Assembly (NCBI GenBank): GCA_013289795.1
Contig: JABCZH010000012.1
Span: 62,001-126,000, forward strand
Direction: 5' to 3'
Source of the DNA: Acidobacteriota bacterium
Lineage (GTDB): Bacteria; Acidobacteriota; Terriglobia; Terriglobales; Acidobacteriaceae
DNA: 64,000 nucleotides
The notes under the pieces are model-generated. The model did not search any database. It was not told the origin of the DNA and saw only the letters and a program-made list of their open reading frames with translations. A program made the translations under genes and the position numbers. Positions 1-64,000 of this stretch are shown one piece after another (the first letter of the stretch is position 1; every line of letters starts with the position of its first letter).

Positions 1-735
1 AAAGTCGTGCAGCGTCGTAAGCCTCCCTCCCGAAGTGATTTTGAAGATCGTGCCATATCCGTTGGCCCCACCAAACGTTGCGGTTCCATAGAGGTTCCCA
101 TCGGTGTCTTGAATCAGTGCACCCACAGGTCCGGCGCCGTCGGTCTGGTCGAAGCTGTGCAGGGTCGTTAGTTTTCCTTCTTTGGTGATTTTGAAGATTG
201 TGCCGCAGCCAATGCTACAGCCGCCACTGTTCCCGCCATAAAACGTGCTTCCGTAGAAGTTTCCATCGGCCGCTAGAAGCAGCGCGGCCAAAGAATCATC
301 GCCGTCAGTGGAGCGAAAGCGATGCAGCGTCGTCAACGTGCCCTTCGCGTTCATCTTAAACACTGATCCATCGTTAAGATCGTAATCATAGCCGAACGTG
401 GTCCCGTAGAAGTTCCCGTCGTTGTCTAGAACCAATCCAGCGTTAGGCGAGGAGCCACCCTGGCAGGAACCGCAAAAAATGTCGAGCACGGTCATCACGC
501 CTAGGGTAGTGACACTAAAAGTCGTGCCAGGGTAACTGGGACGGTTTCCGCCCGCAGTTGTCCCGTAGAGTTTTCCGTCAGTGCCCTGAACGGGAGTAAC
601 GAAGTAAGGGAAACAACCGTTGCCACAATTGAAACCTGAGAGGGTTGTGAAGACTTGGGCAGGCGAAGCAATAGCCGTCGCGGCACAGAGCACGAATATC
701 GCCCCAATCGTTTTCCAGCGGTCATGTCCGATCAT
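1..735 (-). CDS. GloVer-repeat secreted protein, partial (C-terminus off window)
   Basis: The reading frame is open from an ATG at 735 to the left edge, 245 codons, so the 3' end is missing. The product begins with a signal peptide (MIGHDRWKTIGAIFVLCAAT, cleavage near ASPAQ) and continues in repeats built around the pattern DGNFYGTT/GG followed by GTIFKIT and LTTLHSF. This is the same repeat as in the gene immediately upstream (762-2240), and such repeats are named GloVer-containing in Acidobacteriota. An AGAGGTG Shine-Dalgarno lies just before the ATG. The gap to the upstream paralogue is only 26 bp, so co-transcription is likely. The repeats probably form a secreted beta-propeller-like fold; the substrate is unknown. 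Confidence 0.8.
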   Translation of the reverse strand, partial: MIGHDRWKTIGAIFVLCAATAIASPAQVFTTLSGFNCGNGCFPYFVTPVQGTDGKLYGTTAGGNRPSYPGTTFSVTTLGVMTVLDIFCGSCQGGSSPNAGLVLDNDGNFYGTTFGYDYDLNDGSVFKMNAKGTLTTLHRFRSTDGDDSLAALLLAADGNFYGSTFYGGNSGGCSIGCGTIFKITKEGKLTTLHSFDQTDGAGPVGALIQDTDGNLYGTATFGGANGYGTIFKITSGGRLTTLHDF

Positions 736-761
736 GCTGCACCTCTTTCTTGCTCACAGCT

Positions 762-2240
762 TTACTTGATGACGTGGAACGGCACATTGCTGGTCAGCGT
801 CCCGCTGGGCGTGGTCACAGTGACATAGCCGGTGGTTGCGCCGAGCGGAACCGTCGCCCGTATGAATGTGTCGGAAACAACTGTGAAGCTCGCCGGCGTT
901 CCGTTCAGCGAGACGCTGGTGGTCCCGGTGAACCCTTGCCCGAGGATGCCGCCACTCTGACCAACTTTGCCTGCGGCTTGGACGAAGGCGACGAACGGGC
1001 CAAGACCCACATCGAGGCTGAAGATCGTGCCGCAGCCGGGGAAATCGGCGGCTCGATCGCACACGAAATTGCCGCCCGAGTACGCCGTCCCATAAAAAGC
1101 TCCATCGGTCGCTTGAACGAGCCCACCGAAGGGCTCAGCGCCGTCCGCGTATTCGAACACATGCAGAGTCGTCAAGCTGCCTGCCGGAGTGAGCTTAAAC
1201 ACCGTTCCACAACTCCAGGCGTAGTTGCACGAGAAGTCTCCACCCAGGTAGGTCGTTCCGTAGAAATTTCCGTCCGTTGCCCGTACTAGCCCAGAGTACG
1301 GGCCTAGGCCGTCTGCGCCAGAGAAACTGTACAGGGTTGTCAAATTGCCCGCAGACGTGATTTCAAAAACCGTGCCACCCCGAAACGCACCGCCCTTGAC
1401 CGTTGTTCCATAGAACTTGCCATCGACGCCTTGGATCAGGCTTGCATCAGGGTTTTGGCCGTCAGTGAGTGCAAACTGGTATAGCGTGCTTAGCGTGCCG
1501 GTTGGGGTTATCTTGAAGATGGTGCCGCAGCCGGTGAAACAATCGCCGCTGTTGTTCCCGCCCAGGTACGTCGTGCCGTAAAGGTTCCCATCTGTGCCCT
1601 CAACCAGGCCAGCAAAGGGTTGGTAGCCATCGGCACAGTTTGACGAAGAGCAAAAGCTATAAAGCGTGTCCAGTTGGCCGCTGGGAGTGATCTTAAAGAC
1701 CGTTCCGCAGCCCCCAGCGCAGTTTGTGTTTCCACCGTAAGCCGTAGTTCCGTAGAAATTCCCGTCGGTGGCTAGCATTAGGCCAGCCCACGGCGTGGAT
1801 CCGTCAGAACAATTTGGCTGAGAGCAAAAGCCATAGACGGTCCTTAATTGACCCTTTGAGGAGATCTCAAAGACCGAACCCACTCGGGCCGTTGTTCCAT
1901 AAAACTTCCCGTTGGGTGCTAAGAGCAGTCCAGCAAATGGGTAAGCGCCATGACCTTCAGCGCCGAAATTGTACAACTGAGTCAGTGTTCCATTCCGCGT
2001 GATTTCGAAAACCGTCCCACAGCCGGGTGATCCGCAGCTGGCAAAGCCTCCGCCATCCTTGGTTGTCCCGTACAGATTTCCGTTGGCGCCCTGCACGAGA
2101 GACATAAGGTAGGGATCGGCTCCGTTGGCAATGTCGAAATTCACGAGTGTGGTGAACGTCTGCGCCTGTGAGATGCCTGTCATCCCAGTGCAAAGTAAGA
2201 GCATAGCGCTGGCCAGCTTCCACCGGTTCAGTTTCGTCAT
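762..2240 (-). CDS. GloVer-repeat secreted protein with C-terminal IPT/TIG domain
   Basis: 492 residues from an ATG at 2240 that is preceded by GGAGG at good spacing; the open frame extends 80 codons further upstream but without signal-peptide character. Residues 1-27 form a signal peptide ending near SQAQ. Seven repeats carrying G-N/K-F/L-YGTT, then GTVFKIT and LTTLYSF, follow to about residue 400. The last 80 residues (GPFVAFVQAAGKVGQSGGIL onward, then GTTSVSLNGTPASF) match an IPT/TIG immunoglobulin-like domain. The product is probably extracellular or surface-anchored. It forms a tandem pair with the partial paralogue at 1-735. No catalytic residues are recognisable. Confidence 0.85.
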   Translation of the reverse strand: MTKLNRWKLASAMLLLCTGMTGISQAQTFTTLVNFDIANGADPYLMSLVQGANGNLYGTTKDGGGFASCGSPGCGTVFEITRNGTLTQLYNFGAEGHGAYPFAGLLLAPNGKFYGTTARVGSVFEISSKGQLRTVYGFCSQPNCSDGSTPWAGLMLATDGNFYGTTAYGGNTNCAGGCGTVFKITPSGQLDTLYSFCSSSNCADGYQPFAGLVEGTDGNLYGTTYLGGNNSGDCFTGCGTIFKITPTGTLSTLYQFALTDGQNPDASLIQGVDGKFYGTTVKGGAFRGGTVFEITSAGNLTTLYSFSGADGLGPYSGLVRATDGNFYGTTYLGGDFSCNYAWSCGTVFKLTPAGSLTTLHVFEYADGAEPFGGLVQATDGAFYGTAYSGGNFVCDRAADFPGCGTIFSLDVGLGPFVAFVQAAGKVGQSGGILGQGFTGTTSVSLNGTPASFTVVSDTFIRATVPLGATTGYVTVTTPSGTLTSNVPFHVIK

Positions 2241-2574
2241 TGGAAACCTCCACGGAACAAAATTCATGACTCGCGGCCCACTCACGCGAGAGAAACGGGG
2301 CTCATCCCGGCTGCGAACCGCAAGGGGGAGTATGTTGCGTCCCGCCGAGATGCCAGCCATTGTCCTCCTCGCTGGACCGCAGGTCAAGGGAGACGGTAAC
2401 TGTCGGCCCTGTAGTGCCGGCGCCCTCGCTGTTGGATGCCGGCCGGGTCTGCCCTTGTTTTCCAGAAATATCGCTTGCAAGTATGTCTATCGTTATAGTA
2501 GTCTTTAGCTCGGAAAGGCACACTGCCGGCCAGGCGCCGGTCATGCGGATCTGGCAGTCCCTGAGGGCGAGAAT
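2241..2574. other. intergenic region, no gene seen
   Basis: This 334-bp stretch separates the divergent GloVer gene pair and the small membrane ORF. Frames here lack signal peptides, membrane segments or known motifs. It must hold the promoter of the 762-2240 gene, whose GGAGG Shine-Dalgarno lies just above 2240. No clear -35/-10 pair was identified. Confidence 0.5.
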
Positions 2575-2754
2575 ATGTTGCACTTCATCGAATACACCTG
2601 GTTCCTGTGGTCGATACTCGCAGTATTTCTGATCCTGCGCTGGTTTCATGTGCTAACCGCGGGCTCCGAGTTGGGGGAAATGATGGACGAGACAGCCGAG
2701 GCCGCCCGGAAACCGGCGCCGGCCTCAGGCGATCAGTTTCCCCTGAGCGCGTAA
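2575..2754 (+). CDS. possible small membrane protein (59 aa)
   Basis: A 59-codon frame starts with ATG at 2575 and ends with TAA at 2752-2754. Residues 8-26 (TWFLWSILAVFLILRWFHV) form one good transmembrane helix; the rest is a short charged and proline-rich tail. A weak purine stretch (GAGGGCGAG) precedes the ATG. It sits 237 bp upstream of mrdA on the same strand. I do not recognise a family, and support is limited to the hydrophobic segment, the start context and position. Confidence 0.4.
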   Translation: MLHFIEYTWFLWSILAVFLILRWFHVLTAGSELGEMMDETAEAARKPAPASGDQFPLSA

Positions 2755-2991
2755 CCGACCTGCAACGGTTGGCGGCCTGCACGGGGTGCTGCGACGTACT
2801 CCGCAGCATCCTGTCGCGCTCCCCGCTCAGGGTTCTATGCCCTTCCGTCACCTCACTCTGCAACCCCTTCCCGCCATACCGCGCGTTACAATGAAGACAA
2901 CTTCCCGAAAGGACAGCTTTCCGGCAGTGGGAATCGCGGCCCATCTTCGATCGAGGGCCACATATTCCTTCCGCCCCAAGCTCGACACCTG

Positions 2992-4965
2992 ATGTTCGGC
3001 CGCGACGAAAAAGTATCGCCGATGCGCTTGACCGCGGCGCAATACATCGTGCTGGGCATTTTCTTGATCCTCGCCTACGGCCTGTGGCGCCTGCAAGTAG
3101 TGCAGAGCGACTTCTACGCCTCGCTCGCCGAGAAAAACCGCATTCGCAATGTGCCCATCCTCGCGCCCCGCGGCAGAATTCTCGATCGCGAAGGCCGCAC
3201 CATCGTTGACAATTACCCGTCGTTCACCGCGCTGCTGCTGCGCGATTCTTCCCGCGACCTCACCGCCGACGCCGATCTGATCGCGCAAGGCCTGCACCTC
3301 GATCCCAAAGAAGTCAAAGACCGCATCCGCCACTTCGCCGCGTCGCCGCAATATCAGCCGATTTATTTAAAAGACGACATCACGCCCGACGAACTCGCCT
3401 TCATCGAGTCGCATCGCAACGAACTGCCGGAACTCGACACCATCATGGCCCACCGCCGCCTCTATCCGCGCAACGGATTCATGGCCCACCTCATCGGCTA
3501 CGTCGGCGAGGTCAGCGAAGAGATGCTGAACCAGCCCCAATTCGAGCTCTACAACCCCGGCGACGTGGTCGGCAAATCCGGCGTGGAACTCCAGTACAAC
3601 ACCATATTGATGGGCAAGAATGGTTCCCGCCGCGCGGTCGTCAATAGTCACGGCAAGGAAATGCAGACGCTCGACGACACTCCCGCCCAGCCCGGCCACC
3701 CGCTAAAACTCACCGTCGATCTCGATCTCCAAATCGCCGCCGAACAGGCCCTCGAAGGCCGCAACGGCGCCATCATCGCCATGGATCCCCGCAACGGAGA
3801 AATTCTGGCTCTGGTCAGCCGGCCCACCTTCAATCCCAACGATTTCGCGGTGCGCGTCTCGCGCGATCAATGGTCGAAGCTGATCAACGACGACGATCAC
3901 CCCCTGCTCGACAAAGCCATTCAGGCCCAACTCGCTCCCGGTTCGACCTTCAAAATCATCATGGCCACGGCAGGTTTGCAAGAAGGCATCGCGCAAGACA
4001 TGCACGTGACCTGCAACGGCGGCGCCACTTTCTACGGACGCTATTTCAAATGCTGGGTTGTGGCCGAACACCGCACCCATGGCGTCGTGGGCATCGACAA
4101 AGCCATCTTCCAATCCTGCGACGTCTTCTTCTATACCCTGGCGGAGAAGCTGGGCATCGGCCGCATCGCGAAATACGCCACCATGTTCGGATTAGGCCAG
4201 CGCACCGGCATCGATCTGCCCCAGGAAGTCACCGGAATTATGCCCTCCGAAGAATGGAAGATTCGCAACTACAAACAGAAGTGGTATGCGGGTGAAACCA
4301 TTTCTGTGGGCATCGGCCAGGGTGCAGTCACCGCCACGCCAATTCAGATGGCGCGAGCGATCGGCGCCATTGCCAGTGGCGGCTTGCTGGTGCGGCCGCA
4401 CGTCACCAACCCGCAAGACCTGCCACCAGGCGTGATCCCCGCCGCCACCAGTCCCAACGAAGTAAAGATTCCGCTCGATCCCCAGAATTGGCAAATCATC
4501 ACCGACGCCATGGCTGGCGTCGTCAACCCGGGAGGCACCGCGCCCAGCGCCCACCTGCAAGGCATCGACTTCGCCGGCAAAACCGGCAGCGCCCAAACCA
4601 TCAGCAATGCGCTCAAAGCCAAGCTCGGCGCTGCGGGCAAAGCCAACTTCAAAGACAACGGCTGGTTCGTAGGCGTCGAGCCCCGCCGCAATCCGGAAAT
4701 CGTGGTTTGTACGCTTTTAGAAGAAGGAGAGCACGGATACCTCGCCGCCCGCACCGCCGCCCAGGTAATTAAGGCCTACGTCGAGAAAGAGCGGCGCACC
4801 CCCAGCAAAGTCGCCCAGAATAAAGGAAAGGTTGAAATCGGCGCGGTCTGGAACGCGACCGACCCCGACGGCGAGAACAACGACTCCCTGCGCGCCGGAC
4901 GCATGGTGATTGACCTGACAAGAGGCCACGCGCCGCTGGCAGCAGTCGCACCAGGAGTGAATTAA
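2992..4965 (+). CDS. mrdA: penicillin-binding protein 2 (cell elongation transpeptidase)
   Basis: 657 residues, close to the usual PBP2 length. An N-terminal membrane anchor (about residues 14-35) is followed by the PBP dimerisation region (APRGRILDREG near residue 58, the class B signature) and a transpeptidase domain. Active-site motifs are complete: S318-T-F-K321 in APGSTFK, S375-C-D377, and K530-T-G532. PBP2 cross-links peptidoglycan during lateral wall growth in complex with RodA, and the rodA gene follows 60 bp downstream. The ATG at 2992 has no strong Shine-Dalgarno; the next ATG (3022) is not better. Confidence 0.95.
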   Translation: MFGRDEKVSPMRLTAAQYIVLGIFLILAYGLWRLQVVQSDFYASLAEKNRIRNVPILAPRGRILDREGRTIVDNYPSFTALLLRDSSRDLTADADLIAQGLHLDPKEVKDRIRHFAASPQYQPIYLKDDITPDELAFIESHRNELPELDTIMAHRRLYPRNGFMAHLIGYVGEVSEEMLNQPQFELYNPGDVVGKSGVELQYNTILMGKNGSRRAVVNSHGKEMQTLDDTPAQPGHPLKLTVDLDLQIAAEQALEGRNGAIIAMDPRNGEILALVSRPTFNPNDFAVRVSRDQWSKLINDDDHPLLDKAIQAQLAPGSTFKIIMATAGLQEGIAQDMHVTCNGGATFYGRYFKCWVVAEHRTHGVVGIDKAIFQSCDVFFYTLAEKLGIGRIAKYATMFGLGQRTGIDLPQEVTGIMPSEEWKIRNYKQKWYAGETISVGIGQGAVTATPIQMARAIGAIASGGLLVRPHVTNPQDLPPGVIPAATSPNEVKIPLDPQNWQIITDAMAGVVNPGGTAPSAHLQGIDFAGKTGSAQTISNALKAKLGAAGKANFKDNGWFVGVEPRRNPEIVVCTLLEEGEHGYLAARTAAQVIKAYVEKERRTPSKVAQNKGKVEIGAVWNATDPDGENNDSLRAGRMVIDLTRGHAPLAAVAPGVN

Positions 4966-5025
4966 TAGGCCAACGACCGTTCTTAGCTTGCCCTGAGCGG
5001 AGCGAAGGGACCAACGACCGATTCT

Positions 5026-6111
5026 ATGTCTCGCTACATTTCATTCCGCGATTTCGACTGGGTACTCTTCATCTTCGTCCTCATGGTCTGTGCCCTGGGC
5101 GTGACCGAGATTCGCAGCGCCACTGTCCACACCAAATTCGCCGGCGCCCACATCCGCCAAATCTACTGGATCGTCGCCGGCATAGCCTGCATGTTCCTGA
5201 TGAGCATGGTCAACTATCAGATTCTGCTGGAGCGCGTGCACTGGATGTATATCGCCGCTATCGCATCCTTAATGATGGTGATGATTTTCGGCCACCGCTA
5301 CCTCGGCGCCAAGCGCTGGATCAAGATGCCCGGCGGCTGGCATTTCCAGCCCTCGGAGTGGGTCAAGCTCATCCTTATATTGGCCGTGGCCAAGTATTTC
5401 AACGACTTGCACCAGCGAGAACTAACCTGGACCGACTTCATCAAAGCCGGCGCCATCGTCGGCGTCCCCATGTTGATGGTCCTGACCCAGCCTGATCTCG
5501 GCACCGCCCTAACCTATATTCCTATCGCCGTGATGGGTCTGTTCCTCGGCGGCCTGCGGGCCAAGCAGGCGCTAACCGTCGTACTGTTAGCCGGACTCAT
5601 GATGCCCCTGGCCTGGCACGGTCTGAAACCCTATCAGCGTGACCGCCTAACCAGCTTCCTCGAGCCCGAGGCCGACAGCCAAGGCTCCGGATACCAGGTA
5701 ATTCAATCACTTATCGCCGTAGGGTCGGGCGGAATCTGGGGCAGCAGCGCCGGATCGCAAACCCATCTTTCCTTTCTCCCCGTGCCCCAGACCGACTTCA
5801 TTTTCGCGGCTTTTGCCGAGGAACATGGATTCGTAGGCGCTCTCAGCGTCATGCTGTTATACTTTATAGTGTTGATGCGCCTGACCCAGAATGCGCAGAC
5901 AGCGCCCGACCGCGCTGGTACATTTGTGGTAATGGGTGTGGTGGCTGTGCTTAGCTTTCACATCCTGGTCAACATCGGCATGGTGGTCGGCTTTATGCCG
6001 GTCACGGGAATCCCCCTACCTCTAATGAGTTATGGCGGGTCTTCCGTTTTGTTCATGTTCCTGGCGCTGGGTATTGTGATGAATGTTCGCATGCGCCGCT
6101 TCGTGAACTAG
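5026..6111 (+). CDS. rodA: rod-shape-determining SEDS glycosyltransferase RodA
   Basis: 361 residues with about ten hydrophobic helices. Family signatures are clear: HRYLGAKRWI, QPSEWVKLILILAVAKYF, TQPDLGTAL, GSGGIWGSS, LPVPQTDFIFAAFAEEHGF and the C-terminal MSYGGSSVLF. RodA polymerises lipid II into glycan strands and works with the class B PBP2 encoded just upstream; the two genes form the usual mrdAB pair. The 60-bp spacer contains two copies of CCAACGACCG and a degenerate GAGCGGAGCGAAGGG piece of a genomic repeat. Confidence 0.96.
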   Translation: MSRYISFRDFDWVLFIFVLMVCALGVTEIRSATVHTKFAGAHIRQIYWIVAGIACMFLMSMVNYQILLERVHWMYIAAIASLMMVMIFGHRYLGAKRWIKMPGGWHFQPSEWVKLILILAVAKYFNDLHQRELTWTDFIKAGAIVGVPMLMVLTQPDLGTALTYIPIAVMGLFLGGLRAKQALTVVLLAGLMMPLAWHGLKPYQRDRLTSFLEPEADSQGSGYQVIQSLIAVGSGGIWGSSAGSQTHLSFLPVPQTDFIFAAFAEEHGFVGALSVMLLYFIVLMRLTQNAQTAPDRAGTFVVMGVVAVLSFHILVNIGMVVGFMPVTGIPLPLMSYGGSSVLFMFLALGIVMNVRMRRFVN

Positions 6112-6481
6112 AGGAAGACGGTAGGCAGCGTTGCCGCATTCGTGCGGCGCAAAACAAGATTACGATCGCCCTCGCGTAAAGAGGGCACACCACCGGTCAA
6201 GACGGGCAGTCACGACCGGGCAGGATTGAAGCAAAATTTACTGCCGGGCGGGTAACGGCCCCCTCAGATGTGAGAGAGCGGTCACAAACCCGGCGAGAGC
6301 AATGCGATAAGTGAGAAGACTTTTTAAGTTTGCACAGCTAATTCGGCCACCGGCAAAAGCCGGTTGTCAGCGCCGCGCTCTACCCGGGCCGGCCATCGCG
6401 ATGCTCAATCCTCCCGCTCGTTTGCTGCCTAGTTTCCGGTGATTTCCTGACGCCCTGAAATGGCGCAGGACCGGAGTTCGC
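6112..6481 (+). promoter_or_regulatory. 370-bp leader of the RNase E/G gene with hairpins
   Basis: There is no ORF with coding character between rodA and the RNase gene. The region holds a UUCG-capped hairpin (arms GCCGCA 6133-6138 and TGCGGC 6143-6148) and a second hairpin (arms ACCGGC 6349-6354 and GCCGGT 6359-6364, loop AAAA), with a purine-rich stretch between. In proteobacteria the rne 5' leader mediates autoregulation; here a regulatory leader is an inference from position and structure only. No riboswitch class was recognised. Confidence 0.4.
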
Positions 6482-9229
6482 ATGACAACTAGAGAATTGT
6501 ACGTTTCATCCACTCCCCATGAAACCAGAGTGGGGATGGTGGAAGACGATCTGCTCGCGGAAATCTACCTCGAGCGCGAAAACGAATACACCTTAGCAGG
6601 ATCCATCTACAAAGGCCGGGTCACCCGCGTGTTGCCCGGCATGCAGTCCGCATTCGTCGACATCGGACTCGAGCGTGACGCCTTCCTCTATGTCTCCGAT
6701 TTCATGGAGTTGCCGGAAGAAGACGACCTCGAAGAAATCCCCGCCGACCGGGCGACCCCGGCACAGTCCTATCAGCCGCAAGCGGAAGCTCAGCCCGTGA
6801 CTGAGAACCTAGCCCCGGCAGTGGAGGCATCTTCCACTGAAGCGGCTGAGCAGCAGCCCTCAGACAATCGCGGAAGGTTCAGCGGCGGCGAACATCGTGA
6901 AGGACGTGGCGATTTCCGCAGAGGTCGTCGCGGTCGCGGACGCCGCGGCGAACGCATGCCGGAGAGCCGCTTTGCCCGCCCAGCCGCGGAACCGTCGCGC
7001 ACCGAACCCGCCGAACCGGGCGACCGTACACAACGCTCCGATCGTCCGGAACGCAACGACCGTCCAGAACGCACCGACCGCGCAGAACGCAGCGACCGAA
7101 ACGAACGCCCGGGACGCCACGACCGTACCGACCGCTCCGACTACGGTCCGCCTCCCGGGTACCAGCCAATTCTGCTTCCCGGCGAGTCGATCTCGAAATA
7201 TTCGCGCCTGAACCAGGCGCAACCTGCCGCCCAGCCCCGCACCGAGGCACCGGCAGTTTCTTTGCCAAGTCCGCCCGTCCCCGCTGCATTTCCCGAGGAC
7301 GAACCCCTATTCACCGCCGAGCGAACCCAGGCATCGCATGACGCGCCCCGGGCCCGCGGCGCCGCCGCCAACGCCGAGGTCGCATCTCCCGAGTGGGACC
7401 GCGATCAACTCCAGCAGCACCAGATGAATGTCGCGTCCGTCTTCGGTGTACCGGAGGCTGACGTGGACGATGGCGACGAAGACAAACTCACGGTCATCGA
7501 AGAACACGACCATCACGCCCCAGTGTCCGCTGCCCCCGCCGCCGGCACCGTCGAAGAACAAGAGATCGATGAGGAAGAGGCTGAACTCAGTGGCTACGTC
7601 GAGGATCTCGAAGACGATGCTTTTGAAGAAATGGAGATGGAGGAAGAGACCCGCCACGCCGGCGATTACCATGGTGCAGTGCAACCCGAAATCGCCGCAT
7701 CGAGCGCAATCGCGGGTGAAGCCGTAGCCGGTGAAACTGTCGTTCCGGGCGAAGTCCTGAACGGCGCTGCCACCCAGGAAGAAGTCGAAGAATCCGAAGA
7801 AGACGCCGAAGACGCTGAACTCGAAGAAGCGCAAGCCGAAGCCGAAGCCCTGCTTGCCGCTGAATCCGGCGGTGCGCCGGTCGAAGCCCGCGCCGAAGTT
7901 CGCGCCCCGGCTGAGACCGCAGCTTTTACCCAGCGTGCCCCGCGTCCCGGCTATGACCGCAGGCCCGGGCGAGGCGGCCGTCGCGGTGGCGGAGGCCGGC
8001 GCTTCAAACGTCGCGAACCTCAGAACCTGCCGCTCATCAGTGACCTACTGAAAGAAGGCCAGGAAATCCTCGTCCAGATCGCCAAAGAACCCATCGCCAA
8101 GAAGGGCGCGCGCATCACCAGCCACATCGCGCTCCCCGGCCGCTTTCTGGTTTACATGCCCACCGTGAACCACACCGGCGTGTCGCGCAAGATTGCTTCT
8201 GAAGAAGAACGTCAGCGCCTGAAGCGCATCATTATCAGTGAGCGCGAGAACGGCCACGGCGGCTTCATCGTTCGCACTGCCGCCCAAGGAGCTTCCGAGG
8301 ACGAACTGCGCGCCGACATCCGCTTCCTCAAAGGCCTCTGGACCGAAATCAAGAACCGCGCCGAGAGTGACAAGTCCCCGGCCTTGATCTATCACGACCT
8401 GAACGTGGTCGAGCGCGTACTTCGCGACCAGGTCACTTCCGACTTCTCCGCCATCTGGGTTGATACCGAACAGGAATACGAGCGCGTCCTGCGCTTCGCC
8501 AACCGTTTTCAGCCCGGTCTGGTAAAGCGAGTCAAACTCTACAGCAAAGAGACGCCACTCTTCGACCAATTCGGCCTGAACGAAGAAATTAATAAAGCCC
8601 TGAAGTCGAAAGTCTGGCTCAAGAGCGGCGGCTACATCGTCATCAACCAGACCGAAGCGCTGGTCGCCATCGACGTGAACACTGGCAAGTACGTTGGCAA
8701 GACTCAGCGCCTCGAAGACACCATCGTCAAGACCAACGTCGACGCCATCAAAGAAATCGTTCGCCAGATCCGCCTGCGCGATCTAGGCGGCATCATCATC
8801 ATCGATTTCATTGACATGGACGAGCGCCGCAACCGCCAAAAAGTCATGCAAGCGCTGGAAGAAGCCTTGCGCGCCGACCGCGCCCCATCGAAAGTGCTTC
8901 AGTTTAATGACTTCGGATTGGTCGCCATCACTCGCAAGCGGGTCAAGCAGTCACTGGAACGTACCATCGGATCGCCCTGTCCCTATTGCCAATCCACCGG
9001 CTACGTGAAATCGGTGACCACGGTCTGCAACGACATCTACGTCGAGATGCGCAAGATGGCCAGCCACCTCGACCACTCCGACGTCATGTTGCGAGTAAAT
9101 CCCGAGGTAGCCAAAGCGCTAAAGGCCAACAGCGCCCGACTGCTAACGGAAATGGAAGAACTAACCAAGAAGACGGTGATCATAAAAAGCGATCCCGCGC
9201 TTCATCAGGAACAGTTCGACATCAATTAG
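6482..9229 (+). CDS. rng: RNase E/G family ribonuclease with large insertion in the S1 domain
   Basis: 915 residues against about 490 in typical RNase G. Residues 1-80 carry the N-terminal strand and the start of the S1 domain (SIYKGRVTRVLPGMQSAFVD). The S1 domain resumes at about residue 518 (LLKEGQEILVQIAKEP), so roughly 437 residues are inserted. The insert has an Arg/Gly-rich part, degenerate DRxER repeats and a highly acidic part. The catalytic core is intact: D731 (AIDVNTGKYVG) and D775 (IIIIDFIDMDE) match the metal-binding Asp pair of RNase E, and C833-P-Y-C836 is the zinc link. It cleaves single-stranded 5'-monophosphorylated RNA in rRNA maturation and mRNA decay. A strong terminator follows. 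Confidence 0.93.
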   Translation: MTTRELYVSSTPHETRVGMVEDDLLAEIYLERENEYTLAGSIYKGRVTRVLPGMQSAFVDIGLERDAFLYVSDFMELPEEDDLEEIPADRATPAQSYQPQAEAQPVTENLAPAVEASSTEAAEQQPSDNRGRFSGGEHREGRGDFRRGRRGRGRRGERMPESRFARPAAEPSRTEPAEPGDRTQRSDRPERNDRPERTDRAERSDRNERPGRHDRTDRSDYGPPPGYQPILLPGESISKYSRLNQAQPAAQPRTEAPAVSLPSPPVPAAFPEDEPLFTAERTQASHDAPRARGAAANAEVASPEWDRDQLQQHQMNVASVFGVPEADVDDGDEDKLTVIEEHDHHAPVSAAPAAGTVEEQEIDEEEAELSGYVEDLEDDAFEEMEMEEETRHAGDYHGAVQPEIAASSAIAGEAVAGETVVPGEVLNGAATQEEVEESEEDAEDAELEEAQAEAEALLAAESGGAPVEARAEVRAPAETAAFTQRAPRPGYDRRPGRGGRRGGGGRRFKRREPQNLPLISDLLKEGQEILVQIAKEPIAKKGARITSHIALPGRFLVYMPTVNHTGVSRKIASEEERQRLKRIIISERENGHGGFIVRTAAQGASEDELRADIRFLKGLWTEIKNRAESDKSPALIYHDLNVVERVLRDQVTSDFSAIWVDTEQEYERVLRFANRFQPGLVKRVKLYSKETPLFDQFGLNEEINKALKSKVWLKSGGYIVINQTEALVAIDVNTGKYVGKTQRLEDTIVKTNVDAIKEIVRQIRLRDLGGIIIIDFIDMDERRNRQKVMQALEEALRADRAPSKVLQFNDFGLVAITRKRVKQSLERTIGSPCPYCQSTGYVKSVTTVCNDIYVEMRKMASHLDHSDVMLRVNPEVAKALKANSARLLTEMEELTKKTVIIKSDPALHQEQFDIN

Positions 9230-9244
9230 GCTGTCGTAAGCGGA

Positions 9245-9279
9245 GGACGGGCGTCCGCGCCCGTCCTTTTCTTTCGTTT
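9245..9279 (+). terminator. rho-independent terminator after the RNase gene
   Basis: A 9-bp perfect stem (GGACGGGCG at 9245-9253, CGCCCGTCC at 9258-9266) with a TCCG loop is followed by TTTTCTTTCGTTTT. It lies 16 bp after the stop codon at 9229. Confidence 0.9.
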
Positions 9280-9340
9280 TGTCATCCTGAGGCAGCGGAG
9301 TCTCTCGCGAAGCGGGAGACTCCCAACGAAGGATCTATGC
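9280..9340. repeat. short copy of the TGTCATCCTGAG repeat family (A5)
   Basis: The segment begins TGTCATCCTGAGGCAGCGG, contains CGAAGCGGGAGACTC and ends with CGAAGGATCTATGC, the layout of a family of intergenic repeats common in acidobacterial genomes. Longer relatives occur at 12792, 13266, 13562 and 14274. Confidence 0.7.
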
Positions 9341-9349
9341 AATTTCACC

Positions 9350-9760
9350 CTACCCCTTACCCCAATCCTCCCACTCCAAGCTCTTGACCCGTCCAAACTC
9401 TCTCGAGTTCGCCGTAACCAGCGTCAATCTGTGACGCAAAGCCTGTCCCGCAATCAATATGTCGTAAGCTCCAATTGGTTTTCCAGCAGCTTCCAGGCTG
9501 GCCCGCACCGTACCAGCAATCTTCGCATCCTCGTCATCGAAAGCCAGAAGACCGATAGGCCCGGCAAAGAAGGTAGTCAGCAGTTGGGCATTCGCCGCAA
9601 GCCGAGTGCTCTTGGCAACTCCAGACCAGAGTTCAAACGCGACAACGGAGGACACAAACACTTTCTCCTCACCATGAAACTCTTTCTGTAATCTGGCCCG
9701 CACCGACCCCGGTTTGCCGTTGATCACCGCAATGCAGGCGTTTGTGTCAAGCAGATACAT
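9350..9760 (-). CDS. vapC: PIN-domain toxin VapC
   Basis: 136 residues, the normal size of VapC. The PIN fold acidic residues are visible: D5 in YLLDTNACI, E43 in VVAFELW and D100 in IGAYDILIAGQA, followed by LTLVTANSREF near the C-terminus. VapC toxins are Mg-dependent RNases, mostly cleaving initiator tRNA or the 23S sarcin-ricin loop; the target here cannot be read. The start ATG (9760) shares one base with the stop of the antitoxin gene (TAATG), which indicates translational coupling. Confidence 0.93.
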   Translation of the reverse strand: MYLLDTNACIAVINGKPGSVRARLQKEFHGEEKVFVSSVVAFELWSGVAKSTRLAANAQLLTTFFAGPIGLLAFDDEDAKIAGTVRASLEAAGKPIGAYDILIAGQALRHRLTLVTANSREFGRVKSLEWEDWGKG

Positions 9761-10005
9761 TACTCAAAAATCTTCCGGCGAGGGGTTCTAGGCTGACTGC
9801 GGGTGCCGCGCTTGAACTCTTCGGAATTAAGCCGGTCCAGTTCGGCGAACCATTTAGCAGGATCAGAAATGAGAGGTTCCAGCAAGACTCCTTCCGCAAC
9901 CTGTCGCACCCGTACCTGACTGCCCTCAAAGCGAAACTCGCGTGGCAGCCGCACCGCCTGGCTGCGCCCATTGCGAAACAACTTGGCAATCCCGGTTCCA
10001 GCCAT
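9760..10005 (-). CDS. vapB: VapB-type SpoVT/AbrB antitoxin
   Basis: 81 residues. The N-terminal half ([20 protein letters not shown]) is the DNA-binding swapped-hairpin AbrB domain typical of VapB. The C-terminal half ([19 protein letters not shown]) is the toxin-wrapping tail. The product neutralises the VapC encoded immediately downstream and should autorepress through the palindrome at 10025-10047. The ATG at 10005 is favoured because the AbrB domain starts at once. Confidence 0.92.
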
Positions 10006-10024
10006 GACAATCCGTTCTCAACTC

Positions 10025-10047
10025 GATATATACCACAAGTATATATC
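10025..10047. promoter_or_regulatory. perfect palindromic operator of vapBC
   Basis: GATATATAC (10025-10033) and GTATATATC (10039-10047) are perfect 9-bp inverted arms separated by CACAA. The palindrome lies 20 bp upstream of the vapB start and is AT-rich enough to overlap the promoter. AbrB-type VapB proteins bind such inverted repeats, so it is probably the autoregulatory site. Confidence 0.75.
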
Positions 10048-10093
10048 CTTTGGCTAGTTGACGAAAAGCGCATATCTGTTGCCCACTCGATAA

Positions 10094-10264
10094 ATGAAGC
10101 CTACGCCGAGCGAAGTGCGGCGGCGCAAACTGCTCGAGTTCTTAGAAGGGAAAGAGCCTGCCTAGAAGGAAAGCGACCATCCCGAACTGGCGAAGGGTGC
10201 GGCCGCCTGGGTGCGCAAATTGCGGAAAGAGAACGAGTCATCCCGCCAGCACAAGAAACGCTGA
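10094..10264 (+). pseudogene. small ORF interrupted by one in-frame amber codon
   Basis: An ATG at 10094 opens a 57-codon frame interrupted by a single TAG at 10163-10165 and closed by TGA at 10262-10264. Reading through gives MKPTPSEVRRRKLLEFLEGK and then, after the stop, KESDHPELAKGAAAWVRKLR, which looks like one continuous small charged protein. The stop lies where TAG could derive from a Trp codon (TGG). It is divergent from vapBC and resembles short antitoxin-like proteins from memory. It is probably a recently inactivated gene, but a sequencing error is possible. Confidence 0.5.
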
Positions 10265-10313
10265 TCACATCAATTGGCCAACGACCGACGACGAACGACC
10301 AACGACAGGGATC

Positions 10314-11930
10314 CTACACCACCACTGCTTCCTTATACTCCCCAAACACTTTTCGCAAAGTGTCAGAGATCTCGCCGACCGTAGCATAAGCCTCAACCGC
10401 ACCAACAATGCACGGCATCAGATTCGCCCCCGAGCGCGCAGCTTCCTCAATTTTCTTCAATGAATCTTTCCAAGGCCCCGCATCCCGACGCGCTCGCAAA
10501 ACCCGCAACCGTTCCACCTGCTTGCGCTCCAGCGATTCATCGATCTTCTGCAGCAGCACTGGCTTCTCATCTTCTTGCTTAAAGCGATTCACGCCCACCA
10601 CCACGGCCTCAGCGCGGTCCACCGCCTGCTGATACTCATAAGCAGCATTCTGGATTTCCTGCTGCACAAACCCCCGCTCAATCGCCTTCAACATTCCACC
10701 CAACGCGGCAATCTTGTCCAGGTAAGCTGCAGCCCGCTTCTCCACCTCATCCGTCAAAGCCTCAATGTAATAAGACCCCGCCAGCGGATCGACCGTCTGC
10801 GGCACTCCTGATTCGTAAGCCACAATCTGCTGCGTGCGCAGCGCAATCCGCGCCGCCGACTCTGTGGGCAGAGCCAGAGCCTCATCATAAGAATTCGTAT
10901 GCAGCGACTGCGTCCCGCCCAGCACCGCCGCCATGGCCTGAAGCGCCGTACGAACAATATTATTTTCCGGCTGCTGCGCCGTGAGCGTAGACCCGGCAGT
11001 CTGTGTATGAAAGCGCAGCATCCACGACTTCGGATTCTTTGCCTTGAAATGCTCCCGCATGATTCGCGCCCACATCCGTCGCGCCGCCCGGAACTTCGCC
11101 ACCTCCTCCAGAAAATCGTTGTGCGCGTTGAAGAAAAACGAAAGCCGCGGCGCAAACTTATCGACATCCAACCCAGCATTCACCGCCGCCTGCACATAAG
11201 CAATCCCGTTGCCCAGCGTGAACGCAATCTCCTGCACCGCCGTCGATCCCGCTTCTCTCATGTGATATCCCGAGATCGAAATCGAATTCCACTCAGGAAC
11301 GTTGTCGTTGGTCCAGGCAAACATGTCGGTGATAATCCGCATCGCCTGGGCTATCGGAAAAATATATGTCCCCCGCGAAACGTATTCTTTGAGGACATCG
11401 TTCTGCACCGTGCCCGAAAGCTTGCGAATGTCGGCTCCCTGCCGCCGCGCAACCGCCACATACAGCGCCAGCAGAATCGATGCCGTGGCATTGATCGTCA
11501 TCGATGTCGAAATCCTGGTCAGATCAATGCCATCGAACAACCGCTGCATGTCTTCAATCGAATCGATGGCCACGCCGACTTTTCCCACCTCGCCCATCGC
11601 CAGCGGACTATCCGAATCCATGCCAATCTGCGTCGGCAGATCGAACGCCACCGACAATCCCGTGGTCCCATTAGCCAACAAATACTTGTAACGTCTGTTC
11701 GATTCCTCGGCATCCCCAAAACCAGCATACTGACGCATCGTCCACAACTTGCCGCGGAACATCGTAGGCTGCACGCCGCGCGTAAACGGATATTCGCCGG
11801 GATAGCCGACCTGGCGGTCGTAGTCCCAGCCGTCCAGATCGGCCGGCTCATAAACCTGCCGCACCGGAATATGCGAAGCCGTCTGCGGACCGGCCGACAC
11901 GGCATCGGGCTTCTTGGTTTTTTCCGTCAT
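10314..11930 (-). CDS. methylmalonyl-CoA mutase family protein, large (catalytic) subunit
   Basis: 538 residues from the ATG at 11930; an upstream GTG at 11948 would add six residues. The N-terminal TIM barrel substrate domain is complete: [90 protein letters not shown] and [17 protein letters not shown]. It lacks the C-terminal B12-binding domain, so it must pair with a separate small subunit, as in archaeal-type MCM or isobutyryl-CoA mutase; that partner is not in this window. It interconverts succinyl-CoA and methylmalonyl-CoA, or a related acyl-CoA pair, using adenosylcobalamin. Confidence 0.92.
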
Positions 11931-11990
11931 GAAAAACCTGAACCACACAGGGCGCCGAAGACGCCCTACTGCAACATCCTGCGCTTTATC

Positions 11991-12371
11991 TCACCGCTTT
12001 TTCCGTATCGACCAGAACGAGCTCACGCCGAACCAGCCAAACAAAAGCGCAAAAGCTGCCGCCAGAACCAGTCGGCCGCGCCCGCCGTGTCGAGTCCACT
12101 CCCGCCAGAATGCCAGACCGCCGATTGTGGCTAACGCCAAGAAAACAAATCCCGTGACCTCGAGCCACAACTGTCCCAGTGCCTGCCCCCAGCGCGCCGC
12201 CGTCATCCGGCCCGCCTGCATGACCGCACCAAATGTCCGTGTCTTGCGAACTTGCCGGCCGGCAACCCGGGCAGCGATCCCCAATTTGCGGCCGGTAGAA
12301 AGTGGTGACATCGTCATCGATTTTATCAAGCTTCCGATGTAGAATAACGCGGCGCGGCCAGTTTTCTGCAT
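11991..12371 (-). CDS. hypothetical two-helix membrane protein
   Basis: 126 residues from the ATG at 12371; 12395 and a downstream ATG at 12317 are alternatives. A basic N-terminal part (LSTGRKLGIAARVAGRQVRK) precedes two hydrophobic helices, LWLEVTGFVFLALATIGGLA and LVLAAAFALLFGWFGVSSFW, and ends in SIRKKR. It lies just upstream of the mutase gene on the same strand and is divergent from the GTG-start gene at 12435. No family is recognised. Confidence 0.6.
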   Translation of the reverse strand: MQKTGRAALFYIGSLIKSMTMSPLSTGRKLGIAARVAGRQVRKTRTFGAVMQAGRMTAARWGQALGQLWLEVTGFVFLALATIGGLAFWREWTRHGGRGRLVLAAAFALLFGWFGVSSFWSIRKKR

Positions 12372-12434
12372 GAGCCTGCGGCGGCGCAGCTGCATCTAAA
12401 GAATTGTAGTAACGCCAGGCACCCGGGAGGAGTC

Positions 12435-12722
12435 GTGGACCAGGAACTCAAGCAGCTCATGAAGGAACTTGGGGAAGCGATCAACGAGTCGCTGGCCGAC
12501 TCCGACCAGATTGCCGAAGTTGTCTCCCGCATCAAAGAAGGCGGCTACGACATTTTCCTGGTGCTCGAAGCCACCATCGGCGTCAGCAAGCCCGGCGACA
12601 AGTCCGCCGACAAGACGTCGCTCGTCACCACTCTCAGCAGCAATCCCGAATTCAAAATCAGCGATCAGGACCTGAAATTCCTCAAATCCCTGCGCATCAA
12701 GATCGAGGAAGACGCGGCGTAA
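12435..12722 (+). CDS. conserved hypothetical protein (95 aa, GTG start)
   Basis: The start is a GTG at 12435, preceded by an ideal GGGAGGAG Shine-Dalgarno (12425-12432). The product is soluble, acidic and predicted mostly helical at the N-terminus (ELKQLMKELGEAINESLADS), with a middle hydrophobic strand (YDIFLVLEATIGV) and a charged C-terminus (LKFLKSLRIKIEEDAA). I do not recognise a domain. Coding support comes from the strong ribosome binding site and codon use like the neighbours. Confidence 0.8.
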   Translation: MDQELKQLMKELGEAINESLADSDQIAEVVSRIKEGGYDIFLVLEATIGVSKPGDKSADKTSLVTTLSSNPEFKISDQDLKFLKSLRIKIEEDAA

Positions 12723-12791
12723 GCCCGTTCCCGATTCCGAACTGCACGCTAAGAATAGTTTCCGGATCCGCTTCTGGAACCCCCAACCCTC

Positions 12792-12911
12792 TGTCATCCT
12801 GAGCGAAGCAGGCGTTGCGCTTGCGCGACGCCCGCGAGTCGAAGGACCCCATGCCTGCCGTAGGCGGCCTGGACTCCGCAAGGCATTCTTACCGTGCTTT
12901 GTACACAGTTC
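12792..12911. repeat. repeat family A, copy 1
   Basis: It begins TGTCATCCTGAGCGAAGC and contains GCGCGACGCCCGCGAGTCGA, AGGACCCCATGCCTGC and CCGCAAGGCATTCTTACCG. It lies directly upstream of the GIY-YIG gene. Three further long copies lie within 1.6 kb. Confidence 0.85.
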
Positions 12912-12928
12912 GGTGAGAGCCAGCACCT

Positions 12929-13261
12929 ATGAAGGAACATCGCTATTTCGTTTACATCGTCGCCAGCCGAACAGGAATGCTCTACATCGGCATAACGAAT
13001 AACCTCGGCCGGCGGGTGTTGCAACACAAAGCTGGCGAGATCGAAGGGTTCGCCAGCAGGTATCACTGTGATCGACTTGTCTACCACGAGAGGTTCGGTG
13101 ACGTTCACAAAGCGATAGGACGTGAAAAGCAGCTAAAGGGCTGGACGAGAGCAAAGAAGATTGCGTTGATTGAATCAAAGAATCCGCGCTGGGCAGACTT
13201 GGCCGAGAAGTTGGGAGCGCCGATGCTGTTCGCTGGCCAAGCTATAAGAGACCATGAATAG
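12929..13261 (+). CDS. GIY-YIG nuclease family protein
   Basis: 110 residues, the normal size of the stand-alone UPF0213-like GIY-YIG proteins. The signature is clear: Y9-I-V11, then Y19-I-G21, with Arg28/29 in NNLGRRVLQHK and an IGREKQLKGWTRAKKIALIE segment. GIY-YIG proteins are single-domain metal-dependent DNA nucleases; the target is unknown. The gene is enclosed by copies of repeat family A (12792-12911 and 13266-13490), and its last codons (CCATGAATAG) are partly repeated at 13549, at the left edge of the next repeat copy. Confidence 0.9.
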   Translation: MKEHRYFVYIVASRTGMLYIGITNNLGRRVLQHKAGEIEGFASRYHCDRLVYHERFGDVHKAIGREKQLKGWTRAKKIALIESKNPRWADLAEKLGAPMLFAGQAIRDHE

Positions 13262-13265
13262 ACCC

Positions 13266-13490
13266 TGTCATCCTGAGCGAAGCGGAAGTCGCGCTCGGCG
13301 CGACGCCCGCGAGTCGAAGGACCCCTTGCCCGCGACCAGCACCGCGAACGCCGCAAGGCATCCTCACCGCGCTTCGTACCGAGTGTAGCGGGAATGCCTT
13401 GCAGCGCTATTGCCACTGCACGCGGGTATGGGGTCCTTCGACTCCGGGAACGCTCCGCTTCGCGAAGCATTCCCTCCGCTCAGGATGACA
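13266..13490. repeat. repeat family A, copy 2 (long inverted form)
   Basis: It starts TGTCATCCTGAGCGAAGCGG and ends with CCGCTCAGGATGACA, its reverse complement, so the 225-bp unit is flanked by terminal inverted repeats. Internal blocks GCGACGCCCGCGAGTCGAAG and its counterpart GGGGTCCTTCGACTC are also inverted, which gives a long cruciform or hairpin potential. Confidence 0.85.
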
Positions 13491-13493
13491 GGA

Positions 13494-13546
13494 AGCGCTT
13501 AGGTTCGCACCTCAGAGGTCGTGAGTTCGAATCTCACCATCCGCCA
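13494..13546 (+). tRNA. 3' tRNA fragment (not a complete tRNA)
   Basis: The segment contains a canonical T arm (GTGAG 13521-13525, loop TTCGAAT, CTCAC 13533-13537), a 5-nt variable loop AGGTC and the acceptor-like strand CATCCGC ending in CA. The preceding hairpin is not a good anticodon arm, and no matching 5' half (GCGGATG) lies 60-70 bp upstream, where repeat A copy 2 sits instead. It is probably a remnant of a tRNA 3' half, perhaps Gly, left by recombination or integration. Confidence 0.5.
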
Positions 13547-13561
13547 GCCATGAATAAACCC

Positions 13562-13786
13562 TGTCATCCTGAGCGAAGCGGAAGTCGCGCGCTCAGCGCG
13601 ACGCCCGCGAGTCGAAGGACCCCTTGCCTGCGACCAGCACCGCCAACGCCGCAAGGCATCCTCACCGTGCTTCGTACCGAATGTGGCGAGAATGCCCAGC
13701 TGCGCCATTGCCAATGCACGCAGGCATGGGGTCCTTCGACTGCGTTGTCGTTCGCAACGCGAACGACAACTCCGCTCAGGATGACA
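13562..13786. repeat. repeat family A, copy 3 (tandem near-duplicate of copy 2)
   Basis: It has the same 225-bp length, terminal inverted repeats and internal order as copy 2. The shared sequence also includes flanking CCATGAATA and ACCC, so this looks like a tandem duplication with divergence. Its right end cuts into the toxin fragment at 13776-13874. Confidence 0.85.
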
Positions 13787-13874
13787 GAATAATGTAGAGA
13801 GCCTTCCGGTCAGCGGCCGGAACCCGGTCAAGAGACTTTCTTGCGGGTCCGGCGAGGAGAACGGTCCACTCCAT
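13776..13874 (-). pseudogene. truncated RelE/ParE toxin gene (first copy)
   Basis: From an ATG at 13874 the frame reads MEWTVLLAGPARKSLDRVP and matches the intact toxin of the second copy (14568-14822) for 24 residues. It then runs into repeat A sequence and stops at 13776, leaving 32 codons instead of 85. The toxin is therefore inactivated, while the antitoxin of this copy remains intact. Confidence 0.8.
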
Positions 13875-14149
13875 TCGCGTAGTCTCCCAGCGTCACGTAC
13901 TCCCCACGCTTGTAGGCGGCCATGCCGCGACGGTAAGCACGGGCCTCGGCGGCGGTGGGCCTCTCGGTTGGCAGCACCCGGACATTGAAATACACGCGCA
14001 GCGCCTCGCGTACCAATTCTGAGCGAGTGCGGTGCTCTGTCTTCATGACCTTCTTGATCTGTTTGGCCATGGCCGGAGGGAGCGAAACAGTGAAGGTACT
14101 GGTTTCTCGCATGTTGTTACTTTGTCATACTTGGTGTGATGGGGTCAAG
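13804..14149. repeat. 346-bp direct duplication, copy 1 (partner 14752-15097)
   Basis: The segment covers the start of the toxin gene, the whole antitoxin gene and about 37 bp upstream. It aligns without visible gaps to 14752-15097 at a constant offset of 948 bp, with scattered substitutions mostly at third codon positions. Confidence 0.9.
13828..14112 (-). CDS. ribbon-helix-helix antitoxin, orphan copy
   Basis: 94 residues; MRETSTFTVSLPPAMAKQIK followed by RTRSELVREALRVYF is a classic RHH (CopG/ParD-like) DNA-binding domain. The C-terminal half (AEARAYRRGMAAYKRGEYVT) is the toxin-binding region. It differs by one residue (K20 for E20) from the copy at 14776-15060. Its cognate toxin is truncated, so it may act only as a solitary antitoxin or repressor for the second module. 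Confidence 0.9.
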   Translation of the reverse strand: MRETSTFTVSLPPAMAKQIKKVMKTEHRTRSELVREALRVYFNVRVLPTERPTAAEARAYRRGMAAYKRGEYVTLGDYANGVDRSPRRTRKKVS

Positions 14150-14158
14150 GCCGCTAAC

Positions 14159-14233
14159 GCCCAGGTTAGCGCCCCGAGACCGGGCGCGTTGCCGCTAGGG
14201 ACTTGAGCAGATGGGACGCGAACCTGGGGCACC
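14159..14233. repeat. repeat family B, copy 1
   Basis: A 75-bp palindromic unit beginning CCCAGGTTAGCGCCCCG and ending GACGCGAACCTGGGGCACC, with GACTTGAG in the middle. The ends are inverted complements of each other. A second 75-bp copy is at 23083-23157, and a shortened variant (GAGGTTAGCCCCC to CCGGGGCACC) is at 14534-14560. Confidence 0.8.
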
Positions 14234-14273
14234 AGGCTACCGGGGCTTCCGTGTTTCTGGAGACCCCAATCCC

Positions 14274-14387
14274 TGTCATCCTGAGCGAAGCGGAAGTCGC
14301 GCGCAGCGCGACGCCCGCGAGTCGAAGGACCCCATGCCCGCCGTAAGCACCGCGAACGCCGCAAGGCATTCTCACCGTGCTTCGGTT
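14274..14387. repeat. repeat family A, copy 4
   Basis: TGTCATCCTGAGCGAAGCGG followed by GCGACGCCCGCGAGTCGAAG and CCGCAAGGCATTCTCACCG. It has the layout of copy 1 (half unit without the right-hand inverted part). Confidence 0.85.
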
Positions 14388-14486
14388 TTTGCCGACCAGT
14401 ACATTCGGGCTTGACATCGAATCGAACGGGAGAGAGACTGCAATTGTAAGGTGCGAACCTAAGCGCTCGGCTTGGGAAGGTTTTCG

Positions 14487-14516
14487 AAGGCGGCCACGCG
14501 GCCGCCTTTAGTTTTT
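14487..14516 (+). terminator. rho-independent terminator without an obvious upstream gene
   Basis: A 9-bp stem (AAGGCGGCC 14487-14495, GGCCGCCTT 14500-14508) with loop ACGC is followed by TAGTTTTT. The nearest plus-strand gene ends at 13261, so a small RNA or a lost gene may be terminated here. Confidence 0.65.
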
Positions 14517-14567
14517 GCGGCCACTTGTTCGCTGAGGTTAGCCCCCAAACCGGGGCACCGGGCCGGT

Positions 14568-14822
14568 TCAGTAGGTGGTCGAGGTCCGGCGCTCAACCGC
14601 CGTCACAACCACCTGTCGTCGCTCGGCCACAATCTCGAAGAATATGCGCCAGTTGCCCACGCGGCGGCGCAAGCCTGGCAGGCCCTGCAACTTGCGGACG
14701 TCGCCACGGAAGGGATCTTGCTGCATTTCGTCCAGCGCAGCCAGAACGCGTTTCCGGTCAGCGGTCGGGACCCGGTCAAGAGACTTTCTTGCGGGTCCGG
14801 CGAGGAGAACGGTCCACTCCAT
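14568..14822 (-). CDS. RelE/ParE family toxin
   Basis: 84 residues from the ATG at 14822; an ATG at 14828 exists, but the matching codon is lost in the duplicated copy, so 14822 is preferred. MEWTVLLAGPARKSLDRVP, ADRKRVLAALDEMQQDP and GNWRIFFEIVAERRQVVVTA have the RelE/Txe fold pattern, ending in ERRTSTTY. Such toxins cleave mRNA on the ribosome or poison gyrase. The 5' end overlaps the antitoxin gene by about 47 bp. Confidence 0.88.
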   Translation of the reverse strand: MEWTVLLAGPARKSLDRVPTADRKRVLAALDEMQQDPFRGDVRKLQGLPGLRRRVGNWRIFFEIVAERRQVVVTAVERRTSTTY

Positions 14823-15097
14823 TCGCATAGTCTCCCAGCGTCACATATTCTCCACGCTTGTAGGCGGCCATGCCGCGACGGTAAGCACGGGCCTCGGCGG
14901 CGGTGGGCCTCTCGGTTGGCAGCACCCGGACATTGAAATACACGCGCAGCGCCTCACGGACGAGCTCCGAACGGGTGCGGTGCTCCGTCTTCATGACCTT
15001 CTCGATCTGTTTGGCCATGGCCGGAGGGAGCGAAACGGTGAAGGTGCTGGTTTCTCGCATGTTGTCACTTTGTCATACTTGGTGTGAAGAGGTCAAG
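14752..15097. repeat. 346-bp direct duplication, copy 2
   Basis: Partner of 13804-14149, see that entry; this copy keeps the full toxin gene downstream. Confidence 0.9.
14776..15060 (-). CDS. ribbon-helix-helix antitoxin of the RelE/ParE module
   Basis: 94 residues, identical to the orphan copy at 13828-14112 except E20. RHH domain in residues 1-45, toxin-binding tail afterwards. It is followed with overlap by the intact toxin gene, so this is the functional module. The upstream 37 bp (TTTGTCATACTTGGTGTGA) is shared by both copies and should contain the autoregulated promoter. Confidence 0.9.
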   Translation of the reverse strand: MRETSTFTVSLPPAMAKQIEKVMKTEHRTRSELVREALRVYFNVRVLPTERPTAAEARAYRRGMAAYKRGEYVTLGDYANGVDRSPRRTRKKVS

Positions 15098-15126
15098 AGT
15101 TGGCGGCGACGTATACTTCTCCTATC

Positions 15127-15155
15127 CCCACCTTTGCAGAGAACGCAAAGGTGGG
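15127..15155. repeat. repeat family C hairpin, copy 1
   Basis: Perfect 11-bp inverted arms CCCACCTTTGC and GCAAAGGTGGG with a 7-nt loop, followed by CCACCC. Relatives with other inner bases lie at 23933-23963 and 24013-24041. Confidence 0.75.
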
Positions 15156-15214
15156 CCACCCACCGTCTGTTCCGGGTTTATTGTCCGTGGTTCATTGTGT
15201 CGCTTATTTCCGGT

Positions 15215-15790
15215 CTATTTACTCTTTTTTCGCAGTGGAGGCTTCCTCGCTTTCTTCTTCGCAGGTTTTGGTGCGGCTGCTCCAGCATGTCCGCCTTCTC
15301 CGAAAAGTTTGCGGACAGAAGTGGTTAGTCGCTCCAGCACCTCAAGCTCGTCGACGGCATGTGTGTGTCCGATCAAGAGGACCTCCTCGTCCCTGACTCC
15401 TTCCCTCTCATGAACGCGGCGGACAATCAGGTGCAACGGATCCCTTGGGTGGTCGCCTTTCTTGATACCCTCCGACCTGGCTTTGATGACCTCGGTGATC
15501 AGGCCGACAACCTCCCTTACAAGGCTAAGACCTGCGGTAGCCAATAGTACATACGTAAGAACTTCCGGACCGGTCTCATGCTCTTGGAATGCTAGTTCCG
15601 TGTCGGCCTTGGCGAGGGCGCGGAGTCTCTCGTCGATGATTTGGTACGCGCGCGGAGAGTGCTCGCGATGGAAGCACCCTGAGTTTACGCGAAGCTTGAT
15701 CGATACTGTCACTTCTCCCGGTTGGGGCTCTCTTCTCCCTTCAAAGCGCTGCATCCGTTCTCGAAAATCATGGGGCCATGCAGTGTTCAT
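15215..15790 (-). CDS. hypothetical protein with one membrane-like helix and basic tail
   Basis: 191 residues. An N-terminal soluble part (VTVSIKLRVN) leads to a helix with membrane character (VLTYVLLATAGLSLVREVVG), then a strand-rich region (PLHLIVRRVH, EEVLLIGHTH) and an Ala/Lys/Pro-rich tail (KPAKKKARKPPLRKKSK). The order helix then small beta domain recalls the effector-associated EACC1 type, but the similarity is weak and I would not assign it. It stands alone between the TA duplication and the PEGA pair. Confidence 0.65.
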   Translation of the reverse strand: MNTAWPHDFRERMQRFEGRREPQPGEVTVSIKLRVNSGCFHREHSPRAYQIIDERLRALAKADTELAFQEHETGPEVLTYVLLATAGLSLVREVVGLITEVIKARSEGIKKGDHPRDPLHLIVRRVHEREGVRDEEVLLIGHTHAVDELEVLERLTTSVRKLFGEGGHAGAAAPKPAKKKARKPPLRKKSK

Positions 15791-15985
15791 GTAGATCCGT
15801 CTCCCTGTGAATTGTGCAGAGTTGTAGCGGGCGCGAAGCTTGGCTCACAGACGGGACGTTCGCGGCTTTTGCGAATCAGAGCTCGATGGTACGTGCTGTC
15901 TGTCTCCAACTTTCCCCGTCTTTTCCTTCAAATGGCCTTGCCGATTCCCACGCCTCACGGAGGAAACCAGACATGTGGCGTCCTA

Positions 15986-16564
15986 TTATTTCTTGGCCCT
16001 GTCCATATCGTTTCCAGGCGAGGTGTCAACATAATAGTTGCCTCGCACGAGGCGGTAAGAATCAGTCTCGGTGAATGCCTCACAGCCTTTCTTATGTGTC
16101 GGGATGTCGGAGACCGAAACCGCCCCTGAGTCGAAGTCCATAGTCAGCACATGGCGCTGACACCGGCTAAATCCCTCACCACCACCAAACGAGGCAATCA
16201 AACCGTGCGCATCCCAAGTGTCGACGTCGTATTCCGTCTCATCAACATCCGTTACAGACACCATTCCTTGAACCGGGCCTAGAGTGACGCTCCACTCTTT
16301 GCAACTCTTGTCTGAGTGCGTACACGTTATCTTTACTTGTTGCGGAAAAACAAGGGCTTTTGCGGGGTCTTTAGATTCCGAAATCCATAGTCCTGAAACT
16401 ACACGGACGAAGCTATCTCCGGTTATCGGCATGTCTTTTAGCACGAGAGCCTTAAGTCGGTCGTTGTGAAAGGCAGATGAGATCGAATGCGATTCCTGAG
16501 CGCTGGCGCATAGTGCTGAGGACACAAGAACGGCTAGCGATACTGCTGCTAATCTATTGTTCAT
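15986..16564 (-). CDS. hypothetical secreted protein
   Basis: 192 residues from the ATG at 16564, which overlaps the stop of the upstream PEGA gene (ATGA) and has AGGGAG before it. MNNRLAAVSLAVLVSSALCA is a signal peptide ending near SAQ. The mature part contains four to five cysteines (CTHSDKSCKEW, SRCQRHVL, KKGCEAF) that may form disulphides. No known domain is visible. Coupled translation with the PEGA protein suggests a common envelope role. Confidence 0.75.
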   Translation of the reverse strand: MNNRLAAVSLAVLVSSALCASAQESHSISSAFHNDRLKALVLKDMPITGDSFVRVVSGLWISESKDPAKALVFPQQVKITCTHSDKSCKEWSVTLGPVQGMVSVTDVDETEYDVDTWDAHGLIASFGGGEGFSRCQRHVLTMDFDSGAVSVSDIPTHKKGCEAFTETDSYRLVRGNYYVDTSPGNDMDRAKK

Positions 16565-17412
16565 TGCTTCTCTCCCTGCTTCGCCTCGAGTTCCAACACC
16601 GCATTCACGTTCACCTGACCGCTCGACACCGTAATCTTTCGTTCCCAGGGTTTGAAGCCGGACTTCTTTACGCATATCTGGTGCTGGCCTGCGGCTACTC
16701 CGACGGTGGAGGGCGTGTCGCCGACGAAGCTGCCGTCGATTTCGATGTCGGCGGCGTCGGGGGTGGAGGAGATTTGCAGTTGGCTCTGGCCGCTGGCACC
16801 AGCAGCACTCGCCGATGCCATCACGGTTGGCGCTGCCGAAGCTGGCAGCGAAGGTTGGAACCTCGCAATGTCAAGTTTCATATCCCCGTTCGCGTAAGCG
16901 GTAATTTCGGTGCCTTTGGGGATGGTGATGTCCTTCCCGTGCATGAAGAGAAAGAAGGGTGCGGCGGGCCAAAGCACGAGGCTGGTGGCAACGATTGCCC
17001 CGGTCATGGCTCCGGTGTGGCCTCCGCCTTTGAGTTCCTTCACGGCGCGGAGTGCGGCTTTCTCGTCGTCAACCAGGCGCACGTAATCGATGTTGATGTC
17101 GAGCTTGCCGCCGCGTGCCATTCTCCGTTTGGCTTGCGCAGCAGTCACCGTGGCAAATGCGAGCCCGCCTTTAGGGACGACGAGCACGTCATTGACCCGC
17201 ACTTCCTCCAAAACCTCGAAGTCAATCGTGTCTCCCACCTGAGCGTCAGCGGAGGAGACGGTTCGGTTGATTCTTATCTTCACTGGCGTTCCGTCTTCGA
17301 GGGTGAATGCCTTTGCTAGGACGGGCCCTGGCGCAGAGGCCTGGTTCGGCGTTTGTGCGTAAAGAGCGCCACACAAACAAACGAACATTGCAGTGCGGAT
17401 GGCGATGTTCAT
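16561..17412 (-). CDS. PEGA-domain secreted protein
   Basis: 283 residues from the ATG at 17412, preceded by GGAGGTAGTG. A signal peptide (MNIAIRTAMFVCLCGALYAQ) is followed by a strand-rich domain (DGTPVKIRINRTVSSADAQV, VPKGGLAFATVTAAQ), a hydrophobic stretch (MTGAIVATSLVLWPAAPFFL) and a C-terminal PEGA domain (LQISSTPDAADIEIDGSFVG, then KPWERKITV). PEGA domains occur in surface or periplasmic proteins and bind peptide or glycan partners. It is the first gene of a two-gene operon with 15986-16564. Confidence 0.85.
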   Translation of the reverse strand: MNIAIRTAMFVCLCGALYAQTPNQASAPGPVLAKAFTLEDGTPVKIRINRTVSSADAQVGDTIDFEVLEEVRVNDVLVVPKGGLAFATVTAAQAKRRMARGGKLDINIDYVRLVDDEKAALRAVKELKGGGHTGAMTGAIVATSLVLWPAAPFFLFMHGKDITIPKGTEITAYANGDMKLDIARFQPSLPASAAPTVMASASAAGASGQSQLQISSTPDAADIEIDGSFVGDTPSTVGVAAGQHQICVKKSGFKPWERKITVSSGQVNVNAVLELEAKQGEKQ

Positions 17413-17552
17413 CACTACCTCCAACGCACAATAAGTTTTCCCAGGGGAGTGTTACGGGACCGACTGCTGAAGCGAGAGAAATGTACTCCGAGGGGAGGGA
17501 AGAGTCAAGCGGAGCATTCAGCCGTCGGCCCTCAGTGCCCGTCCGCAGGAGC

Positions 17553-17975
17553 CTACGTCCGTCGCCTTTTCCGCAGCAAATGCCAAGCCTCTCGGTAGGG
17601 CTCGTAGATTGACTTCTGGTAATCCGGCGTGAGGTAGAGCCTCTTTTGCCCCGTAAGCGCTACCGCCGCCGGGACGATATACCAGAGATCGCGAGGAATG
17701 ATGTAGGCCGCGATGAAATCGACCTCCTCCGGCGTGTAATAGATCCGCCCCCCGTGCAGATGACAATTGTAGGCATTCTTCTTCTGGCTCATGGTGGACT
17801 TCACTTGAACCCGATGAAAAGATTTCTTGTATTGCACCGCAAAGTCGTAATGCGACGATTCTCCCCATGGTTTCGCGACCACCAGGCCGTGCTCTGTGGC
17901 ACGCGCCATGAAAAGCAGTTCAGCCCACTCCCCGCGTTGTTTCGGATATCGGATGCTCATTCCCGGACAGAACAT
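17553..17975 (-). CDS. PD-(D/E)XK endonuclease-like protein
   Basis: 140 residues from the ATG at 17975, chosen because TTGGAG precedes it; an ATG at 17960 is possible. KQRGEWAELLFMARA, YDFAV and VQVKS give the PD-(D/E)XK core with E17, D44 and Q57-x-K59. The family includes small intron-type endonucleases and many stand-alone host proteins. A rho-independent terminator lies directly upstream (17991-18013), so the gene must use a promoter very close to or within that hairpin, or rely on read-through. Confidence 0.8.
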   Translation of the reverse strand: MFCPGMSIRYPKQRGEWAELLFMARATEHGLVVAKPWGESSHYDFAVQYKKSFHRVQVKSTMSQKKNAYNCHLHGGRIYYTPEEVDFIAAYIIPRDLWYIVPAAVALTGQKRLYLTPDYQKSIYEPYREAWHLLRKRRRT

Positions 17976-17990
17976 TGTGTTTTCTCCAAT

Positions 17991-18013
17991 AAAAAAGCGG
18001 CCCTGAAGGCCGC
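17991..18013 (-). terminator. bidirectional rho-independent terminator
   Basis: Arms GCGGCC (17997-18002) and GGCCGC (18008-18013) with loop CTGAA. On the minus strand the stem is followed by six T residues (17996-17991). It would stop transcripts from the HigBA module before the PD-(D/E)XK gene. Confidence 0.75.
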
Positions 18014-18271
18014 GTTTCTTCTCTTTTGAATTTTTTGTCATTCCGAGGGCCGCAAGGCCCAAGGAATCTGCTGTCGGTCTTGAATTATGTCCCTACTTTC
18101 AGACTAACAAATTGCAAGGGTAAGTGAGACACGGTTTCGAACTTTATATTTGGAATGGATAGAGCAGGATGCAACGAATTGCACCATTCTTAGGCCTTGA
18201 CAAGGTTTTTGGAGGGTCGAGCCAAAAGGGGAATAGGGCGACATTTGGTTTCAAAATGGGAGGATCCACGG

Positions 18272-18577
18272 CTATGGTTCGGCTTCGACGGTGAGTTTCA
18301 GCCCCACTGCTCTGGTCACCGCAACCAGGGTAGAGAGCCGGGGGTTTCCACGAACCGACAAGGCGCGGTACAAGCTTTCGCGCTCTATGCCCGCAGCCTT
18401 TGCGACCTTGGCAATGCCACCGCGCGCTTCTGCGATGCGACGCAGGGCGATCAGGAGCACGCGTGGTTCGTCGTCATCCTCCAACGCTGCGCGGAGGTAT
18501 TCCGCCGCGAACTCAGGATTGTCCCGCAGTTCCCGCGCCGTAGCTTCATCGTGAGAAATGCTCGCTTTACGTTTCAT
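18272..18577 (-). CDS. HigA-like antitoxin
   Basis: 101 residues. MKRKASISHDEATARELRDN and FAAEYLRAALEDDDEPRVLL lead to a helix-turn-helix (IAKVAKAAGIERESLYRALS, then GNPRLSTLVAVTRAVGLKL). This is the pattern of addiction-module antidote proteins partnered with HigB/RelE-type toxins. The start overlaps the toxin stop (ATGA). Toxin-first order is typical for HigBA. Confidence 0.9.
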   Translation of the reverse strand: MKRKASISHDEATARELRDNPEFAAEYLRAALEDDDEPRVLLIALRRIAEARGGIAKVAKAAGIERESLYRALSVRGNPRLSTLVAVTRAVGLKLTVEAEP

Positions 18578-18894
18578 GATGTTCTTTCCTTGTAGTCTTT
18601 GAGGTACTCCAACCCGCGTTGAATGTCGGATGACTGCTTGCGTTTATCCCCGCCACAAAGCAACAAGACACACGTTCTACCCAGGAGTGCGTAATAGACT
18701 CGGTAGCCCGGTCCCCAGTTGATCCGCAACTCAAATAAACCCCCGCGCAACGCTTTACAGTCACCGAAGTTTCCCACCGAGAGGCGATCGATGCGGGCCA
18801 CAATCTTTGCCCTGGTCCGAACGTCTCTGAGTCCCGACAGCCACTCGCCGAAAACATCTCTACCGGATGCGGTCAGATAGCGGCGGACTTCCAT
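18574..18894 (-). CDS. HigB/RelE-like toxin
   Basis: 106 residues. MEVRRYLTASGRDVFGEWLS, RTRAKIVARIDRLSVGNFGD, GLFELRINWGPGYRVYYALL and CVLLLCGGDKRKQSSDIQR match the Gp49/HigB subfamily with its GGDK..Q C-terminal signature. It is a putative ribosome-dependent mRNA interferase. A palindromic operator lies 11 bp upstream of the start. Confidence 0.92.
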   Translation of the reverse strand: MEVRRYLTASGRDVFGEWLSGLRDVRTRAKIVARIDRLSVGNFGDCKALRGGLFELRINWGPGYRVYYALLGRTCVLLLCGGDKRKQSSDIQRGLEYLKDYKERTS

Positions 18895-18905
18895 GCTTTC
18901 CCTAG

Positions 18906-18923
18906 TGTAACTTATAGGTTACA
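18906..18923. promoter_or_regulatory. palindromic operator/promoter of the HigBA module
   Basis: TGTAAC (18906-18911) and GTTACA (18918-18923) flank a 6-bp spacer. On the minus strand the centre reads CTATAA, a plausible -10 element, so antitoxin binding would block transcription directly. Confidence 0.65.
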
Positions 18924-19019
18924 AACACGCAAGCGCACAAAGTTTGCCTAAGGGCGCACTTTTCCAGAAGCCATTCTCAAAGAGCCGCACTTCGCCTGGC
19001 TTGTGATATAGTCCGGGCC

Positions 19020-19514
19020 ATGTTTTGGCGCCGCTGCCTCACCGGGCTTATAGTCTTCGCCGCGGTATCGGCGATTGCAGGTTCCGACGATGCTGAACCG
19101 GCGCCACGTTTCCACGCTAAAACGACAGCGGGCGAGACGTACAACAATCAGTCGATCAAAGGCAAAGTCGTTCTGCTCGAGTTCTGGACCACGTGGTGCC
19201 GCTATTGCAAGGACGAAGAGGCGCTGGTCGACGGTCTGGATCATGAATTTGTTGACAAGGGCCTGCTGGTTCTGGCCGTCGACGTGGCCGAATCCAAGAA
19301 GAAGGTCAAGCAATATCTACAGGAGAACCCTCGTTCCTGCCGCATCGTGCTCACCGAGGACACGAATCTCGCGGCCATGTATCAGGCCAACACTTATCCC
19401 ATCTATGTAGTGATCGATCGCGATGGCAACATCGCCGGTGAGCAACGCGGCGCAGCCGGAGAACGCGCGCTGCGTAACCTGCTACGCCGCGCCGGAGTGG
19501 GCGCGGACCAGTAG
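19020..19514 (+). CDS. thioredoxin-like (TlpA/ResA-type) secreted protein
   Basis: 164 residues. A signal peptide (MFWRRCLTGLIVFAAVSAIA) is followed by a thioredoxin fold with the active site W-C60-R-Y-C63, the cis-proline segment NTYPIYVVIDRDG and a helical end. Periplasmic members reduce disulphides of apocytochrome c or other exported proteins. It stands alone, 125 bp upstream of glgC. Confidence 0.9.
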   Translation: MFWRRCLTGLIVFAAVSAIAGSDDAEPAPRFHAKTTAGETYNNQSIKGKVVLLEFWTTWCRYCKDEEALVDGLDHEFVDKGLLVLAVDVAESKKKVKQYLQENPRSCRIVLTEDTNLAAMYQANTYPIYVVIDRDGNIAGEQRGAAGERALRNLLRRAGVGADQ

Positions 19515-19639
19515 CTCATCGGCGGCTAGTCGTCTGCGCTGACCGTGGAGAGCCGCAGCAAAAGCCCGTGCCCTGCCCATCGCGTCCGCGACGCCGTTTT
19601 CCTGTGCTAGTATGAGCGGTTCGCGGGGGTTGCTGATCC

Positions 19640-20893
19640 ATGAAAGACATGCTGGGAGTTTTGTTGGCGGGAGGAGCCGGGGAACGGCTCTATCCGCTGA
19701 CCCGCGACCGGGCCAAGCCGGCGGTCACCTTCGGCGGCATCTACCGCATCATTGATGTAACGCTGTCGAATTGCGTCAACTCCGACCTGCGCCGGGTTTA
19801 CATCCTAACGCAATACAAAGCCCTCTCGCTAAACCGCCACGTCCGCGAAGGCTGGGGCAATATTGTGGGGAGGGAGTTGGGGGAGTTTATTGAGGTTTTG
19901 CCGCCGATGAAGCGGGTGAGCGAAGAGTGGTATCAGGGCACGGCCGACGCGGTGTATCAGAATATTTATTCCATTGGGTCGGAGCAGCCTCGGCATGTGC
20001 TGATTTTGTCGGGAGACCATATTTACAAGATGAATTACGGCCGCATGCTGAAGCAGCATAAAGACTCGGCGGCGGATGTGACGCTGGCCACGATTCAGGT
20101 GGATCCGGCGGAGGTGTACCGGTTTGGCGTGGTCGATGTGGACAGCGATCATCGGGTGAATGGGTTTCAGGAGAAGCCGCAAGAGACGACGCTACGTTCG
20201 CCATACAATCCGGAGAAAGTTGCGGCGTCGATGGGCATCTATATCTTTAATACTGATGTGCTGATTCCGGTGCTGTTGAAGGATGCTGAGGATCCGAACT
20301 CGAGCCACGACTTTGGAAAAGATATTTTGCCGAAGATGGTGGATGAGTATCGCGTGTATTCGTTCGACTTTGTGGATGAGAATAAGAAGGAGGCGCTGTA
20401 CTGGCGGGATGTGGGGACGCTGGAGGCGTATTACGAGGCGAACATGGACATCGTGTCGGTTTCGCCGGTGTTCAACCTTTATGATTCGGAGTGGCCGATC
20501 CGCACCCACCAGCGGCAGTATCCTCCGGCGAAGTTTGTGTTTGCGGAAACGGGGCGCACTGGAACGGCGCTCGATTCGATTGTTTCGATGGGATGTATCG
20601 TTTCCGGCAGCACGGTGAAGAATAGCGTGCTATCGCCGGATGTGCGGGTGAATTCGTACAGCGAGATTGAAGACTGCATCCTGTTTACGCATGTGAATGT
20701 GGGAAGGCATTGCCGCCTTAGGAAAGCGATTATCGACCGCGATGTGCATATCCCCGAGGGAACGACGATTGGCTACGACCCCGAGGCTGACCGCCAGCGC
20801 TATTTCGTGACCGAGAGTGGAATTACGGTGGTGACGCGGGATTATTCGCTGTTCGAGAACCCCGTGGCTGTGGATTATTTCACGAGCGAGTAG
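19640..20893 (+). CDS. glgC: glucose-1-phosphate adenylyltransferase
   Basis: 417 residues, the usual bacterial length. The nucleotide-binding loop LLAGGAGERLYPLTRDRAKP, the segment VTLSNCVNSDLRRVYILTQY, the substrate region GTADAVYQN and the ILSGDHIYKM motif are all present. The C-terminal left-handed beta helix (VSMGCIVSGSTVKNSVLSPD) is complete. It makes ADP-glucose for glycogen or alpha-glucan synthesis; malQ at 56508 belongs to the same branch of metabolism. From about position 19861 codon use shifts towards G-ending codons compared with the first 220 bp. Confidence 0.95.
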   Translation: MKDMLGVLLAGGAGERLYPLTRDRAKPAVTFGGIYRIIDVTLSNCVNSDLRRVYILTQYKALSLNRHVREGWGNIVGRELGEFIEVLPPMKRVSEEWYQGTADAVYQNIYSIGSEQPRHVLILSGDHIYKMNYGRMLKQHKDSAADVTLATIQVDPAEVYRFGVVDVDSDHRVNGFQEKPQETTLRSPYNPEKVAASMGIYIFNTDVLIPVLLKDAEDPNSSHDFGKDILPKMVDEYRVYSFDFVDENKKEALYWRDVGTLEAYYEANMDIVSVSPVFNLYDSEWPIRTHQRQYPPAKFVFAETGRTGTALDSIVSMGCIVSGSTVKNSVLSPDVRVNSYSEIEDCILFTHVNVGRHCRLRKAIIDRDVHIPEGTTIGYDPEADRQRYFVTESGITVVTRDYSLFENPVAVDYFTSE

Positions 20894-20919
20894 GTACTTT
20901 CTCACATTTTCGGGACAAG

Positions 20920-20941
20920 TTGGGGAACGTTCCGTCTGTCC
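20920..20941. repeat. repeat family D core, copy 1
   Basis: TTGGGGAACGTTCCGTCTGTCC occurs here with one mismatch to 22158-22179; a related GGGGACAGACGGGG is at 23829. Around it CCCGCATTCTT is repeated three times. Confidence 0.6.
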
Positions 20942-21031
20942 CCGCATTCTTGTCCCCGCATTCTTCCCGCATTCTTCAGTTTCCACTCTCGTTTCGTGGT
21001 GGTTCAAGAAAAAGGATGGCCACCCGTCCAT

Positions 21032-21988
21032 TCAGACGCCCTGATATACCCATCCTAAAAACGACTTCGGACTCTGAAAGGATTGTCCCCACTCGGCGTC
21101 GTAACGGGCGGTGGGCTTGGCCGCAACCACCTCTTCCAAAGTCCTGCCCTGTTTCTTGAGCTTCGCGACTCTTTCGCGCGCCTCGACCAGCACATCACGA
21201 AACAGCGTGAGGTCCGCTTTCCCCGTCGTGACTGCGCCGTGGCCTGGAATCACAATCGTCGTAGCGCCAACCTTCGCCAGGTTTTCTTCTGCAGCGCGAA
21301 TCTGGCCATCGATGCTGCCTCCGGTCGAGTAATCGACAAAAGGATAGTTGCGGTTCCACAACGTGTCTCCGGTGTGCAGGACATCGGCCTCGGTAAAGTG
21401 TACGGAGATGTCGCAATCGGTATGAGCGGGGCCGTAGTACTTGAGGGTGAGAGTGGAGCCGTTGGCGTGAACCGTGTGCTCGTCCTGAAAGATCGTTGTG
21501 GGGATCGCTCCAGCTGGCGCGGCTGGAAAAGTGTACCCCCAACCTTCAACGCGCGTATCTGCGGAAAGATGTTTGCGGGTATTCTCATGAGCCAAAACGC
21601 TTGCGCCCGCCTGGTGCACCCATTCGTTGCCGCCTGTATGATCGAAGTGCCAGTGCGTGTTGATCAGTTGCTTGATGGGATCTGCGTTGATGCCGGCAAG
21701 GGCCGCCGCAACGTTCGGCCGTGCGGTGATCACTTCTGCATCGACGAGAAGCTTTCCATCCGGCCCCGTAAGCACGGCGATATTTCCACCGGGGCCAAGC
21801 AGCACGCTGATATTACGCCGTAGCATTTGCACCGTGATCTTGGCTGTGGCGGATGCCTTCAGAGCCACTTCAACGAGGCCTTCCTGAGCAAAGAGCCGAA
21901 GTGGAACCAGACATGCGGCCGCTGCCACAACACCACTTGAAATCAAAAACTGACGCCGCGAAACTTCGCTGGCTGCGCTAGTGCTCAT
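21032..21988 (-). CDS. Tat-exported metallo-beta-lactamase-fold hydrolase
   Basis: 318 residues from the ATG at 21988, preceded by AGGAG; longer starts lack a ribosome site. A twin-arginine signal is clear (SRRQFLISSGVVAAA). The metal motif is NTHWHFDHTGGNEW (H-x-H-x-D-H), with further ligands in GPAHTDCD, HTGDTLW and IPGHGAV. The family includes MBL-fold lactamase-like and quinoprotein-relay hydrolases; substrate is not predictable. Confidence 0.9.
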   Translation of the reverse strand: MSTSAASEVSRRQFLISSGVVAAAACLVPLRLFAQEGLVEVALKASATAKITVQMLRRNISVLLGPGGNIAVLTGPDGKLLVDAEVITARPNVAAALAGINADPIKQLINTHWHFDHTGGNEWVHQAGASVLAHENTRKHLSADTRVEGWGYTFPAAPAGAIPTTIFQDEHTVHANGSTLTLKYYGPAHTDCDISVHFTEADVLHTGDTLWNRNYPFVDYSTGGSIDGQIRAAEENLAKVGATTIVIPGHGAVTTGKADLTLFRDVLVEARERVAKLKKQGRTLEEVVAAKPTARYDAEWGQSFQSPKSFLGWVYQGV

Positions 21989-22157
21989 TGATGACTCCTG
22001 TTTCGGGCTTATGGATTCTTGCTGGAGCGACCCCCATCTCCGCGAGAAGTATACGCGCCCAACCCAACACACAGGGGAGAATACAAACTCGGTGGCACTG
22101 AGGCGGGCGGAAACTGGGGACGGACGCGACGCTCACCAATTTCCATTCGTCGAACAA

Positions 22158-22179
22158 TTGGGGAACGTTCTGTCTGTCC
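22158..22179. repeat. repeat family D core, copy 2
   Basis: TTGGGGAACGTTCTGTCTGTCC, one mismatch to copy 1. It lies at the break point of the toxin remnant. Confidence 0.6.
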
Positions 22180-22184
22180 GCGGT

Positions 22185-22262
22185 TTCTGTCTTGTCATAC
22201 CACGTCCGCGCGTCCAGCAGGTCCTGATTCGCCTCAGGCGTCCAGAAGACGGGGAGTGTCAC
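22185..22262 (-). pseudogene. N-terminal remnant of a ParE/RelE-like toxin
   Basis: The frame from GTG at 22262 begins VFWTPEANQDLLDARTWYD, the typical first strand-helix of ParE-type toxins, but after about 26 residues it enters repeat family D (22158-22179) and loses all similarity. The frame stays open to 21978 by chance. The rest of the toxin and any antitoxin are missing. Confidence 0.6.
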
Positions 22263-22323
22263 GGTTTCTTAAACAGGCCCGTTCTGACTTGCTGCCAGGG
22301 GATGACATCGGAAGGGTTTTGAC

Positions 22324-22339
22324 GTACCTTGTATGGTAC
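22324..22339. promoter_or_regulatory. possible operator of the second HigBA-like module
   Basis: GTACC and GGTAC flank TTGTAT, 22 bp upstream of the toxin start, with TTTTGAC just before it. Short arms make this less certain than the other two operators. Confidence 0.4.
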
Positions 22340-22361
22340 ACTAGGGCCGTAGCGTTGAACG

Positions 22362-22718
22362 ATGGCACCCGAAAAGCTGCCTCGGAAGATCGAACTCGTC
22401 TTCTTCTGCACTGTTGCGGGCAGTGAGCCAGTCCGGGAGTGGTTAAAAGCATTGAGCGAGGTAGAGCGCCGTGCTATCGGAACCAACCTCTTACGGGCGC
22501 AGTCGCGTTGGCCGGTGGGCATGCCGCTGTGTCGCCCGATGGGAAAAGGTTTGTGCGAAGTGCGGACCGATCTGCCTGGCAACCGCACGGCACGCGTGTT
22601 GATCTGCTTGTATCGGGGATGCCTGGTGGCGCCGCATGGGTTTATCAAGAAAACGCGAGCCGCGCCGGACGACGATTTAACGCTGGCACGCAGGCGTCAA
22701 AAGGAGCTCGAACAATGA
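22362..22718 (+). CDS. phage-derived Gp49-like/HigB toxin
   Basis: 118 residues. IELVFFCTVAGSEPVREWLK, RRAIGTNLLRAQSRWPVGMP, GLCEVRTDLPGNRTARVLIC and HGFIKKTRAAPDDDLTLARR correspond to the Gp49-like HigB family (strand-helix, R-rich core, FIKKT..P motif). It is followed with a 4-bp ATGA overlap by its XRE antitoxin. It is a putative mRNA interferase. Confidence 0.92.
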   Translation: MAPEKLPRKIELVFFCTVAGSEPVREWLKALSEVERRAIGTNLLRAQSRWPVGMPLCRPMGKGLCEVRTDLPGNRTARVLICLYRGCLVAPHGFIKKTRAAPDDDLTLARRRQKELEQ

Positions 22719-22993
22719 GCAAGAAAAACATGGGATCCAGCGTCGATGACTTCTTAAGGAAGGAAAACATCTTTGAGGAAGCGCAGGCGCAGGCGATCAA
22801 GGAAGTAGTGGCCTGGCAACTTGCCAAGGCCATGAAGAAGAAGAAGATTTCCAAGGCACGGATGGCGGTCTTGTTGAAGACGAGCCGGTCGCAGGTGGAT
22901 CGCATTCTCGATCCGAAGCGCGATATTACGCTGTCGAGCCTGCAACGGGCGGCGGCTCTGGTGGGGCAGAGAGTGATGATTGAGTTAGTTTGA
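22715..22993 (+). CDS. XRE-family antitoxin (HigA-like)
   Basis: 92 residues from the ATG at 22715, with AAGGAG at 22701-22706 and overlap to the toxin stop. MSKKNMGSSVDDFLRKENIF leads to an HTH domain (ISKARMAVLLKTSRSQVDRI, LDPKRDITLSSLQRAAALVG). Neutralises the upstream toxin and presumably represses the operon. Confidence 0.92.
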   Translation: MSKKNMGSSVDDFLRKENIFEEAQAQAIKEVVAWQLAKAMKKKKISKARMAVLLKTSRSQVDRILDPKRDITLSSLQRAAALVGQRVMIELV

Positions 22994-23082
22994 AAGGTTG
23001 TTGGCGGGGACATGGGAGGGTCGTTTTGGCGGAATGGAGGAGGCGGCGCATGGCCTTCTTCTTAAGTTTACAGCGGATGTAG

Positions 23083-23157
23083 GCCCAGGTTAGCGCCCCG
23101 GAAGCGAGGGTGTTGGCGATGGAGACTTGAGGAGTAGGGGCGCGAACCTGGGGCACC
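23083..23157. repeat. repeat family B, copy 2
   Basis: 75 bp from GCCCAGGTTAGCGCCCCG to GGGGCGCGAACCTGGGGCAC. Same length and ends as copy 1 at 14159-14233, divergent in the middle except GACTTGAG. Confidence 0.8.
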
Positions 23158-23223
23158 GGTCAGCAAGGATGGCCTACCTGGGCCACCCGCCCTACTGTGC
23201 GCACATTGAGGAGGATTCACGAA

Positions 23224-23757
23224 ATGAACACACCATCGTCGGTCGCGGTCATTCTGATCTGCGGATTCACATCACTATTGCTCGCACAAGCGCCACCAGC
23301 GCCACCCAAGCCTGGTCCAGAACACAAGAAGTTGGAGTACTTCGTTGGCAAATGGACTGTGGAAGGCGAGATTAAACCCAACGGGTATGTGCCGGCCGGT
23401 AAGACTGTGGGCACCGAAACAGATACATTGGGGCCGGGGGGATTCTATGTCGAGAGCCGCGCCGAAGGCGGCCAATTACCGACGAGATTCGGCTTCATGG
23501 CCTACGACAGCCATGCGAAGGTCTACACATCCTATTACGCCAGCAGTGTTGGACTCGTGGGTACCGGCACAGGAACGGTTGACGGAAATACCTGGACGTG
23601 GATGGTGGAAGACAAGTTCGCCGGCGAAGCCGTCAGAGGAAGAACTACAGTCACGACGTTATCACCCACTCAGTACACATTCAAGTATGAAATGGCCGAC
23701 GAAAAGGGCGGTTACACAACCCTGGTAGAAGGCAAAGCCACCAAAGACGGGCGTTAG
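23224..23757 (+). CDS. DUF1579-like secreted protein
   Basis: 177 residues from the ATG at 23224, chosen because GAGGAGG lies 10 bp before it. MNTPSSVAVILICGFTSLLL is a signal peptide ending near AQA. The mature part (KKLEYFVGKWTVEGEIKPNG, then GFYVESRAEG) has the lipocalin-like DUF1579 pattern L-x-x-F-x-G-x-W. Function unknown; often seen near secreted enzymes. Single gene between repeat B and repeat C copies. Confidence 0.8.
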   Translation: MNTPSSVAVILICGFTSLLLAQAPPAPPKPGPEHKKLEYFVGKWTVEGEIKPNGYVPAGKTVGTETDTLGPGGFYVESRAEGGQLPTRFGFMAYDSHAKVYTSYYASSVGLVGTGTGTVDGNTWTWMVEDKFAGEAVRGRTTVTTLSPTQYTFKYEMADEKGGYTTLVEGKATKDGR

Positions 23758-23932
23758 AGACGCAGGCGCCAGAGGTCCGGAATGAAGCAGAACATGGTCC
23801 TAATGGTAGAGTTCTGTTAGAAAAATGTGGGGACAGACGGGGCGTATCCCGGTCTCTTCACGCCACTTGAGCCGAAGGAAGATTGGTGAACGTCCGGCCT
23901 GTTCCCGCAATCTCTGTATGCGTCCGTGGAAT

Positions 23933-23963
23933 CCCGCGTCTCGCAAAAACAACGAGACGTGGG
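23933..23963. repeat. repeat family C hairpin, copy 2
   Basis: CCCGCGTCTCG and CGAGACGTGGG form an 11-bp stem with one G-T pair around a 9-nt loop; GCGTCCGTGGAAT precedes and GCGCCC follows. Confidence 0.7.
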
Positions 23964-24012
23964 GCGCCCGACGAATCGCTCTAACTCCTAAAGATGCATG
24001 CGTCCGCGGAAT

Positions 24013-24041
24013 CCCACGTTTCGAAAACCGCGAAACGTGGG
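24013..24041. repeat. repeat family C hairpin, copy 3
   Basis: CCCACGTTTCG and CGAAACGTGGG form a perfect 11-bp stem with a 7-nt loop; GCGTCCGCGGAAT precedes and CCACCC follows. It is 80 bp from copy 2 in the same orientation. Confidence 0.75.
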
Positions 24042-24214
24042 CCACCCGGTAGTCTTTTAGCTCCTCCAGCCCAGCGTAAGGACTAGGTCTTTCGTGATCT
24101 TATCTCGATTCGCGCGCAGGGCAACAATGTCACAGGTCTTCCGCCGGGCGGTAGTTCTCCTCACGGCTCGCCGATCGACATAGGAACCATTCTTTCTCTG
24201 TTCTGGAGGCTTCA

Positions 24215-26368
24215 ATGTTCCGGTCTTGTTTACAGTCACTGGTGCTCCGGCGGGCAGTCTTGTTCTTGCTGCTGATTGCCTTGTTTCGACCAGGCTTTCT
24301 GGCCGCCCAGACTGGGGATGGGGAGGGAATCCTGTCGGCGCAACCGCGGGATCGCATCACCGGCTACATTGATGACGAGCGGACGATCGTGTTGCGTGGC
24401 AACCGGCACCCGTTGGCAACGGCCGCCAACGACGCCGGGGTGGTCTCGGACTACTACCCGATGGAGCGTATGATTCTGGCTTTGAAGCCGGATGCAGCCC
24501 AGCAAGCCGCGCTGGAACAGTTGGTCACGGCGCAACATGACCCCGCGTCTCCTTACTATCACCGGTGGCTTACGCCGGAGGAATATGGCGAGCGCTTCGG
24601 AGTATCAGAAAACGACCTGGCGCAGATCGTGGAGTGGTTGGGATCGCATGGACTGGAATCGCTGGACTCCGGGCCCGGACGCAATTCGATTGTCTTCAGC
24701 GGCACGGCTGCACAGGTCGAGGAAGCGTTTCACACTCAGATTCATGCCTATCAGGTGAATGGCGAACTGCATCATGCCAACGCCAGTGATCCGGAGATTC
24801 CCGATGCGCTGTCAGAAGTTGTGGCGGGGATTGTTTCGCTGCATGACTTCCGCAGTGAGCCGATGCACACCGCGCTGCAATCGCCGGTGACCGAGTTTTC
24901 CGCCGGCACTACGCACTACATGGCGCCGACGGACTTTGCGACTATCTACGATGTTGCGCCGCTCTATCAGCAAGGCATCGACGGCAGCGGGCAGAGCATC
25001 GCCATTGTGGGACGTTCGAATATCAAGATCGCCGATGTACGGCAATTCCGCAGCAGGTTCGGGCTGCCAGCCAACGATCCGCAGATCATTGTGAATGGCG
25101 TGAACCCGGGGGTGCTTGCTTCTGGAGAGGAATCGGAAGCTGTGCTTGACGTGGAGTGGTCAGGGGCGGTGGCGAAAAAGGCGACCATAAAGTTTGTGGT
25201 TTCGGCATCTACTAATACCAGCGACGGAACCTATTTATCGGCGCAATACATCGTGAATCACAATCTTGCGCCGGTGATGAGCATGAGTTTTGGATTGTGC
25301 GAAGCTGCGCTGGGAGCTTCGGGAAACAGCTTTATCAATAGCTTGTGGCAACAGGCGGCAGCGCAGGGCATCAGCGTCTTCGTTTCTTCGGGGGATAGCG
25401 GGGCAGCGGGGTGCGATGCTTCATCGGCCACTCATGCTACGCACGGGCGCGGAGTCAACGGCTTATGCTCTACCCCTTACAGCACATGCGTGGGAGGCAC
25501 ACAGTTCAGCGACAGTAACTACAGCCTGTATTGGGCGCCGTCGAATGCCGCGACCATGGGGTCTGCGCTCAGTTACATTCCGGAGGCGGTGTGGAATGCG
25601 AGCGGAGCGTCAGGCTTGTGGTCGGGTGGTGGCGGAATCAGCGCTTCTTACGCGAAACCATCGTGGCAGAACGGCGTCGGCGTTCCGGGGGATGGCAAGC
25701 GGGATGTGCCGGATGTTTCGTTGACGGCGGCAGTGCATGACGGGTACTTGATCTTTATGAATGGCAACAATTTGGTGTGCGGGGGAACGTCGGCGGCTTC
25801 GCCGTCGTTTGCCGGGCTGATGGCGCTGGTGGTCGAAGGGCGGGGGGCACGGCAGGGCAATGCCAATCCCGTTCTTTATTCATTGGCGAACAATCAGAGA
25901 TTTGGAGGCGCGGCAGTGTTTCATGATGTTAAGACGGGCAATAATTCCGTGCCCGGGGTCACCGGGTTTAGTGCAGTCGCAGGATATGATCTGGCCACGG
26001 GACTGGGTTCGGTGGATGCGGATGTTCTGGTCAACCATTGGAAAGATGCGGCGGGAGCGGCGGCGATTCACTTGAGCGTGTTGTCGAGCGCAGTTTCTAT
26101 TGCGCGAGGAGCCAGCGCCAAGGTGACCGCACGGGTTAGTTTGAGCGGCGGTTTTGATGCGCCCGTTGCGCTCGCGGTTAAGGGATTGCCGGCGGGCGTT
26201 TCCGCGACTCTTGCTCCGGTCTCTTTAGCAGCCCCTGGCGCGGGGACTGCGGTATTAACGCTGACATCCACGGCAAACACTGCGCCGGGAAAGTACACCG
26301 CGACGGTCTCGGCTGTGGGCGGGTCCGGGGTCGCGCAGAACGCAGTGGTTAGTTTGACTGTGAATTAG
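24215..26368 (+). CDS. sedolisin-type (S53) protease with pro-domain and Ig-like C-terminus
   Basis: 717 residues; TGGAGG precedes the ATG. Signal peptide (VLFLLLIALFRPGFLAAQ), then a pro-kumamolisin activation domain (about residues 60-200, SPYYHRWLTPEEYGERFGVS), then the S53 catalytic domain. The sedolisin catalytic set is visible: E308-x-x-x-D312 in EAVLDVEW, oxyanion Asp394 in SSGDSGAAG and Ser526 in GGTSAASPSFAG. The last 100 residues are an immunoglobulin-like domain (VTARVSLSGGFDAPVAL). Secreted acid protease expected. The 11-bp sequence GGTTAGTTTGA occurs twice within its 3' end, 213 bp apart. Confidence 0.92.
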   Translation: MFRSCLQSLVLRRAVLFLLLIALFRPGFLAAQTGDGEGILSAQPRDRITGYIDDERTIVLRGNRHPLATAANDAGVVSDYYPMERMILALKPDAAQQAALEQLVTAQHDPASPYYHRWLTPEEYGERFGVSENDLAQIVEWLGSHGLESLDSGPGRNSIVFSGTAAQVEEAFHTQIHAYQVNGELHHANASDPEIPDALSEVVAGIVSLHDFRSEPMHTALQSPVTEFSAGTTHYMAPTDFATIYDVAPLYQQGIDGSGQSIAIVGRSNIKIADVRQFRSRFGLPANDPQIIVNGVNPGVLASGEESEAVLDVEWSGAVAKKATIKFVVSASTNTSDGTYLSAQYIVNHNLAPVMSMSFGLCEAALGASGNSFINSLWQQAAAQGISVFVSSGDSGAAGCDASSATHATHGRGVNGLCSTPYSTCVGGTQFSDSNYSLYWAPSNAATMGSALSYIPEAVWNASGASGLWSGGGGISASYAKPSWQNGVGVPGDGKRDVPDVSLTAAVHDGYLIFMNGNNLVCGGTSAASPSFAGLMALVVEGRGARQGNANPVLYSLANNQRFGGAAVFHDVKTGNNSVPGVTGFSAVAGYDLATGLGSVDADVLVNHWKDAAGAAAIHLSVLSSAVSIARGASAKVTARVSLSGGFDAPVALAVKGLPAGVSATLAPVSLAAPGAGTAVLTLTSTANTAPGKYTATVSAVGGSGVAQNAVVSLTVN

Positions 26369-26726
26369 GGGTCGTGAGCGTGTGCCGCGCCCGAGCCGAT
26401 CGTGGTTGAGTAGGGCTCTCTCGACCTACTTTCTCATTTAATCCAAGTCGATTTTCTGCAGCACCGTCTTCGCCTACGTCGAGTAATGGCCAACACTACA
26501 AGTCTCATAAACCCAGACCGACCCATGGCGCCTGTTCGCCTCCGGACATCACGGTTCGACTGTGGACACCTTTGAGGGAGAGCCGTGTTCTCTTATCTCT
26601 GTACTATCAGTGGTTTAGGCCTGCACTATATTGGTGAGAGCATTGCACGCAGCTTTGCAGCGGATCTGATCCGTTTTGACTTGTATCGGCCCGCGGAATC
26701 AGCTTGCCCAGGAGGACGAACCTGAG
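26369..26726. other. intergenic region without recognised gene
   Basis: 358 bp between the protease and the ABC permease. No coding frame with family similarity; AGGAGG at 26710-26715 is the ribosome site of the next gene. No terminator hairpin with T-tract was found after the protease. Confidence 0.5.
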
Positions 26727-29210
26727 ATGATCGGCCTCGCACAGGACGTTCGCTACGCGCTGCGGCAGTTGCGCAAGAGCCCTGGCTTCACTACGGTCAC
26801 GGTTCTCACTTTAGCCCTCGGCATCGGAGCTAATACCGCCATCTTTAGTGTGGTGAACGGAGTATTGCTGAACCCCTTACCGTTCCGCGATGCCAGCCGT
26901 ATCGTCTCCATGTTCGAGGCGTCGCCGAACTTTTTCAAAGGCTCGATTTCTTATCCCAACTTTGTTGATTGGCAGCGCGACAATCGTTCCTTTGAGGCCA
27001 TGGCCGCATACCGCGCGACCGATGGCAGCATCACGGGCGTTAGCCAGCCGGAGAATGTGCAGGCGGAGCGGGTGTCTGCAAACTTCTTTTCGATTCTCGG
27101 GGTGAACCCAATCCTGGGACGTAATTTCACTTCCGAAGAAGATCGGCGTGGCGCCAGCCCCATGGCCCTGATCTCGGAAGGGTTGTGGAAGCGAAAGTTC
27201 GGTTCGGACCGGAACGTGATTGGCCAACGGCTCATCGTGGCGGGGCAGCCGCGCACGATCATCGGCGTCATTCCCGCTGCGTTTCGATTGCATGTCTTCA
27301 ACTTCAGAACCGCCGATGTGTACGAAGCCATCGGGGAAGACGCCGATCCGACTTTTTACCTCCGGGATTCGTATCGGGGCATGGATGCGATTGGCTTGTT
27401 GAAGTCCGGGGTCACGCTGGCGCAGGCGAGTGACGATATGAAGCGAGTGAATGCCGGCCTGGCTGCTGCCTACCCCAACGTTGACGGCAATATCAAGACC
27501 AACATCATCCCTTTGAAAGACAATATCGTTGGTGACATGCGGCCGGCGCTGCTGGTGCTGCTGGGGGCGGTGGGATTCGTCTTACTGATTGCCTGTGTGA
27601 ATGTTGCCAATCTGCTGCTTGCCCGGTCAACCGCCCGCCAGCGCGAGTTCTCGGTGCGTGCCGCGCTGGGTGCGGGGCAGATGCGGATTCTGCGCCAACT
27701 GCTTACCGAAAGCGTTCTGCTGTCGGCGCTGGGCGGCGGGTTCGGGCTGATTCTGGCGAAGTGGGGAACCGCCGCGGCGCTTTTGGCGATCCCGGAAACG
27801 GTTCCGCGTGCCGAGGAAATCGGAATCGATTTTCGGGTGCTGCTTTTCACCATTTTGGTTTCGGTGCTTACCGGAATCATGTTTGGCTTGTTGCCTGCGA
27901 TAAGGATGTCGCGGACCGACATCAGTGGAAGCCTCAAGGACAGCGGGCGCGCCATCTCCGGCCCCCGCACACGCATGCAGTCTGCCCTAGTGATGGGCGA
28001 AATGGCGATGGCGCTGGTGCTGCTGGTGGGCGCGGGGCTGATGTGCCGCACCCTGGTGCAATTGTGGAAAGTCGATCCTGGCTTCGATCCGCGCAACCTG
28101 TCGCGTTTTGCAGTGACGCCACCGCCTTCTTTAAAAAATCAATCTTCGGATGCGATCCGCTCTGCGGTTCGGCAAATCAGCGCGACGCTCCATAGTGTGC
28201 CGGGAGTTGAGGCCGTGTCCTTGCATGATGGCGATATGCCCATGGAATACGACAATGAGAGGGGTTTTTTGCTCGAAGGGCAAGAGCTACCCACCGAGCG
28301 ATCCAGGGATATTCAGCAGACTTTGGATCACATCGTAGAACCCGAGTATCTGAACACCATGCGCATTCCCCTCCTTCGGGGCCGCTTCCTAAGTGACGAG
28401 GACAATGAGAACGCTGCGCGCGTGGTGGTGATTGACGCCAGCTTCGCGCAACAATATTTCGCCGGCCAGGACCCCATCGGCAAACACATCCGCACTTTTG
28501 AATTCGACAGCGACTCCAACCAACGCGTCGTTCCTCTGCTGATTGTTGGTGTGGTGGGGCATGTGAATCAGTGGGGACTCGCCGACGACGGCAGCCGTCC
28601 CCTGCAAGCCGAGATGTACCGGCCAATCATGCAAAACGGGCCCATTGACACCAAGGATCTCGCCCAGGGATTTAATGTGTTTGTTCGCTCCAAAACGCCG
28701 CTTGCCCCTGGAGCTTTTTTCGAGTCGATTCGCCAGAAACTCCTGGCGAGCAATCGGGACATGATCGTTTACGACAACCAATCCGAGGAGCAAGTGATGG
28801 CGGACTCCATCGCCAGCCAGCGTTTCTCTGTCCTGCTGCTGGGCGCATTTGCAGGGCTGGCTCTGTTGCTGGCTGGCACGGGAATCTATGGCGTGCTGTC
28901 GTACCTGGTCGGGCAGCGTACGCGGGAAATCGGCGTTCGCGTGGCGCTGGGGGCGCAGCGATTTGATGTGCTGCGCATGGTGCTGCAAGACGGAGCGCGC
29001 ATGGCGCTGGCCGGCACGGCGATTGGAATCGTCGCCGCCCTGGGATTGACCCGACTGATGGCGAGCATGCTGTTCGGGGTTAAGCCGACCGACCCGATTA
29101 CATTCGGCTTGGTCGCGGTGGTTTTGTGCGCTATCGCCTTATTGGCAGGTTATGTGCCTGCGCGGCGCGCGGCGAAGGTCGATCCCATGGTGGCGCTGCG
29201 ATACGAGTAA
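26727..29210 (+). CDS. ADOP-type ABC transporter permease (MacB-like)
   Basis: 827 residues from the ATG at 26727; a longer frame from 26676 has no ribosome site. The opening DVRYALRQLRKSPGFTTVTV is the hallmark of acidobacterial duplicated orphan permeases. Two FtsX/MacB units are visible, each with a periplasmic MacB_PCD domain and TM bundle: TALGIG-type helix at residue 25-45, ARQREFSVRAALGAGQMRIL near 310 and TREIGVRVALGAQRFDVL near 730, ending in PARRAAKVDPMVALRYE. No ATPase is encoded here, as usual for this family. Function (efflux or lipoprotein-related) is unknown. Confidence 0.93.
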   Translation: MIGLAQDVRYALRQLRKSPGFTTVTVLTLALGIGANTAIFSVVNGVLLNPLPFRDASRIVSMFEASPNFFKGSISYPNFVDWQRDNRSFEAMAAYRATDGSITGVSQPENVQAERVSANFFSILGVNPILGRNFTSEEDRRGASPMALISEGLWKRKFGSDRNVIGQRLIVAGQPRTIIGVIPAAFRLHVFNFRTADVYEAIGEDADPTFYLRDSYRGMDAIGLLKSGVTLAQASDDMKRVNAGLAAAYPNVDGNIKTNIIPLKDNIVGDMRPALLVLLGAVGFVLLIACVNVANLLLARSTARQREFSVRAALGAGQMRILRQLLTESVLLSALGGGFGLILAKWGTAAALLAIPETVPRAEEIGIDFRVLLFTILVSVLTGIMFGLLPAIRMSRTDISGSLKDSGRAISGPRTRMQSALVMGEMAMALVLLVGAGLMCRTLVQLWKVDPGFDPRNLSRFAVTPPPSLKNQSSDAIRSAVRQISATLHSVPGVEAVSLHDGDMPMEYDNERGFLLEGQELPTERSRDIQQTLDHIVEPEYLNTMRIPLLRGRFLSDEDNENAARVVVIDASFAQQYFAGQDPIGKHIRTFEFDSDSNQRVVPLLIVGVVGHVNQWGLADDGSRPLQAEMYRPIMQNGPIDTKDLAQGFNVFVRSKTPLAPGAFFESIRQKLLASNRDMIVYDNQSEEQVMADSIASQRFSVLLLGAFAGLALLLAGTGIYGVLSYLVGQRTREIGVRVALGAQRFDVLRMVLQDGARMALAGTAIGIVAALGLTRLMASMLFGVKPTDPITFGLVAVVLCAIALLAGYVPARRAAKVDPMVALRYE

Positions 29211-29262
29211 TCGCTCACAAATACCTCAGCATGATTCTCATCAGCCGAGGCGGACCATGCTG

Positions 29263-29300
29263 AGGTGACCGCGCGGGTTAGTTTGACGGTGAATTAGGGG
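29263..29300 (+). pseudogene. scar of a second protease-like 3' end
   Basis: GTGACCGCGCGGGTTAGTTT followed by GACGGTGAATTAGGGG encodes VTARVSLTVN and a stop. The first half equals the protease at 26122-26144 and the second half equals its last codons at 26347-26371. The join is exactly at the GTTAGTTTGA sequence that occurs twice in the protease gene, so this looks like a deletion product between direct repeats. Confidence 0.65.
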
Positions 29301-29345
29301 CGCAGATGACGGCCTCATCTGACCGGAGCAGAAGCAAAGGATGGA

Positions 29346-29912
29346 TCACATCGCAGAGGTGACCCAAGGCGGCTTTGGCTCGAACCATTGATTTCCTGTT
29401 GTGCTCAGGATCGCTATGAGGCGATAGCCATCCTGCGTAGAGTTGTCGAACAGGATGGTGTGATCCGCACGTTTTATTGCGATTGGGAGATTTTCAAAGC
29501 TGCGGCTGTAGCGTCGTTGAACGTCTTCCTGTGCGACATCGTGTCCTCCCGCCAATACCCGATTCCTGATTCGAGCCAGGTTGATCTCTACGTTCTCTGT
29601 TCCGATGTAAACCAACACGATTTCGAAGCCACAATTTCTTGCCTCCAGCGTCATTCGCAGATAATTTCTTCCCGCCAGCGTCGTCTCGACCACGAAACTC
29701 TCGCCATTCTTTAGGTGCTCCTTCGCAGATTGGAGAACGTGGCGTGCCGCTGCGATTGGAAACAGCGCGGATGCCTGCGTCTGGAGCGTATTCGCTACGG
29801 CATCAGGATCGAGGAGTGGAATTTCTTTAAATATATCGGAGTTCCAGCGGGTCAACGTAGTCTTGCCAGGGCCGTTTGCTCCGGCAATGAAGGTTAGCGT
29901 GGGACGAATCAC
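29346..29912 (-). CDS. zeta-toxin family P-loop kinase
   Basis: 188 residues. Walker A GANGPGKTTL (residues 11-20), LLDPDAVANTLQ, a conserved Arg/Thr segment FVVETTLAGRNYLRMT and the helix NLARIRNRVLAGGHDVAQED are typical of zeta toxins and related AAA proteins. Zeta toxins phosphorylate UDP-N-acetylglucosamine sugars and stop wall synthesis; whether this member does so is an inference. It overlaps by 4 bp (ATGA) with the small gene upstream. Confidence 0.88.
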   Translation of the reverse strand: MIRPTLTFIAGANGPGKTTLTRWNSDIFKEIPLLDPDAVANTLQTQASALFPIAAARHVLQSAKEHLKNGESFVVETTLAGRNYLRMTLEARNCGFEIVLVYIGTENVEINLARIRNRVLAGGHDVAQEDVQRRYSRSFENLPIAIKRADHTILFDNSTQDGYRLIAILSTTGNQWFEPKPPWVTSAM

Positions 29913-30133
29913 CGGGAAGGAGAAGCGGACTTCTTCTGGCGCCCGGCGAGAATCTCTTGCAATCGCTTTCTCTCAATGGCGACGCCCGCACGGGCGGCCT
30001 GCGCCATCTTTTGAGCCATTTCCTTTAGGTCACCAGTCACAAACCAAGGATACTCCAAAACCGGGGTTCGGAAGATGATTTTGGCATCCGTAGAATCAGT
30101 GGCTTGGCAGACTCTGTGAGACGGTTCGACCAA
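29909..30133 (-). CDS. probable antitoxin of the zeta toxin (TTG start)
   Basis: About 74 residues if the TTG at 30133 is used; no in-frame ATG gives a sensible protein. The product (DAKIIFRTPVLEYPWFVTGD, then LKEMAQKMAQAARAGVAIER, KRLQEILAGRQKK) is helical and charged, of the size of small partners found before zeta toxins. The ATGA overlap with the toxin start supports a two-gene module. The start codon is the weak point. Confidence 0.55.
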   Translation of the reverse strand: MVEPSHRVCQATDSTDAKIIFRTPVLEYPWFVTGDLKEMAQKMAQAARAGVAIERKRLQEILAGRQKKSASPSR

Positions 30134-30286
30134 CTCACTCGCCCTTTTTGGGCTGCTGTTACAATGCCTTGTTTCCCGGCATTCTGAGAACCTCTGGGGC
30201 CACGATAACGTATCAGTCGTGTGGTGTTGAGCCCGGATGCTGTGGAGTCGATGTCCGGGAGTGCCTAGGTTTTCTGGGAGTGCCGG

Positions 30287-30886
30287 TTGGAAGACGCCCA
30301 AATCGCTGCATTGCTCGTTCGTCGCTGCGTTGCCGGCGATGCGGTGGCGTGGGAGGAGATCGTACAGCGCTATAACCGGCGCATTTACAACATCTGCTAT
30401 CGTTTCGCGGGATCGGCGGATGATGCGCAGGATCTGACGCAGGAAGTCTTCATCAAAATGTACCGGACGTTGAAAACCTATGATGTGGAACGCGGCGCGT
30501 TCATGACCTGGGTGACGACCATCACGCGCAACCTGCTGGTGGACCATTTCCGCAAGACCAAGCAGGACCGGATGACGGAATCTTTGGATGGGACGGCGTC
30601 AGAACATGAGGATGCCATGCCGTTGAGCGAGCGGATTCCGGATCTGGCTCCGACGCCGGATACGCGGGCGCAGAGCCAGCAGGTGGGGGAAGTGGTACAG
30701 CGGGCGTTGACGAAGCTGTCCCCGGACCTTCGGGAAGCAGTGATTTTAAGGGACTTACACGATATGGACTATCGTGACATTGCCACGGTACTAAAGGTAC
30801 CGGAGGGGACCGTCAAATCGAGAATTAACCGCGGGCGAGCGGAACTTGCACGCCTGCTCCAACGTACATATAAACAGGTGATGTAA
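30287..30886 (+). CDS. ECF sigma factor (RpoE/SigW-type)
   Basis: 199 residues, TTG start at 30287 with TGGGAG before it. Sigma-2 region: RRCVAGDAVAWEEIVQRYNR, YRFAGSADDAQDLTQEVFIK and WVTTITRNLLVDHFRKTKQD. Sigma-4 region: LREAVILRDLHDMDYRDIAT followed by VPEGTVKSRINRGRAEL. It directs RNA polymerase to an envelope-stress-type regulon and is controlled by the anti-sigma gene that overlaps its stop codon (TAATG). Confidence 0.94.
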   Translation: MEDAQIAALLVRRCVAGDAVAWEEIVQRYNRRIYNICYRFAGSADDAQDLTQEVFIKMYRTLKTYDVERGAFMTWVTTITRNLLVDHFRKTKQDRMTESLDGTASEHEDAMPLSERIPDLAPTPDTRAQSQQVGEVVQRALTKLSPDLREAVILRDLHDMDYRDIATVLKVPEGTVKSRINRGRAELARLLQRTYKQVM

Positions 30887-31647
30887 TGGCAGCGGAATCC
30901 CATAACGATATGCAGTGCAACGAGTTTGATGCGTTGCTCAGCGACGCCATCGACAAGATGCTGACTGGGCCCAAGGCGGAAGCCTTTTTGGCCCACGGCA
31001 AGACTTGCGCAGTGTGCGGGCCGTTGCTGGCAGAGGCGGAGATCGGCAAGCACTGGCTGGAACAGCTGGTGGAAGTCGAGCCTCCGGCCATGCTGATGCA
31101 CAATATTCTGGCTGCGACCGTTGGCATCGATACGGCGCGCATGCGCGGTGCGGCGACGGTTCCGGTTCGGGCGTCGTGGTTTGAGCGGATGGCGGAATGG
31201 GGCCGGATGGTGGTCAGTCCGGTGGCCAACGTCGCCCGGCAGCCGCGTTTTGCGATGTCATTCGGAATGGCATTCTTCTCGCTCTCGATTTCGCTCAGCC
31301 TGGCTGGAGTGAAGTTGAGCGATGTTCGTCATGCTGACCTACGACCGAGCGCGATTAAGAGGACGTACTATGAGACCAGCGGCCGGGTGGTGAAGTACTA
31401 CGAGAACATCCGGTTTGTGTATGAAATTGAATCGCGTGTGCGCGAATTCAAACGCGCTACCACGCCTGCGGAACCCGCTCCGCAGAAAAAGGACAACCCA
31501 AAGAACGACAATACCAGTGGACAACCCGATGAAAAGCAGCAACGCAACTACAGTCAGGGAGAGCGCCAGGTAATGCTGGCCGGTCTTTCTGATAACCCGC
31601 CTGTAGTGGAGTTCGCAAATCTGGCCACACTCAGGAGGATTTCATGA
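30886..31647 (+). CDS. zinc-finger anti-sigma factor, membrane-bound
   Basis: 253 residues. The N-terminal zinc-binding anti-sigma motif is present: C11, H37-x3-C41-x2-C44. One transmembrane helix (FAMSFGMAFFSLSISLSLAG, about 124-145) follows, then an outer region rich in charged residues. It sequesters the ECF sigma at the membrane. It overlaps the sigma gene by one base and the next gene by four, so the whole unit is one operon. Confidence 0.9.
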   Translation: MAAESHNDMQCNEFDALLSDAIDKMLTGPKAEAFLAHGKTCAVCGPLLAEAEIGKHWLEQLVEVEPPAMLMHNILAATVGIDTARMRGAATVPVRASWFERMAEWGRMVVSPVANVARQPRFAMSFGMAFFSLSISLSLAGVKLSDVRHADLRPSAIKRTYYETSGRVVKYYENIRFVYEIESRVREFKRATTPAEPAPQKKDNPKNDNTSGQPDEKQQRNYSQGERQVMLAGLSDNPPVVEFANLATLRRIS

Positions 31648-32567
31648 ATTGCGCCAACCACCCCGATATTGCCGCAGTGGCTTATTGCCGCACTTGCGGA
31701 AAACCGTTGTGCGCATCCTGCACGCGTGATGTGAAAGGCGTGATCTATTGCGAGAACTGTCTGGCTGACCGGTTAGCAGGAGTGCAGCCAACCATCACTC
31801 CGACGTTGCCGGGAGTGGTTTCTTCGGCGCCAGTGACGCCGAGTTCCGGGCCGAATCCGGCTGTGGCTGGCATTCTGGCCGGATTCTTTCCTTTCGGCGT
31901 GGGCGCAGTTTACTGCGGCCAGTATGCCAAGGGCCTGGCTCATTTGCTGATTTTCTTTGGATTGGTTTATGGCGCGAGCAACTCGGACAGCCTGGATTGG
32001 CTTTTCGGAATTGGCATTGCGTTCTTCTATGTATGGCAGATCATCGATGCAGTGCGGACGGCGCATGCAGTCTCGGCCGGTCAGCCTGCGCCTGATCCGC
32101 TGGGACTGGGCCAGGCATTCGGCGCGGGAGAGAAAGTGGATGCCGCCAAGATTCCAGTGGCTGCCGTGGTGCTGATTGGGCTCGGCATACTCTTCCTGTT
32201 GCAAAACATGGGTGTGTTTGAGTTCAGCGTAGGCCGAATTGCGCCGTTCTTGGCGATCGCGCTGGGACTTTGGCTGTTCGCCAAGCGCTGGGGATGGATT
32301 CACTCCAATCGAATCTACAGTTACAGAGACCGGATGCGCGGATTGACCGGGCCGGTGGTGCTGGTGACGCTGGGAGTGCTTTCGCTGATCGAGGACATGG
32401 GCGGTCCGCGCTGGCACCGTACCTGGCCGATCTTGCTGCTGGCGATTGGGGTCACCAAGTTGCTGGAGCGGCAGGGACCGACGGCGCCTCCGCCTTCGAT
32501 GCCGGGTTCTACCGGCGCGGGTAGCAGTGAGGTTCAGCCGCCGGTGAGTGAGGTGCACAATGGCTAG
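31644..32567 (+). CDS. B-box zinc-finger membrane protein with LiaF-like helices
   Basis: 307 residues. CRTCGKPLCASC and YCENC form a B-box-type zinc finger at residues 1-40. About six hydrophobic helices follow: a TM2-like pair (GILAGFFPFGVGAVYCGQYA) and LiaI/LiaF-like helices (VAAVVLIGLGILFLLQNMGV and GPVVLVTLGVLSLIEDMGG). Start overlaps the anti-sigma stop (ATGA). The likely role is envelope stress sensing with the next gene product; this is inferred from context. Confidence 0.82.
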   Translation: MNCANHPDIAAVAYCRTCGKPLCASCTRDVKGVIYCENCLADRLAGVQPTITPTLPGVVSSAPVTPSSGPNPAVAGILAGFFPFGVGAVYCGQYAKGLAHLLIFFGLVYGASNSDSLDWLFGIGIAFFYVWQIIDAVRTAHAVSAGQPAPDPLGLGQAFGAGEKVDAAKIPVAAVVLIGLGILFLLQNMGVFEFSVGRIAPFLAIALGLWLFAKRWGWIHSNRIYSYRDRMRGLTGPVVLVTLGVLSLIEDMGGPRWHRTWPILLLAIGVTKLLERQGPTAPPPSMPGSTGAGSSEVQPPVSEVHNG

Positions 32568-34035
32568 CCCAACGCAAGTTCCTCCGATTCGGCATCGGCG
32601 TTCGTTGTCGGGCCCGATCGTTCTGATCGCGATAGGCGGCATCTTTCTGCTGGGCACGATGGGAGTGCTCAACTGGGGAAATCTGGCGCACTGGTTTGCG
32701 CATTACTGGCCGGTGATTCTGATTGTGGCCGGCATCATCAAGCTGATTGAGTATCAGGCAGCGCAGCGGGAAGGTGTGCGGGCTTCGGGGATTGGCGCGG
32801 GCGGAGTTTTTCTGATCATCCTGGTGGTATTTTTTGGATTGCTGGCGACGCAGGCGTCGCGCTTCAACTGGGGAGAGTTGCGCGATCAGATCGACATTGA
32901 CGACAGCGACTTCACACTGTTTGGGCAGAAGTATACCTACGAGGACCGGCTGGCGGAGGCTTTCCCCGCAGGCAGCGCTCTGCATGTGAATGACATCAGG
33001 GGAGCGGTCAACGTCAGCGTCGGGAACGACGACCAGATTCATGTTTCGGTGCACAAGCGGATCAACGCGGATAACGCGGGTGACGCTGACAAATGGAACG
33101 CGGGAACTAAACCGACAATCAGCGTGAGCGGAGGGGTCGTAACGCTCAATGCCAACAATCAAGCGGCGGGGGATCATGGCATCGCGACCGATCTCGACAT
33201 CCAGATTCCGCGCAAGGCTGCGGTGACGATTTCGACACGCAACGGTGATGTCAGCGTCGTGGGCCGGGACGGCGAAGTGCAGATTTCGGCGCAGCACAAT
33301 GATGTGACCGCGACTGACATCAACGGGAAAGTCAGCCTGACTCTGGAACGCAGCTCGGCGCGGGTATCGCAGATTTCGTCCGATGTTTCGCTGGAGGGGC
33401 GCGCCAATGATGTTTCCGTGGAAGACGTCAAGGGTGCGGTCCGGCTGGATGGCGAGTTTATGGAGAGCGTGAAGCTGTCGCGGCTGGCGCAAGGCGTGAC
33501 TTTTCACTCTTCGCGTACCGATCTGCAATTCTTCCGGCTGAATGGCGACCTGGATTTGGATTCGGGGGATCTGTCAGCTTCGGACGTGGTTGGCCCGGTG
33601 CGTTTGAGTACCCGCGCCAAGGACGTTCGCCTGACCGGCGTCGCCGGCGACGTGCGCTTGCAGGATGAGGACGGTACGGTCGAACTGCACATGAGCAAGC
33701 TGGGCAGCGTGCAGCTCGAAAACCGCAAAGGGGACGTGCAGATTTATGTTCCTGACAAGGCCGGGTTCCAGGTGGATGCGCGATCGCGCGGCGGTGACGT
33801 GGAAACCGACTTTGATGGGTTGAAGGTGGACAACCGGGAAGATCAGGCGACGGCGACGGGAACGGTCGGCGGGGGTGGTCCCCATGTAGTGGTGACCAAC
33901 GAACACGGAACCATTGAGATTCGCAAGGGGTCGTCGGTGGCGGAGGTGCGGCCAGTTGCGCCGGCGCCGCCTGCTACTAAAGCGCCGCGGGCGCGGCCGG
34001 CGCAGCCCAGTACTCCGGCGGTGACGGAGAACTAA
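32560..34035 (+). CDS. LiaF-like membrane protein with DUF4097 beta-helix
   Basis: 491 residues from the ATG at 32560, which overlaps the previous stop by 8 bp. Two LiaF-like N-terminal helix pairs (GPIVLIAIGGIFLLGTMGVL, GAGGVFLIILVVFFGLLATQ) precede a long repetitive beta domain of DUF4097 type (VTISTRNGDVSVVGRDGEVQ, VRLSTRAKDVRLTGVAGDVR). The C-terminus is Pro/Ala-rich. Such proteins sit in the membrane with the beta domain outside; in LiaFSR systems LiaF modulates stress signalling. The last gene of the sigma operon. Confidence 0.88.
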   Translation: MASPTQVPPIRHRRSLSGPIVLIAIGGIFLLGTMGVLNWGNLAHWFAHYWPVILIVAGIIKLIEYQAAQREGVRASGIGAGGVFLIILVVFFGLLATQASRFNWGELRDQIDIDDSDFTLFGQKYTYEDRLAEAFPAGSALHVNDIRGAVNVSVGNDDQIHVSVHKRINADNAGDADKWNAGTKPTISVSGGVVTLNANNQAAGDHGIATDLDIQIPRKAAVTISTRNGDVSVVGRDGEVQISAQHNDVTATDINGKVSLTLERSSARVSQISSDVSLEGRANDVSVEDVKGAVRLDGEFMESVKLSRLAQGVTFHSSRTDLQFFRLNGDLDLDSGDLSASDVVGPVRLSTRAKDVRLTGVAGDVRLQDEDGTVELHMSKLGSVQLENRKGDVQIYVPDKAGFQVDARSRGGDVETDFDGLKVDNREDQATATGTVGGGGPHVVVTNEHGTIEIRKGSSVAEVRPVAPAPPATKAPRARPAQPSTPAVTEN

Positions 34036-34088
34036 GGCGTTTCGGTAGCGCTTCTAATCTTTCTGCCGCGGCTGCCGATATTTACAGC

Positions 34089-35327
34089 GTGGCTACTCCC
34101 GCATCCTCTCCTGCGCCTAGACCGAATACCCGATTCGTGGCGCGCCAGCCGATCCTGACCAGCGATGAAAAAGTCTTTGGCTATGAACTGCCGTTTCGGG
34201 ACGGCGTGGAAGATTACTTTCGCAACCCGGATCCGGACGCGGCTTCACGCAGTACGTTGAGTACGTCCCTGCTGATGGGGCTGGATGTCTTGTGTGACGG
34301 GCGACGGGCCTTCATCAACGTCACCCGTGACGTGCTGCTCAAAGACTACATCACTCTGCTGCCCTCGTCCCAAACAGTGGTGGAGATTCTGGAAAGCATT
34401 CCGCCGGATGATGTAGTCAGAGCAGCCTGCCAGCGGTTGAAGGAAGGCGGATACCAGATCGCGCTGGATGATTTTGGAATGGACGATCCTCGGGAATCGC
34501 TCACCGATCTGGCGGACATTATTAAGGTTGACTTGAGAACCACGCCGCCGGAGCAGGCGGCGGCGTTGGTGAAACGGCATGGCCCCTGGCGCTGCCGCAT
34601 GCTGGCGGAGAAGGTGGAAACGCGGGAAGAATTCCTGGCGGCGAAGAAAGCCGGGTTTGTTTATTTCCAGGGATACTTCTTTCGCCGGCCGGAAATGCTG
34701 AGCACGCATGAGATCCCGGCCAATCAGCTCAATTACCTGCGCATGTGGCAGGCGGTGGCACGGCCTGAGTTGGACATTCGCGAAGTGGAGCAAGTGATCA
34801 AAGGTGAGGCGTCGCTCTGTTACCGTCTCTTGCGATACTTGAACTCGGCGGCTTTTGGATTCGGCCAGGAAATTCATTCTATCCGGCACGCGCTTTCGCT
34901 GTTGGGCGAGCGGGAAGTGCGGCGGTGGATCCGGCTGGTGGCGACGCTCGGGGCGGGACAGAACAAATCGAGCGACCTGGTGCTCTCGGCTCTGGTGCGA
35001 GGGCGGTTCTGTGAACTACTCTCCCCTACGGTGGGAGCCGGGGAGTCAGACTTGTTCCTGATGGGGCTGTTGTCGGTGATGGATGCGATTCTCGAGATTC
35101 CGATGGCACGCGTGCTGGAGAACGTTCCCGTGGACCAGGAGAGCAAGGCGGTGTTGCTGGGCGGGCCCAGCCGGTTGCGTCCGTTTTATCAACTGATGAT
35201 CGCGCAGGAGTCTGGCCAGTGGGAAACCGCGCATGAGCTGGCTGGCCAGTTGCACCTCAGCGAAAGCGAAGTGGCAGAGAAATACTGGGAAGCGATGCAG
35301 TGGGCGCGGCAGGTGAGCGGAGGGTGA
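34089..35327 (+). CDS. EAL-HDOD (YuxH-type) signalling protein
   Basis: 412 residues from a GTG at 34089. The N-terminal EAL-like domain (ARQPILTSDEKVFGYELPFR, then IALDDFGMDDPRESLTDLAD) has F/YELPFR instead of the EAL catalytic triad, so phosphodiesterase activity is unlikely. The HDOD domain (VIKGEASLCYRLLRYLNSAA, IRHALSLLGEREVRRWIRLV) fills the C-terminal half. These proteins act in signal transduction and motility or stress control without known catalysis. It starts 53 bp after the sigma operon and may be co-transcribed. Confidence 0.92.
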   Translation: MATPASSPAPRPNTRFVARQPILTSDEKVFGYELPFRDGVEDYFRNPDPDAASRSTLSTSLLMGLDVLCDGRRAFINVTRDVLLKDYITLLPSSQTVVEILESIPPDDVVRAACQRLKEGGYQIALDDFGMDDPRESLTDLADIIKVDLRTTPPEQAAALVKRHGPWRCRMLAEKVETREEFLAAKKAGFVYFQGYFFRRPEMLSTHEIPANQLNYLRMWQAVARPELDIREVEQVIKGEASLCYRLLRYLNSAAFGFGQEIHSIRHALSLLGEREVRRWIRLVATLGAGQNKSSDLVLSALVRGRFCELLSPTVGAGESDLFLMGLLSVMDAILEIPMARVLENVPVDQESKAVLLGGPSRLRPFYQLMIAQESGQWETAHELAGQLHLSESEVAEKYWEAMQWARQVSGG

Positions 35328-35348
35328 TGCCCACCCAAGGTCGTCGTG

Positions 35349-35426
35349 CTACATCTCGGCGCTGGCGTATGAATTGATTTCGCAGTTCAAAGTGATCTCT
35401 TCAAATTGTGGTGTGGTCCATTCCAT
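35349..35426 (-). CDS. pqqA: PqqA-like precursor peptide (25 aa)
   Basis: ATG at 35426, TAG at 35351-35349, 25 codons, with a strong AAAGGAGAAAGAT ribosome site 20 bp after the stop of the propeller gene 35446-36891. The peptide reads MEWTTPQFEEITLN, then C15, and E16-I-N-S-Y20, then ASAEM. The E-x3-Y pair is the cross-linked glutamate and tyrosine of PqqA, and the W3/P6/F8/E10 positions fit the family as I recall it. PqqA is converted to pyrroloquinoline quinone by PqqE and partners, none of which is in this window. It could alternatively feed another radical SAM pathway. Confidence 0.75.
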   Translation of the reverse strand: MEWTTPQFEEITLNCEINSYASAEM

Positions 35427-35445
35427 ATCTTTCTCCTTTCTAAAC

Positions 35446-36891
35446 TCAGTGCAGGCGGATGCCGCCGACTACGTCTTGCAGGTACTGGCTGTTGCTGTCG
35501 TCCATCCACGCAGCGATGAAGTCCGGACCGGCCCAGGTGTTTCCGGTGTAGCTTCCCATACTCCCGTTGTTGTCGTTGGGGTTGGAGAATGCGGTGGTGA
35601 GTTGCACATTCGAGCGAAAGCTCTGGCCACCATCGGTGGAGATGGCAGCGAATGCCTGGTAATTGACATTGGCGGGATCGTTGCGGCGGTCGAGCCAGCT
35701 TACTCCGACCAGCCCCATCGGACTAACAGACAGCCAAGGGAAGAACTGGTCGTGATTGGCACTCGCCGGGGCTACCGGCACGGGCTTGGACCAAGTGCTG
35801 CCCCCATCGGTGGAATGGATGACCTGTACCCGCAGATATGTGCCAGTCCAGTTGTACATCACCACGTACAGATTCCCCGCGTAAGGTCCGTCGCTGTTAT
35901 CCACGCTGATCGCAGGATAGTTGTTTACTGAAACCTTGGTATTCGGCAAGGTCCAATCAAGGGGCATCGTCACTATCGTCATTAAGCTCGGGGTGGACCA
36001 CGTATTGCCGCCATCGGCTGACTTCGAGAACACTACATAGGCTTGGCTGTTGTTGCAGCCCGCATCCGACCCGCTACCAGGGCAATACAGCCAGGTGAGG
36101 TACACGGTTCCATTCTTGCCGATGGCTAGGGCGGTAAAGTTGTCTTCGGCGGGCGAGATCTGCACTGGTGCCACGTTCACGGTCTTCCAACTGGTACCGC
36201 CGTCACTGGAGTGAGAGACAACTATCTGGTTCTTGCTTTGGCGGGGCTCGTTCAGGACCACGGCTGAAACATAGAGGTTGTTAGCATACGGACTGTGCGC
36301 ACTCGCATCGACCGCTAACGCGGAATAAAAGAACAGGCTGTGGTTGTTGGGGCCACCGAGAGCAATCCCTGGGTTGCTCCAGTTGAACCCGTCGCTGGAT
36401 TTTTCAAGCGCGACCAAACCATATCGCTGGCCCGCGTTATCGGCATACTCGTCGCCGATGTAGGCGACACCATTCGAATCATAGCCAACCATTGGCTCGA
36501 ATCCGGGTATGTATTGGCGTTGCGGAGTGTTGATCACGGGCATGCAGTGCACACCCCAAGTTGCGCCCCCGTCTTGCGAATAATGAAACACAGAGAAGGT
36601 CGAAGGACCACAATTGAAATCTAGGCTGCCGAGCAACAGGTGCCTAGGATTTAGCGGATCAGCGGCGATAGGCGCATCGATCACCTCAGCGCCCCCTTCA
36701 GAAGCTTGCGTCGGTGGTAATACGCAGGGCGCGGGCGAGCAGGTGATCGGTTCACTATTCGCTGGCGCAGGTGCGCTTGGAACAAAGGACCGGAATTCCT
36801 GGTGCCGGTGGTGACCGGACTGACCCTGAGCAATGCCTCCGAATAGGCAGGCGACTGCAGTCACTATCAAAATTCGGACTACGGTTTTCAT
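35446..36891 (-). CDS. secreted Asp-box (sialidase-like) beta-propeller protein
   Basis: 481 residues, AGGAGAAGAAG before the ATG at 36891. Signal peptide MKTVVRILIVTAVACLFGGI ending near AQG. Five Asp-box motifs occur: SQDGGATW, SSDGGTSW, SADGGNTW, STDGGSTW and STDGGQSF, as in BNR/sialidase propellers. The catalytic Arg triad and Tyr/Glu of true sialidases are not evident, so enzymatic function is open. The gene is in an operon with the PQQ-like propeller gene upstream (9-bp gap) and the PqqA-like peptide downstream (19-bp gap). Confidence 0.88.
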   Translation of the reverse strand: MKTVVRILIVTAVACLFGGIAQGQSGHHRHQEFRSFVPSAPAPANSEPITCSPAPCVLPPTQASEGGAEVIDAPIAADPLNPRHLLLGSLDFNCGPSTFSVFHYSQDGGATWGVHCMPVINTPQRQYIPGFEPMVGYDSNGVAYIGDEYADNAGQRYGLVALEKSSDGFNWSNPGIALGGPNNHSLFFYSALAVDASAHSPYANNLYVSAVVLNEPRQSKNQIVVSHSSDGGTSWKTVNVAPVQISPAEDNFTALAIGKNGTVYLTWLYCPGSGSDAGCNNSQAYVVFSKSADGGNTWSTPSLMTIVTMPLDWTLPNTKVSVNNYPAISVDNSDGPYAGNLYVVMYNWTGTYLRVQVIHSTDGGSTWSKPVPVAPASANHDQFFPWLSVSPMGLVGVSWLDRRNDPANVNYQAFAAISTDGGQSFRSNVQLTTAFSNPNDNNGSMGSYTGNTWAGPDFIAAWMDDSNSQYLQDVVGGIRLH

Positions 36892-36900
36892 CTTCTTCTC

Positions 36901-38730
36901 CTAGTTCGCGCAGTTGGGATAGCCTGGCTGTCCACAAAGCCCGAACACGTCTACCTCGCTTCTAGTCCCCATATACACTCTACTCTTGAACACGACGGGA
37001 GTAGCGAACGTTGCGGGAGTACCGGTAGCCCCGATTATGGGACTGCTGTAAAGATCCTGAAGGTTGGTTGCGTTGTATGCGTGCAAAATGGCCGATCCAA
37101 AGATACCACTACAGTTGTGGTTGAGCGGGTTGCTGGTGTTATTGTCCTCAATCGCCCACGCGATTCCCGTATTCGCGACTCCAGTATACGAGTTTGTAGT
37201 GGCGGAGGAAACCGAAGGCTTGCCGCCGTGCCCGCAGAATGCGGTGTCGGTTGAGTAGCTCGGGATGCTCGGAACTGGTCCAGGACTTACCACCGTGGTT
37301 AGCACGTACATATTCATCGGGAGGGGAGGGTTATTTGCTTGAGGGTCCGCCACTGTAGCGTCTACCGAGTAGTAAATCGCTCGTTTAGTTGTGCTCCCGC
37401 TGATCCATTCCCAGTAGGCCGGAGTGCTCCAGTAGCCCTGTCCCAGTTCCACCTGCCCGTTCGGCAGCAGCGGCGTCTGGAGCTCCTGAACGATGAGGTC
37501 GCCTAATGAGTTAAAACCCGTCAGGTTGTCGCGATTCAGCACGTAAAGCTTCGATTCCTTGTCGGCGGTCACCATAAGACGGGGGAGCCCCGTTATGAAA
37601 GAGTCCGGAAAGAGCAAAACTCCTCCCGAGCCAAGATCCTCGTCTTGGATGCAGCGACCGACATTGCTGGCGAAACTGAAAACGTCAGCGGGCGTGAAGT
37701 AATCGGTCGTGGCGGTCGGGGCCGCTAGGGTCGAGGCATTCAGCTTGAGCAAGCTATCGCCGAAGTTGAAGTCGGTGCCGGGCGCTCCGTAGCTGCCATT
37801 GGCAATAGACACGAAAATGGAGGTCGAATCGGACGCCAGTCCGGCACTATCCATCCATATTCCTCCGCCACTGCCGTGCGGAGTGACATTGAGGGTCGCC
37901 GTCGGGGCCGGCGTAGTAAAGAATCCGCCGGTCACGTTATAGGTGTAACTAACGAGCCAACCATTCTCCACTTCGCTGTCGGCGGGGGCGAACGCAACAT
38001 AGACCACGTCAAGGTTGCCACTGGGCAGTAACAGCAGGCCGGCCCGCTGAAAGTGCTCTGACGCATCGAAAGTGAGTGTTCCGTTGCCCGTCGTGGAGGT
38101 GCATTTGACGGTGGGCGCCTGGCCCGAGGCCGTGGGGTGAATAAGATATGGGCTGCCCGACATCTCGGCTCCCGTCTTGTAGTTAATTGCGTGCAAGAAA
38201 TATTGCACATCGCCAGGATAGAAGTCGAGCAGAACAAACGATACCACGTAGAGAATACCTCCGGTCCTATCGATGACTGGCGTTCCAGTGACCCCAATGT
38301 TGGGGAAGATCACCACGCCTTTAGTGCAAGGCGGGGTCATGCGCATGGAGCAATCGACGTAGGTGCCACCGGCGTTGGCGGCGAGATCTGTGCTCCAAAG
38401 CTGCGTGTTCGAGGCTGCGTTGAACGCGTACAGCTTATCCTCTTCGGTCGCAATGAAAACCACGTCGCATGTACCACAGCCGCTCATGCCGGTCGCAGCG
38501 CTTAGCGCAAGCGGCTGCGCAAAAACCGCGCCTAATACGGTGTACTGGAAAACCTTGCCGAAGCCAGCGAGCACGGTGGACGGTGTGAGCGTCGTTTCGT
38601 TCTGCTGCCAGCCGGTGCGGTTGTTGTCGTAGTGCCAAGTTGTCACGTCTTGCGCCTCGGCGCTAGAAGTCAGCAACACCAGAGATCCAGCTAGGAACAG
38701 CAGAGAGAAGGAACGGACGAAACGGAACAT
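36901..38730 (-). CDS. secreted PQQ-like beta-propeller protein
   Basis: 609 residues from the ATG at 38730 (GTGGAGG before it); an ATG at 38784 with GGGGAG would add 18 residues before the signal peptide. Signal peptide SLLFLAGSLVLLTSSAEAQ. Several PQQ-like repeat strands are visible (VVFIATEEDKLYAFNAASNT, QLWSTDL; RLMVTADKESKLYVLNRDN). The repeats are those of the quinoprotein/BamB fold, but cofactor-binding residues cannot be asserted. It leads the operon that ends with the PqqA-like peptide. Cysteine-rich (CGTCD, CGHGG, CGQPGYPNC), so probably disulphide-stabilised outside the cell. Confidence 0.88.
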   Translation of the reverse strand: MFRFVRSFSLLFLAGSLVLLTSSAEAQDVTTWHYDNNRTGWQQNETTLTPSTVLAGFGKVFQYTVLGAVFAQPLALSAATGMSGCGTCDVVFIATEEDKLYAFNAASNTQLWSTDLAANAGGTYVDCSMRMTPPCTKGVVIFPNIGVTGTPVIDRTGGILYVVSFVLLDFYPGDVQYFLHAINYKTGAEMSGSPYLIHPTASGQAPTVKCTSTTGNGTLTFDASEHFQRAGLLLLPSGNLDVVYVAFAPADSEVENGWLVSYTYNVTGGFFTTPAPTATLNVTPHGSGGGIWMDSAGLASDSTSIFVSIANGSYGAPGTDFNFGDSLLKLNASTLAAPTATTDYFTPADVFSFASNVGRCIQDEDLGSGGVLLFPDSFITGLPRLMVTADKESKLYVLNRDNLTGFNSLGDLIVQELQTPLLPNGQVELGQGYWSTPAYWEWISGSTTKRAIYYSVDATVADPQANNPPLPMNMYVLTTVVSPGPVPSIPSYSTDTAFCGHGGKPSVSSATTNSYTGVANTGIAWAIEDNNTSNPLNHNCSGIFGSAILHAYNATNLQDLYSSPIIGATGTPATFATPVVFKSRVYMGTRSEVDVFGLCGQPGYPNCAN

Positions 38731-38784
38731 TTTGGATGCCTCCACGGCGGAAAGATTTGCGAACGGGGCGATTCGAGCTTTCAT

Positions 38785-39173
38785 GACTTTCTACTCCCCT
38801 GGGGCGGTCCAGAAATAAACGGCTAGCGTGAGAACGTCGTCTATGAGTGGAGAGAATGGAAGATCGACCAGCACTGTGGGACGAAGCGAATGCTTTAACC
38901 GATCTGGCGCAGCCAGTGTGGCCCTCGCCCCTAAAGGTGTCAAGAATAAAATTCAGCTCATGGTGGATCGTTGCGAATGAACGACATAGTGGCGAGAGGC
39001 CTGCCTAATATTCATACAATGCCGTGCTTTTGTCCGAGCGCGAACTCCATGCCCCGGCGCCTGACGAATCTCAACGGGCCGATTCTCGACACTGGCATTC
39101 CTGAATCCCGGATGCGGTGTTCCATTGAAGCGTTTGTGAGAGATGGCCTCTAGAGGCCGAAAGGTGAGAGCCC
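38785..39173. other. intergenic region, no gene seen
   Basis: About 390 bp. A 60-codon plus-strand frame (38971-39153) has no ribosome site or recognisable features. A perfect 14-bp palindrome GGCCTCTAGAGGCC lies at 39145-39158. The region should contain the promoter of the propeller operon. Confidence 0.5.
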
Positions 39174-39743
39174 CTACTTGCCGGAGGCTTCTTGCAGAAA
39201 GCTTAGATTGGCTGCGACTCGGGCGGCGCCTTCCAATTGCTGCAAGTCGTCGAGCGTGAAATCCGGGCCGGACGTGGCCAGATCAAATCCTTTGCGGCAA
39301 ATCTGAATTACGCCTAAGACTTTCTTCTGAGGGTTAAGGATTGGCGCCGACATCAGTTTCTGGATGGAGGTCTGCTCGGAGTGGTCGCTTTCCTCGGTGG
39401 TGCCCAGCCGCACGGTTTCGAACACCCGGGCGTGCTTAACTTTGGCGAAAGTGTTGAATAGTTCTGTTTTCTTGGTGGACGCAGTATGCGCAGCCACCGA
39501 GGACGAACTGGAAACTGGAATCGACCCGGCAGTTTTCAACTGGTCGGGAAAGACGAATTTCAGCAGCCCTTTTTCCAAGCGCAACAGAGCGACTTCGTTG
39601 GGGCGCACGCCGAAGAACTTCGACACCGCAGTGCGGAATTGTTCCGGAGTGTCAGCCTGTCCCAGCGCAGATTCCACAGCAGACTTGCTGGCTCGTGCCG
39701 GCGCGGCTGCCGCTCCCGAAGTCGAATTCACTTTTCCCGCCAT
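39174..39743 (-). CDS. GAF-domain protein
   Basis: 189 residues. After a low-complexity Ala/Ser start, residues 30-185 follow the GAF pattern: KFFGVRPNEVALLRLEKGLL, RVFETVRLGTTEESDHSEQT and IQKLMSAPILNPQKKVLGVI, QICRKGFD. GAF domains bind small molecules or cyclic nucleotides and act as regulatory modules; here there is no attached output domain. Same strand as the rhodanese and PilZ genes upstream. Confidence 0.82.
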   Translation of the reverse strand: MAGKVNSTSGAAAAPARASKSAVESALGQADTPEQFRTAVSKFFGVRPNEVALLRLEKGLLKFVFPDQLKTAGSIPVSSSSSVAAHTASTKKTELFNTFAKVKHARVFETVRLGTTEESDHSEQTSIQKLMSAPILNPQKKVLGVIQICRKGFDLATSGPDFTLDDLQQLEGAARVAANLSFLQEASGK

Positions 39744-39872
39744 AAGGTCTTAAGCCCATGCCCAACCCGGAGTAATCTCCGGGTGCAATGTCACTATCGT
39801 GACCTGTTGTGGCGGGGTCATCAAGTTACCGAAGTACTTTTAGAACATTCAAGGCCTGGAAAGTTGACCCTA

Positions 39873-40250
39873 TTAGGGCTTAATCAGCGGGAATCCTTTT
39901 TCGCGCCATCCGCGAATGCCACCGTCCATTGAAATTACCTGGGTGTAACCCATTTTCTGAAGGTTATCCGCGGCCAGGGCGGAGCGGAAGCCGCCGCCGC
40001 AATATAGGATCATGGGCGTGTCGAGGTCGGGAACTCGTTCCTCGATGTCACGCTCAATGATTCCTTTGCCCAGATGAATCGCGCCCGGCAGGTGATCTTT
40101 GGCGTATTCGCTGTCTTCCCGGACATCAATCAGCAGGAACTTGTCACCTTTGTCGAGCTTCGACTTTACCTCGTCCACCGTGGTCTCGCGGACGCGCTTT
40201 CTAGCATCGTCGACAATGCGCAGAAAACGAGGGGGATGTTGATGGGCCAT
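39873..40250 (-). CDS. rhodanese-domain protein
   Basis: 125 residues. LLIDVREDSEYAKDHLPGAI is the rhodanese CH2A-like region and the active-site loop is C84-G-G-G-F-R-S90. The C-terminal MDGGIRGWREKGFPL is the family ending. Single-domain rhodaneses transfer sulfane sulphur from thiosulphate or persulphide carriers. N-terminal 20 residues are an extra basic helix. Confidence 0.93.
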   Translation of the reverse strand: MAHQHPPRFLRIVDDARKRVRETTVDEVKSKLDKGDKFLLIDVREDSEYAKDHLPGAIHLGKGIIERDIEERVPDLDTPMILYCGGGFRSALAADNLQKMGYTQVISMDGGIRGWREKGFPLIKP

Positions 40251-40329
40251 GGCCGCCTCCTATCGCTGACAATGCAATACATTTTATCGGAATGGAGATG
40301 CCGGGTGGGACAGCGGAGAAAGTTGAGGC

Positions 40330-40752
40330 TTACGACGCGGGAGTGGAATCCGGAACCGACGCGGCTTCTTCCGTGTTTTCATCGAACGCGGGAGCAGCGG
40401 TGGCAGCCGAGCCCATCAACATTTTTTGCAGATTCGCTTGCAGTGAGGAGCGCTCCGACTCATTGAGCTGGTCAAACTCGAACGGTTGCAGGTAGCCCTG
40501 CGTGGCCCACATGGGAAATAGCACTCGCGCCTGGCTGCGGACGGTACTGTTCCCAACGTGAAAAATCACTTCCACCTTGATGCCTTCGTCCAGAGGTTTC
40601 TCCAACTGCAGAAGACCGCCGGTGGTGGAAAGTTGATGCAGCTTGCCTCGGAGTTGGCGGCCGTTTTCGAGGCGTGCCAGAAATAACACTGTGCCCCCGA
40701 GCTTCACGCGGGGCGCCCGGTTGATCTTCTTTGGGTGAACAGACTTGGCCAT
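40330..40752 (-). CDS. PilZ-like domain protein
   Basis: 140 residues. NRAPRVKLGGTVLFLARLEN and GKLHQLSTTGGLLQLEKPLD show the PilZ beta-barrel pattern with the R..(D/N)xSxxG-like loop in changed form (HQLSTTGG). It may bind c-di-GMP or be a degenerate PilZ. The C-terminal 30 residues are Ala/Ser/Pro-rich. A second PilZ-type gene follows on the opposite strand (41018). Confidence 0.75.
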   Translation of the reverse strand: MAKSVHPKKINRAPRVKLGGTVLFLARLENGRQLRGKLHQLSTTGGLLQLEKPLDEGIKVEVIFHVGNSTVRSQARVLFPMWATQGYLQPFEFDQLNESERSSLQANLQKMLMGSAATAAPAFDENTEEAASVPDSTPAS

Positions 40753-41017
40753 GCTATCCCCAGAATATGGCGGAGCAGGTCCGGTGGGCAGGTTACGAAA
40801 GAACCCGGCCCGCTGCGGAGCGTGCTATCTCAGTGTATCTATGATGCTTAGGCGGCGATTGTGGGGAGCGTTTTCTACCTCGCAAGGGGCTTCCCGACTT
40901 CAACCCGGAGGTCCAAAATGCGTTGCGGTCCATATCGGGAAATGCGATTCTCGAGTAACCGCAGGAAGATTACAGCTGTTACTTTGCGGGATGAAACCTG
41001 CCGCATAGGCTAGCCCG

Positions 41018-41758
41018 ATGAAGCTGAACTCGTTGCTGATCTCGCAGGATGCGGCCAGTCTGAGCTGCCTTACCACGGCACTTGCGAAGCTCGACATCGG
41101 GGCGGAAGTTTGTCCTTCATGTGCGCGTGCTATGGGACCGCTGATGAAGTGCCAATACTCGGCCATCGTTCTGGATTTCGATCAGCCCGGCGCTGCCCAA
41201 GTTGCCCAGATGATTCGCCTCGCCCGCTCTGAGCAGCCACCGTTAGTGGTGGCGCTGGTCACCCAACTGGGACCGGTCAGCGGAGCGTTTCAGGCTGGAA
41301 TCAAATTCGTTTTGTACAAGCCGCTGAAAACCGGGGACGTGGCCCAGTCTTTGTGGGACGCGAAACAATTCATGCGCCGCGACCGACGGCGCTCGCCCCG
41401 CGACAACGTAAAAGCACTGGTGCATCTGCAACTGGCGGGCGCAACGGTGCCGGCCTTGCTGCGCGACCTCAGCGAACAGGGGTTGGCATTGCAGGCGCCC
41501 GAACCCTTGTCCCAGGCCCAGAGTGTACCGCTGCGTTTCGTTCTGCCCGGCACGGCGCAGACTGTGCACGCCATCGGCGAAGTTATATGGGCGGACGAGA
41601 CTGGGCGCGCAGGCTTATTCTTCTCTCGCCTTACACCAGCGTCGCAGAAATGTCTCCGCCAATGGTTCGCCAGCCGCCATGCTAAGAGGAAGGACGCGGT
41701 GCGCGTTCTTCTGCCGCCGCGAAAGTCGCGGCGCTCCCGTTCGTTGGTTTCCATCTAG
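41018..41758 (+). CDS. receiver-like plus PilZ-domain protein
   Basis: 246 residues. Residues 1-115 (LNSLLISQDAASLSCLTTAL, CQYSAIVLDFDQPGA, KFVLYKPLKTGDVAQSLW) resemble a response-regulator receiver, with D in VLDFD at the phospho-acceptor place and K in YKPL. Residues 120-225 form a PilZ domain (RRRSPRDNVKALVHLQL, LLRDLSEQGLALQ). The RxxxR and D-x-S-x-x-G elements are present, so c-di-GMP binding is plausible. Confidence 0.85.
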   Translation: MKLNSLLISQDAASLSCLTTALAKLDIGAEVCPSCARAMGPLMKCQYSAIVLDFDQPGAAQVAQMIRLARSEQPPLVVALVTQLGPVSGAFQAGIKFVLYKPLKTGDVAQSLWDAKQFMRRDRRRSPRDNVKALVHLQLAGATVPALLRDLSEQGLALQAPEPLSQAQSVPLRFVLPGTAQTVHAIGEVIWADETGRAGLFFSRLTPASQKCLRQWFASRHAKRKDAVRVLLPPRKSRRSRSLVSI

Positions 41759-41845
41759 GACGCGATTAGGTCCCGCCTCCCGCCGATCCTGGGTTCTTCT
41801 CCGTTTATACTGTGCGCACCGAACTCCATTGAATCGTTTCACGAA

Positions 41846-44677
41846 ATGACAGAGGAACCACGGTTTCGGAAATTGACTCAGGGCCATGCCCTCATTTGGC
41901 TGCTCGCATTCTTGACCGTCTCGGCCGCTTACCTCTACGCGTTTCCTCAGCCTAACATCTTCTATGCCGGGGTCGTTCTGCTGCATGCGTTGGGTGGCGT
42001 TGCCGCGACATTTTTCTTGCTGGTATTTCTTGCTCTCCAGTTGCGAAGTTTAAGTCCTCCTTCCCGCTTGGGCTGGATTCTACTCGGAGGGGGCGCGCTC
42101 GCAGGACTGGTTCTGATCAAGACCGGCACGGCGCGGACCGAATGGCCCCGGATGTATGTGCACATTGCCTTGTCGCTGGCAGGGCTGGGGGTTCTGGTTG
42201 CTAAGTGGGCCGGATCCCGCGGGTGGTTGGCCCGGGGATTCTGGCGAACGCTCTTTCGTTACGCGACCTCCTTGGTTCTAATCGGGCTGCTCGTCGCAGG
42301 TGCTCGCTATCTGCGAGAGTCACGCTGGCGCCATCAAGCGCGCATCGCGAATCCCGCCATGCCTCCCGCCAGCATGGACGGGGAGGGCGACGGCCCCAGC
42401 GGACCATTCTTTCCCAGTTCCGCGCAGGTTTTCGGCGGGCAGAAGATTCCCAGCAAGTTCTTTATGGAATCGGAGTCGTGCAAGCGATGTCACGAGGACA
42501 TCTACAACCAGTGGTTCAGTTCGGCGCATCATTTTTCGTCGTTCAACAATCAGTGGTACCGCAAGAGCATCGAGTATATGCAGGACACGGTGGGCACGCG
42601 GCCCTCGAAATGGTGCGGTGGATGCCACGATCCTGCTGTGCTTTACAGCGGCTTGATGGATACGCCCATCAAGCAGATTGTCCATCGTCCGGAATCTCAG
42701 GCTGGACTTGGCTGCATGATGTGCCACTCCATCGCCGCGGTGAAAAGCACCATGGGGCAAGGTGACTTTTATCTGGAGTATCCCAAGCTGCATGAAATGG
42801 CGGCAGACACGAATCCACTCGCCCGCTTTTTCCACGATTTCCTGGTGAAGCTGAATCCTGAGCCGCACCGGCGGGTATTTCTCAAGCCGTTCATGCGAGA
42901 GCAAACGGCTGAGTTCTGCTCCACTTGTCACAAAGTTCATCTGGATGTTCCGGTGAACCACTACCGCTGGGTTCGCGGCTTCAATGAATACGACAACTGG
43001 CAGGCGAGTGGGGTTTCAGGTCAGGGTGCGCGGTCGTTTTATTATCCCCAACAGCCGTCACAGTGCGCGGATTGCCACATGCCGCTTACGCGATCTTCGG
43101 ATCTCGGGAACACCGGCGGGTTGGTTCACTCGCATCGCTTTCCCGGAGCAAACACGGCTTTGCCGACTGCGAACGAGGACGCCGAGCAACTCAAAGCCAC
43201 CGAAGATTTCCTGAAGAACGATATCCTGAGCGTGGATATATTTGCACTCTCGCGCGAGCCGGGTACTCCACAACCCGGCGTTTCCAGCCAGCCTGAGTTG
43301 TCCACGAATTTTGCTGTGGGGGAAGAAGCCGAGACCAAAGTTGCACCGGCCGGTGAAGGTGACGTCCCTCCTCTAACTGCCCCCTTGAATCGGGTGCAAG
43401 CAGCGGTTCGCCGGGGAGACACCGTGCGCGTGGACGTGGTTGTGCGCATAAAGAAGGTTGGGCACTTCTTCCCCGGCGGCACCGTCGATGCCTACGATAC
43501 CTGGCTTGAACTGAAAGCCACGGATGACAAAGGCCAGACCATATTCTGGAGCGGCATGGTCGAGGACGGCGGCAGGGGCCCGGTCGAGAAGGGTGCGCAT
43601 TTCTATCGTTCGCTGCAACTCGACGCCCACGGCAACCGCATCAATAAACGCAACGCCTGGGCTACACGTACCGTTGTCTATGTTCGTTTGATCCCTCCGG
43701 GAGCCGCCGACACAGTCCACTATCGCCTTCAGATTCCGCAGAACGCTGGGGACAAAGTCACGCTCCACGCACGCCTTTGTTACCGCAAGTTCTCGTGGTG
43801 GAACACTCAGTTCTCTTTTGCCGGAGTTCCGGAGGCGGCGGGCGAAGTCACGGCTGACTACGATGATCGCAAGTTTGCGTTTACGGGTTCGCAGCGGGGG
43901 GTGTCAGCCAAGGAAGAGAAAATCCCGGATTTGCCGATTGTGATTATTGCCGAGGATGAAGTTACTCTGAGTGTCACGCCGCACAACGCACCGACGCCCG
44001 AGGCTAAGACAGTCTTGCGAGCCGCTGACTGGCAACGCTGGAACGACTACGGCATTGGGCTTTTCTTGCAGGGTGATCTCAAAGCGGCCCGGGCGGCGTT
44101 TGAGAAAACAACCGAAGTAGATTCCGCTAATCCCGACGACTGGGTCAACCTCGGCCGAGTGGCGGTGCAGGAAGGCGATATGGATCGTGCCGGGACTGTG
44201 CTGAAGAAAGCCTTATCGATGAGCCCGTATTTGGCCCGTGCCCACTTCTTCTATGCCAAGGTTCTGCGCAGCGAGGGACGTTACGACGAGGCGGCTCAGC
44301 AGTTGCGCGAGGTCCTGGCCCAATATCCTCGTGACCGTGTTGCGTTGAATGATCTAGGCCACATTCTTTTCCTGCAACGCAAATATGGAGAAGCCGTGGC
44401 AGTGCTGCAAAGCGTTCTGGCCATCGATCCCGAAGACTTGCAGGCACACTACAACCTGATGCTCTGCTACAGCGGCCTGGGGGCCGAAGCACGGGCGCAT
44501 GAGCACCAGATTCGCTACCTTCGCTTCAAGGCGGACGAGGCAGCTCAAGCCATTACTGGCCCGTACCGCCAACTCAATCCCGAGGACAACAACGAGCGCC
44601 AGGCAATTCATGAGCATGTGTCGGTGCCGTTGCCGGTCGCAGATGATTTTCATGTGGCCGCGGGGGGGGCAAAGTAA
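41846..44677 (+). CDS. membrane-anchored pentahaem cytochrome c with C-terminal TPRs
   Basis: 943 residues. About five N-terminal transmembrane helices (residues 15-152) precede an exported domain with five CxxCH haem sites at C212, C257, C290, C358 and C407 (CKRCH, CGGCH, CMMCH, CSTCH, CADCH). A beta-rich region follows and the last 200 residues are TPR repeats (DWQRWNDYGIGLFLQGDLKA, NPDDWVNLGRVAVQEGDMDR, DRVALNDLGHILFLQRKYGE). Electron transfer in or across the envelope is expected. The stop overlaps the start of the ASPIC/UnbV gene (TAATG). Confidence 0.93.
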   Translation: MTEEPRFRKLTQGHALIWLLAFLTVSAAYLYAFPQPNIFYAGVVLLHALGGVAATFFLLVFLALQLRSLSPPSRLGWILLGGGALAGLVLIKTGTARTEWPRMYVHIALSLAGLGVLVAKWAGSRGWLARGFWRTLFRYATSLVLIGLLVAGARYLRESRWRHQARIANPAMPPASMDGEGDGPSGPFFPSSAQVFGGQKIPSKFFMESESCKRCHEDIYNQWFSSAHHFSSFNNQWYRKSIEYMQDTVGTRPSKWCGGCHDPAVLYSGLMDTPIKQIVHRPESQAGLGCMMCHSIAAVKSTMGQGDFYLEYPKLHEMAADTNPLARFFHDFLVKLNPEPHRRVFLKPFMREQTAEFCSTCHKVHLDVPVNHYRWVRGFNEYDNWQASGVSGQGARSFYYPQQPSQCADCHMPLTRSSDLGNTGGLVHSHRFPGANTALPTANEDAEQLKATEDFLKNDILSVDIFALSREPGTPQPGVSSQPELSTNFAVGEEAETKVAPAGEGDVPPLTAPLNRVQAAVRRGDTVRVDVVVRIKKVGHFFPGGTVDAYDTWLELKATDDKGQTIFWSGMVEDGGRGPVEKGAHFYRSLQLDAHGNRINKRNAWATRTVVYVRLIPPGAADTVHYRLQIPQNAGDKVTLHARLCYRKFSWWNTQFSFAGVPEAAGEVTADYDDRKFAFTGSQRGVSAKEEKIPDLPIVIIAEDEVTLSVTPHNAPTPEAKTVLRAADWQRWNDYGIGLFLQGDLKAARAAFEKTTEVDSANPDDWVNLGRVAVQEGDMDRAGTVLKKALSMSPYLARAHFFYAKVLRSEGRYDEAAQQLREVLAQYPRDRVALNDLGHILFLQRKYGEAVAVLQSVLAIDPEDLQAHYNLMLCYSGLGAEARAHEHQIRYLRFKADEAAQAITGPYRQLNPEDNNERQAIHEHVSVPLPVADDFHVAAGGAK

Positions 44678-46389
44678 TGCGGTGGTCCGTCGCGTTCATA
44701 TGGGCAGTGGTGCTCGGCAGTTCTGCGCACTCCCAGTCCATCCAATTTCGCGACATTACTGCAAAAGCCGGCATTCGTTTCATCCACAATAATGGCGCAT
44801 TTGGGAAGAAGTATCTTCCCGAAACTATGGGGCCGGGATGCGCGTTCATCGACTACGACAACGACGGCTGGCCTGACATCGTATTAGTAAATGGTGAAGA
44901 TTGGCCCGCACATCCCAAGTCTGGCGCGAAGTCCGGTGCGGCGACGCTCAAGCTCTATCACAACAACCACGATGGCACGTTCACCGATGTCACTCAGAAG
45001 GCTGGGCTGGCGGTTCCGATGTACGGTCTGGGCGTCGCCGTGGGCGACTACGACAACGATGGCTATGACGATCTTTTTATCACTGCTGTCGGTCAGAGCC
45101 GCCTGTTTCACAACAACGGCAACGGCACTTTTACCGACGTTACCAAAGCCGCCGGATTGTGGGGGCCGAAGGGGTTCTCCACGAGCGCTGCCTGGCTGGA
45201 TTACGATCGCGACGGCAAGCTCGACCTCGTGGTCGCAAACTACGTGCAGTGGTCGGAGAAAAGTGATCTCTACTGCACGCTCGATGGGGTTCACAAATCC
45301 TATTGCACACCGGAATCCTATAAGGGAAGCTCGGCTCGGTTGTGGCACAACCTGGGCAATGGAAAATTCGAAGACGCCACCGAGGAGGCAAAGTTCTACG
45401 ATTCGACTTCCAAGAGCCTAGGCGTCGCAATTCTAGATTACAACGGCGACGGCTGGCCGGATATTCTGCTGGCCAACGACACTCAGCCCAACAAGCTCTA
45501 TCTCAACCAGCGCGACGGAACATTCGCAGAAAAGGGAATTGAAGCGGGCGTTGGCTTCAGCGAAGACGGCGTAGCCCGTGCCGGCATGGGCGTCGATGCT
45601 GCGGACTACGATCGCTCCGGCCGCCCGAGCATCATCATCAGCAATTTCGCGAACCAGATGCTGTCGCTTTATCACAACGAAGGCAACGGCTTGTTTGTCG
45701 ACGAAGCGCCACGGTCAGAAGTAGGTCGCGCTACGCTGATCACGCTGGGATTCGGCTGCTTCTTTTTCGATTACGACAATGACGGCTGGCCCGATATTTT
45801 TGTTGCCGACGGCAATATTGAAGAGCAGATCGAACGCGTGCAAAAGCGAGTCAAGTATGCCGAGCCGCCGCATGTGTTTCGCAATCTTGGCGGAGGGAAG
45901 TTTGAGGAAGTAACAGAAGCACTCGGAGCGGCATTTGCCAGTCCCAAAGTCGCACGCGGCGCGGCTTATGCTGACATTGACAACGACGGCTCGCTGGATG
46001 TTTTGCTTACTACCAACGGCGGTCCTGCATACTTGTTTCACAACGAAGACGGCAGCAATCACAGTTTGCGGGTGAAGCTGGTTGGGACCAAGTCGAATCG
46101 CGATGGCATCGGCGGGGCGGTGCGCGTGACTTCTGGGGCGGTTGGCCAGAAGAAAGATGTGCAATGGCAGATGGTGCATAGTGGCTCGAGTTATCTGTCA
46201 CAGAGCGAACTGGTGCTAACGTTCGGACTCGGGGCAGCAGACCAAGCTGACGCAGTCGAAGTGCAATGGCCCAGTGGGCAGATCGACAAGCTGGCAGACG
46301 TGGCCGCAGGTCAGACCATCACGATTCAAGAGGGGAAGGGAATCGTGGCCCGGCGGCCTTACTCGCTGCCTGCTGTCAAAAAGCGATAA
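44677..46389 (+). CDS. CRTAC1-family FG-GAP/ASPIC-UnbV protein
   Basis: 570 residues with signal peptide (WSVAFIWAVVLGSSAHSQ). Seven FG-GAP/VCBS blades with the calcium-binding DYDNDGWPDI pattern are visible, followed by an ASPIC/UnbV domain (NRDGIGGAVRVTSGAVGQKK, SYLSQSELVLTFGLGAADQA, VEVQWPSGQIDKLADV). This is the usual CRTAC1 architecture of secreted Ca-binding propellers. Start overlaps the cytochrome stop, so assembly with the cytochrome is likely. Confidence 0.93.
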   Translation: MRWSVAFIWAVVLGSSAHSQSIQFRDITAKAGIRFIHNNGAFGKKYLPETMGPGCAFIDYDNDGWPDIVLVNGEDWPAHPKSGAKSGAATLKLYHNNHDGTFTDVTQKAGLAVPMYGLGVAVGDYDNDGYDDLFITAVGQSRLFHNNGNGTFTDVTKAAGLWGPKGFSTSAAWLDYDRDGKLDLVVANYVQWSEKSDLYCTLDGVHKSYCTPESYKGSSARLWHNLGNGKFEDATEEAKFYDSTSKSLGVAILDYNGDGWPDILLANDTQPNKLYLNQRDGTFAEKGIEAGVGFSEDGVARAGMGVDAADYDRSGRPSIIISNFANQMLSLYHNEGNGLFVDEAPRSEVGRATLITLGFGCFFFDYDNDGWPDIFVADGNIEEQIERVQKRVKYAEPPHVFRNLGGGKFEEVTEALGAAFASPKVARGAAYADIDNDGSLDVLLTTNGGPAYLFHNEDGSNHSLRVKLVGTKSNRDGIGGAVRVTSGAVGQKKDVQWQMVHSGSSYLSQSELVLTFGLGAADQADAVEVQWPSGQIDKLADVAAGQTITIQEGKGIVARRPYSLPAVKKR

Positions 46390-46462
46390 CCACAGAGGGC
46401 ACAGGGGATCACAGAGGAAGTAGCGCTAGAAACCTCTGTGCTCCTCTGTGGCCTCTGTGGTT
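46390..46462. repeat. CCACAGAGG-type inverted repeat
   Basis: AACCACAGAGGGCACAGGGG at the left end and CCTCTGTGGCCTCTGTGGTT at the right end form an imperfect inverted repeat; intermediate CCTCTGTG copies occur. This type is widespread in acidobacterial and other soil genomes. Confidence 0.7.
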
Positions 46463-46475
46463 AACTGGTTCTCGC

Positions 46476-49400
46476 ATGACGCCACGAATTGCAATCTCTC
46501 TTGCCGGAATCCTGGCAGCGTGCACGCTAGTGTCTGTTGCCTCTCCGCAGAAGCGTGCGGACGCCACACCAGCCCAGGCAGCGCACCTGAACAACCTCGG
46601 CGCTGCCTACATGAATCAGCAACTTTTCGAAAAGGCACTCGCAGCCTTCGCGGATGCTGCCGCGCTCGATCCGAAGCTCCAGATTGCGAGGCTCAATCAA
46701 GGGATTGCGTTGCTGAATCTGGGCAAGGTCGATGCCGCTCGGCCGCTGCTGGAGGAGGCGGTGAGGCAGAATCCCAACGATCCCCACGCCTGGTACAACC
46801 TCGGGTTGCTGTTCAAGAATAGCGGCGATGTGGATGCTGCCACGATTGCATTCCATCACGTCCTCGATATCATCGGGGACGACGCCGACGTGTGGTACTT
46901 CCTCGGCTCAGTCTATGTGCAGGGCAAGCAGTATGAACGGGCAATCAACGCTTTTCAAATTGCACTGAAGCTGAATCCGCAGCATGCTTCGGCGGAGTTT
47001 GGGCTGTCACGCGCGTATCAGCAGTCGGGTGATTTGACCCATGCCCGCGAGCATCTGGTGCGCTTCCAGTACATCAAAGAGAACAAGTTGGGCGTGCCGA
47101 TCAGCCTGGCTTACGGCGAGCAGGGAAAGTATTCACTGGCGGAAGAGTCTGCGTTAGCACCAGAGAAAGTGCCAAAGCAGATCAAGGTGCGGTTTGTGGA
47201 TGTGACGGAGAAGGCGGAGTTGGCCACAAAGGCGGCTGCCTCACAACGGAATGAGGTGGGCTCCAACCTTGGCCCAGGTGCGTGTTTTCTGGATTACGAC
47301 AATGATGGCCGCCCGGACATCTTTCTTCCGGACAACGGCAAAGAAGGCGGAATGTCGCTGTATCACAATCTGGGTAATGGCAGATTTGAGGATGTGACGC
47401 GGAAGGCTGGACTTGACCCCGCGCTCCATGGAATCGGCTGTACGGCTGGTGATTACGACAACGACGGTTTTACTGATTTAGCAGTGAGTTTCACTGGCCA
47501 TCTGCTCCTTCTGCATAACGAAAAGAACGGAACATTCAAAGATGCAACGGAAGCTGCGGGAATAAGGAGCGAGGGCTTCAACAACAGCCTCTCATTCATT
47601 GACTATGACCACGACGGCGATTTGGATCTGTATGTCAGCCGAACCAGTGGCGTCATTCCGATGACCGCTGGATATTCATCTATAGGACCCACTCGCGGAT
47701 GGAACGTGCTGTGGCGCAATAATGGAAATGGAACTTTTACCGATGTCACCGCGGCGGCCGGGCTGTCGGGCGATGTGGGAGGCACTGCCGCGGTGGGCAC
47801 TGACTATAACAATGACCGCGCAGTCGATCTTGTAGTCGCACAATTTGTACAGCCGCCGTTGGCGTTTGAAAACCCACGAGAAGGGAAGTTCCTGACGCAT
47901 CATTTCTGGCCGGTTGCCGAACCAGAACTCACGCTCGGTCTCGCCGTGCTCGACTTCGACCATGACGGCTGGATGGACCTTGTGTTCTCCGGCTCTCCTC
48001 AGCCTGGGGTGACTCTTTGGAGAAACGACGCTGGCCATGATTTTGAACGGGCTAGCCTGCCTCGGACCGATTTGTCTCATACCTGGGGCATCGCCGCGAT
48101 CGACTACGACAACGACGGCTGGGTGGATATCGTCGCTGTCGGCGAGACGGCTGAGGGCAAGGGCGAGGTGAAGCTTTTCCGCAATCTGGGCCCTGACGGA
48201 TTCAAAGATATCACCGCCGAGGTCGGGCTCGACAAAATCGGTTTGAAGGATCCTCGTGCCATTGTCACTGCTGACTACGACGGTGACGGTGCCACTGACC
48301 TGCTCATCACCCAGAATCACGGCCCGGCTGTGCTGCTGCGCAATGAAGGCGCCAATCAGAATCACTGGCTGCGCTTGAATCTCACTGGCCTAGCCGACAA
48401 CAAGAGCGCGATCGGGACCAAGGTCGAAGTATTCGCCGGAGGCAACCGACAGAAGTTCGAGATCGCAGGGTCATCCGGTTATCTTGGCCAGAATTCTTTG
48501 CAACTCACGGTCGGACTTGGCCAGGCGAAGCAGGCTGATGTTGTCCGCATGCTCTGGCCTACGGGAGTTTTGCAGGACGAAGTCGAAGTCGCGGCCGACC
48601 GCGAACATAAGTTTATGGAGATCGACCGCCGTGGCGGATCCTGTCCCACGCTGTTCGTTTGGGATGGCACGCACTACGCGCTGGTCGCGGACATGATCGG
48701 CGCGGGCGCGCTGGGACACTGGTATCGACCGGGGCAACGCAACATTGCGCGGCCCACGGAATACATCAAGATCGATCGCAACTCGATCCGCGAAAAAGGT
48801 GGCAAGCTGAGCTTCCGTTTCATGGAGCCGCTGGAAGAGTCGGTGTATCTCGATCAGGCGCAGCTTCTCGCAGTGGATCATCCCGCCGAGTTCGATGTCT
48901 ATCCCAACGAATATTTCGCCACCGACCCGCCTTATCCGCCCTTCAAAATTGTCTTCAGCCGGGACGCGCGCCCTCCTGCCGGCGCCTGGGATGAGCATGG
49001 GCACGATCTCTTGCCGGATCTGCTGGCGCACCGCTATATCGGCGATTTGGAGCTGCTCCCGTTTGAGGGCTTCACCAAACTGCATAGCCTGGAACTCGAC
49101 TTGGGCCAGCCCTACGACGGAGGCCCGCTGTGGTTGTTGATGCATGGTGAGGTTGAATACTACAGCGCTACGGCCATGTACGCGGCCAATCAAGCAGGGA
49201 TTCCTGTGGTCGCGCCGTACGTGAAAGCGCTCGGTGCCGATGGTAAATGGACGCGTGTCGCCGACGATTTCGGTTTTCCTGCCGGTGGCCCACGGACCAT
49301 AACGGCCGATCTGACCGACAAATTGCCTCGCGGTACCGAACGCATCCGAATTTGGACCAACGCGCAGGTTTACTGGGACGACATTCTGATTGACCGCGCT

Positions 49401-49925
49401 GATCAGAGCCAAGATTCCCGTACGACTTGGGTTCCGCTCGTCCACGCTGATCTCCGCTTCCATGGATTTCCGCTGAAGATCGAGGGCAAACCTCCGGGCA
49501 ATGTGCAGTACATCTATGAACAGGCGAGTGCGACCGGGCCTTACACGCATCCCGCCGGCAATTACACACGCTACGGCGACGTGTTGCCGCTGGTGCGTGA
49601 TTTCGACGACCGGCTGGTTGTGTTTGGATCGGGAGAAGAAGTTGCTCTGGATTTCGATCTCGCCAGCCTGCCGCCGCTGCCGAGCGGATGGGCACGGGAT
49701 TATTTCTTCCTGGCCAACGGATACGAAAAAGACATGGACTTTTATTCTTATGACTGGACCCACGTCGATCCATTGCCGTTCCGCGATATGGGCACGTATC
49801 CGTATCCGGGGAAGTCGTTCCCGTTGGATGACGAACACTTGAAGTATCTTCTCGAATACAACACGCGGTACATGTCGGGGCATGAGCCGCGGGGGTATGG
49901 GTTTGATTACGGGACAAATCCGTAG
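46476..49925 (+). CDS. TPR + FG-GAP + ASPIC/UnbV protein with large unknown C-terminal region
   Basis: 1149 residues from the ATG at 46476 (MTPRIAISLAGILAACTLVS, a signal peptide); the open frame extends 70 codons upstream over the preceding repeat. Residues 30-210 are TPRs (AHLNNLGAAYMNQQLFEKAL, PHAWYNLGLLFKNSGDVDAA). Residues 250-620 are FG-GAP blades (FLDYDNDGRPDIFLPD, AIDYDNDGWVDIVAVG), then ASPIC/UnbV to about residue 710. The remaining 430 residues (SCPTLFVWDGTHYALVADMI to the end, with WTRVADDFGFPAGGPR) match nothing I know. It lies 86 bp after its paralogue and probably belongs to the same complex. Confidence 0.92.
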   Translation: MTPRIAISLAGILAACTLVSVASPQKRADATPAQAAHLNNLGAAYMNQQLFEKALAAFADAAALDPKLQIARLNQGIALLNLGKVDAARPLLEEAVRQNPNDPHAWYNLGLLFKNSGDVDAATIAFHHVLDIIGDDADVWYFLGSVYVQGKQYERAINAFQIALKLNPQHASAEFGLSRAYQQSGDLTHAREHLVRFQYIKENKLGVPISLAYGEQGKYSLAEESALAPEKVPKQIKVRFVDVTEKAELATKAAASQRNEVGSNLGPGACFLDYDNDGRPDIFLPDNGKEGGMSLYHNLGNGRFEDVTRKAGLDPALHGIGCTAGDYDNDGFTDLAVSFTGHLLLLHNEKNGTFKDATEAAGIRSEGFNNSLSFIDYDHDGDLDLYVSRTSGVIPMTAGYSSIGPTRGWNVLWRNNGNGTFTDVTAAAGLSGDVGGTAAVGTDYNNDRAVDLVVAQFVQPPLAFENPREGKFLTHHFWPVAEPELTLGLAVLDFDHDGWMDLVFSGSPQPGVTLWRNDAGHDFERASLPRTDLSHTWGIAAIDYDNDGWVDIVAVGETAEGKGEVKLFRNLGPDGFKDITAEVGLDKIGLKDPRAIVTADYDGDGATDLLITQNHGPAVLLRNEGANQNHWLRLNLTGLADNKSAIGTKVEVFAGGNRQKFEIAGSSGYLGQNSLQLTVGLGQAKQADVVRMLWPTGVLQDEVEVAADREHKFMEIDRRGGSCPTLFVWDGTHYALVADMIGAGALGHWYRPGQRNIARPTEYIKIDRNSIREKGGKLSFRFMEPLEESVYLDQAQLLAVDHPAEFDVYPNEYFATDPPYPPFKIVFSRDARPPAGAWDEHGHDLLPDLLAHRYIGDLELLPFEGFTKLHSLELDLGQPYDGGPLWLLMHGEVEYYSATAMYAANQAGIPVVAPYVKALGADGKWTRVADDFGFPAGGPRTITADLTDKLPRGTERIRIWTNAQVYWDDILIDRADQSQDSRTTWVPLVHADLRFHGFPLKIEGKPPGNVQYIYEQASATGPYTHPAGNYTRYGDVLPLVRDFDDRLVVFGSGEEVALDFDLASLPPLPSGWARDYFFLANGYEKDMDFYSYDWTHVDPLPFRDMGTYPYPGKSFPLDDEHLKYLLEYNTRYMSGHEPRGYGFDYGTNP

Positions 49926-49963
49926 ACCGCGGGGCCTGAAGGCCGGCTTGAGTCTGCGCGTTC

Positions 49964-49983
49964 GGCACGACTGAAGTCGTGCC
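49964..49983. repeat. GGCACGAC hairpin repeat
   Basis: GGCACGAC and GTCGTGCC form an 8-bp stem with TGAA loop; followed by CTGATACGC. It may double as a weak terminator for the ASPIC gene, though no T-tract follows. Confidence 0.5.
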
Positions 49984-50013
49984 CTGATACGCACCTGCGA
50001 AATCGTTTTAATA

Positions 50014-50042
50014 TTGACAGTTTCGCGCAGGCGTAATCCAAT
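50014..50042 (+). promoter_or_regulatory. candidate sigma-70 promoter of the permease gene
   Basis: TTGACA at 50014-50019 and TCCAAT at 50037-50042 with a 17-bp spacer. The start codon at 50051 would be almost leaderless. The -10 has four of six consensus bases. Confidence 0.35.
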
Positions 50043-50050
50043 ACGCCGAG

Positions 50051-51472
50051 ATGGCAACCACTCCCGCTCCTGTTCGCCTGCGGCGCACCCTCACTCTTTG
50101 GGACCTGATCCTTTACGGCGTCATCGTCATCCAGCCGGTTGCGCCCATGTCGGTGTTCGGCGTGCTGCGCGACCGCGGCCATGGCCACGTGGTCACCACC
50201 ATTTTCATTGCGATGGTGGCGATGCTGTTCACCGCCATCAGCTATGGCCGCATGGCGCGGGCGTATCCCAGCGCTGGTTCGGCATTTACTTACGTTGGGC
50301 AGGAAATCAATCCCGCGCTCGGATACGTAACCGGATGGAGCATGGTGATGGACTATATGCTCAATCCCATGATCTGCATCATCTGGTGCAGCCAACAGGC
50401 GCACGTGTTCGCACCTGGAATTTCCTACGGTGTTTGGGCGACGTTCTTCGCCCTAGTGTTCACCGCCCTGAATGTTCAAGGGGTCAAGACCTCGGCGCGC
50501 GTGAATACTGCTCTGGCAGCGGGCATGGGCGTAGTGATCACCATCTTCTTTGTGACCGCTGCGCGTTACATTTTCGGCCACCCTCACGACGGAGCGGGCT
50601 TCTTCACCCAGCCCTTTTATGATCCGCAGTTGTGGAACACGAAAGCGGTGCTGGGCGGAACATCAATCGCGGTTCTCACCTACATCGGTTTCGACGGGAT
50701 CTCGACCCTGTCCGAAGAGGCAGAGAATCCACGACGCAATATTTTGTTGGCAACCGTCCTGACTTGCCTGGTGATCGGAATTTTGTCGGCAATTCAGGTG
50801 TACGCGGCGCAGCTGATCTGGCCATCCAGCGAACCGTTTCCCAACATGGACACGGCTTTTACCTTCGTAGCTGGACGGGCATGGGCGCCCATGTTTGCCA
50901 TCCTGGGATTCACATTGCTGGTGGCGAATTTCGGCTCAGGCATGGGGGCGCAACTGGGCGCTGCGCGTCTGCTGTACGGGATGGGGCGCAGCAACGCCCT
51001 GCCCAAGTCTTTTTTTGGCGCGGTGGATCCCAAGCGGCACGTCCCCCGCAACAACGTGCTTTTTGTGGGCGCTTTGGCGCTGGCTGGGGCTTTTTTTCTG
51101 CCATGGGTGGCGGCGGTTCCGTCGCTGTTGGCCCGCTTTTTCTCCAGGGGATCCAGCGCCAGTCTGGGAACCGCGACCAGCGGCTACGAACTGGGCGCGA
51201 ACTTGCTCAACTTTGGCGCTCTGATCGCTTTTATGGGGGTCAACCTCGCGGCCTTTGTTCGCTACTATCTGCATGACGAGAACAAAAAGCTTAGTAATCT
51301 GCTGCCGCCGGTGTTGGGGTTCGTCATTTGTTTCGCACTGTGGGTGAACCTCAGTCCCACAGCTCTGATTTTCGGCGCGATCTGGATGGGACTGGGTATT
51401 GCGTTCGGCGCGGTGAAGACTCGCGGCTTCCGCGATAATTTGATTGATTTCGAACTGCCTCCGGAAGAGTGA
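50051..51472 (+). CDS. APC-superfamily amino-acid permease
   Basis: 473 residues, about 12 transmembrane helices. LILYGVIVIQPVAPMSVFGV in TM1, AMLFTAISYGRMARAYPSAG and SAFTYVGQEI in TM2-3, and IGFDGISTLSEEAENPRRNI in the TM6/loop region are the APC hallmarks. It imports amino acids or related cations with a proton or sodium ion; substrate cannot be told. The GSASF-like glycine/serine run near TM9 is ordinary. Convergent with the GH2 gene, stop codons only 4 bp apart. Confidence 0.92.
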   Translation: MATTPAPVRLRRTLTLWDLILYGVIVIQPVAPMSVFGVLRDRGHGHVVTTIFIAMVAMLFTAISYGRMARAYPSAGSAFTYVGQEINPALGYVTGWSMVMDYMLNPMICIIWCSQQAHVFAPGISYGVWATFFALVFTALNVQGVKTSARVNTALAAGMGVVITIFFVTAARYIFGHPHDGAGFFTQPFYDPQLWNTKAVLGGTSIAVLTYIGFDGISTLSEEAENPRRNILLATVLTCLVIGILSAIQVYAAQLIWPSSEPFPNMDTAFTFVAGRAWAPMFAILGFTLLVANFGSGMGAQLGAARLLYGMGRSNALPKSFFGAVDPKRHVPRNNVLFVGALALAGAFFLPWVAAVPSLLARFFSRGSSASLGTATSGYELGANLLNFGALIAFMGVNLAAFVRYYLHDENKKLSNLLPPVLGFVICFALWVNLSPTALIFGAIWMGLGIAFGAVKTRGFRDNLIDFELPPEE

Positions 51473-51476
51473 CGAA

Positions 51477-54170
51477 CTATTCCGTGGGAGCCACATTCCA
51501 CCCGCTCACTTCGATGCGAGGTTGGGCAGCACCCAAGGCACTCGTCCGGTAGGTGGCGCTGATTTCCCGCCTCTCACCGGGGAGCAGCGAGATGTAGTTG
51601 TCCTCCCACAATATTGGCAGAATTTCGTCCCCGTGGAGGCCTTTGTCCACCTTGAGTCGCACGAAGAATGCCAGACTCTTGCTCGGATTCTCGACCACGA
51701 CGTGAGTCACGGCTTCTTCTCCCTTGCGCTCGGTGCGACTCGTGACCTTTAGCTGCACTTTGGGCAACCGGGAGAGCGCGGTAAAGTCTGCGTAGGAAAG
51801 AGTCGGAGTCGTGTACCAATTTGACTTGTCCCAATCGAGGGTTTCCGGTTTGGTGGACAGCCAGTAGAAATTCGATCCCACGAGCTTGCCGCCGGAGTCT
51901 TGCAGGCGCAGCGCGACGAAGTACGTTGGGCTGAGGCCGGAGATCTCCGGCAATGTGAGTATCCGGCTGGTGCTGTCGGCAAGAGCGTCAAGCGTCGTCT
52001 CCCGCGAGAACTTCTCCGTCATGTCAAGGTTCAGAACCTTGGTGGTCAGTTTGAGTCCGCGAGCATCCACATACTGGCTGCTCACCACCCAAACTGCGTG
52101 ATCGTCGTAGCCATAGAGAGGATGCAGCGCTTCATTCGCGTTCTTCGCACCGAAGTATCCGCCGCCTGGCCGGAGATAGTAGTCGTACAAATGCCAGATG
52201 GTCGATGGCCAGGCGTTATTCAGCATCCACTGAATCACGCCGGTGGAAACATATTTGTTCCGGCTGTAGGCCTCGTACATGGCGCGAACGCCCTCGTAGG
52301 CCATCAGTTGTGACTTGAAGGTGAAGTCCTCCAAGCCGGCGGCGGTGCCGTAACGCGCATTCAAAGCGTTGGCAAAGAGGTGAATGTCCGCGAACACGTG
52401 TGCGCCAGCATGGAAGTTCCACCAGTCGTCAATCGGCCACCAATGCTCTTTGGGCAGCATGGCGCGAATGCTTTCCACCGGAGGCACGGCCGGCCCCGCG
52501 CTGGTTTCGGTATTGAGGTCATATCCGCCGCCGCAGCCGGGAGTGTCGTCGGGGTTGCATTGCACGCGAGCAGCCAGGTTAGAGAACGAATCCTGTAGCC
52601 AATATCCGGGGGGAACGTAGTCATAAGGGCCGCTCATCTTCAGGCCAGTTACCCCGACGGCAGAAGCATCCTTTCCTGTGGCTGAAGGTACCACCGGGTT
52701 GGGCCATAGCGAGTCATGCTCGACTTTCAAATACGTTTGTTCCACGTCCGGCGGCGGCGGGTTATCGCTGCCATTCATCCACAGCATCAGGCTGGGATGG
52801 CTGCGCAGGCGATAGATCTGGTCGCGCAGCGACTGTTCGGCGATCACGAAGTCCTGTGGTTTCCAATTCGCCCAGTGCTCCCAGTGAGAGCAGCACACCC
52901 ATCCTGCCATGACCAGAATTCCCTGGCGGTCGGTCAGATCGAAGAACGTTTTGTTTTCCAGCATGCCTTCGAGGCGGATGGTGTTGATCCCCATGTCCTG
53001 GGCATAGCGGAGTTCGTCCCACATGCGTTGGTTGTTTTCGCGGAGCAGCATATCCATGGACCAGCCGCCGCCGCGAACGAGGATTTTCTTGCCGTTGACA
53101 GAGAAAACCCGGCCACCGGTGGAAGTCAGCTCGGACGTGATCTCGCGGATGCCGAAGCTGGTTTCGGCCCGATCGGAGACTCGCCCGTCAACCTCAAATT
53201 CGAGATTGAGTTCGTAGAGCTCAGGCTTGCCCATTTGCGCCGGCCACCACAGCCGAGGATGGTCAAGATTGAGCTGGCGGAAACTGGCGGGAGAGAAGAC
53301 TACATCTTTTGTTTCACCTGGAGCGAGATCAATCTCCTGTGCGACGTCGACATTTTCAATTCTGCCCCGTAGCGTGCCGTGGGCGGGCTGCTGGGTCGCG
53401 TTGTTCAGCAGGGCAGTGACGGTCAGGTGTGCGGCTTCATTACCCGGTGAATCGACTCTCGAAACCACCGTCGGGTAACGGAGCGCCACCGGCCCGCTGC
53501 TGGAAATCTCGACGTCGCGAAATATTCCCATCTGCTTATCTGGCGGCGCGGGGTTCCAGTCCCAGAAATTAACCGTCAGATCGTTTTCGGTTGGCGAAAA
53601 TACTTCGACTGCCAGAACGTTCGTTTTGCCCGGCTGGGCGGAGTTCGTCACATTGAATTCGTACGTGCGCCAAGCCCCGGCGACGTCGTCCGCTTTGGCA
53701 ATCTGTTTTCCGTTGAGCCAGATGTTGGCGCGATAGTTGATTCCGCCGAAATTCAACCAGACGGTCTTCCCTTGAAACGATGCCGGAATCACGAACTCCT
53801 TGCGGAACCACCACGGCACCAGGAAAGGGCTGTCCTGGGCCATGGGGAGGCTGACGAATGTTTGTCCGATGGGATAGGTCATTCCGGGCAGCTTGCGCAG
53901 GTTCATCCCGAAGTAGGGGTCGGGGAGATGCTTTGCCTTGACCAGTGCCGCGACCACTGTGGTTGGTACCGTGACGGAGTACCAGCCCTGCGGACGAAAC
54001 TTCAGAGTCGAGACGACCTCGCCTGGGGAATCGACCTTGTACAGCGATTGCAGCGTCCAGCCGTCCTTGAGGACCACCGTCGGTGGCAATGGACGCGTCG
54101 CCGGTTGCTGAGCGAAGGCGAACGCCGAGCCTAATAACCATGACAAACCGAGCAAAACGAGCCTTTTCAT
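51477..54170 (-). CDS. GH2 exo-beta-D-glucosaminidase-like glycosidase
   Basis: 897 residues from the ATG at 54170 (MKRLVLLGLSWLLGSAFAFA signal peptide); a TTG at 54221 would add 17 residues. N-terminal sugar-binding jelly roll (FVIPASFQGKTVWLNFGGIN), immunoglobulin-like domain and TIM barrel (NTIRLEGMLENKTFFDLTDR) give the GH2 order. Asp469 in WMNGSDNPP and Glu555 in LNTETSAGPAVPP sit where the acid/base and nucleophile of the chitosan-degrading CsxA group are found, unlike the Glu-Glu pair of beta-galactosidases. It probably removes glucosamine or mannose from polysaccharide ends outside the cytoplasm. Confidence 0.88.
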   Translation of the reverse strand: MKRLVLLGLSWLLGSAFAFAQQPATRPLPPTVVLKDGWTLQSLYKVDSPGEVVSTLKFRPQGWYSVTVPTTVVAALVKAKHLPDPYFGMNLRKLPGMTYPIGQTFVSLPMAQDSPFLVPWWFRKEFVIPASFQGKTVWLNFGGINYRANIWLNGKQIAKADDVAGAWRTYEFNVTNSAQPGKTNVLAVEVFSPTENDLTVNFWDWNPAPPDKQMGIFRDVEISSSGPVALRYPTVVSRVDSPGNEAAHLTVTALLNNATQQPAHGTLRGRIENVDVAQEIDLAPGETKDVVFSPASFRQLNLDHPRLWWPAQMGKPELYELNLEFEVDGRVSDRAETSFGIREITSELTSTGGRVFSVNGKKILVRGGGWSMDMLLRENNQRMWDELRYAQDMGINTIRLEGMLENKTFFDLTDRQGILVMAGWVCCSHWEHWANWKPQDFVIAEQSLRDQIYRLRSHPSLMLWMNGSDNPPPPDVEQTYLKVEHDSLWPNPVVPSATGKDASAVGVTGLKMSGPYDYVPPGYWLQDSFSNLAARVQCNPDDTPGCGGGYDLNTETSAGPAVPPVESIRAMLPKEHWWPIDDWWNFHAGAHVFADIHLFANALNARYGTAAGLEDFTFKSQLMAYEGVRAMYEAYSRNKYVSTGVIQWMLNNAWPSTIWHLYDYYLRPGGGYFGAKNANEALHPLYGYDDHAVWVVSSQYVDARGLKLTTKVLNLDMTEKFSRETTLDALADSTSRILTLPEISGLSPTYFVALRLQDSGGKLVGSNFYWLSTKPETLDWDKSNWYTTPTLSYADFTALSRLPKVQLKVTSRTERKGEEAVTHVVVENPSKSLAFFVRLKVDKGLHGDEILPILWEDNYISLLPGERREISATYRTSALGAAQPRIEVSGWNVAPTE

Positions 54171-54345
54171 AAGAAGCAGGACCCCAACCAGGAAGGTAAG
54201 AACGATCGAGCTGTTTGCCAACGTTGAATAACAGGTTTATTAATTCGTTTCAATAGCCCAGATTTCCGCTCCTCATCCCGCCGACTCCAAAGAATACTTT
54301 AGTTTATAATTTAAGTTTCTGCCTTTATCCCGGGAGTGACACGAA

Positions 54346-56340
54346 ATGATTCGATTCCTACAGACCCCTGGGCCTCTCAAGAAGGTGATTCTTGGCGGCC
54401 TGTTAACGATTATCTGCGTATTCATGGTCATCACGCTGGTTCCGGGCTTTGGCAGCACTGACTTGTTCGGTACCGGAGCCCCGGCCAAAGGCGTCGTGGC
54501 CACTGTGTCAGGAAGCGACATCACCGCGCTCGAGGTGCAGCGTGAAGCGCGGCAGATGGTGCAGCAGCAGTTTCCGCAAGGAGGGGCACAGATCGCGATG
54601 TTGCTGCCGTATTTCGCCTCGCAGGCGGCGCAGCAACTGATCAGCCGCAGCGCCATTATTGCCGAGGCGCGACGCATGGGGCTGCGCGCGACTGACGACG
54701 ATGTGCGCGACGAATTGCAGCATGGCCGCTATGCTTCCGTCTTTTTCCCCGAAGGCAAGTTCATCGGCCAGGCGGCTTACGAGGAGCGCCTTCAACAAGT
54801 GAATCTGACGGTCACGCTGTTCGAGCAGAGCGTGAAAGATGACATCCTGCTGGAAAAGCTTCGCAACCTGGTGGCTGGCAGCGCCCTGGTCAGCGATGCC
54901 GAAGTGCATGAGAAGTTCCTGAAGGACAACACCAAGGTCAAGTTCGACTATGCGGTCCTGAACAAGGAAGACATTCTTAAGACCATTCACCCGGCCGAGG
55001 CTGAGCTGAAGGCTTACTACGAGCAGCATAAGGCCTCGTACGCCAATTCCATCCCGGAAAAACGCAAGATCAGGTACGCACTGATCGATTCCGCGAGAGT
55101 CCAGGCCGGGGTCCAAGTCACGCAGCAGGAAATTGCGGCGTACTACGACCAGCATCGTGACGAATATCGCGTGCCAGAGCAGGTCAATGTTCGGCAGGTT
55201 CTGATAAAAACGCCGCTGGCGGGTGCCGATGGCAAGGTTGACGCGAAAGGCGTCGAAGCTGCCCAAAAGAAGGGGCAAGATGCACTTCAGCAACTGAAGG
55301 GCGGGGCTAAGTTTGAAGATGTCGCGAAGAAGTACTCCGACGATCCCAGCGGCAAGACCGGTGGCTCGATTGGCTGGGTAAAGCGTGGCGGCTTTCCGGT
55401 TCCTGAAGTGGACAAGGCCGCCTTCTCGCTCGCGAAAGGCACGAACAGCGACCTGATCAACGCCGGATATGCCTTTGTGATCCTCCACGTAGATGACAAG
55501 CAAGACGCCCATGCGAAGACGCTGGACGAGGTCAAGGACCAGATTGAGCCTGTCATCAAGGCGCAAAAGGCTTCCCAGGCCACCGATGCGCAAGCAACCG
55601 CGCTGCTTTCCCAGGCCCGTTCTGGCGGTCTGGACAAAGCCGCAGCCTCGAAGGGGTTGACGGTGGTCGCCACCGATTTCATCAATCGCAGCGACTCTCT
55701 GCCGGGGATCGGCAGTGCTCCCCAGCTTATGGAGGCAGTGTTCAATGCTGCGGAAAAGTCTCCGCCCGATGAACTGGCGCTGCCCCAGGGTTTCGTGGTG
55801 TACGAGGTGTTGGCCATCAAGCCGCCCGCGACGCCAAGTTTTGAGGAGATTCGCGCCCGGGTGGAAAGCGAGTTCAAGGAATCCCGCGCTGCTGCTTTAC
55901 TCACACAAAAGACCCAGGAACTTTCCGATCGCGCGAAGTCTGATCACGATTTGAAGAAGGCGGCGAAAGAACTTGCGGCCACGGTGAAGACCAGCGATCT
56001 GGTACTGCCTGACAGCCAGGTGCCGGACCTGGGGGCCATGTCGGGGCCCGCATCGGTTGCTTTCACCCTGAAGCCTGGGGACATCAGTGGACCCATCGAT
56101 ACCAACACCAACGGAGCGGTACTCGCGGTGCTGGAGAAACAGGGCCCCAGCGACAGTGACTACGCCGCCAAGAAAGATCAGATCCGGGATTCGTTGCTGC
56201 AGACAAAGCAGCAGGAACTGTTTGGTCTGTTCGTTACGAATCTCCGCGATCAAATGGAAAAGTCCGGCAAGATCAAGATCAACCAGCAGGAAATGAAATC
56301 TCTGACCAAGCGCCAGGGCGGCGAGGACGAAGGCGAATAG
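54346..56340 (+). CDS. PpiD-like membrane-anchored peptidyl-prolyl isomerase
   Basis: 664 residues. One N-terminal helix (VILGGLLTIICVFMVITLVP), a SurA/PpiD chaperone region (VVATVSGSDITALEVQREAR), and a rotamase PPIC domain at about residues 270-385 (VNVRQVLIKTPLAG, FEDVAKKYSDDPSGKTGGSI, GWVKRGGFPVPEVDKAAFSL). The rest is helical. It helps folding of exported proteins at the inner membrane. A TATAAT (54305-54310) upstream may be the -10 element, without a clear -35. Confidence 0.93.
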   Translation: MIRFLQTPGPLKKVILGGLLTIICVFMVITLVPGFGSTDLFGTGAPAKGVVATVSGSDITALEVQREARQMVQQQFPQGGAQIAMLLPYFASQAAQQLISRSAIIAEARRMGLRATDDDVRDELQHGRYASVFFPEGKFIGQAAYEERLQQVNLTVTLFEQSVKDDILLEKLRNLVAGSALVSDAEVHEKFLKDNTKVKFDYAVLNKEDILKTIHPAEAELKAYYEQHKASYANSIPEKRKIRYALIDSARVQAGVQVTQQEIAAYYDQHRDEYRVPEQVNVRQVLIKTPLAGADGKVDAKGVEAAQKKGQDALQQLKGGAKFEDVAKKYSDDPSGKTGGSIGWVKRGGFPVPEVDKAAFSLAKGTNSDLINAGYAFVILHVDDKQDAHAKTLDEVKDQIEPVIKAQKASQATDAQATALLSQARSGGLDKAAASKGLTVVATDFINRSDSLPGIGSAPQLMEAVFNAAEKSPPDELALPQGFVVYEVLAIKPPATPSFEEIRARVESEFKESRAAALLTQKTQELSDRAKSDHDLKKAAKELAATVKTSDLVLPDSQVPDLGAMSGPASVAFTLKPGDISGPIDTNTNGAVLAVLEKQGPSDSDYAAKKDQIRDSLLQTKQQELFGLFVTNLRDQMEKSGKIKINQQEMKSLTKRQGGEDEGE

Positions 56341-56507
56341 CGTCCCTGATTTGGCTTAACGTGGACTGGCTCGTAACGGACAGGACCAGTTTCCCAACTT
56401 TGGCAGTAGTTTGGTTTCGCGCCGAACCCATTGGAATGTCGAGTGAGCAAGTGCAAATCTTCTTGCCCGCACAGCCCTGAAAATTGAAGATGGAATTCTA
56501 GCTAAAC

Positions 56508-58040
56508 ATGCCATTTCCTCGTGCCACGGGAATCCTGCTCCACCCGGTTTCGCTGCCGTCGCGCGGCGGGATTGGAGACTTCGGCCCGGCGGCGTATGAG
56601 TTCATCGATTTTCTGGCAGCCGGGCGGCAGAGTTTGTGGCAGGTCTTGCCGCTGGGGCCGCCCGCGAACGGAGATTCTCCTTATTCTTCGACTTCCGCGT
56701 TTGCCGGCAATCCGCTGCTCATCAGCCTGGAACGGCTGGCGGAGCGCGGCTGGATCCCCGACTCGAAACTGCAGGGGCTTCCTGACACCGTCGGGCCCAT
56801 CGACTATGAAGAGGTTCGCCGGAGCAAACTCCCGCTCTTGAACGAAGCGTGCGGCAAGTTCCTGGCTTCTGCCAACGGTGAGCAGCGTTCCCGCTATGAC
56901 CGGTTCTGCGACGAAAATTCCTGGTGGCTGGAAGATTTTGTTCTCTACGATGCCCTGCAGATTCGCCACCGCGTGAAGTTGTGGAAGGATTGGCCGGAAA
57001 CACTGGCGCTGCGCCAGCCTGCGGCGCTTGAGGCTGCGCGGGCGGAGCTTGCCTCCGAACTGACCATCCGCCGCGTTCTGCAGTTTTTCTTCTATGAGCA
57101 GTGGCATGCCCTGCGACGTTATTGCGCCGAGAAATCCGTCCGCGTTGTGGGTGATATCGCGATCTTCGTGGACTACGAGAGTGCCGATGTGTGGGCCAAC
57201 CGCGAGCTATTTCGCTTGAATGATAAGCTCGATCCCGAAGTGGTGGCCGGCGTTCCTCCCGATGCCTACAGCGCCACCGGCCAGCGTTGGGGTAATCCGC
57301 TGTACCGATGGGAAACCATGCGGGGGCGTGGCTATAAATGGTGGGCGCAACGGCTGCGCTGGGCCACGCAAACCTGCGACTACATCCGCCTCGACCACTT
57401 TCGCGGATTTGCGCAATTCTGGGAGATTCCCGCAGCCGACGAGACCGCCATCAACGGCCACTGGGTGGATGGTCCCCGCGACGAGTTCTTTAACAAGCTG
57501 CGCGACGAACTCGGCAGCCTGCCTTTTTTCGCCGAGGACCTCGGCTACATCACGCCCGATGTTCACGCGCTGCGAGAGAACCACAAGATTCCGGGAATGG
57601 CAGTGCTCCAGTTCGGTTTCGGCGATTCCGGGGCGCACCAGTACTTACCGCACCGGCTCACGCCCGACCGCGCGGTCTACACCGGCACCCATGATAACGA
57701 CACAACCGTGGGCTGGTGGAATGGCGGCGTCAGCGACCACGAGCGGCGGTCCGCTCTGGCCTATTTGGGGTGCTGCGAGGACGGTATCAACTGGGCCATG
57801 ATCCGCGCCGCTCAGGGTTCCGCGGCCAGCCTATCGGTTGCGCCGTTGCAGGATGTGCTGGGATTGGGAAGTGATGCACGCCTGAACACCCCCAGCGTCA
57901 AGACAGGAAACTTTCGCTGGCGCTACCAGCGCGGAGCGTTGACTCCGGCTTTGGCGGCGAAGCTGGCGTTGCTGGCTGAGGTTACCGACCGGCTCCCGCA
58001 GCCGCTGCCAGTTCCTCCCGACGAAACGTTTGTGGCCTGA
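56508..58040 (+). CDS. malQ: 4-alpha-glucanotransferase (amylomaltase)
   Basis: 510 residues, typical for MalQ. GILLHPVSLPSRGGIGDFGP, WQVLPLGPPANGDSPYSSTS, DIAIFVDYESADVWANRELF, RLDHFRGFAQFWEIPA (nucleophile Asp), FFAEDLGYI (acid/base Glu) and YTGTHDNDTTVGWW (third Asp) are all intact. It transfers maltodextrin segments in glycogen/maltose metabolism together with glgC. Followed by a convergent terminator. Confidence 0.96.
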   Translation: MPFPRATGILLHPVSLPSRGGIGDFGPAAYEFIDFLAAGRQSLWQVLPLGPPANGDSPYSSTSAFAGNPLLISLERLAERGWIPDSKLQGLPDTVGPIDYEEVRRSKLPLLNEACGKFLASANGEQRSRYDRFCDENSWWLEDFVLYDALQIRHRVKLWKDWPETLALRQPAALEAARAELASELTIRRVLQFFFYEQWHALRRYCAEKSVRVVGDIAIFVDYESADVWANRELFRLNDKLDPEVVAGVPPDAYSATGQRWGNPLYRWETMRGRGYKWWAQRLRWATQTCDYIRLDHFRGFAQFWEIPAADETAINGHWVDGPRDEFFNKLRDELGSLPFFAEDLGYITPDVHALRENHKIPGMAVLQFGFGDSGAHQYLPHRLTPDRAVYTGTHDNDTTVGWWNGGVSDHERRSALAYLGCCEDGINWAMIRAAQGSAASLSVAPLQDVLGLGSDARLNTPSVKTGNFRWRYQRGALTPALAAKLALLAEVTDRLPQPLPVPPDETFVA

Positions 58041-58050
58041 ACGATAGGCG

Positions 58051-58079
58051 GAAAAAAGCCGGGATCTGGTGATCCCGGC
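58051..58079 (-). terminator. terminator between malQ and the XRE gene
   Basis: Perfect 9-bp arms GCCGGGATC (58058-58066) and GATCCCGGC (58071-58079) with TGGT loop. On the minus strand six T residues follow (58057-58052), so it mainly serves the regulator gene 58133-58672; on the plus strand it may also stop malQ transcripts. Confidence 0.85.
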
Positions 58080-58132
58080 TGTTAGTTGGCTGGTTGCCCG
58101 GATAAACTTGTTTGACGCCCGCGGCCTTCGGC

Positions 58133-58672
58133 CTACGCGGTTCTTCTTGGCCGCACCGTCAGATCGCGTACTTGGGTCAGGATGCTCGACATCTGCATCC
58201 CGTTCAGTTGGGTCACGAAGGGCAGCATTTCCGCGATGAATGGATCCTGCATCAGTTCGCGGACTTCCTGCTGCCGGTTACGCTCGCCTCCGCTGAGCAG
58301 ATCGGGCACGGTCACCTCCAGCGCCTTGGCCAGCCGCTCCAGCGACGAGAGGGTGGGCGTGGCTTTCTCGTTTTCAATCTTGGATACGTAGGTCCGCGGC
58401 ACGGACATGCGCATAGCCAGTTGCCGCTGGCTGAGCCCGCTGCCCAGGCGAATGGACCGGATGGCGGTCGCCAGATGCAGGTGGCCGCGACTGTGGCCAT
58501 TGCTTGGTATCATCTGCGGCGGGGGAGGAGCCGGAACTATTTCGGGCTCGTCCTCGTCCAACGAACCGTGGCAGCGGCGGCAAAGATTGTTGGTGGTGCG
58601 AAATTGGACCAGCAGGCAACGATCACAACGAACCACTTCCCTGGAATCTACCGGGGCAAGCATGGTGGCCAT
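58133..58672 (-). CDS. XRE-family regulator with N-terminal zinc ribbon
   Basis: 179 residues from the ATG at 58672; an ATG at 58663 and a TTG at 58786 are alternatives, and none has a strong ribosome site. CDRC and LCRRCH form a four-cysteine ribbon near residues 16-33. The HTH domain (AIRSIRLGSGLSQRQLAMRM, PRTYVSKIENEKATPTLSSL, ERLAKALEVTV) is complete. A C-terminal helical segment follows. A cytoplasmic DNA-binding regulator of unknown targets. Confidence 0.85.
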   Translation of the reverse strand: MATMLAPVDSREVVRCDRCLLVQFRTTNNLCRRCHGSLDEDEPEIVPAPPPPQMIPSNGHSRGHLHLATAIRSIRLGSGLSQRQLAMRMSVPRTYVSKIENEKATPTLSSLERLAKALEVTVPDLLSGGERNRQQEVRELMQDPFIAEMLPFVTQLNGMQMSSILTQVRDLTVRPRRTA

Positions 58673-58999
58673 TAGGTTTGGGAGGGGCCAGAGCGGGCGT
58701 CCCGGAGGAACCGAAAAACGAACCAAACTAGGTACTTGGTTCCAGACCTGTGGCGTAATCTGAGGCAGCAGCACTGTGGATGTCAAGTAAAATCAGCGTT
58801 CAACTGCGGTATGGCGTGGCCGAGGCCGGGGAGCGCAGGCGAAGGTCCGGCGAACCTGCGGAGATTGCAGAAAAATAGTTTGGGCAGGGTTCGCAAAAGA
58901 CCAAGACTCTTCCTCGATTGCTGAAAGGCGCACGGGGACGGGAGTTTCGGCTGGTTTGAGGGAGTTGCAGGTATTCTTGAGGGGACAAGCGAGAAAAAT

Positions 59000-59593
59000 A
59001 TGAAGGGCAGAGAAGAAGCCTGGTGTTTACTAACTGAGTTCACCCAATCCGAAAGTCTCCGTAAACACGCTTTGGCGGTCGAGGCCTGCATGCGCGCCTA
59101 CGCGCAAAAACTAGGCGGAGATCAGGAACTCTGGGGCATGGCCGGCTTGCTACACGACTTCGACTACGAGAAGTATCCCAGCCGCGAAGAGCATCCTTTC
59201 AAGGGCAATGAGATCCTGAAAGAGCGAGGATGGTCGGACGAGATCCGCCGGGCGATCATGTCTCACGCCGAGTACACCGGGGTGACGCGCGACTCGGCGA
59301 TGGAGAAAGCGCTTTTCGCCTGCGATGAACTGGCGGGATTCATTACCGCCTCCGCGCTGGTGAAACCCGGGAAATCGCTGGCCGAGGTCGAAGCCAAGTC
59401 AGTGCGAAAGAAGATGAAAGACAAAGCCTTCGCCCGCAGCGTGAACCGCGACGACATCGTCAACGGCGCTGCTGATCTGGGTGTGGAGTTAGAAGATCAC
59501 ATCGCGTTCTGCATCGAGGCAATGAAGGGGATCGCGGCGCAGTTGGGGCTGGATGGGAGTGGGGTGAAAACGGCATCGGCGTCGCCAACATGA
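59000..59593 (+). CDS. HD-domain (HDIG-type) hydrolase
   Basis: 197 residues. ESLRKHALAVEACMRAYAQK, MAGLLHDFDYEKYPSREEHP (HD pair), IRRAIMSHAEYTGV and ALFACDELAGFITASAL carry the metal-binding H...HD...H/D pattern. The family is usually annotated as phosphohydrolase; the substrate is unknown. Monocistronic. Confidence 0.9.
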   Translation: MKGREEAWCLLTEFTQSESLRKHALAVEACMRAYAQKLGGDQELWGMAGLLHDFDYEKYPSREEHPFKGNEILKERGWSDEIRRAIMSHAEYTGVTRDSAMEKALFACDELAGFITASALVKPGKSLAEVEAKSVRKKMKDKAFARSVNRDDIVNGAADLGVELEDHIAFCIEAMKGIAAQLGLDGSGVKTASASPT

Positions 59594-59634
59594 GCATGCC
59601 AGTCGCACCTTGCGCAATGGTTTAGATCCAAGTC

Positions 59635-60645
59635 TCACTGATTAGAGGCGCAAGGCATCAAGTGATGAGGGTAGGTTACGGTCACGTTCTTTCTGACTCG
59701 CCCATTCTCATCGATTGCTTCTACCTTAAGCCCTTCGGTGGTAGACCGGTGGGCTGTGGGATCCAGCGAAAGCAAATAGTAGTCGCTTATCTGAGCATTG
59801 ACAATCTGGGCGGAGGCCTTGATGATAGCTTCCGCGCGGTCGTCATATACGTAGTGCGAAAACGGTCCCGTTCGTGCTTGTTTCAGTCCGGTTGTAAAGC
59901 CTCCGGAATCCTTGGCCATCTCGAAAAACTCTGCCCGCATATCTACTACTGCCCCATAAAACTCGTCCTCCAACAGAAATGCAAATAGCCGGATGCCCTG
60001 CAAAGCATCCTTAAGTCGTCGTGCTGATTCCTTCCGGCTAGAGTTGTCTTCGCCGTCGGTTACGGCGAAGATCGCGTCTCCCGGCTGGATCGGTTGCAAT
60101 TTTCTGAGTGCTTTGAGAACCGACTCTAGTAAGGCCGTGGGTCCCCTTGGATCGCTGCGCTCATTACCGCTATTGGAGTTTAGCCACAATGTTATTGCCT
60201 GCGAATCTTTAGATAGTTCGGTCCGTTCCTGAACATCTGCGGCAAAGGTGACCAGGGCTAACTGTGTCCCCGGTAAAGCCGACTTAACGAAATCCAGCAC
60301 CGCAGCTCTCGCAATCTTCCATTCGTCCCTACTCGTTTCACCGGACATGCTGCCACTCGTATCTAGCAGGACGATGACTCGACGTGGCCCCGTCGAAAAG
60401 CTCAAACTGGCAATTCGCAGTGTTGTACCGTGGTATGTAACTTTAAAGTCTTGCGCATTCAAGCCTCTGAGAGGAATTCCGTGCTGATCCAGAACATTCA
60501 CGATAAGCGAGCTTGGTTGGCAGCTGGTTCCAACCTGCCCAAATACGTTGGCGCAAAGACAGACGCAAACGACAGCCACAGCGACGTGGGCCCTTGTTAC
60601 CGTTGTCGCTATCCTTGCCTCCCGATCTGTCGCGTAACTACTCAA
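59635..60645 (-). CDS. VWFA-related secreted protein
   Basis: 336 residues if the TTG at 60645 is used; it overlaps the end of hutH by 8 bp, and the exact start is uncertain. A hydrophobic export segment (VAVAVVCVCLCANVFGQ) is followed by the Acidobacteriota-type N-terminal domain (LIVNVLDQHGIPLRGLNAQD) and a von Willebrand A domain with a MIDAS motif DTSGSMS and FAVTDGEDNSS. Probably a metal-dependent adhesive or binding protein outside the cytoplasm. Last gene of the minus-strand catabolic cluster, but unlikely to share its function. Confidence 0.85.
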   Translation of the reverse strand: MSSYATDREARIATTVTRAHVAVAVVCVCLCANVFGQVGTSCQPSSLIVNVLDQHGIPLRGLNAQDFKVTYHGTTLRIASLSFSTGPRRVIVLLDTSGSMSGETSRDEWKIARAAVLDFVKSALPGTQLALVTFAADVQERTELSKDSQAITLWLNSNSGNERSDPRGPTALLESVLKALRKLQPIQPGDAIFAVTDGEDNSSRKESARRLKDALQGIRLFAFLLEDEFYGAVVDMRAEFFEMAKDSGGFTTGLKQARTGPFSHYVYDDRAEAIIKASAQIVNAQISDYYLLSLDPTAHRSTTEGLKVEAIDENGRVRKNVTVTYPHHLMPCASNQ

Positions 60646-62173
60646 TCGCCGTTGCTACTTTCCCACTCGCAATCAACTCCGCAATCCGCGCGAAATCCTG
60701 GTACATCACCCGGTCTTTGTCCATGGTGGGACACACTGACCGGATCGCGGCATGCGCTGCCTGCCCGCGCTTGCCGGGCTTGAGTGGAGCGAGAAAGTCC
60801 AACGCCTGGGCGGCCGCCATGGCTTCAATCGCGAGAACATTATTAGTGTTGGCCACGATTCGTTTCAGCTTCAGCGACGCGGTCATCCCCATGGAAACGT
60901 AGTCTTCCTTGTTGCCTGAGGTGGTGATTGAATCCACTGAAGCAGGGTGTGCGAAGATCTTGTTTTCGCTGACCAGCGCCGCTGCTGTAACCTGCGGCAT
61001 CATGAATCCGGAATTCAATCCTGCGCCTGCTGCCAAAAACGGGGGCAGGCCCTCGCTCAGAGCAGGATTTACCAGCCGTTCCAATCTTCGTTCAGAAATT
61101 CCGGCGAGTGCGCTTAAAGCAATTCCGAGAAAGTCCAGCGCGAACGCCACTGGCTCACCATGGAAATTCCCGCCGGAGAGCACATCACCCTGGCCATCGG
61201 CCTGTTTCAAGTTCTTCACAAACACCAGCGGATTGTCGACTGCGGAGTTGACCTCGGTCTCCATCACCTGGCGGCAGTGGGTGAGCGTGTCACGTACCGC
61301 GCCGTGCACCTGCGGCATGCAGCGCAAGGAGTAGGCGTCCTGCACCCGGTCGCAATCGCGGTGCGACTCGCGAATCTGGCTGCCTTCGAGCATGCGCCGC
61401 AGGTTCTCCGCCGTCTTCAACTGACCGGCATGCGGGCGCGCACGATGGATGCGTTCGTCGAATGCAACATCGGTTCCGCGCAGCGCGTCCAGGGTGAGCG
61501 AGCCGATCACGTCCGCCGAGTCCATCAGAGTTTCCGCCGTCAAGAGCGCCAGGATGCCGACTGCTAGCATGCCCTGCGTACCATTGATCAGCGAGACAGC
61601 TTCCTTTGCTTCCAGGACCAGCGGCTTGACCTGGGCACGGCGCAACGCATCGGCGGTGGGAACGCGTGCGCCCTGGTCATCCAGACATTCACCTTCGCCG
61701 ATCAACGCCAGCGCCAAATGAGCCAGGGGCGCGAGGTCTCCGCTGGCGCCGACGCTGCCCTGCGATGGCACAAAGGGCGTGACTCCGCGATTCAGCATTT
61801 CGCAGAGTGTGTCGATAGTCTCGGTGCGTACGCCGGAGTAGCCCTTGGAAAGTGAGTTGGCCCGCAACAGTATCATGGCGCGGACTTCCGCCGCTGACAG
61901 TTGCTCCCCGACCCCGACCGCGTGCGAACGCACCAGATTGACTTGCATCTCACGAATCTGTTCGCCGGCGATGCGCACGTCGCTCAGTTTGCCCACACCG
62001 GTGGTGATGGCATAAGAAACCTGGTTGTTGGCGATCAGAGTATCGACCACGACGCGCGCCCGCTGCACGGCTGCGCGGGCGTCCGGAGCGAGCAACACGG
62101 GTCGATGTCCGGTCGCGACCTCGCGAACGGCCTCCAGGGTCAAATCGTTGCCGTTGATGTGCAGAGCGTTCAC
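60638..62173 (-). CDS. hutH: histidine ammonia-lyase
   Basis: 511 residues. The MIO prosthetic group triad A143-S144-G145 (GSVGASGDLAPLAH) is intact, as are YAITTGVGKLSDVRI (catalytic Tyr region), NGTQGML and SGNKEDYVSMGM. It deaminates histidine to urocanate. Other hut genes are absent here. It starts 5 bp after the thioesterase stop, so it is in the same transcription unit. Confidence 0.95.
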   Translation of the reverse strand: MNALHINGNDLTLEAVREVATGHRPVLLAPDARAAVQRARVVVDTLIANNQVSYAITTGVGKLSDVRIAGEQIREMQVNLVRSHAVGVGEQLSAAEVRAMILLRANSLSKGYSGVRTETIDTLCEMLNRGVTPFVPSQGSVGASGDLAPLAHLALALIGEGECLDDQGARVPTADALRRAQVKPLVLEAKEAVSLINGTQGMLAVGILALLTAETLMDSADVIGSLTLDALRGTDVAFDERIHRARPHAGQLKTAENLRRMLEGSQIRESHRDCDRVQDAYSLRCMPQVHGAVRDTLTHCRQVMETEVNSAVDNPLVFVKNLKQADGQGDVLSGGNFHGEPVAFALDFLGIALSALAGISERRLERLVNPALSEGLPPFLAAGAGLNSGFMMPQVTAAALVSENKIFAHPASVDSITTSGNKEDYVSMGMTASLKLKRIVANTNNVLAIEAMAAAQALDFLAPLKPGKRGQAAHAAIRSVCPTMDKDRVMYQDFARIAELIASGKVATAIE

Positions 62174-62178
62174 GTTGG

Positions 62179-62631
62179 TTATTTTCCTGCTGCCGCCCGC
62201 AGCGCCTTCATGTATTTCTCTGGAAACGACGTGCTTTTCTTCTCTGAGTCGATGGCCATGTGCATGGTCTCACCCGTGGCTAGCAACTTCCCGTCACTTG
62301 CGCGCAGCAACTCGTATCCGAACTGCGCCATGGATTCGCGCACGTTCTTCAAATGAGTGCGTACGATGACTTCCTCATCGTAAACCGCGGGGACCCGGTA
62401 ACGGCAGCGGGCGTCCACCACCGGCATGTGGCAATTGTCATTCTGCTCCATGTCTTTATAAGAGAACCCCAATTGCCGCAACAGTTCCACGCGGCCCACT
62501 TCAAACCAGATGAAATGGTTGGAGTGGTAAGCCACACCCATCTGGTCGGTCTCAGCGTACCGTACCCGCAGGCGCACTTCATTGACCACCGGAGTAGAGT
62601 TGTTCCCGCCGGCCTTCACCTGCCGCTCCAC
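62179..62631 (-). CDS. YbgC/4HBT-type acyl-CoA thioesterase
   Basis: 150 residues from a GTG at 62631 that overlaps the hydratase gene by 16 bp. VRLRVRYAETDQMGVAYHSN is the YbgC active-site signature (Asp in YAETDQMGV), with FSYKDMEQNDNCHMPVVDAR and VIVRTHLKNVRESMAQFGYE following. It hydrolyses short acyl-CoA esters, plausibly intermediates of the neighbouring hydratase and lyase. Confidence 0.92.
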   Translation of the reverse strand: MERQVKAGGNNSTPVVNEVRLRVRYAETDQMGVAYHSNHFIWFEVGRVELLRQLGFSYKDMEQNDNCHMPVVDARCRYRVPAVYDEEVIVRTHLKNVRESMAQFGYELLRASDGKLLATGETMHMAIDSEKKSTSFPEKYMKALRAAAGK

Positions 62632-63398
62632 TGTGGCTTGCGCTTTTCGAGAAACGACGCGATGCCTTCTTTGAAGTCATGAGTCGAGCGAATCGCGGCG
62701 TTCTCGCGCACGGCAGCTTGAATCTGCGCGTCGAGCTCGCGACGGGCATGGTCGCTCAACAGGCGCTTGGTGCTGGTCAGCGACGCCGGACTATTCTCCA
62801 TCAGTTGTGCAGCCAGTTCCTGCGCGCGAGACATCAGCTTCTCTGCGGCGACTATTTCGTTGATCAATCCAATGCGATGCGCTTCCTGTGCGTCGATGAT
62901 TCTGCCAGTCAACAGCAAATCGCGCGCATGTTTCTCGCCGATTTGACGCAACAAAAACGTGGAAACGATTGCAGGCACAAATCCGATCCGTACTTCGGTG
63001 TAGCCAAACTTCGATTCTGGCACGGCCAGGGTAAAGTCACACAACGTGGCTAATCCGCAACCTCCTGCGACAGCGGCTCCGTTAACCGCGGCGATCGTTG
63101 GTTTTGGGAAGTCGTAAAGCGTGCGGAACAGCCTTGCCATGGTTTCGGAATCTTTGAGACTCTGTTCCGGGGGGCGTCCGCTCAGGGCCTTCAGGTTGTC
63201 CAGGTCCATACCGGAACAGAAGGCCTTGCCCGCGCCGGTCAGGATCAATATCTGCGCCGAAGACGCGGCGATTTCGTCCAACGACGCCAGCAGGTCTTCG
63301 ATCAACTCGTAGCTGATGGCGTTACGCTTGTCTGGGCGGTTAAGCGTGATGGTTGCCACGCCGGAATCAATCGCAAGTTGGATGGTTGTGTATGCCAT
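62616..63398 (-). CDS. enoyl-CoA hydratase/isomerase family protein
   Basis: 260 residues. Crotonase-fold motifs: ATITLNRPDKRNAIS, ILTGAGKAFCSGMDLDNLKA (first oxyanion segment) and PTIAAVNGAAVAGGCGLATL (second), then FGYTEVRIGFVPAIVSTFLL and AHRIGLINEIV. Being next to HMG-CoA lyase, it may be the methylglutaconyl-CoA hydratase of leucine breakdown; this is an inference from context. Confidence 0.93.
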   Translation of the reverse strand: MAYTTIQLAIDSGVATITLNRPDKRNAISYELIEDLLASLDEIAASSAQILILTGAGKAFCSGMDLDNLKALSGRPPEQSLKDSETMARLFRTLYDFPKPTIAAVNGAAVAGGCGLATLCDFTLAVPESKFGYTEVRIGFVPAIVSTFLLRQIGEKHARDLLLTGRIIDAQEAHRIGLINEIVAAEKLMSRAQELAAQLMENSPASLTSTKRLLSDHARRELDAQIQAAVRENAAIRSTHDFKEGIASFLEKRKPQWSGR

Positions 63399-63455
63399 GA
63401 AAGAACGGACGAATGAGCACCGATCATCTTACCAACGATTGTCATCACCCGGCGC

Positions 63456-64000
63456 TTAAGACGAAGAGTTCGTATACCGGGCGCCGATTTCTCCCGTCGC
63501 GCGCAACAGCACGTCGAACGGTTTCAAGGCGGGCAGCGAAGCCCCGTGGGCGGCTAGCGCCTCAACTACCTTCTCGGTCGGAATGTTGCCCACGAGTGCA
63601 TCCTGGGCAAACGGGCATCCTCCCAACCCGCCAAGGGCGGAGTCGAAGCGGCGGCAACCTGCTTCATAGGCAGCCACAACTTTTGCCGCCACTTGATCCG
63701 GGCGGCTGTGCAGGTGTACGCCGATTTCAAGATAGCCAAACTTCGCTCTCACCGCCGATACCAGTTCCTTGATCTGCTCGGGTCCGGCAACACCCACGGT
63801 GTCGGCCAGTGAGATCATGCGGATTCCGGAGGATTCGAGGACGTCTACTGCGTTGACCACCTCGGCCACGCTCCATTCGTCGCCGTAGGGATTGCCGAAT
63901 GCCATGGATATATAAACGACGATCCCGAGGCCGGCGTCCTCGCTTTTGTTCTGGATCTTGTCCAATTCATCGATGGCTTCTTCCAGAGTCTGCCGTTGAT
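63456..64000 (-). CDS. hydroxymethylglutaryl-CoA lyase, partial (N-terminus off window)
   Basis: At least 181 residues; the frame is open to the right edge, so the N-terminal part is missing. VVYISMAFGNPYGDEWSVAE, ISLADTVGVAGPEQIKELVS and GVHLHSRPDQVAAKVV are TIM-barrel segments, and the active-site loop GGLGGCPFA contains the catalytic cysteine. The enzyme splits HMG-CoA into acetyl-CoA and acetoacetate, the last step of leucine degradation. It precedes the hydratase gene on the same strand (57-bp gap). Confidence 0.93.
   Translation of the reverse strand, partial: QRQTLEEAIDELDKIQNKSEDAGLGIVVYISMAFGNPYGDEWSVAEVVNAVDVLESSGIRMISLADTVGVAGPEQIKELVSAVRAKFGYLEIGVHLHSRPDQVAAKVVAAYEAGCRRFDSALGGLGGCPFAQDALVGNIPTEKVVEALAAHGASLPALKPFDVLLRATGEIGARYTNSSS

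Follow-up and report, generated by a model that had tools for sequence, protein, structure and literature searches.

A dispersed pqqA paralogue behind propeller genes in an Acidobacteriota genome suggests a link between cofactor supply and putative quinoproteins

Within the 64-kb stretch of DNA analysed here (the window), a tight operon on the minus strand ends in a very short gene that follows two propeller genes. The features of this locus are as follows:

35349..35426, minus strand: pqqA paralogue of 25 codons, MEWTTPQFEEITLNCEINSYASAEM, over the cut-offs of PF08042 and TIGR02107
35433..35438, minus strand: Shine-Dalgarno sequence AAGGAG, 6 nt 5' of the pqqA ATG, read from the sequence
35446..36891, minus strand: Asp-box (BNR) propeller protein, 481 aa, PF13088 BNR_2 at 34.5 bits (cut-off 31.4), with a hydrophobic, signal-like N-terminus by eye
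36901..38730, minus strand: PQQ-like propeller protein, 609 aa, PF13360 at 22.5 bits (below the cut-off of 27.6), with a hydrophobic, signal-like N-terminus by eye

The original prediction described a 25-codon gene with a strong ribosome site, third in a tight operon, and its coordinates, frame and gaps were verified: 9 bp separate the end of the PQQ-like gene (36901) from the start of the Asp-box gene, and 19 bp lie between the end of the latter (35446) and pqqA. The PQQ-like gene could also start at 38784, giving 627 aa, but the ATG at 38730 implied by the earlier reading is more likely, since Met19 of the 627-aa form aligns with the start of a paralogue on contig C17. A scan of 35150-39200 revealed no sigma-70-like promoter, and the gap separating the Asp-box gene from pqqA holds no terminator-like site on the minus strand; both results say little for this organism. 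Judged by eye from their N-termini, the propellers encoded ahead of this and other pqqA copies are apparently secreted.

The peptide, predicted to be PqqA-like with an E-x3-Y core, is recognized as PqqA by two curated models (24.4 bits against PF08042, cut-off 21.1; 25.9 bits against TIGR02107, cut-off 20) and carries both E16 and Y20. A chance ORF is ruled out by these models and by the pN/pS ratio given below, and a regulatory leader ORF by the position of the gene, which is the last of its operon, with a downstream neighbour on the other strand. Its neighbours are the propeller genes and one convergent gene; none is pqqB, pqqC, pqqD or pqqE. The label of an orphan, without pqqBCDE in the window, holds locally but fails genome-wide: the window's contig gives no match to the pqqE and pqqC models, and the genome's pqqB and pqqD were located on C2 and C3, two other contigs. 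Searching the genome for pqqBCDE and a second pqqA, as had been proposed, recovered the full pathway over cut-off (pqqB, 361.7 bits; pqqC, 334.6; pqqD, 60; pqqE, 524.8) and six further pqqA genes. pqqB lies on C2, while pqqC, pqqD and pqqE stand together on another contig (pqqD on C3).

All six other full-length PqqA genes are 88-92% identical to the window copy, and the one that precedes pqqB, on C2, is 92% identical to it. Only one protein of the genome passes the PqqE cut-off, and no pqqA copy has a radical-SAM match to the PqqE model within 20 kb. The choice left by the original prediction, a dispersed pqqA or the precursor of another ribosomally made product, therefore falls on the dispersed pqqA, and a separate product becomes needless. 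The paralogues might still give rise to a modified peptide distinct from PQQ, acting alongside the propellers or exported together with them. The physical pairing of these genes with apparently secreted proteins, as well as the differences among the genome's own copies at positions 2, 7, 12, 13, 22 and 24, would fit this. However, residues 14-21 (NCEINSYA), which include the reactive pair, are identical in the propeller-linked and pqqB-linked copies. We consider such a product very unlikely and, given the shared core and the single PqqE over cut-off, put a novel system of this kind aside. By its sequence, the window peptide is a true PqqA and belongs to a set of seven encoded by the genome.

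Six of the seven pqqA genes each stand directly behind a propeller gene on the same strand, with gaps of 19, 19, 19, 19, 25 and 21 bp, and GGAG precedes every one of the six. The genes ahead of them encode PQQ-like propellers, Asp-box propellers or both; in four of the six cases the gene immediately before pqqA is an Asp-box rather than a PQQ-like one, and three paralogues of the window's Asp-box protein (55-69% identical) stand ahead of other pqqA copies. Only one PQQ alcohol dehydrogenase of the genome passes the cut-off, and its contig carries no pqqA. Seven further long propellers have no pqqA, and in the stretches examined near the genome's other propellers the only degenerate pqqA was an 11-codon remnant on C6.

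Since the propeller-pqqA cassettes are paralogous to one another, could whole cassettes have been duplicated with the peptide gene carried along, functionless? Decay does occur: in addition to the C6 remnant, a frameshift interrupts the propeller ahead of the copy on C4, and one pqqA in genome G109 (L086) has a stop and has lost both E16 and Y20. However, the genome's own copies have a pooled pN of 0.057 and pS of 0.46 (21 pairs), i.e., a pN/pS of about 0.12, though synonymous sites differ by up to 80%, and their ribosome sites are retained. The Asp-box proteins ahead of pqqA copies, in comparison with the peptide, have a pN of 0.18-0.32. Judging by these ratios, the own copies are under purifying selection, which disfavours hitch-hiking and makes it quite improbable. 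The original prediction was to stand or fall with the frame and the E16/Y20 pair; it withstands this check, as six of the genome's propeller operons retain the frame and both residues are invariant in all seven full-length own copies. Among 20 PqqA peptides chosen from this genome and its relatives, every one has E16 and Y20 and matches TIGR02107.

The pairing extends to related genomes. In a phylum sample of 396 genomes, PqqA matches occurred in 15, every one a member of the window's family, from which the search model had been built, so the pairing was assessed within that family. A first search matched 42 other genomes, each of which contributed its neighbourhoods; of 74 further genomes with a match, 15 did so. 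Because 10 of the last 20 stretches were picked for the two pqqA copies in their genomes, the sample favours multi-copy genomes. Gene calls were simple longest-ORF picks. Outside one conserved other site, whose 13 copies were set apart by eye after being seen, 10 of 16 unlinked pqqA have a PQQ-like propeller no more than 5 kb away, where 0.30 would be expected (P about 2e-14); this count includes L080, with a propeller at E 1e-11 only in a separate search, and omits L060, which has only an Asp-box gene. By genome, the same test gives 8 of 13 (P about 2e-11), and with all 29 unlinked pqqA of other genomes it gives 10, compared with an expectation of 0.8 (P about 2e-9). Not all cases from relatives are independent, since several belong to one genus. 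Compared with pathway-linked copies, the excess near propellers is weak (10/29 versus 6/43, Fisher P 0.048). A propeller gene immediately upstream on the same strand, at a distance of at most 400 bp, is found for 10 of 35 unlinked copies, six of them from this genome, versus 0 of 44 beside pqqB, pqqC or pqqE (here L060 is included and L080 omitted).

Six other genera of the family show the pairing; in one, the partner is solely an Asp-box gene. An Asp-box gene followed after 24 bp by pqqA was seen in a genus other than the window's (L060). On a tree of 45 propellers, pqqA linkage changes at least seven times. The 12 rows treated as linked in this count include propellers at distances of up to 5 kb, propellers that lie downstream (L066, L211, L214, L216) and a propeller on the opposite strand (L081); L089, L090 and L096, propellers near pqqBCE-linked pqqA, are taken as unlinked, and the broken C4 and C15 propellers are left out. 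Most members of the propeller family were seen without pqqA, which is present at 1 of 24 named loci in the DNA stretches examined. Altogether, the data bear out the claimed pairing with a protein of quinoprotein fold, which proves wider than first seen, covering all six non-canonical full-length copies here and an excess in relatives, while service of the product to the co-encoded propellers is putative and no more than plausible.

Do these propellers resemble quinoproteins? The structure model of the window's PQQ-like propeller (mean pLDDT 75.1, pTM 0.83) has, as modelled, a quinoprotein-type fold. Its best Foldseek match is a quinohemoprotein alcohol dehydrogenase (E 2.1e-12); the best matches 1kb0, 8gy2 and 1kv9 have TM-scores of 0.43-0.49, within 0.42-0.57 for the listed quinoproteins overall, and VIA Z values against quinoproteins are 24.4-24.8 over 406-424 residues. 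This fold proves no function, since BamB and YxaL share it, BamB scoring level with the quinoproteins and YxaL about 2 Z above them. In methanol dehydrogenase numbering, the PQQ-pocket residues are Trp243, Asn261, Asp303 and Arg331. In a weak profile match (probability 44-51) to the genome's own PQQ alcohol dehydrogenase, W310 and K409, invariant in 25 of 25 family members, stand opposite the Trp and Arg of the pocket segments, and N329 (20 N, 2 D, 3 E) opposite the pocket Asn. Asp381 and Asp383 are also invariant, in a gapped part of this weak match. By eye, the alignment gives no clear counterpart to the Cys-Cys pair, pocket Arg or metal-ligand Glu of PQQ alcohol dehydrogenases. The window propeller has no NCBIfam family match and is not among the three TIGR03075 matches of the genome scan, only 4 of 25 family members match PQQ_2, and a sequence profile of four propellers matched no solved structure at E 1. 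The family is undescribed by curated models, and its PQQ binding is putative.

In the PQQ pathway, PqqE and PqqD cross-link a Glu and a Tyr of PqqA, and PqqB and PqqC finish the cofactor. We lean towards the explanation that the dispersed PqqA genes provide precursor for PQQ at the times when the cell produces quinoprotein-like propellers. Transcription of a propeller operon, presumably as one unit, would yield extra PqqA; PqqE with PqqD would cross-link Glu16 and Tyr20 of the window peptide too; and PqqB and PqqC, encoded elsewhere, would complete PQQ, which the PQQ-like propeller, probably secreted, may bind outside the cytoplasm. Because PqqA is consumed one molecule per cofactor, its supply would be coupled to propeller production, and this match of supply to demand would be the selected benefit. 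Six pqqA genes behind apparently secreted propellers suggest a tie between the supply of PQQ and proteins that might require it. It is tempting to go further and regard the propellers that start with HxDNxRTG as an undescribed class of secreted quinoproteins whose operons repeatedly gain their own PqqA for a demand-coupled supply, but we propose this only tentatively.

Alternatively, the extra pqqA may act through gene dosage only, feeding ordinary quinoproteins from sites that offer convenient promoters or arose by cassette duplication, beside propellers that work without PQQ. The genome's PQQ alcohol dehydrogenase and the failure of the window propeller to match curated quinoprotein models fit this account, and published work gives 3 to 12 pqqA copies with a single set of other pqq genes in Methylophilaceae (PMC4109929) and five copies in a methanol-grown PQQ producer (PMC9851590). 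However, convenience alone does not predict a pairing that recurs on distant branches of the propeller tree and in other genera, and we regard dosage alone as possible but rather unlikely. Demand-coupled supply, if true, would account for the many pqqA genes retained by some genomes. To our knowledge, the reason for several pqqA with one PQQ enzyme set in some methylotrophs is not settled; the clear, recurrent context of the extra copies here opens this question to testing. Should the propellers bind PQQ, their family, hardly recognized by curated models, would gain a cofactor and a likely redox role, and pqqA neighbours would become a route to quinoproteins missed by sequence models.

A pqqA beside pqqB is usual but not essential, and unlinked pqqA are known. 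The window copy resembles the pqqA of pqqABCDE operons in sequence family, Glu-x3-Tyr core, length and the presence of PqqB-E in the genome; it differs in standing away from pqqB, pqqC, pqqD and pqqE, last behind propellers, as one of six such copies in one genome. The PQQ-like propeller shares with PQQ-dependent alcohol dehydrogenases (1kb0, 1kv9, 6zcv) a fold type, a weak collinear profile match and conserved Trp and Lys/Arg residues that align with pocket positions, and departs from them in the features noted above. Some methylotrophs, including M. extorquens with its pqqA2 and pqqA3 (PMC11317620), also combine several pqqA, some unlinked, with one set of other pqq genes. The excerpts of the literature searched (including PMC4109929, PMC12124388, PMC4263746, PMC9851590, PMC11317620 and PMC10848612) mention no pqqA behind secreted propellers, whereas here all six unlinked copies are so paired. 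Thus, multi-copy and orphan pqqA are known from methylotrophs, and the propeller context appears to be new.

The window carries a three-gene minus-strand operon with two propeller genes followed by pqqA. The original prediction of a 25-codon frame behind the propeller genes was confirmed in its coordinates, its ribosome site and the 19- and 9-bp gaps:

38784-36901, minus strand: PQQ-like propeller ORF, 627 aa, 9 bp before the Asp-box gene
36891-35446, minus strand: Asp-box propeller gene, 481 aa, 19 bp before pqqA
6 nt upstream of the pqqA ATG, minus strand: Shine-Dalgarno sequence AAGGAG
35426-35349, minus strand: pqqA, 25 codons, product MEWTTPQFEEITLNCEINSYASAEM
34089-35327, plus strand: downstream neighbour gene, convergent to pqqA

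The 627-aa ORF more likely starts at 38730 than at 38784, and both propeller proteins have, as judged by eye, a hydrophobic signal-like N-terminal segment. By its sequence the peptide is assigned to PqqA, scoring 24.4 bits against PF08042 (cut-off 21.1) and 25.9 bits against TIGR02107 (cut-off 20). Elsewhere in the window, translations show three large genes in a row (41846-49925); the first product has several CxxCH motifs together with TPR-like repeats, and the next two are FG-GAP/VCBS-like repeat proteins.

The 4.67-Mb genome (33 contigs, completeness 99.91) holds seven full-length pqqA copies, the other six being 88-92% identical to the window copy. One, on contig C2, adjoins pqqB, while pqqC, pqqD and pqqE are grouped on C3; all four pathway genes score above their curated cut-offs, as does a single PQQ alcohol dehydrogenase (C9, 568.8 bits). 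The option of an orphan RiPP in the earlier reading gives way to that of dispersed PqqA paralogues, with the pathway present elsewhere. The genome's pqqAB and pqqCDE lie on separate contigs (loci L024 and L029); in relatives, pqqB, pqqC and pqqE share a single stretch at 36/43 pathway-linked loci. Cys15, directly N-terminal to the reactive Glu, is invariant in 20/20 chosen PqqA peptides of the family (alignment A4).

Apart from the copy beside pqqB, each of the full-length copies (six in all) has a same-strand propeller gene just upstream, at 19 bp on C12 (the window's contig), C17, C15 and C11, 25 bp on C8 and 21 bp on C4. On the first four contigs the gene directly before pqqA is an Asp-box gene; upstream of it lies a PQQ-like propeller (C12 and C17), a truncated PQQ-like propeller (C15) or a second Asp-box gene (C11). 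On C8 and C4 pqqA comes directly after a PQQ-like propeller, which on C4 is broken in two by a frameshift; before this propeller lies the gene for a 341- or 338-aa protein, which on C8 matches the YVTN propeller repeat. BLAST identity among these propellers is 28-56% (PQQ-like) and 51-67% (Asp-box), with 88-92% for the peptides. Pooled over the 21 pairs of pqqA copies, pS is 0.46 and pN 0.057; pN between Asp-box genes is 0.18-0.32. Selection on its sequence thus maintains the peptide.

The pairing is not a general property of the propellers. Of 16 PQQ-like profile matches in the genome, 11 are long. pqqA or a remnant lies behind four of the long ones, on C12, C17, C8 and C4, and behind two fragments, on C15 and C6. 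On C6 (L028:4498-4806), a PQQ-like propeller N-terminus runs in frame into the last 11 pqqA codons, a remnant that looks like the product of a deletion. A propeller array at C5:53794-60296 (L152, L164, L166, L167, L178) is without pqqA; it consists of a two-piece PQQ-like propeller with a tandem series of three Asp-box genes plus a fourth fragment behind it. Relatives of the window propeller occur at 24 named loci, and at one of these (L121) pqqA was found within the examined flanks of up to 5 kb each side.

A PqqA match (E 1e-4) occurs in 117/398 genomes of the family, and in 15/396 genomes of a phylum sample, all 15 from this family. The window's genome has the highest copy number, the next highest being four. 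We classified 79 loci, the relatives being other genera of the family: 44 have pqqB, pqqC or pqqE in the stretch and 35 do not. A PQQ-like or Asp-box propeller lies within 5 kb at 6/44 pathway-linked loci, and directly upstream on the same strand (≤400 bp) at 0/44. The corresponding counts for unlinked copies are 16/35 and 10/35, six of the latter in the window's genome. Thirteen of the 35, lone pqqA genes in other genomes of the family, occupy what looks like one shared conserved place near a zinc-ribbon and an MraY-like gene (names and grouping by eye; L061, L062, L067, L068, L072-L074, L215, L219, L221-L224), with no pqqB/C/E in the examined stretches.

Setting aside that place and the window's genome leaves 16 unlinked copies, 10 of which have a PQQ-like propeller within 5 kb, where the propeller count of each genome leads one to expect 0.30 (P about 2e-14; counted by genome, 8/13, P about 2e-11). 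With all 29 unlinked copies outside the window's genome, 10 are seen vs 0.8 expected (P about 2e-9). Against pathway-linked loci, the comparison gives 10/16 vs 6/44 (Fisher P 4e-4), or 10/29 vs 6/43 with all 29 copies (P 0.048). Among the remaining six of the 16, pqqA stands behind an Asp-box gene at L060 (another genus) and behind a more distant PQQ-like gene at L082 (tblastn only), and no propeller was found near L075, L104, L207 and L209. In some genomes the propeller is downstream of pqqA (L066, L080, L211, L214 and L216) or upstream on the opposite strand (L081). The same-genus cases L066 and L216, L211 and L214, and L081 and L088 are non-independent. At L086 (relative's genome G109), a 1344-aa ORF with a PQQ-like propeller is followed by a decayed copy, a pqqA-like frame that contains an in-frame stop and retains neither the Glu nor the Tyr.

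A tree of 45 propellers (12 linked to pqqA) requires eight changes of linkage, at least seven of them forced by well-supported branches; linked rows are somewhat clustered (18/500 shuffles as low). The pairing has therefore been gained or lost repeatedly. The pairing of PqqA with propellers, seen at six own copies and in relatives, is real and recurrent.

Do these propellers bind PQQ? The window propeller scores 22.5 bits against PQQ_2, below cut-off; PQQ_2 matches 4/25 aligned propellers, the window's included, and PQQ 1/25 at E 0.001. For its AlphaFold2 model (25 sequences, mean pLDDT 75.1, pTM 0.83), the best Foldseek matches by E-value are quinohemoprotein alcohol dehydrogenases (1kb0, 2.1e-12); TM-scores are modest, at 0.43-0.49 in the top three. 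VIA-align places YxaL at the top (Z 27.0, 344 residues), followed by a tie between BamB (Z 24-26, 321-342 residues) and quinoproteins (Z 24.4-24.8, 406-424 residues). When profiles are compared, the PQQ alcohol dehydrogenase of this genome matches weakly (probability 51, E 1.5e-4), and a forced alignment is collinear over the whole length. This weak alignment sets W310 opposite the Trp of GDSWKVGG, N329 opposite the Asn of TGNPAP and K409 opposite the Arg of NRNGYFYVLDR, which in methanol dehydrogenase numbering are the pocket residues Trp243, Asn261 and Arg331. W310 and K409 are invariant in 25/25 propellers, as are D381, D383, H51, D53, R56, E63 and R247, and position 329 is N in 20, D in two and E in three. 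By eye, the alignment gives no clear partner for the adjacent-Cys pair, a pocket Arg or the metal Glu. A PQQ site is thus possible.

Most likely, the operon yields the propellers first and PqqA last, and this PqqA feeds the genome's single PQQ pathway. The pairing would be explained if precursor supply were tied in this way to an operon encoding a presumed PQQ user. The rival needing least is plain dosage from extra pqqA copies. According to PMC11317620, work on a Methylovorus with five pqqA copies showed PqqA availability to be rate-determining, and two orphan pqqA in M. extorquens vary in expression with neodymium source. In PMC4109929, Methylophilaceae are reported to have 3 to 12 pqqA copies, with the other pqq genes single as a rule.
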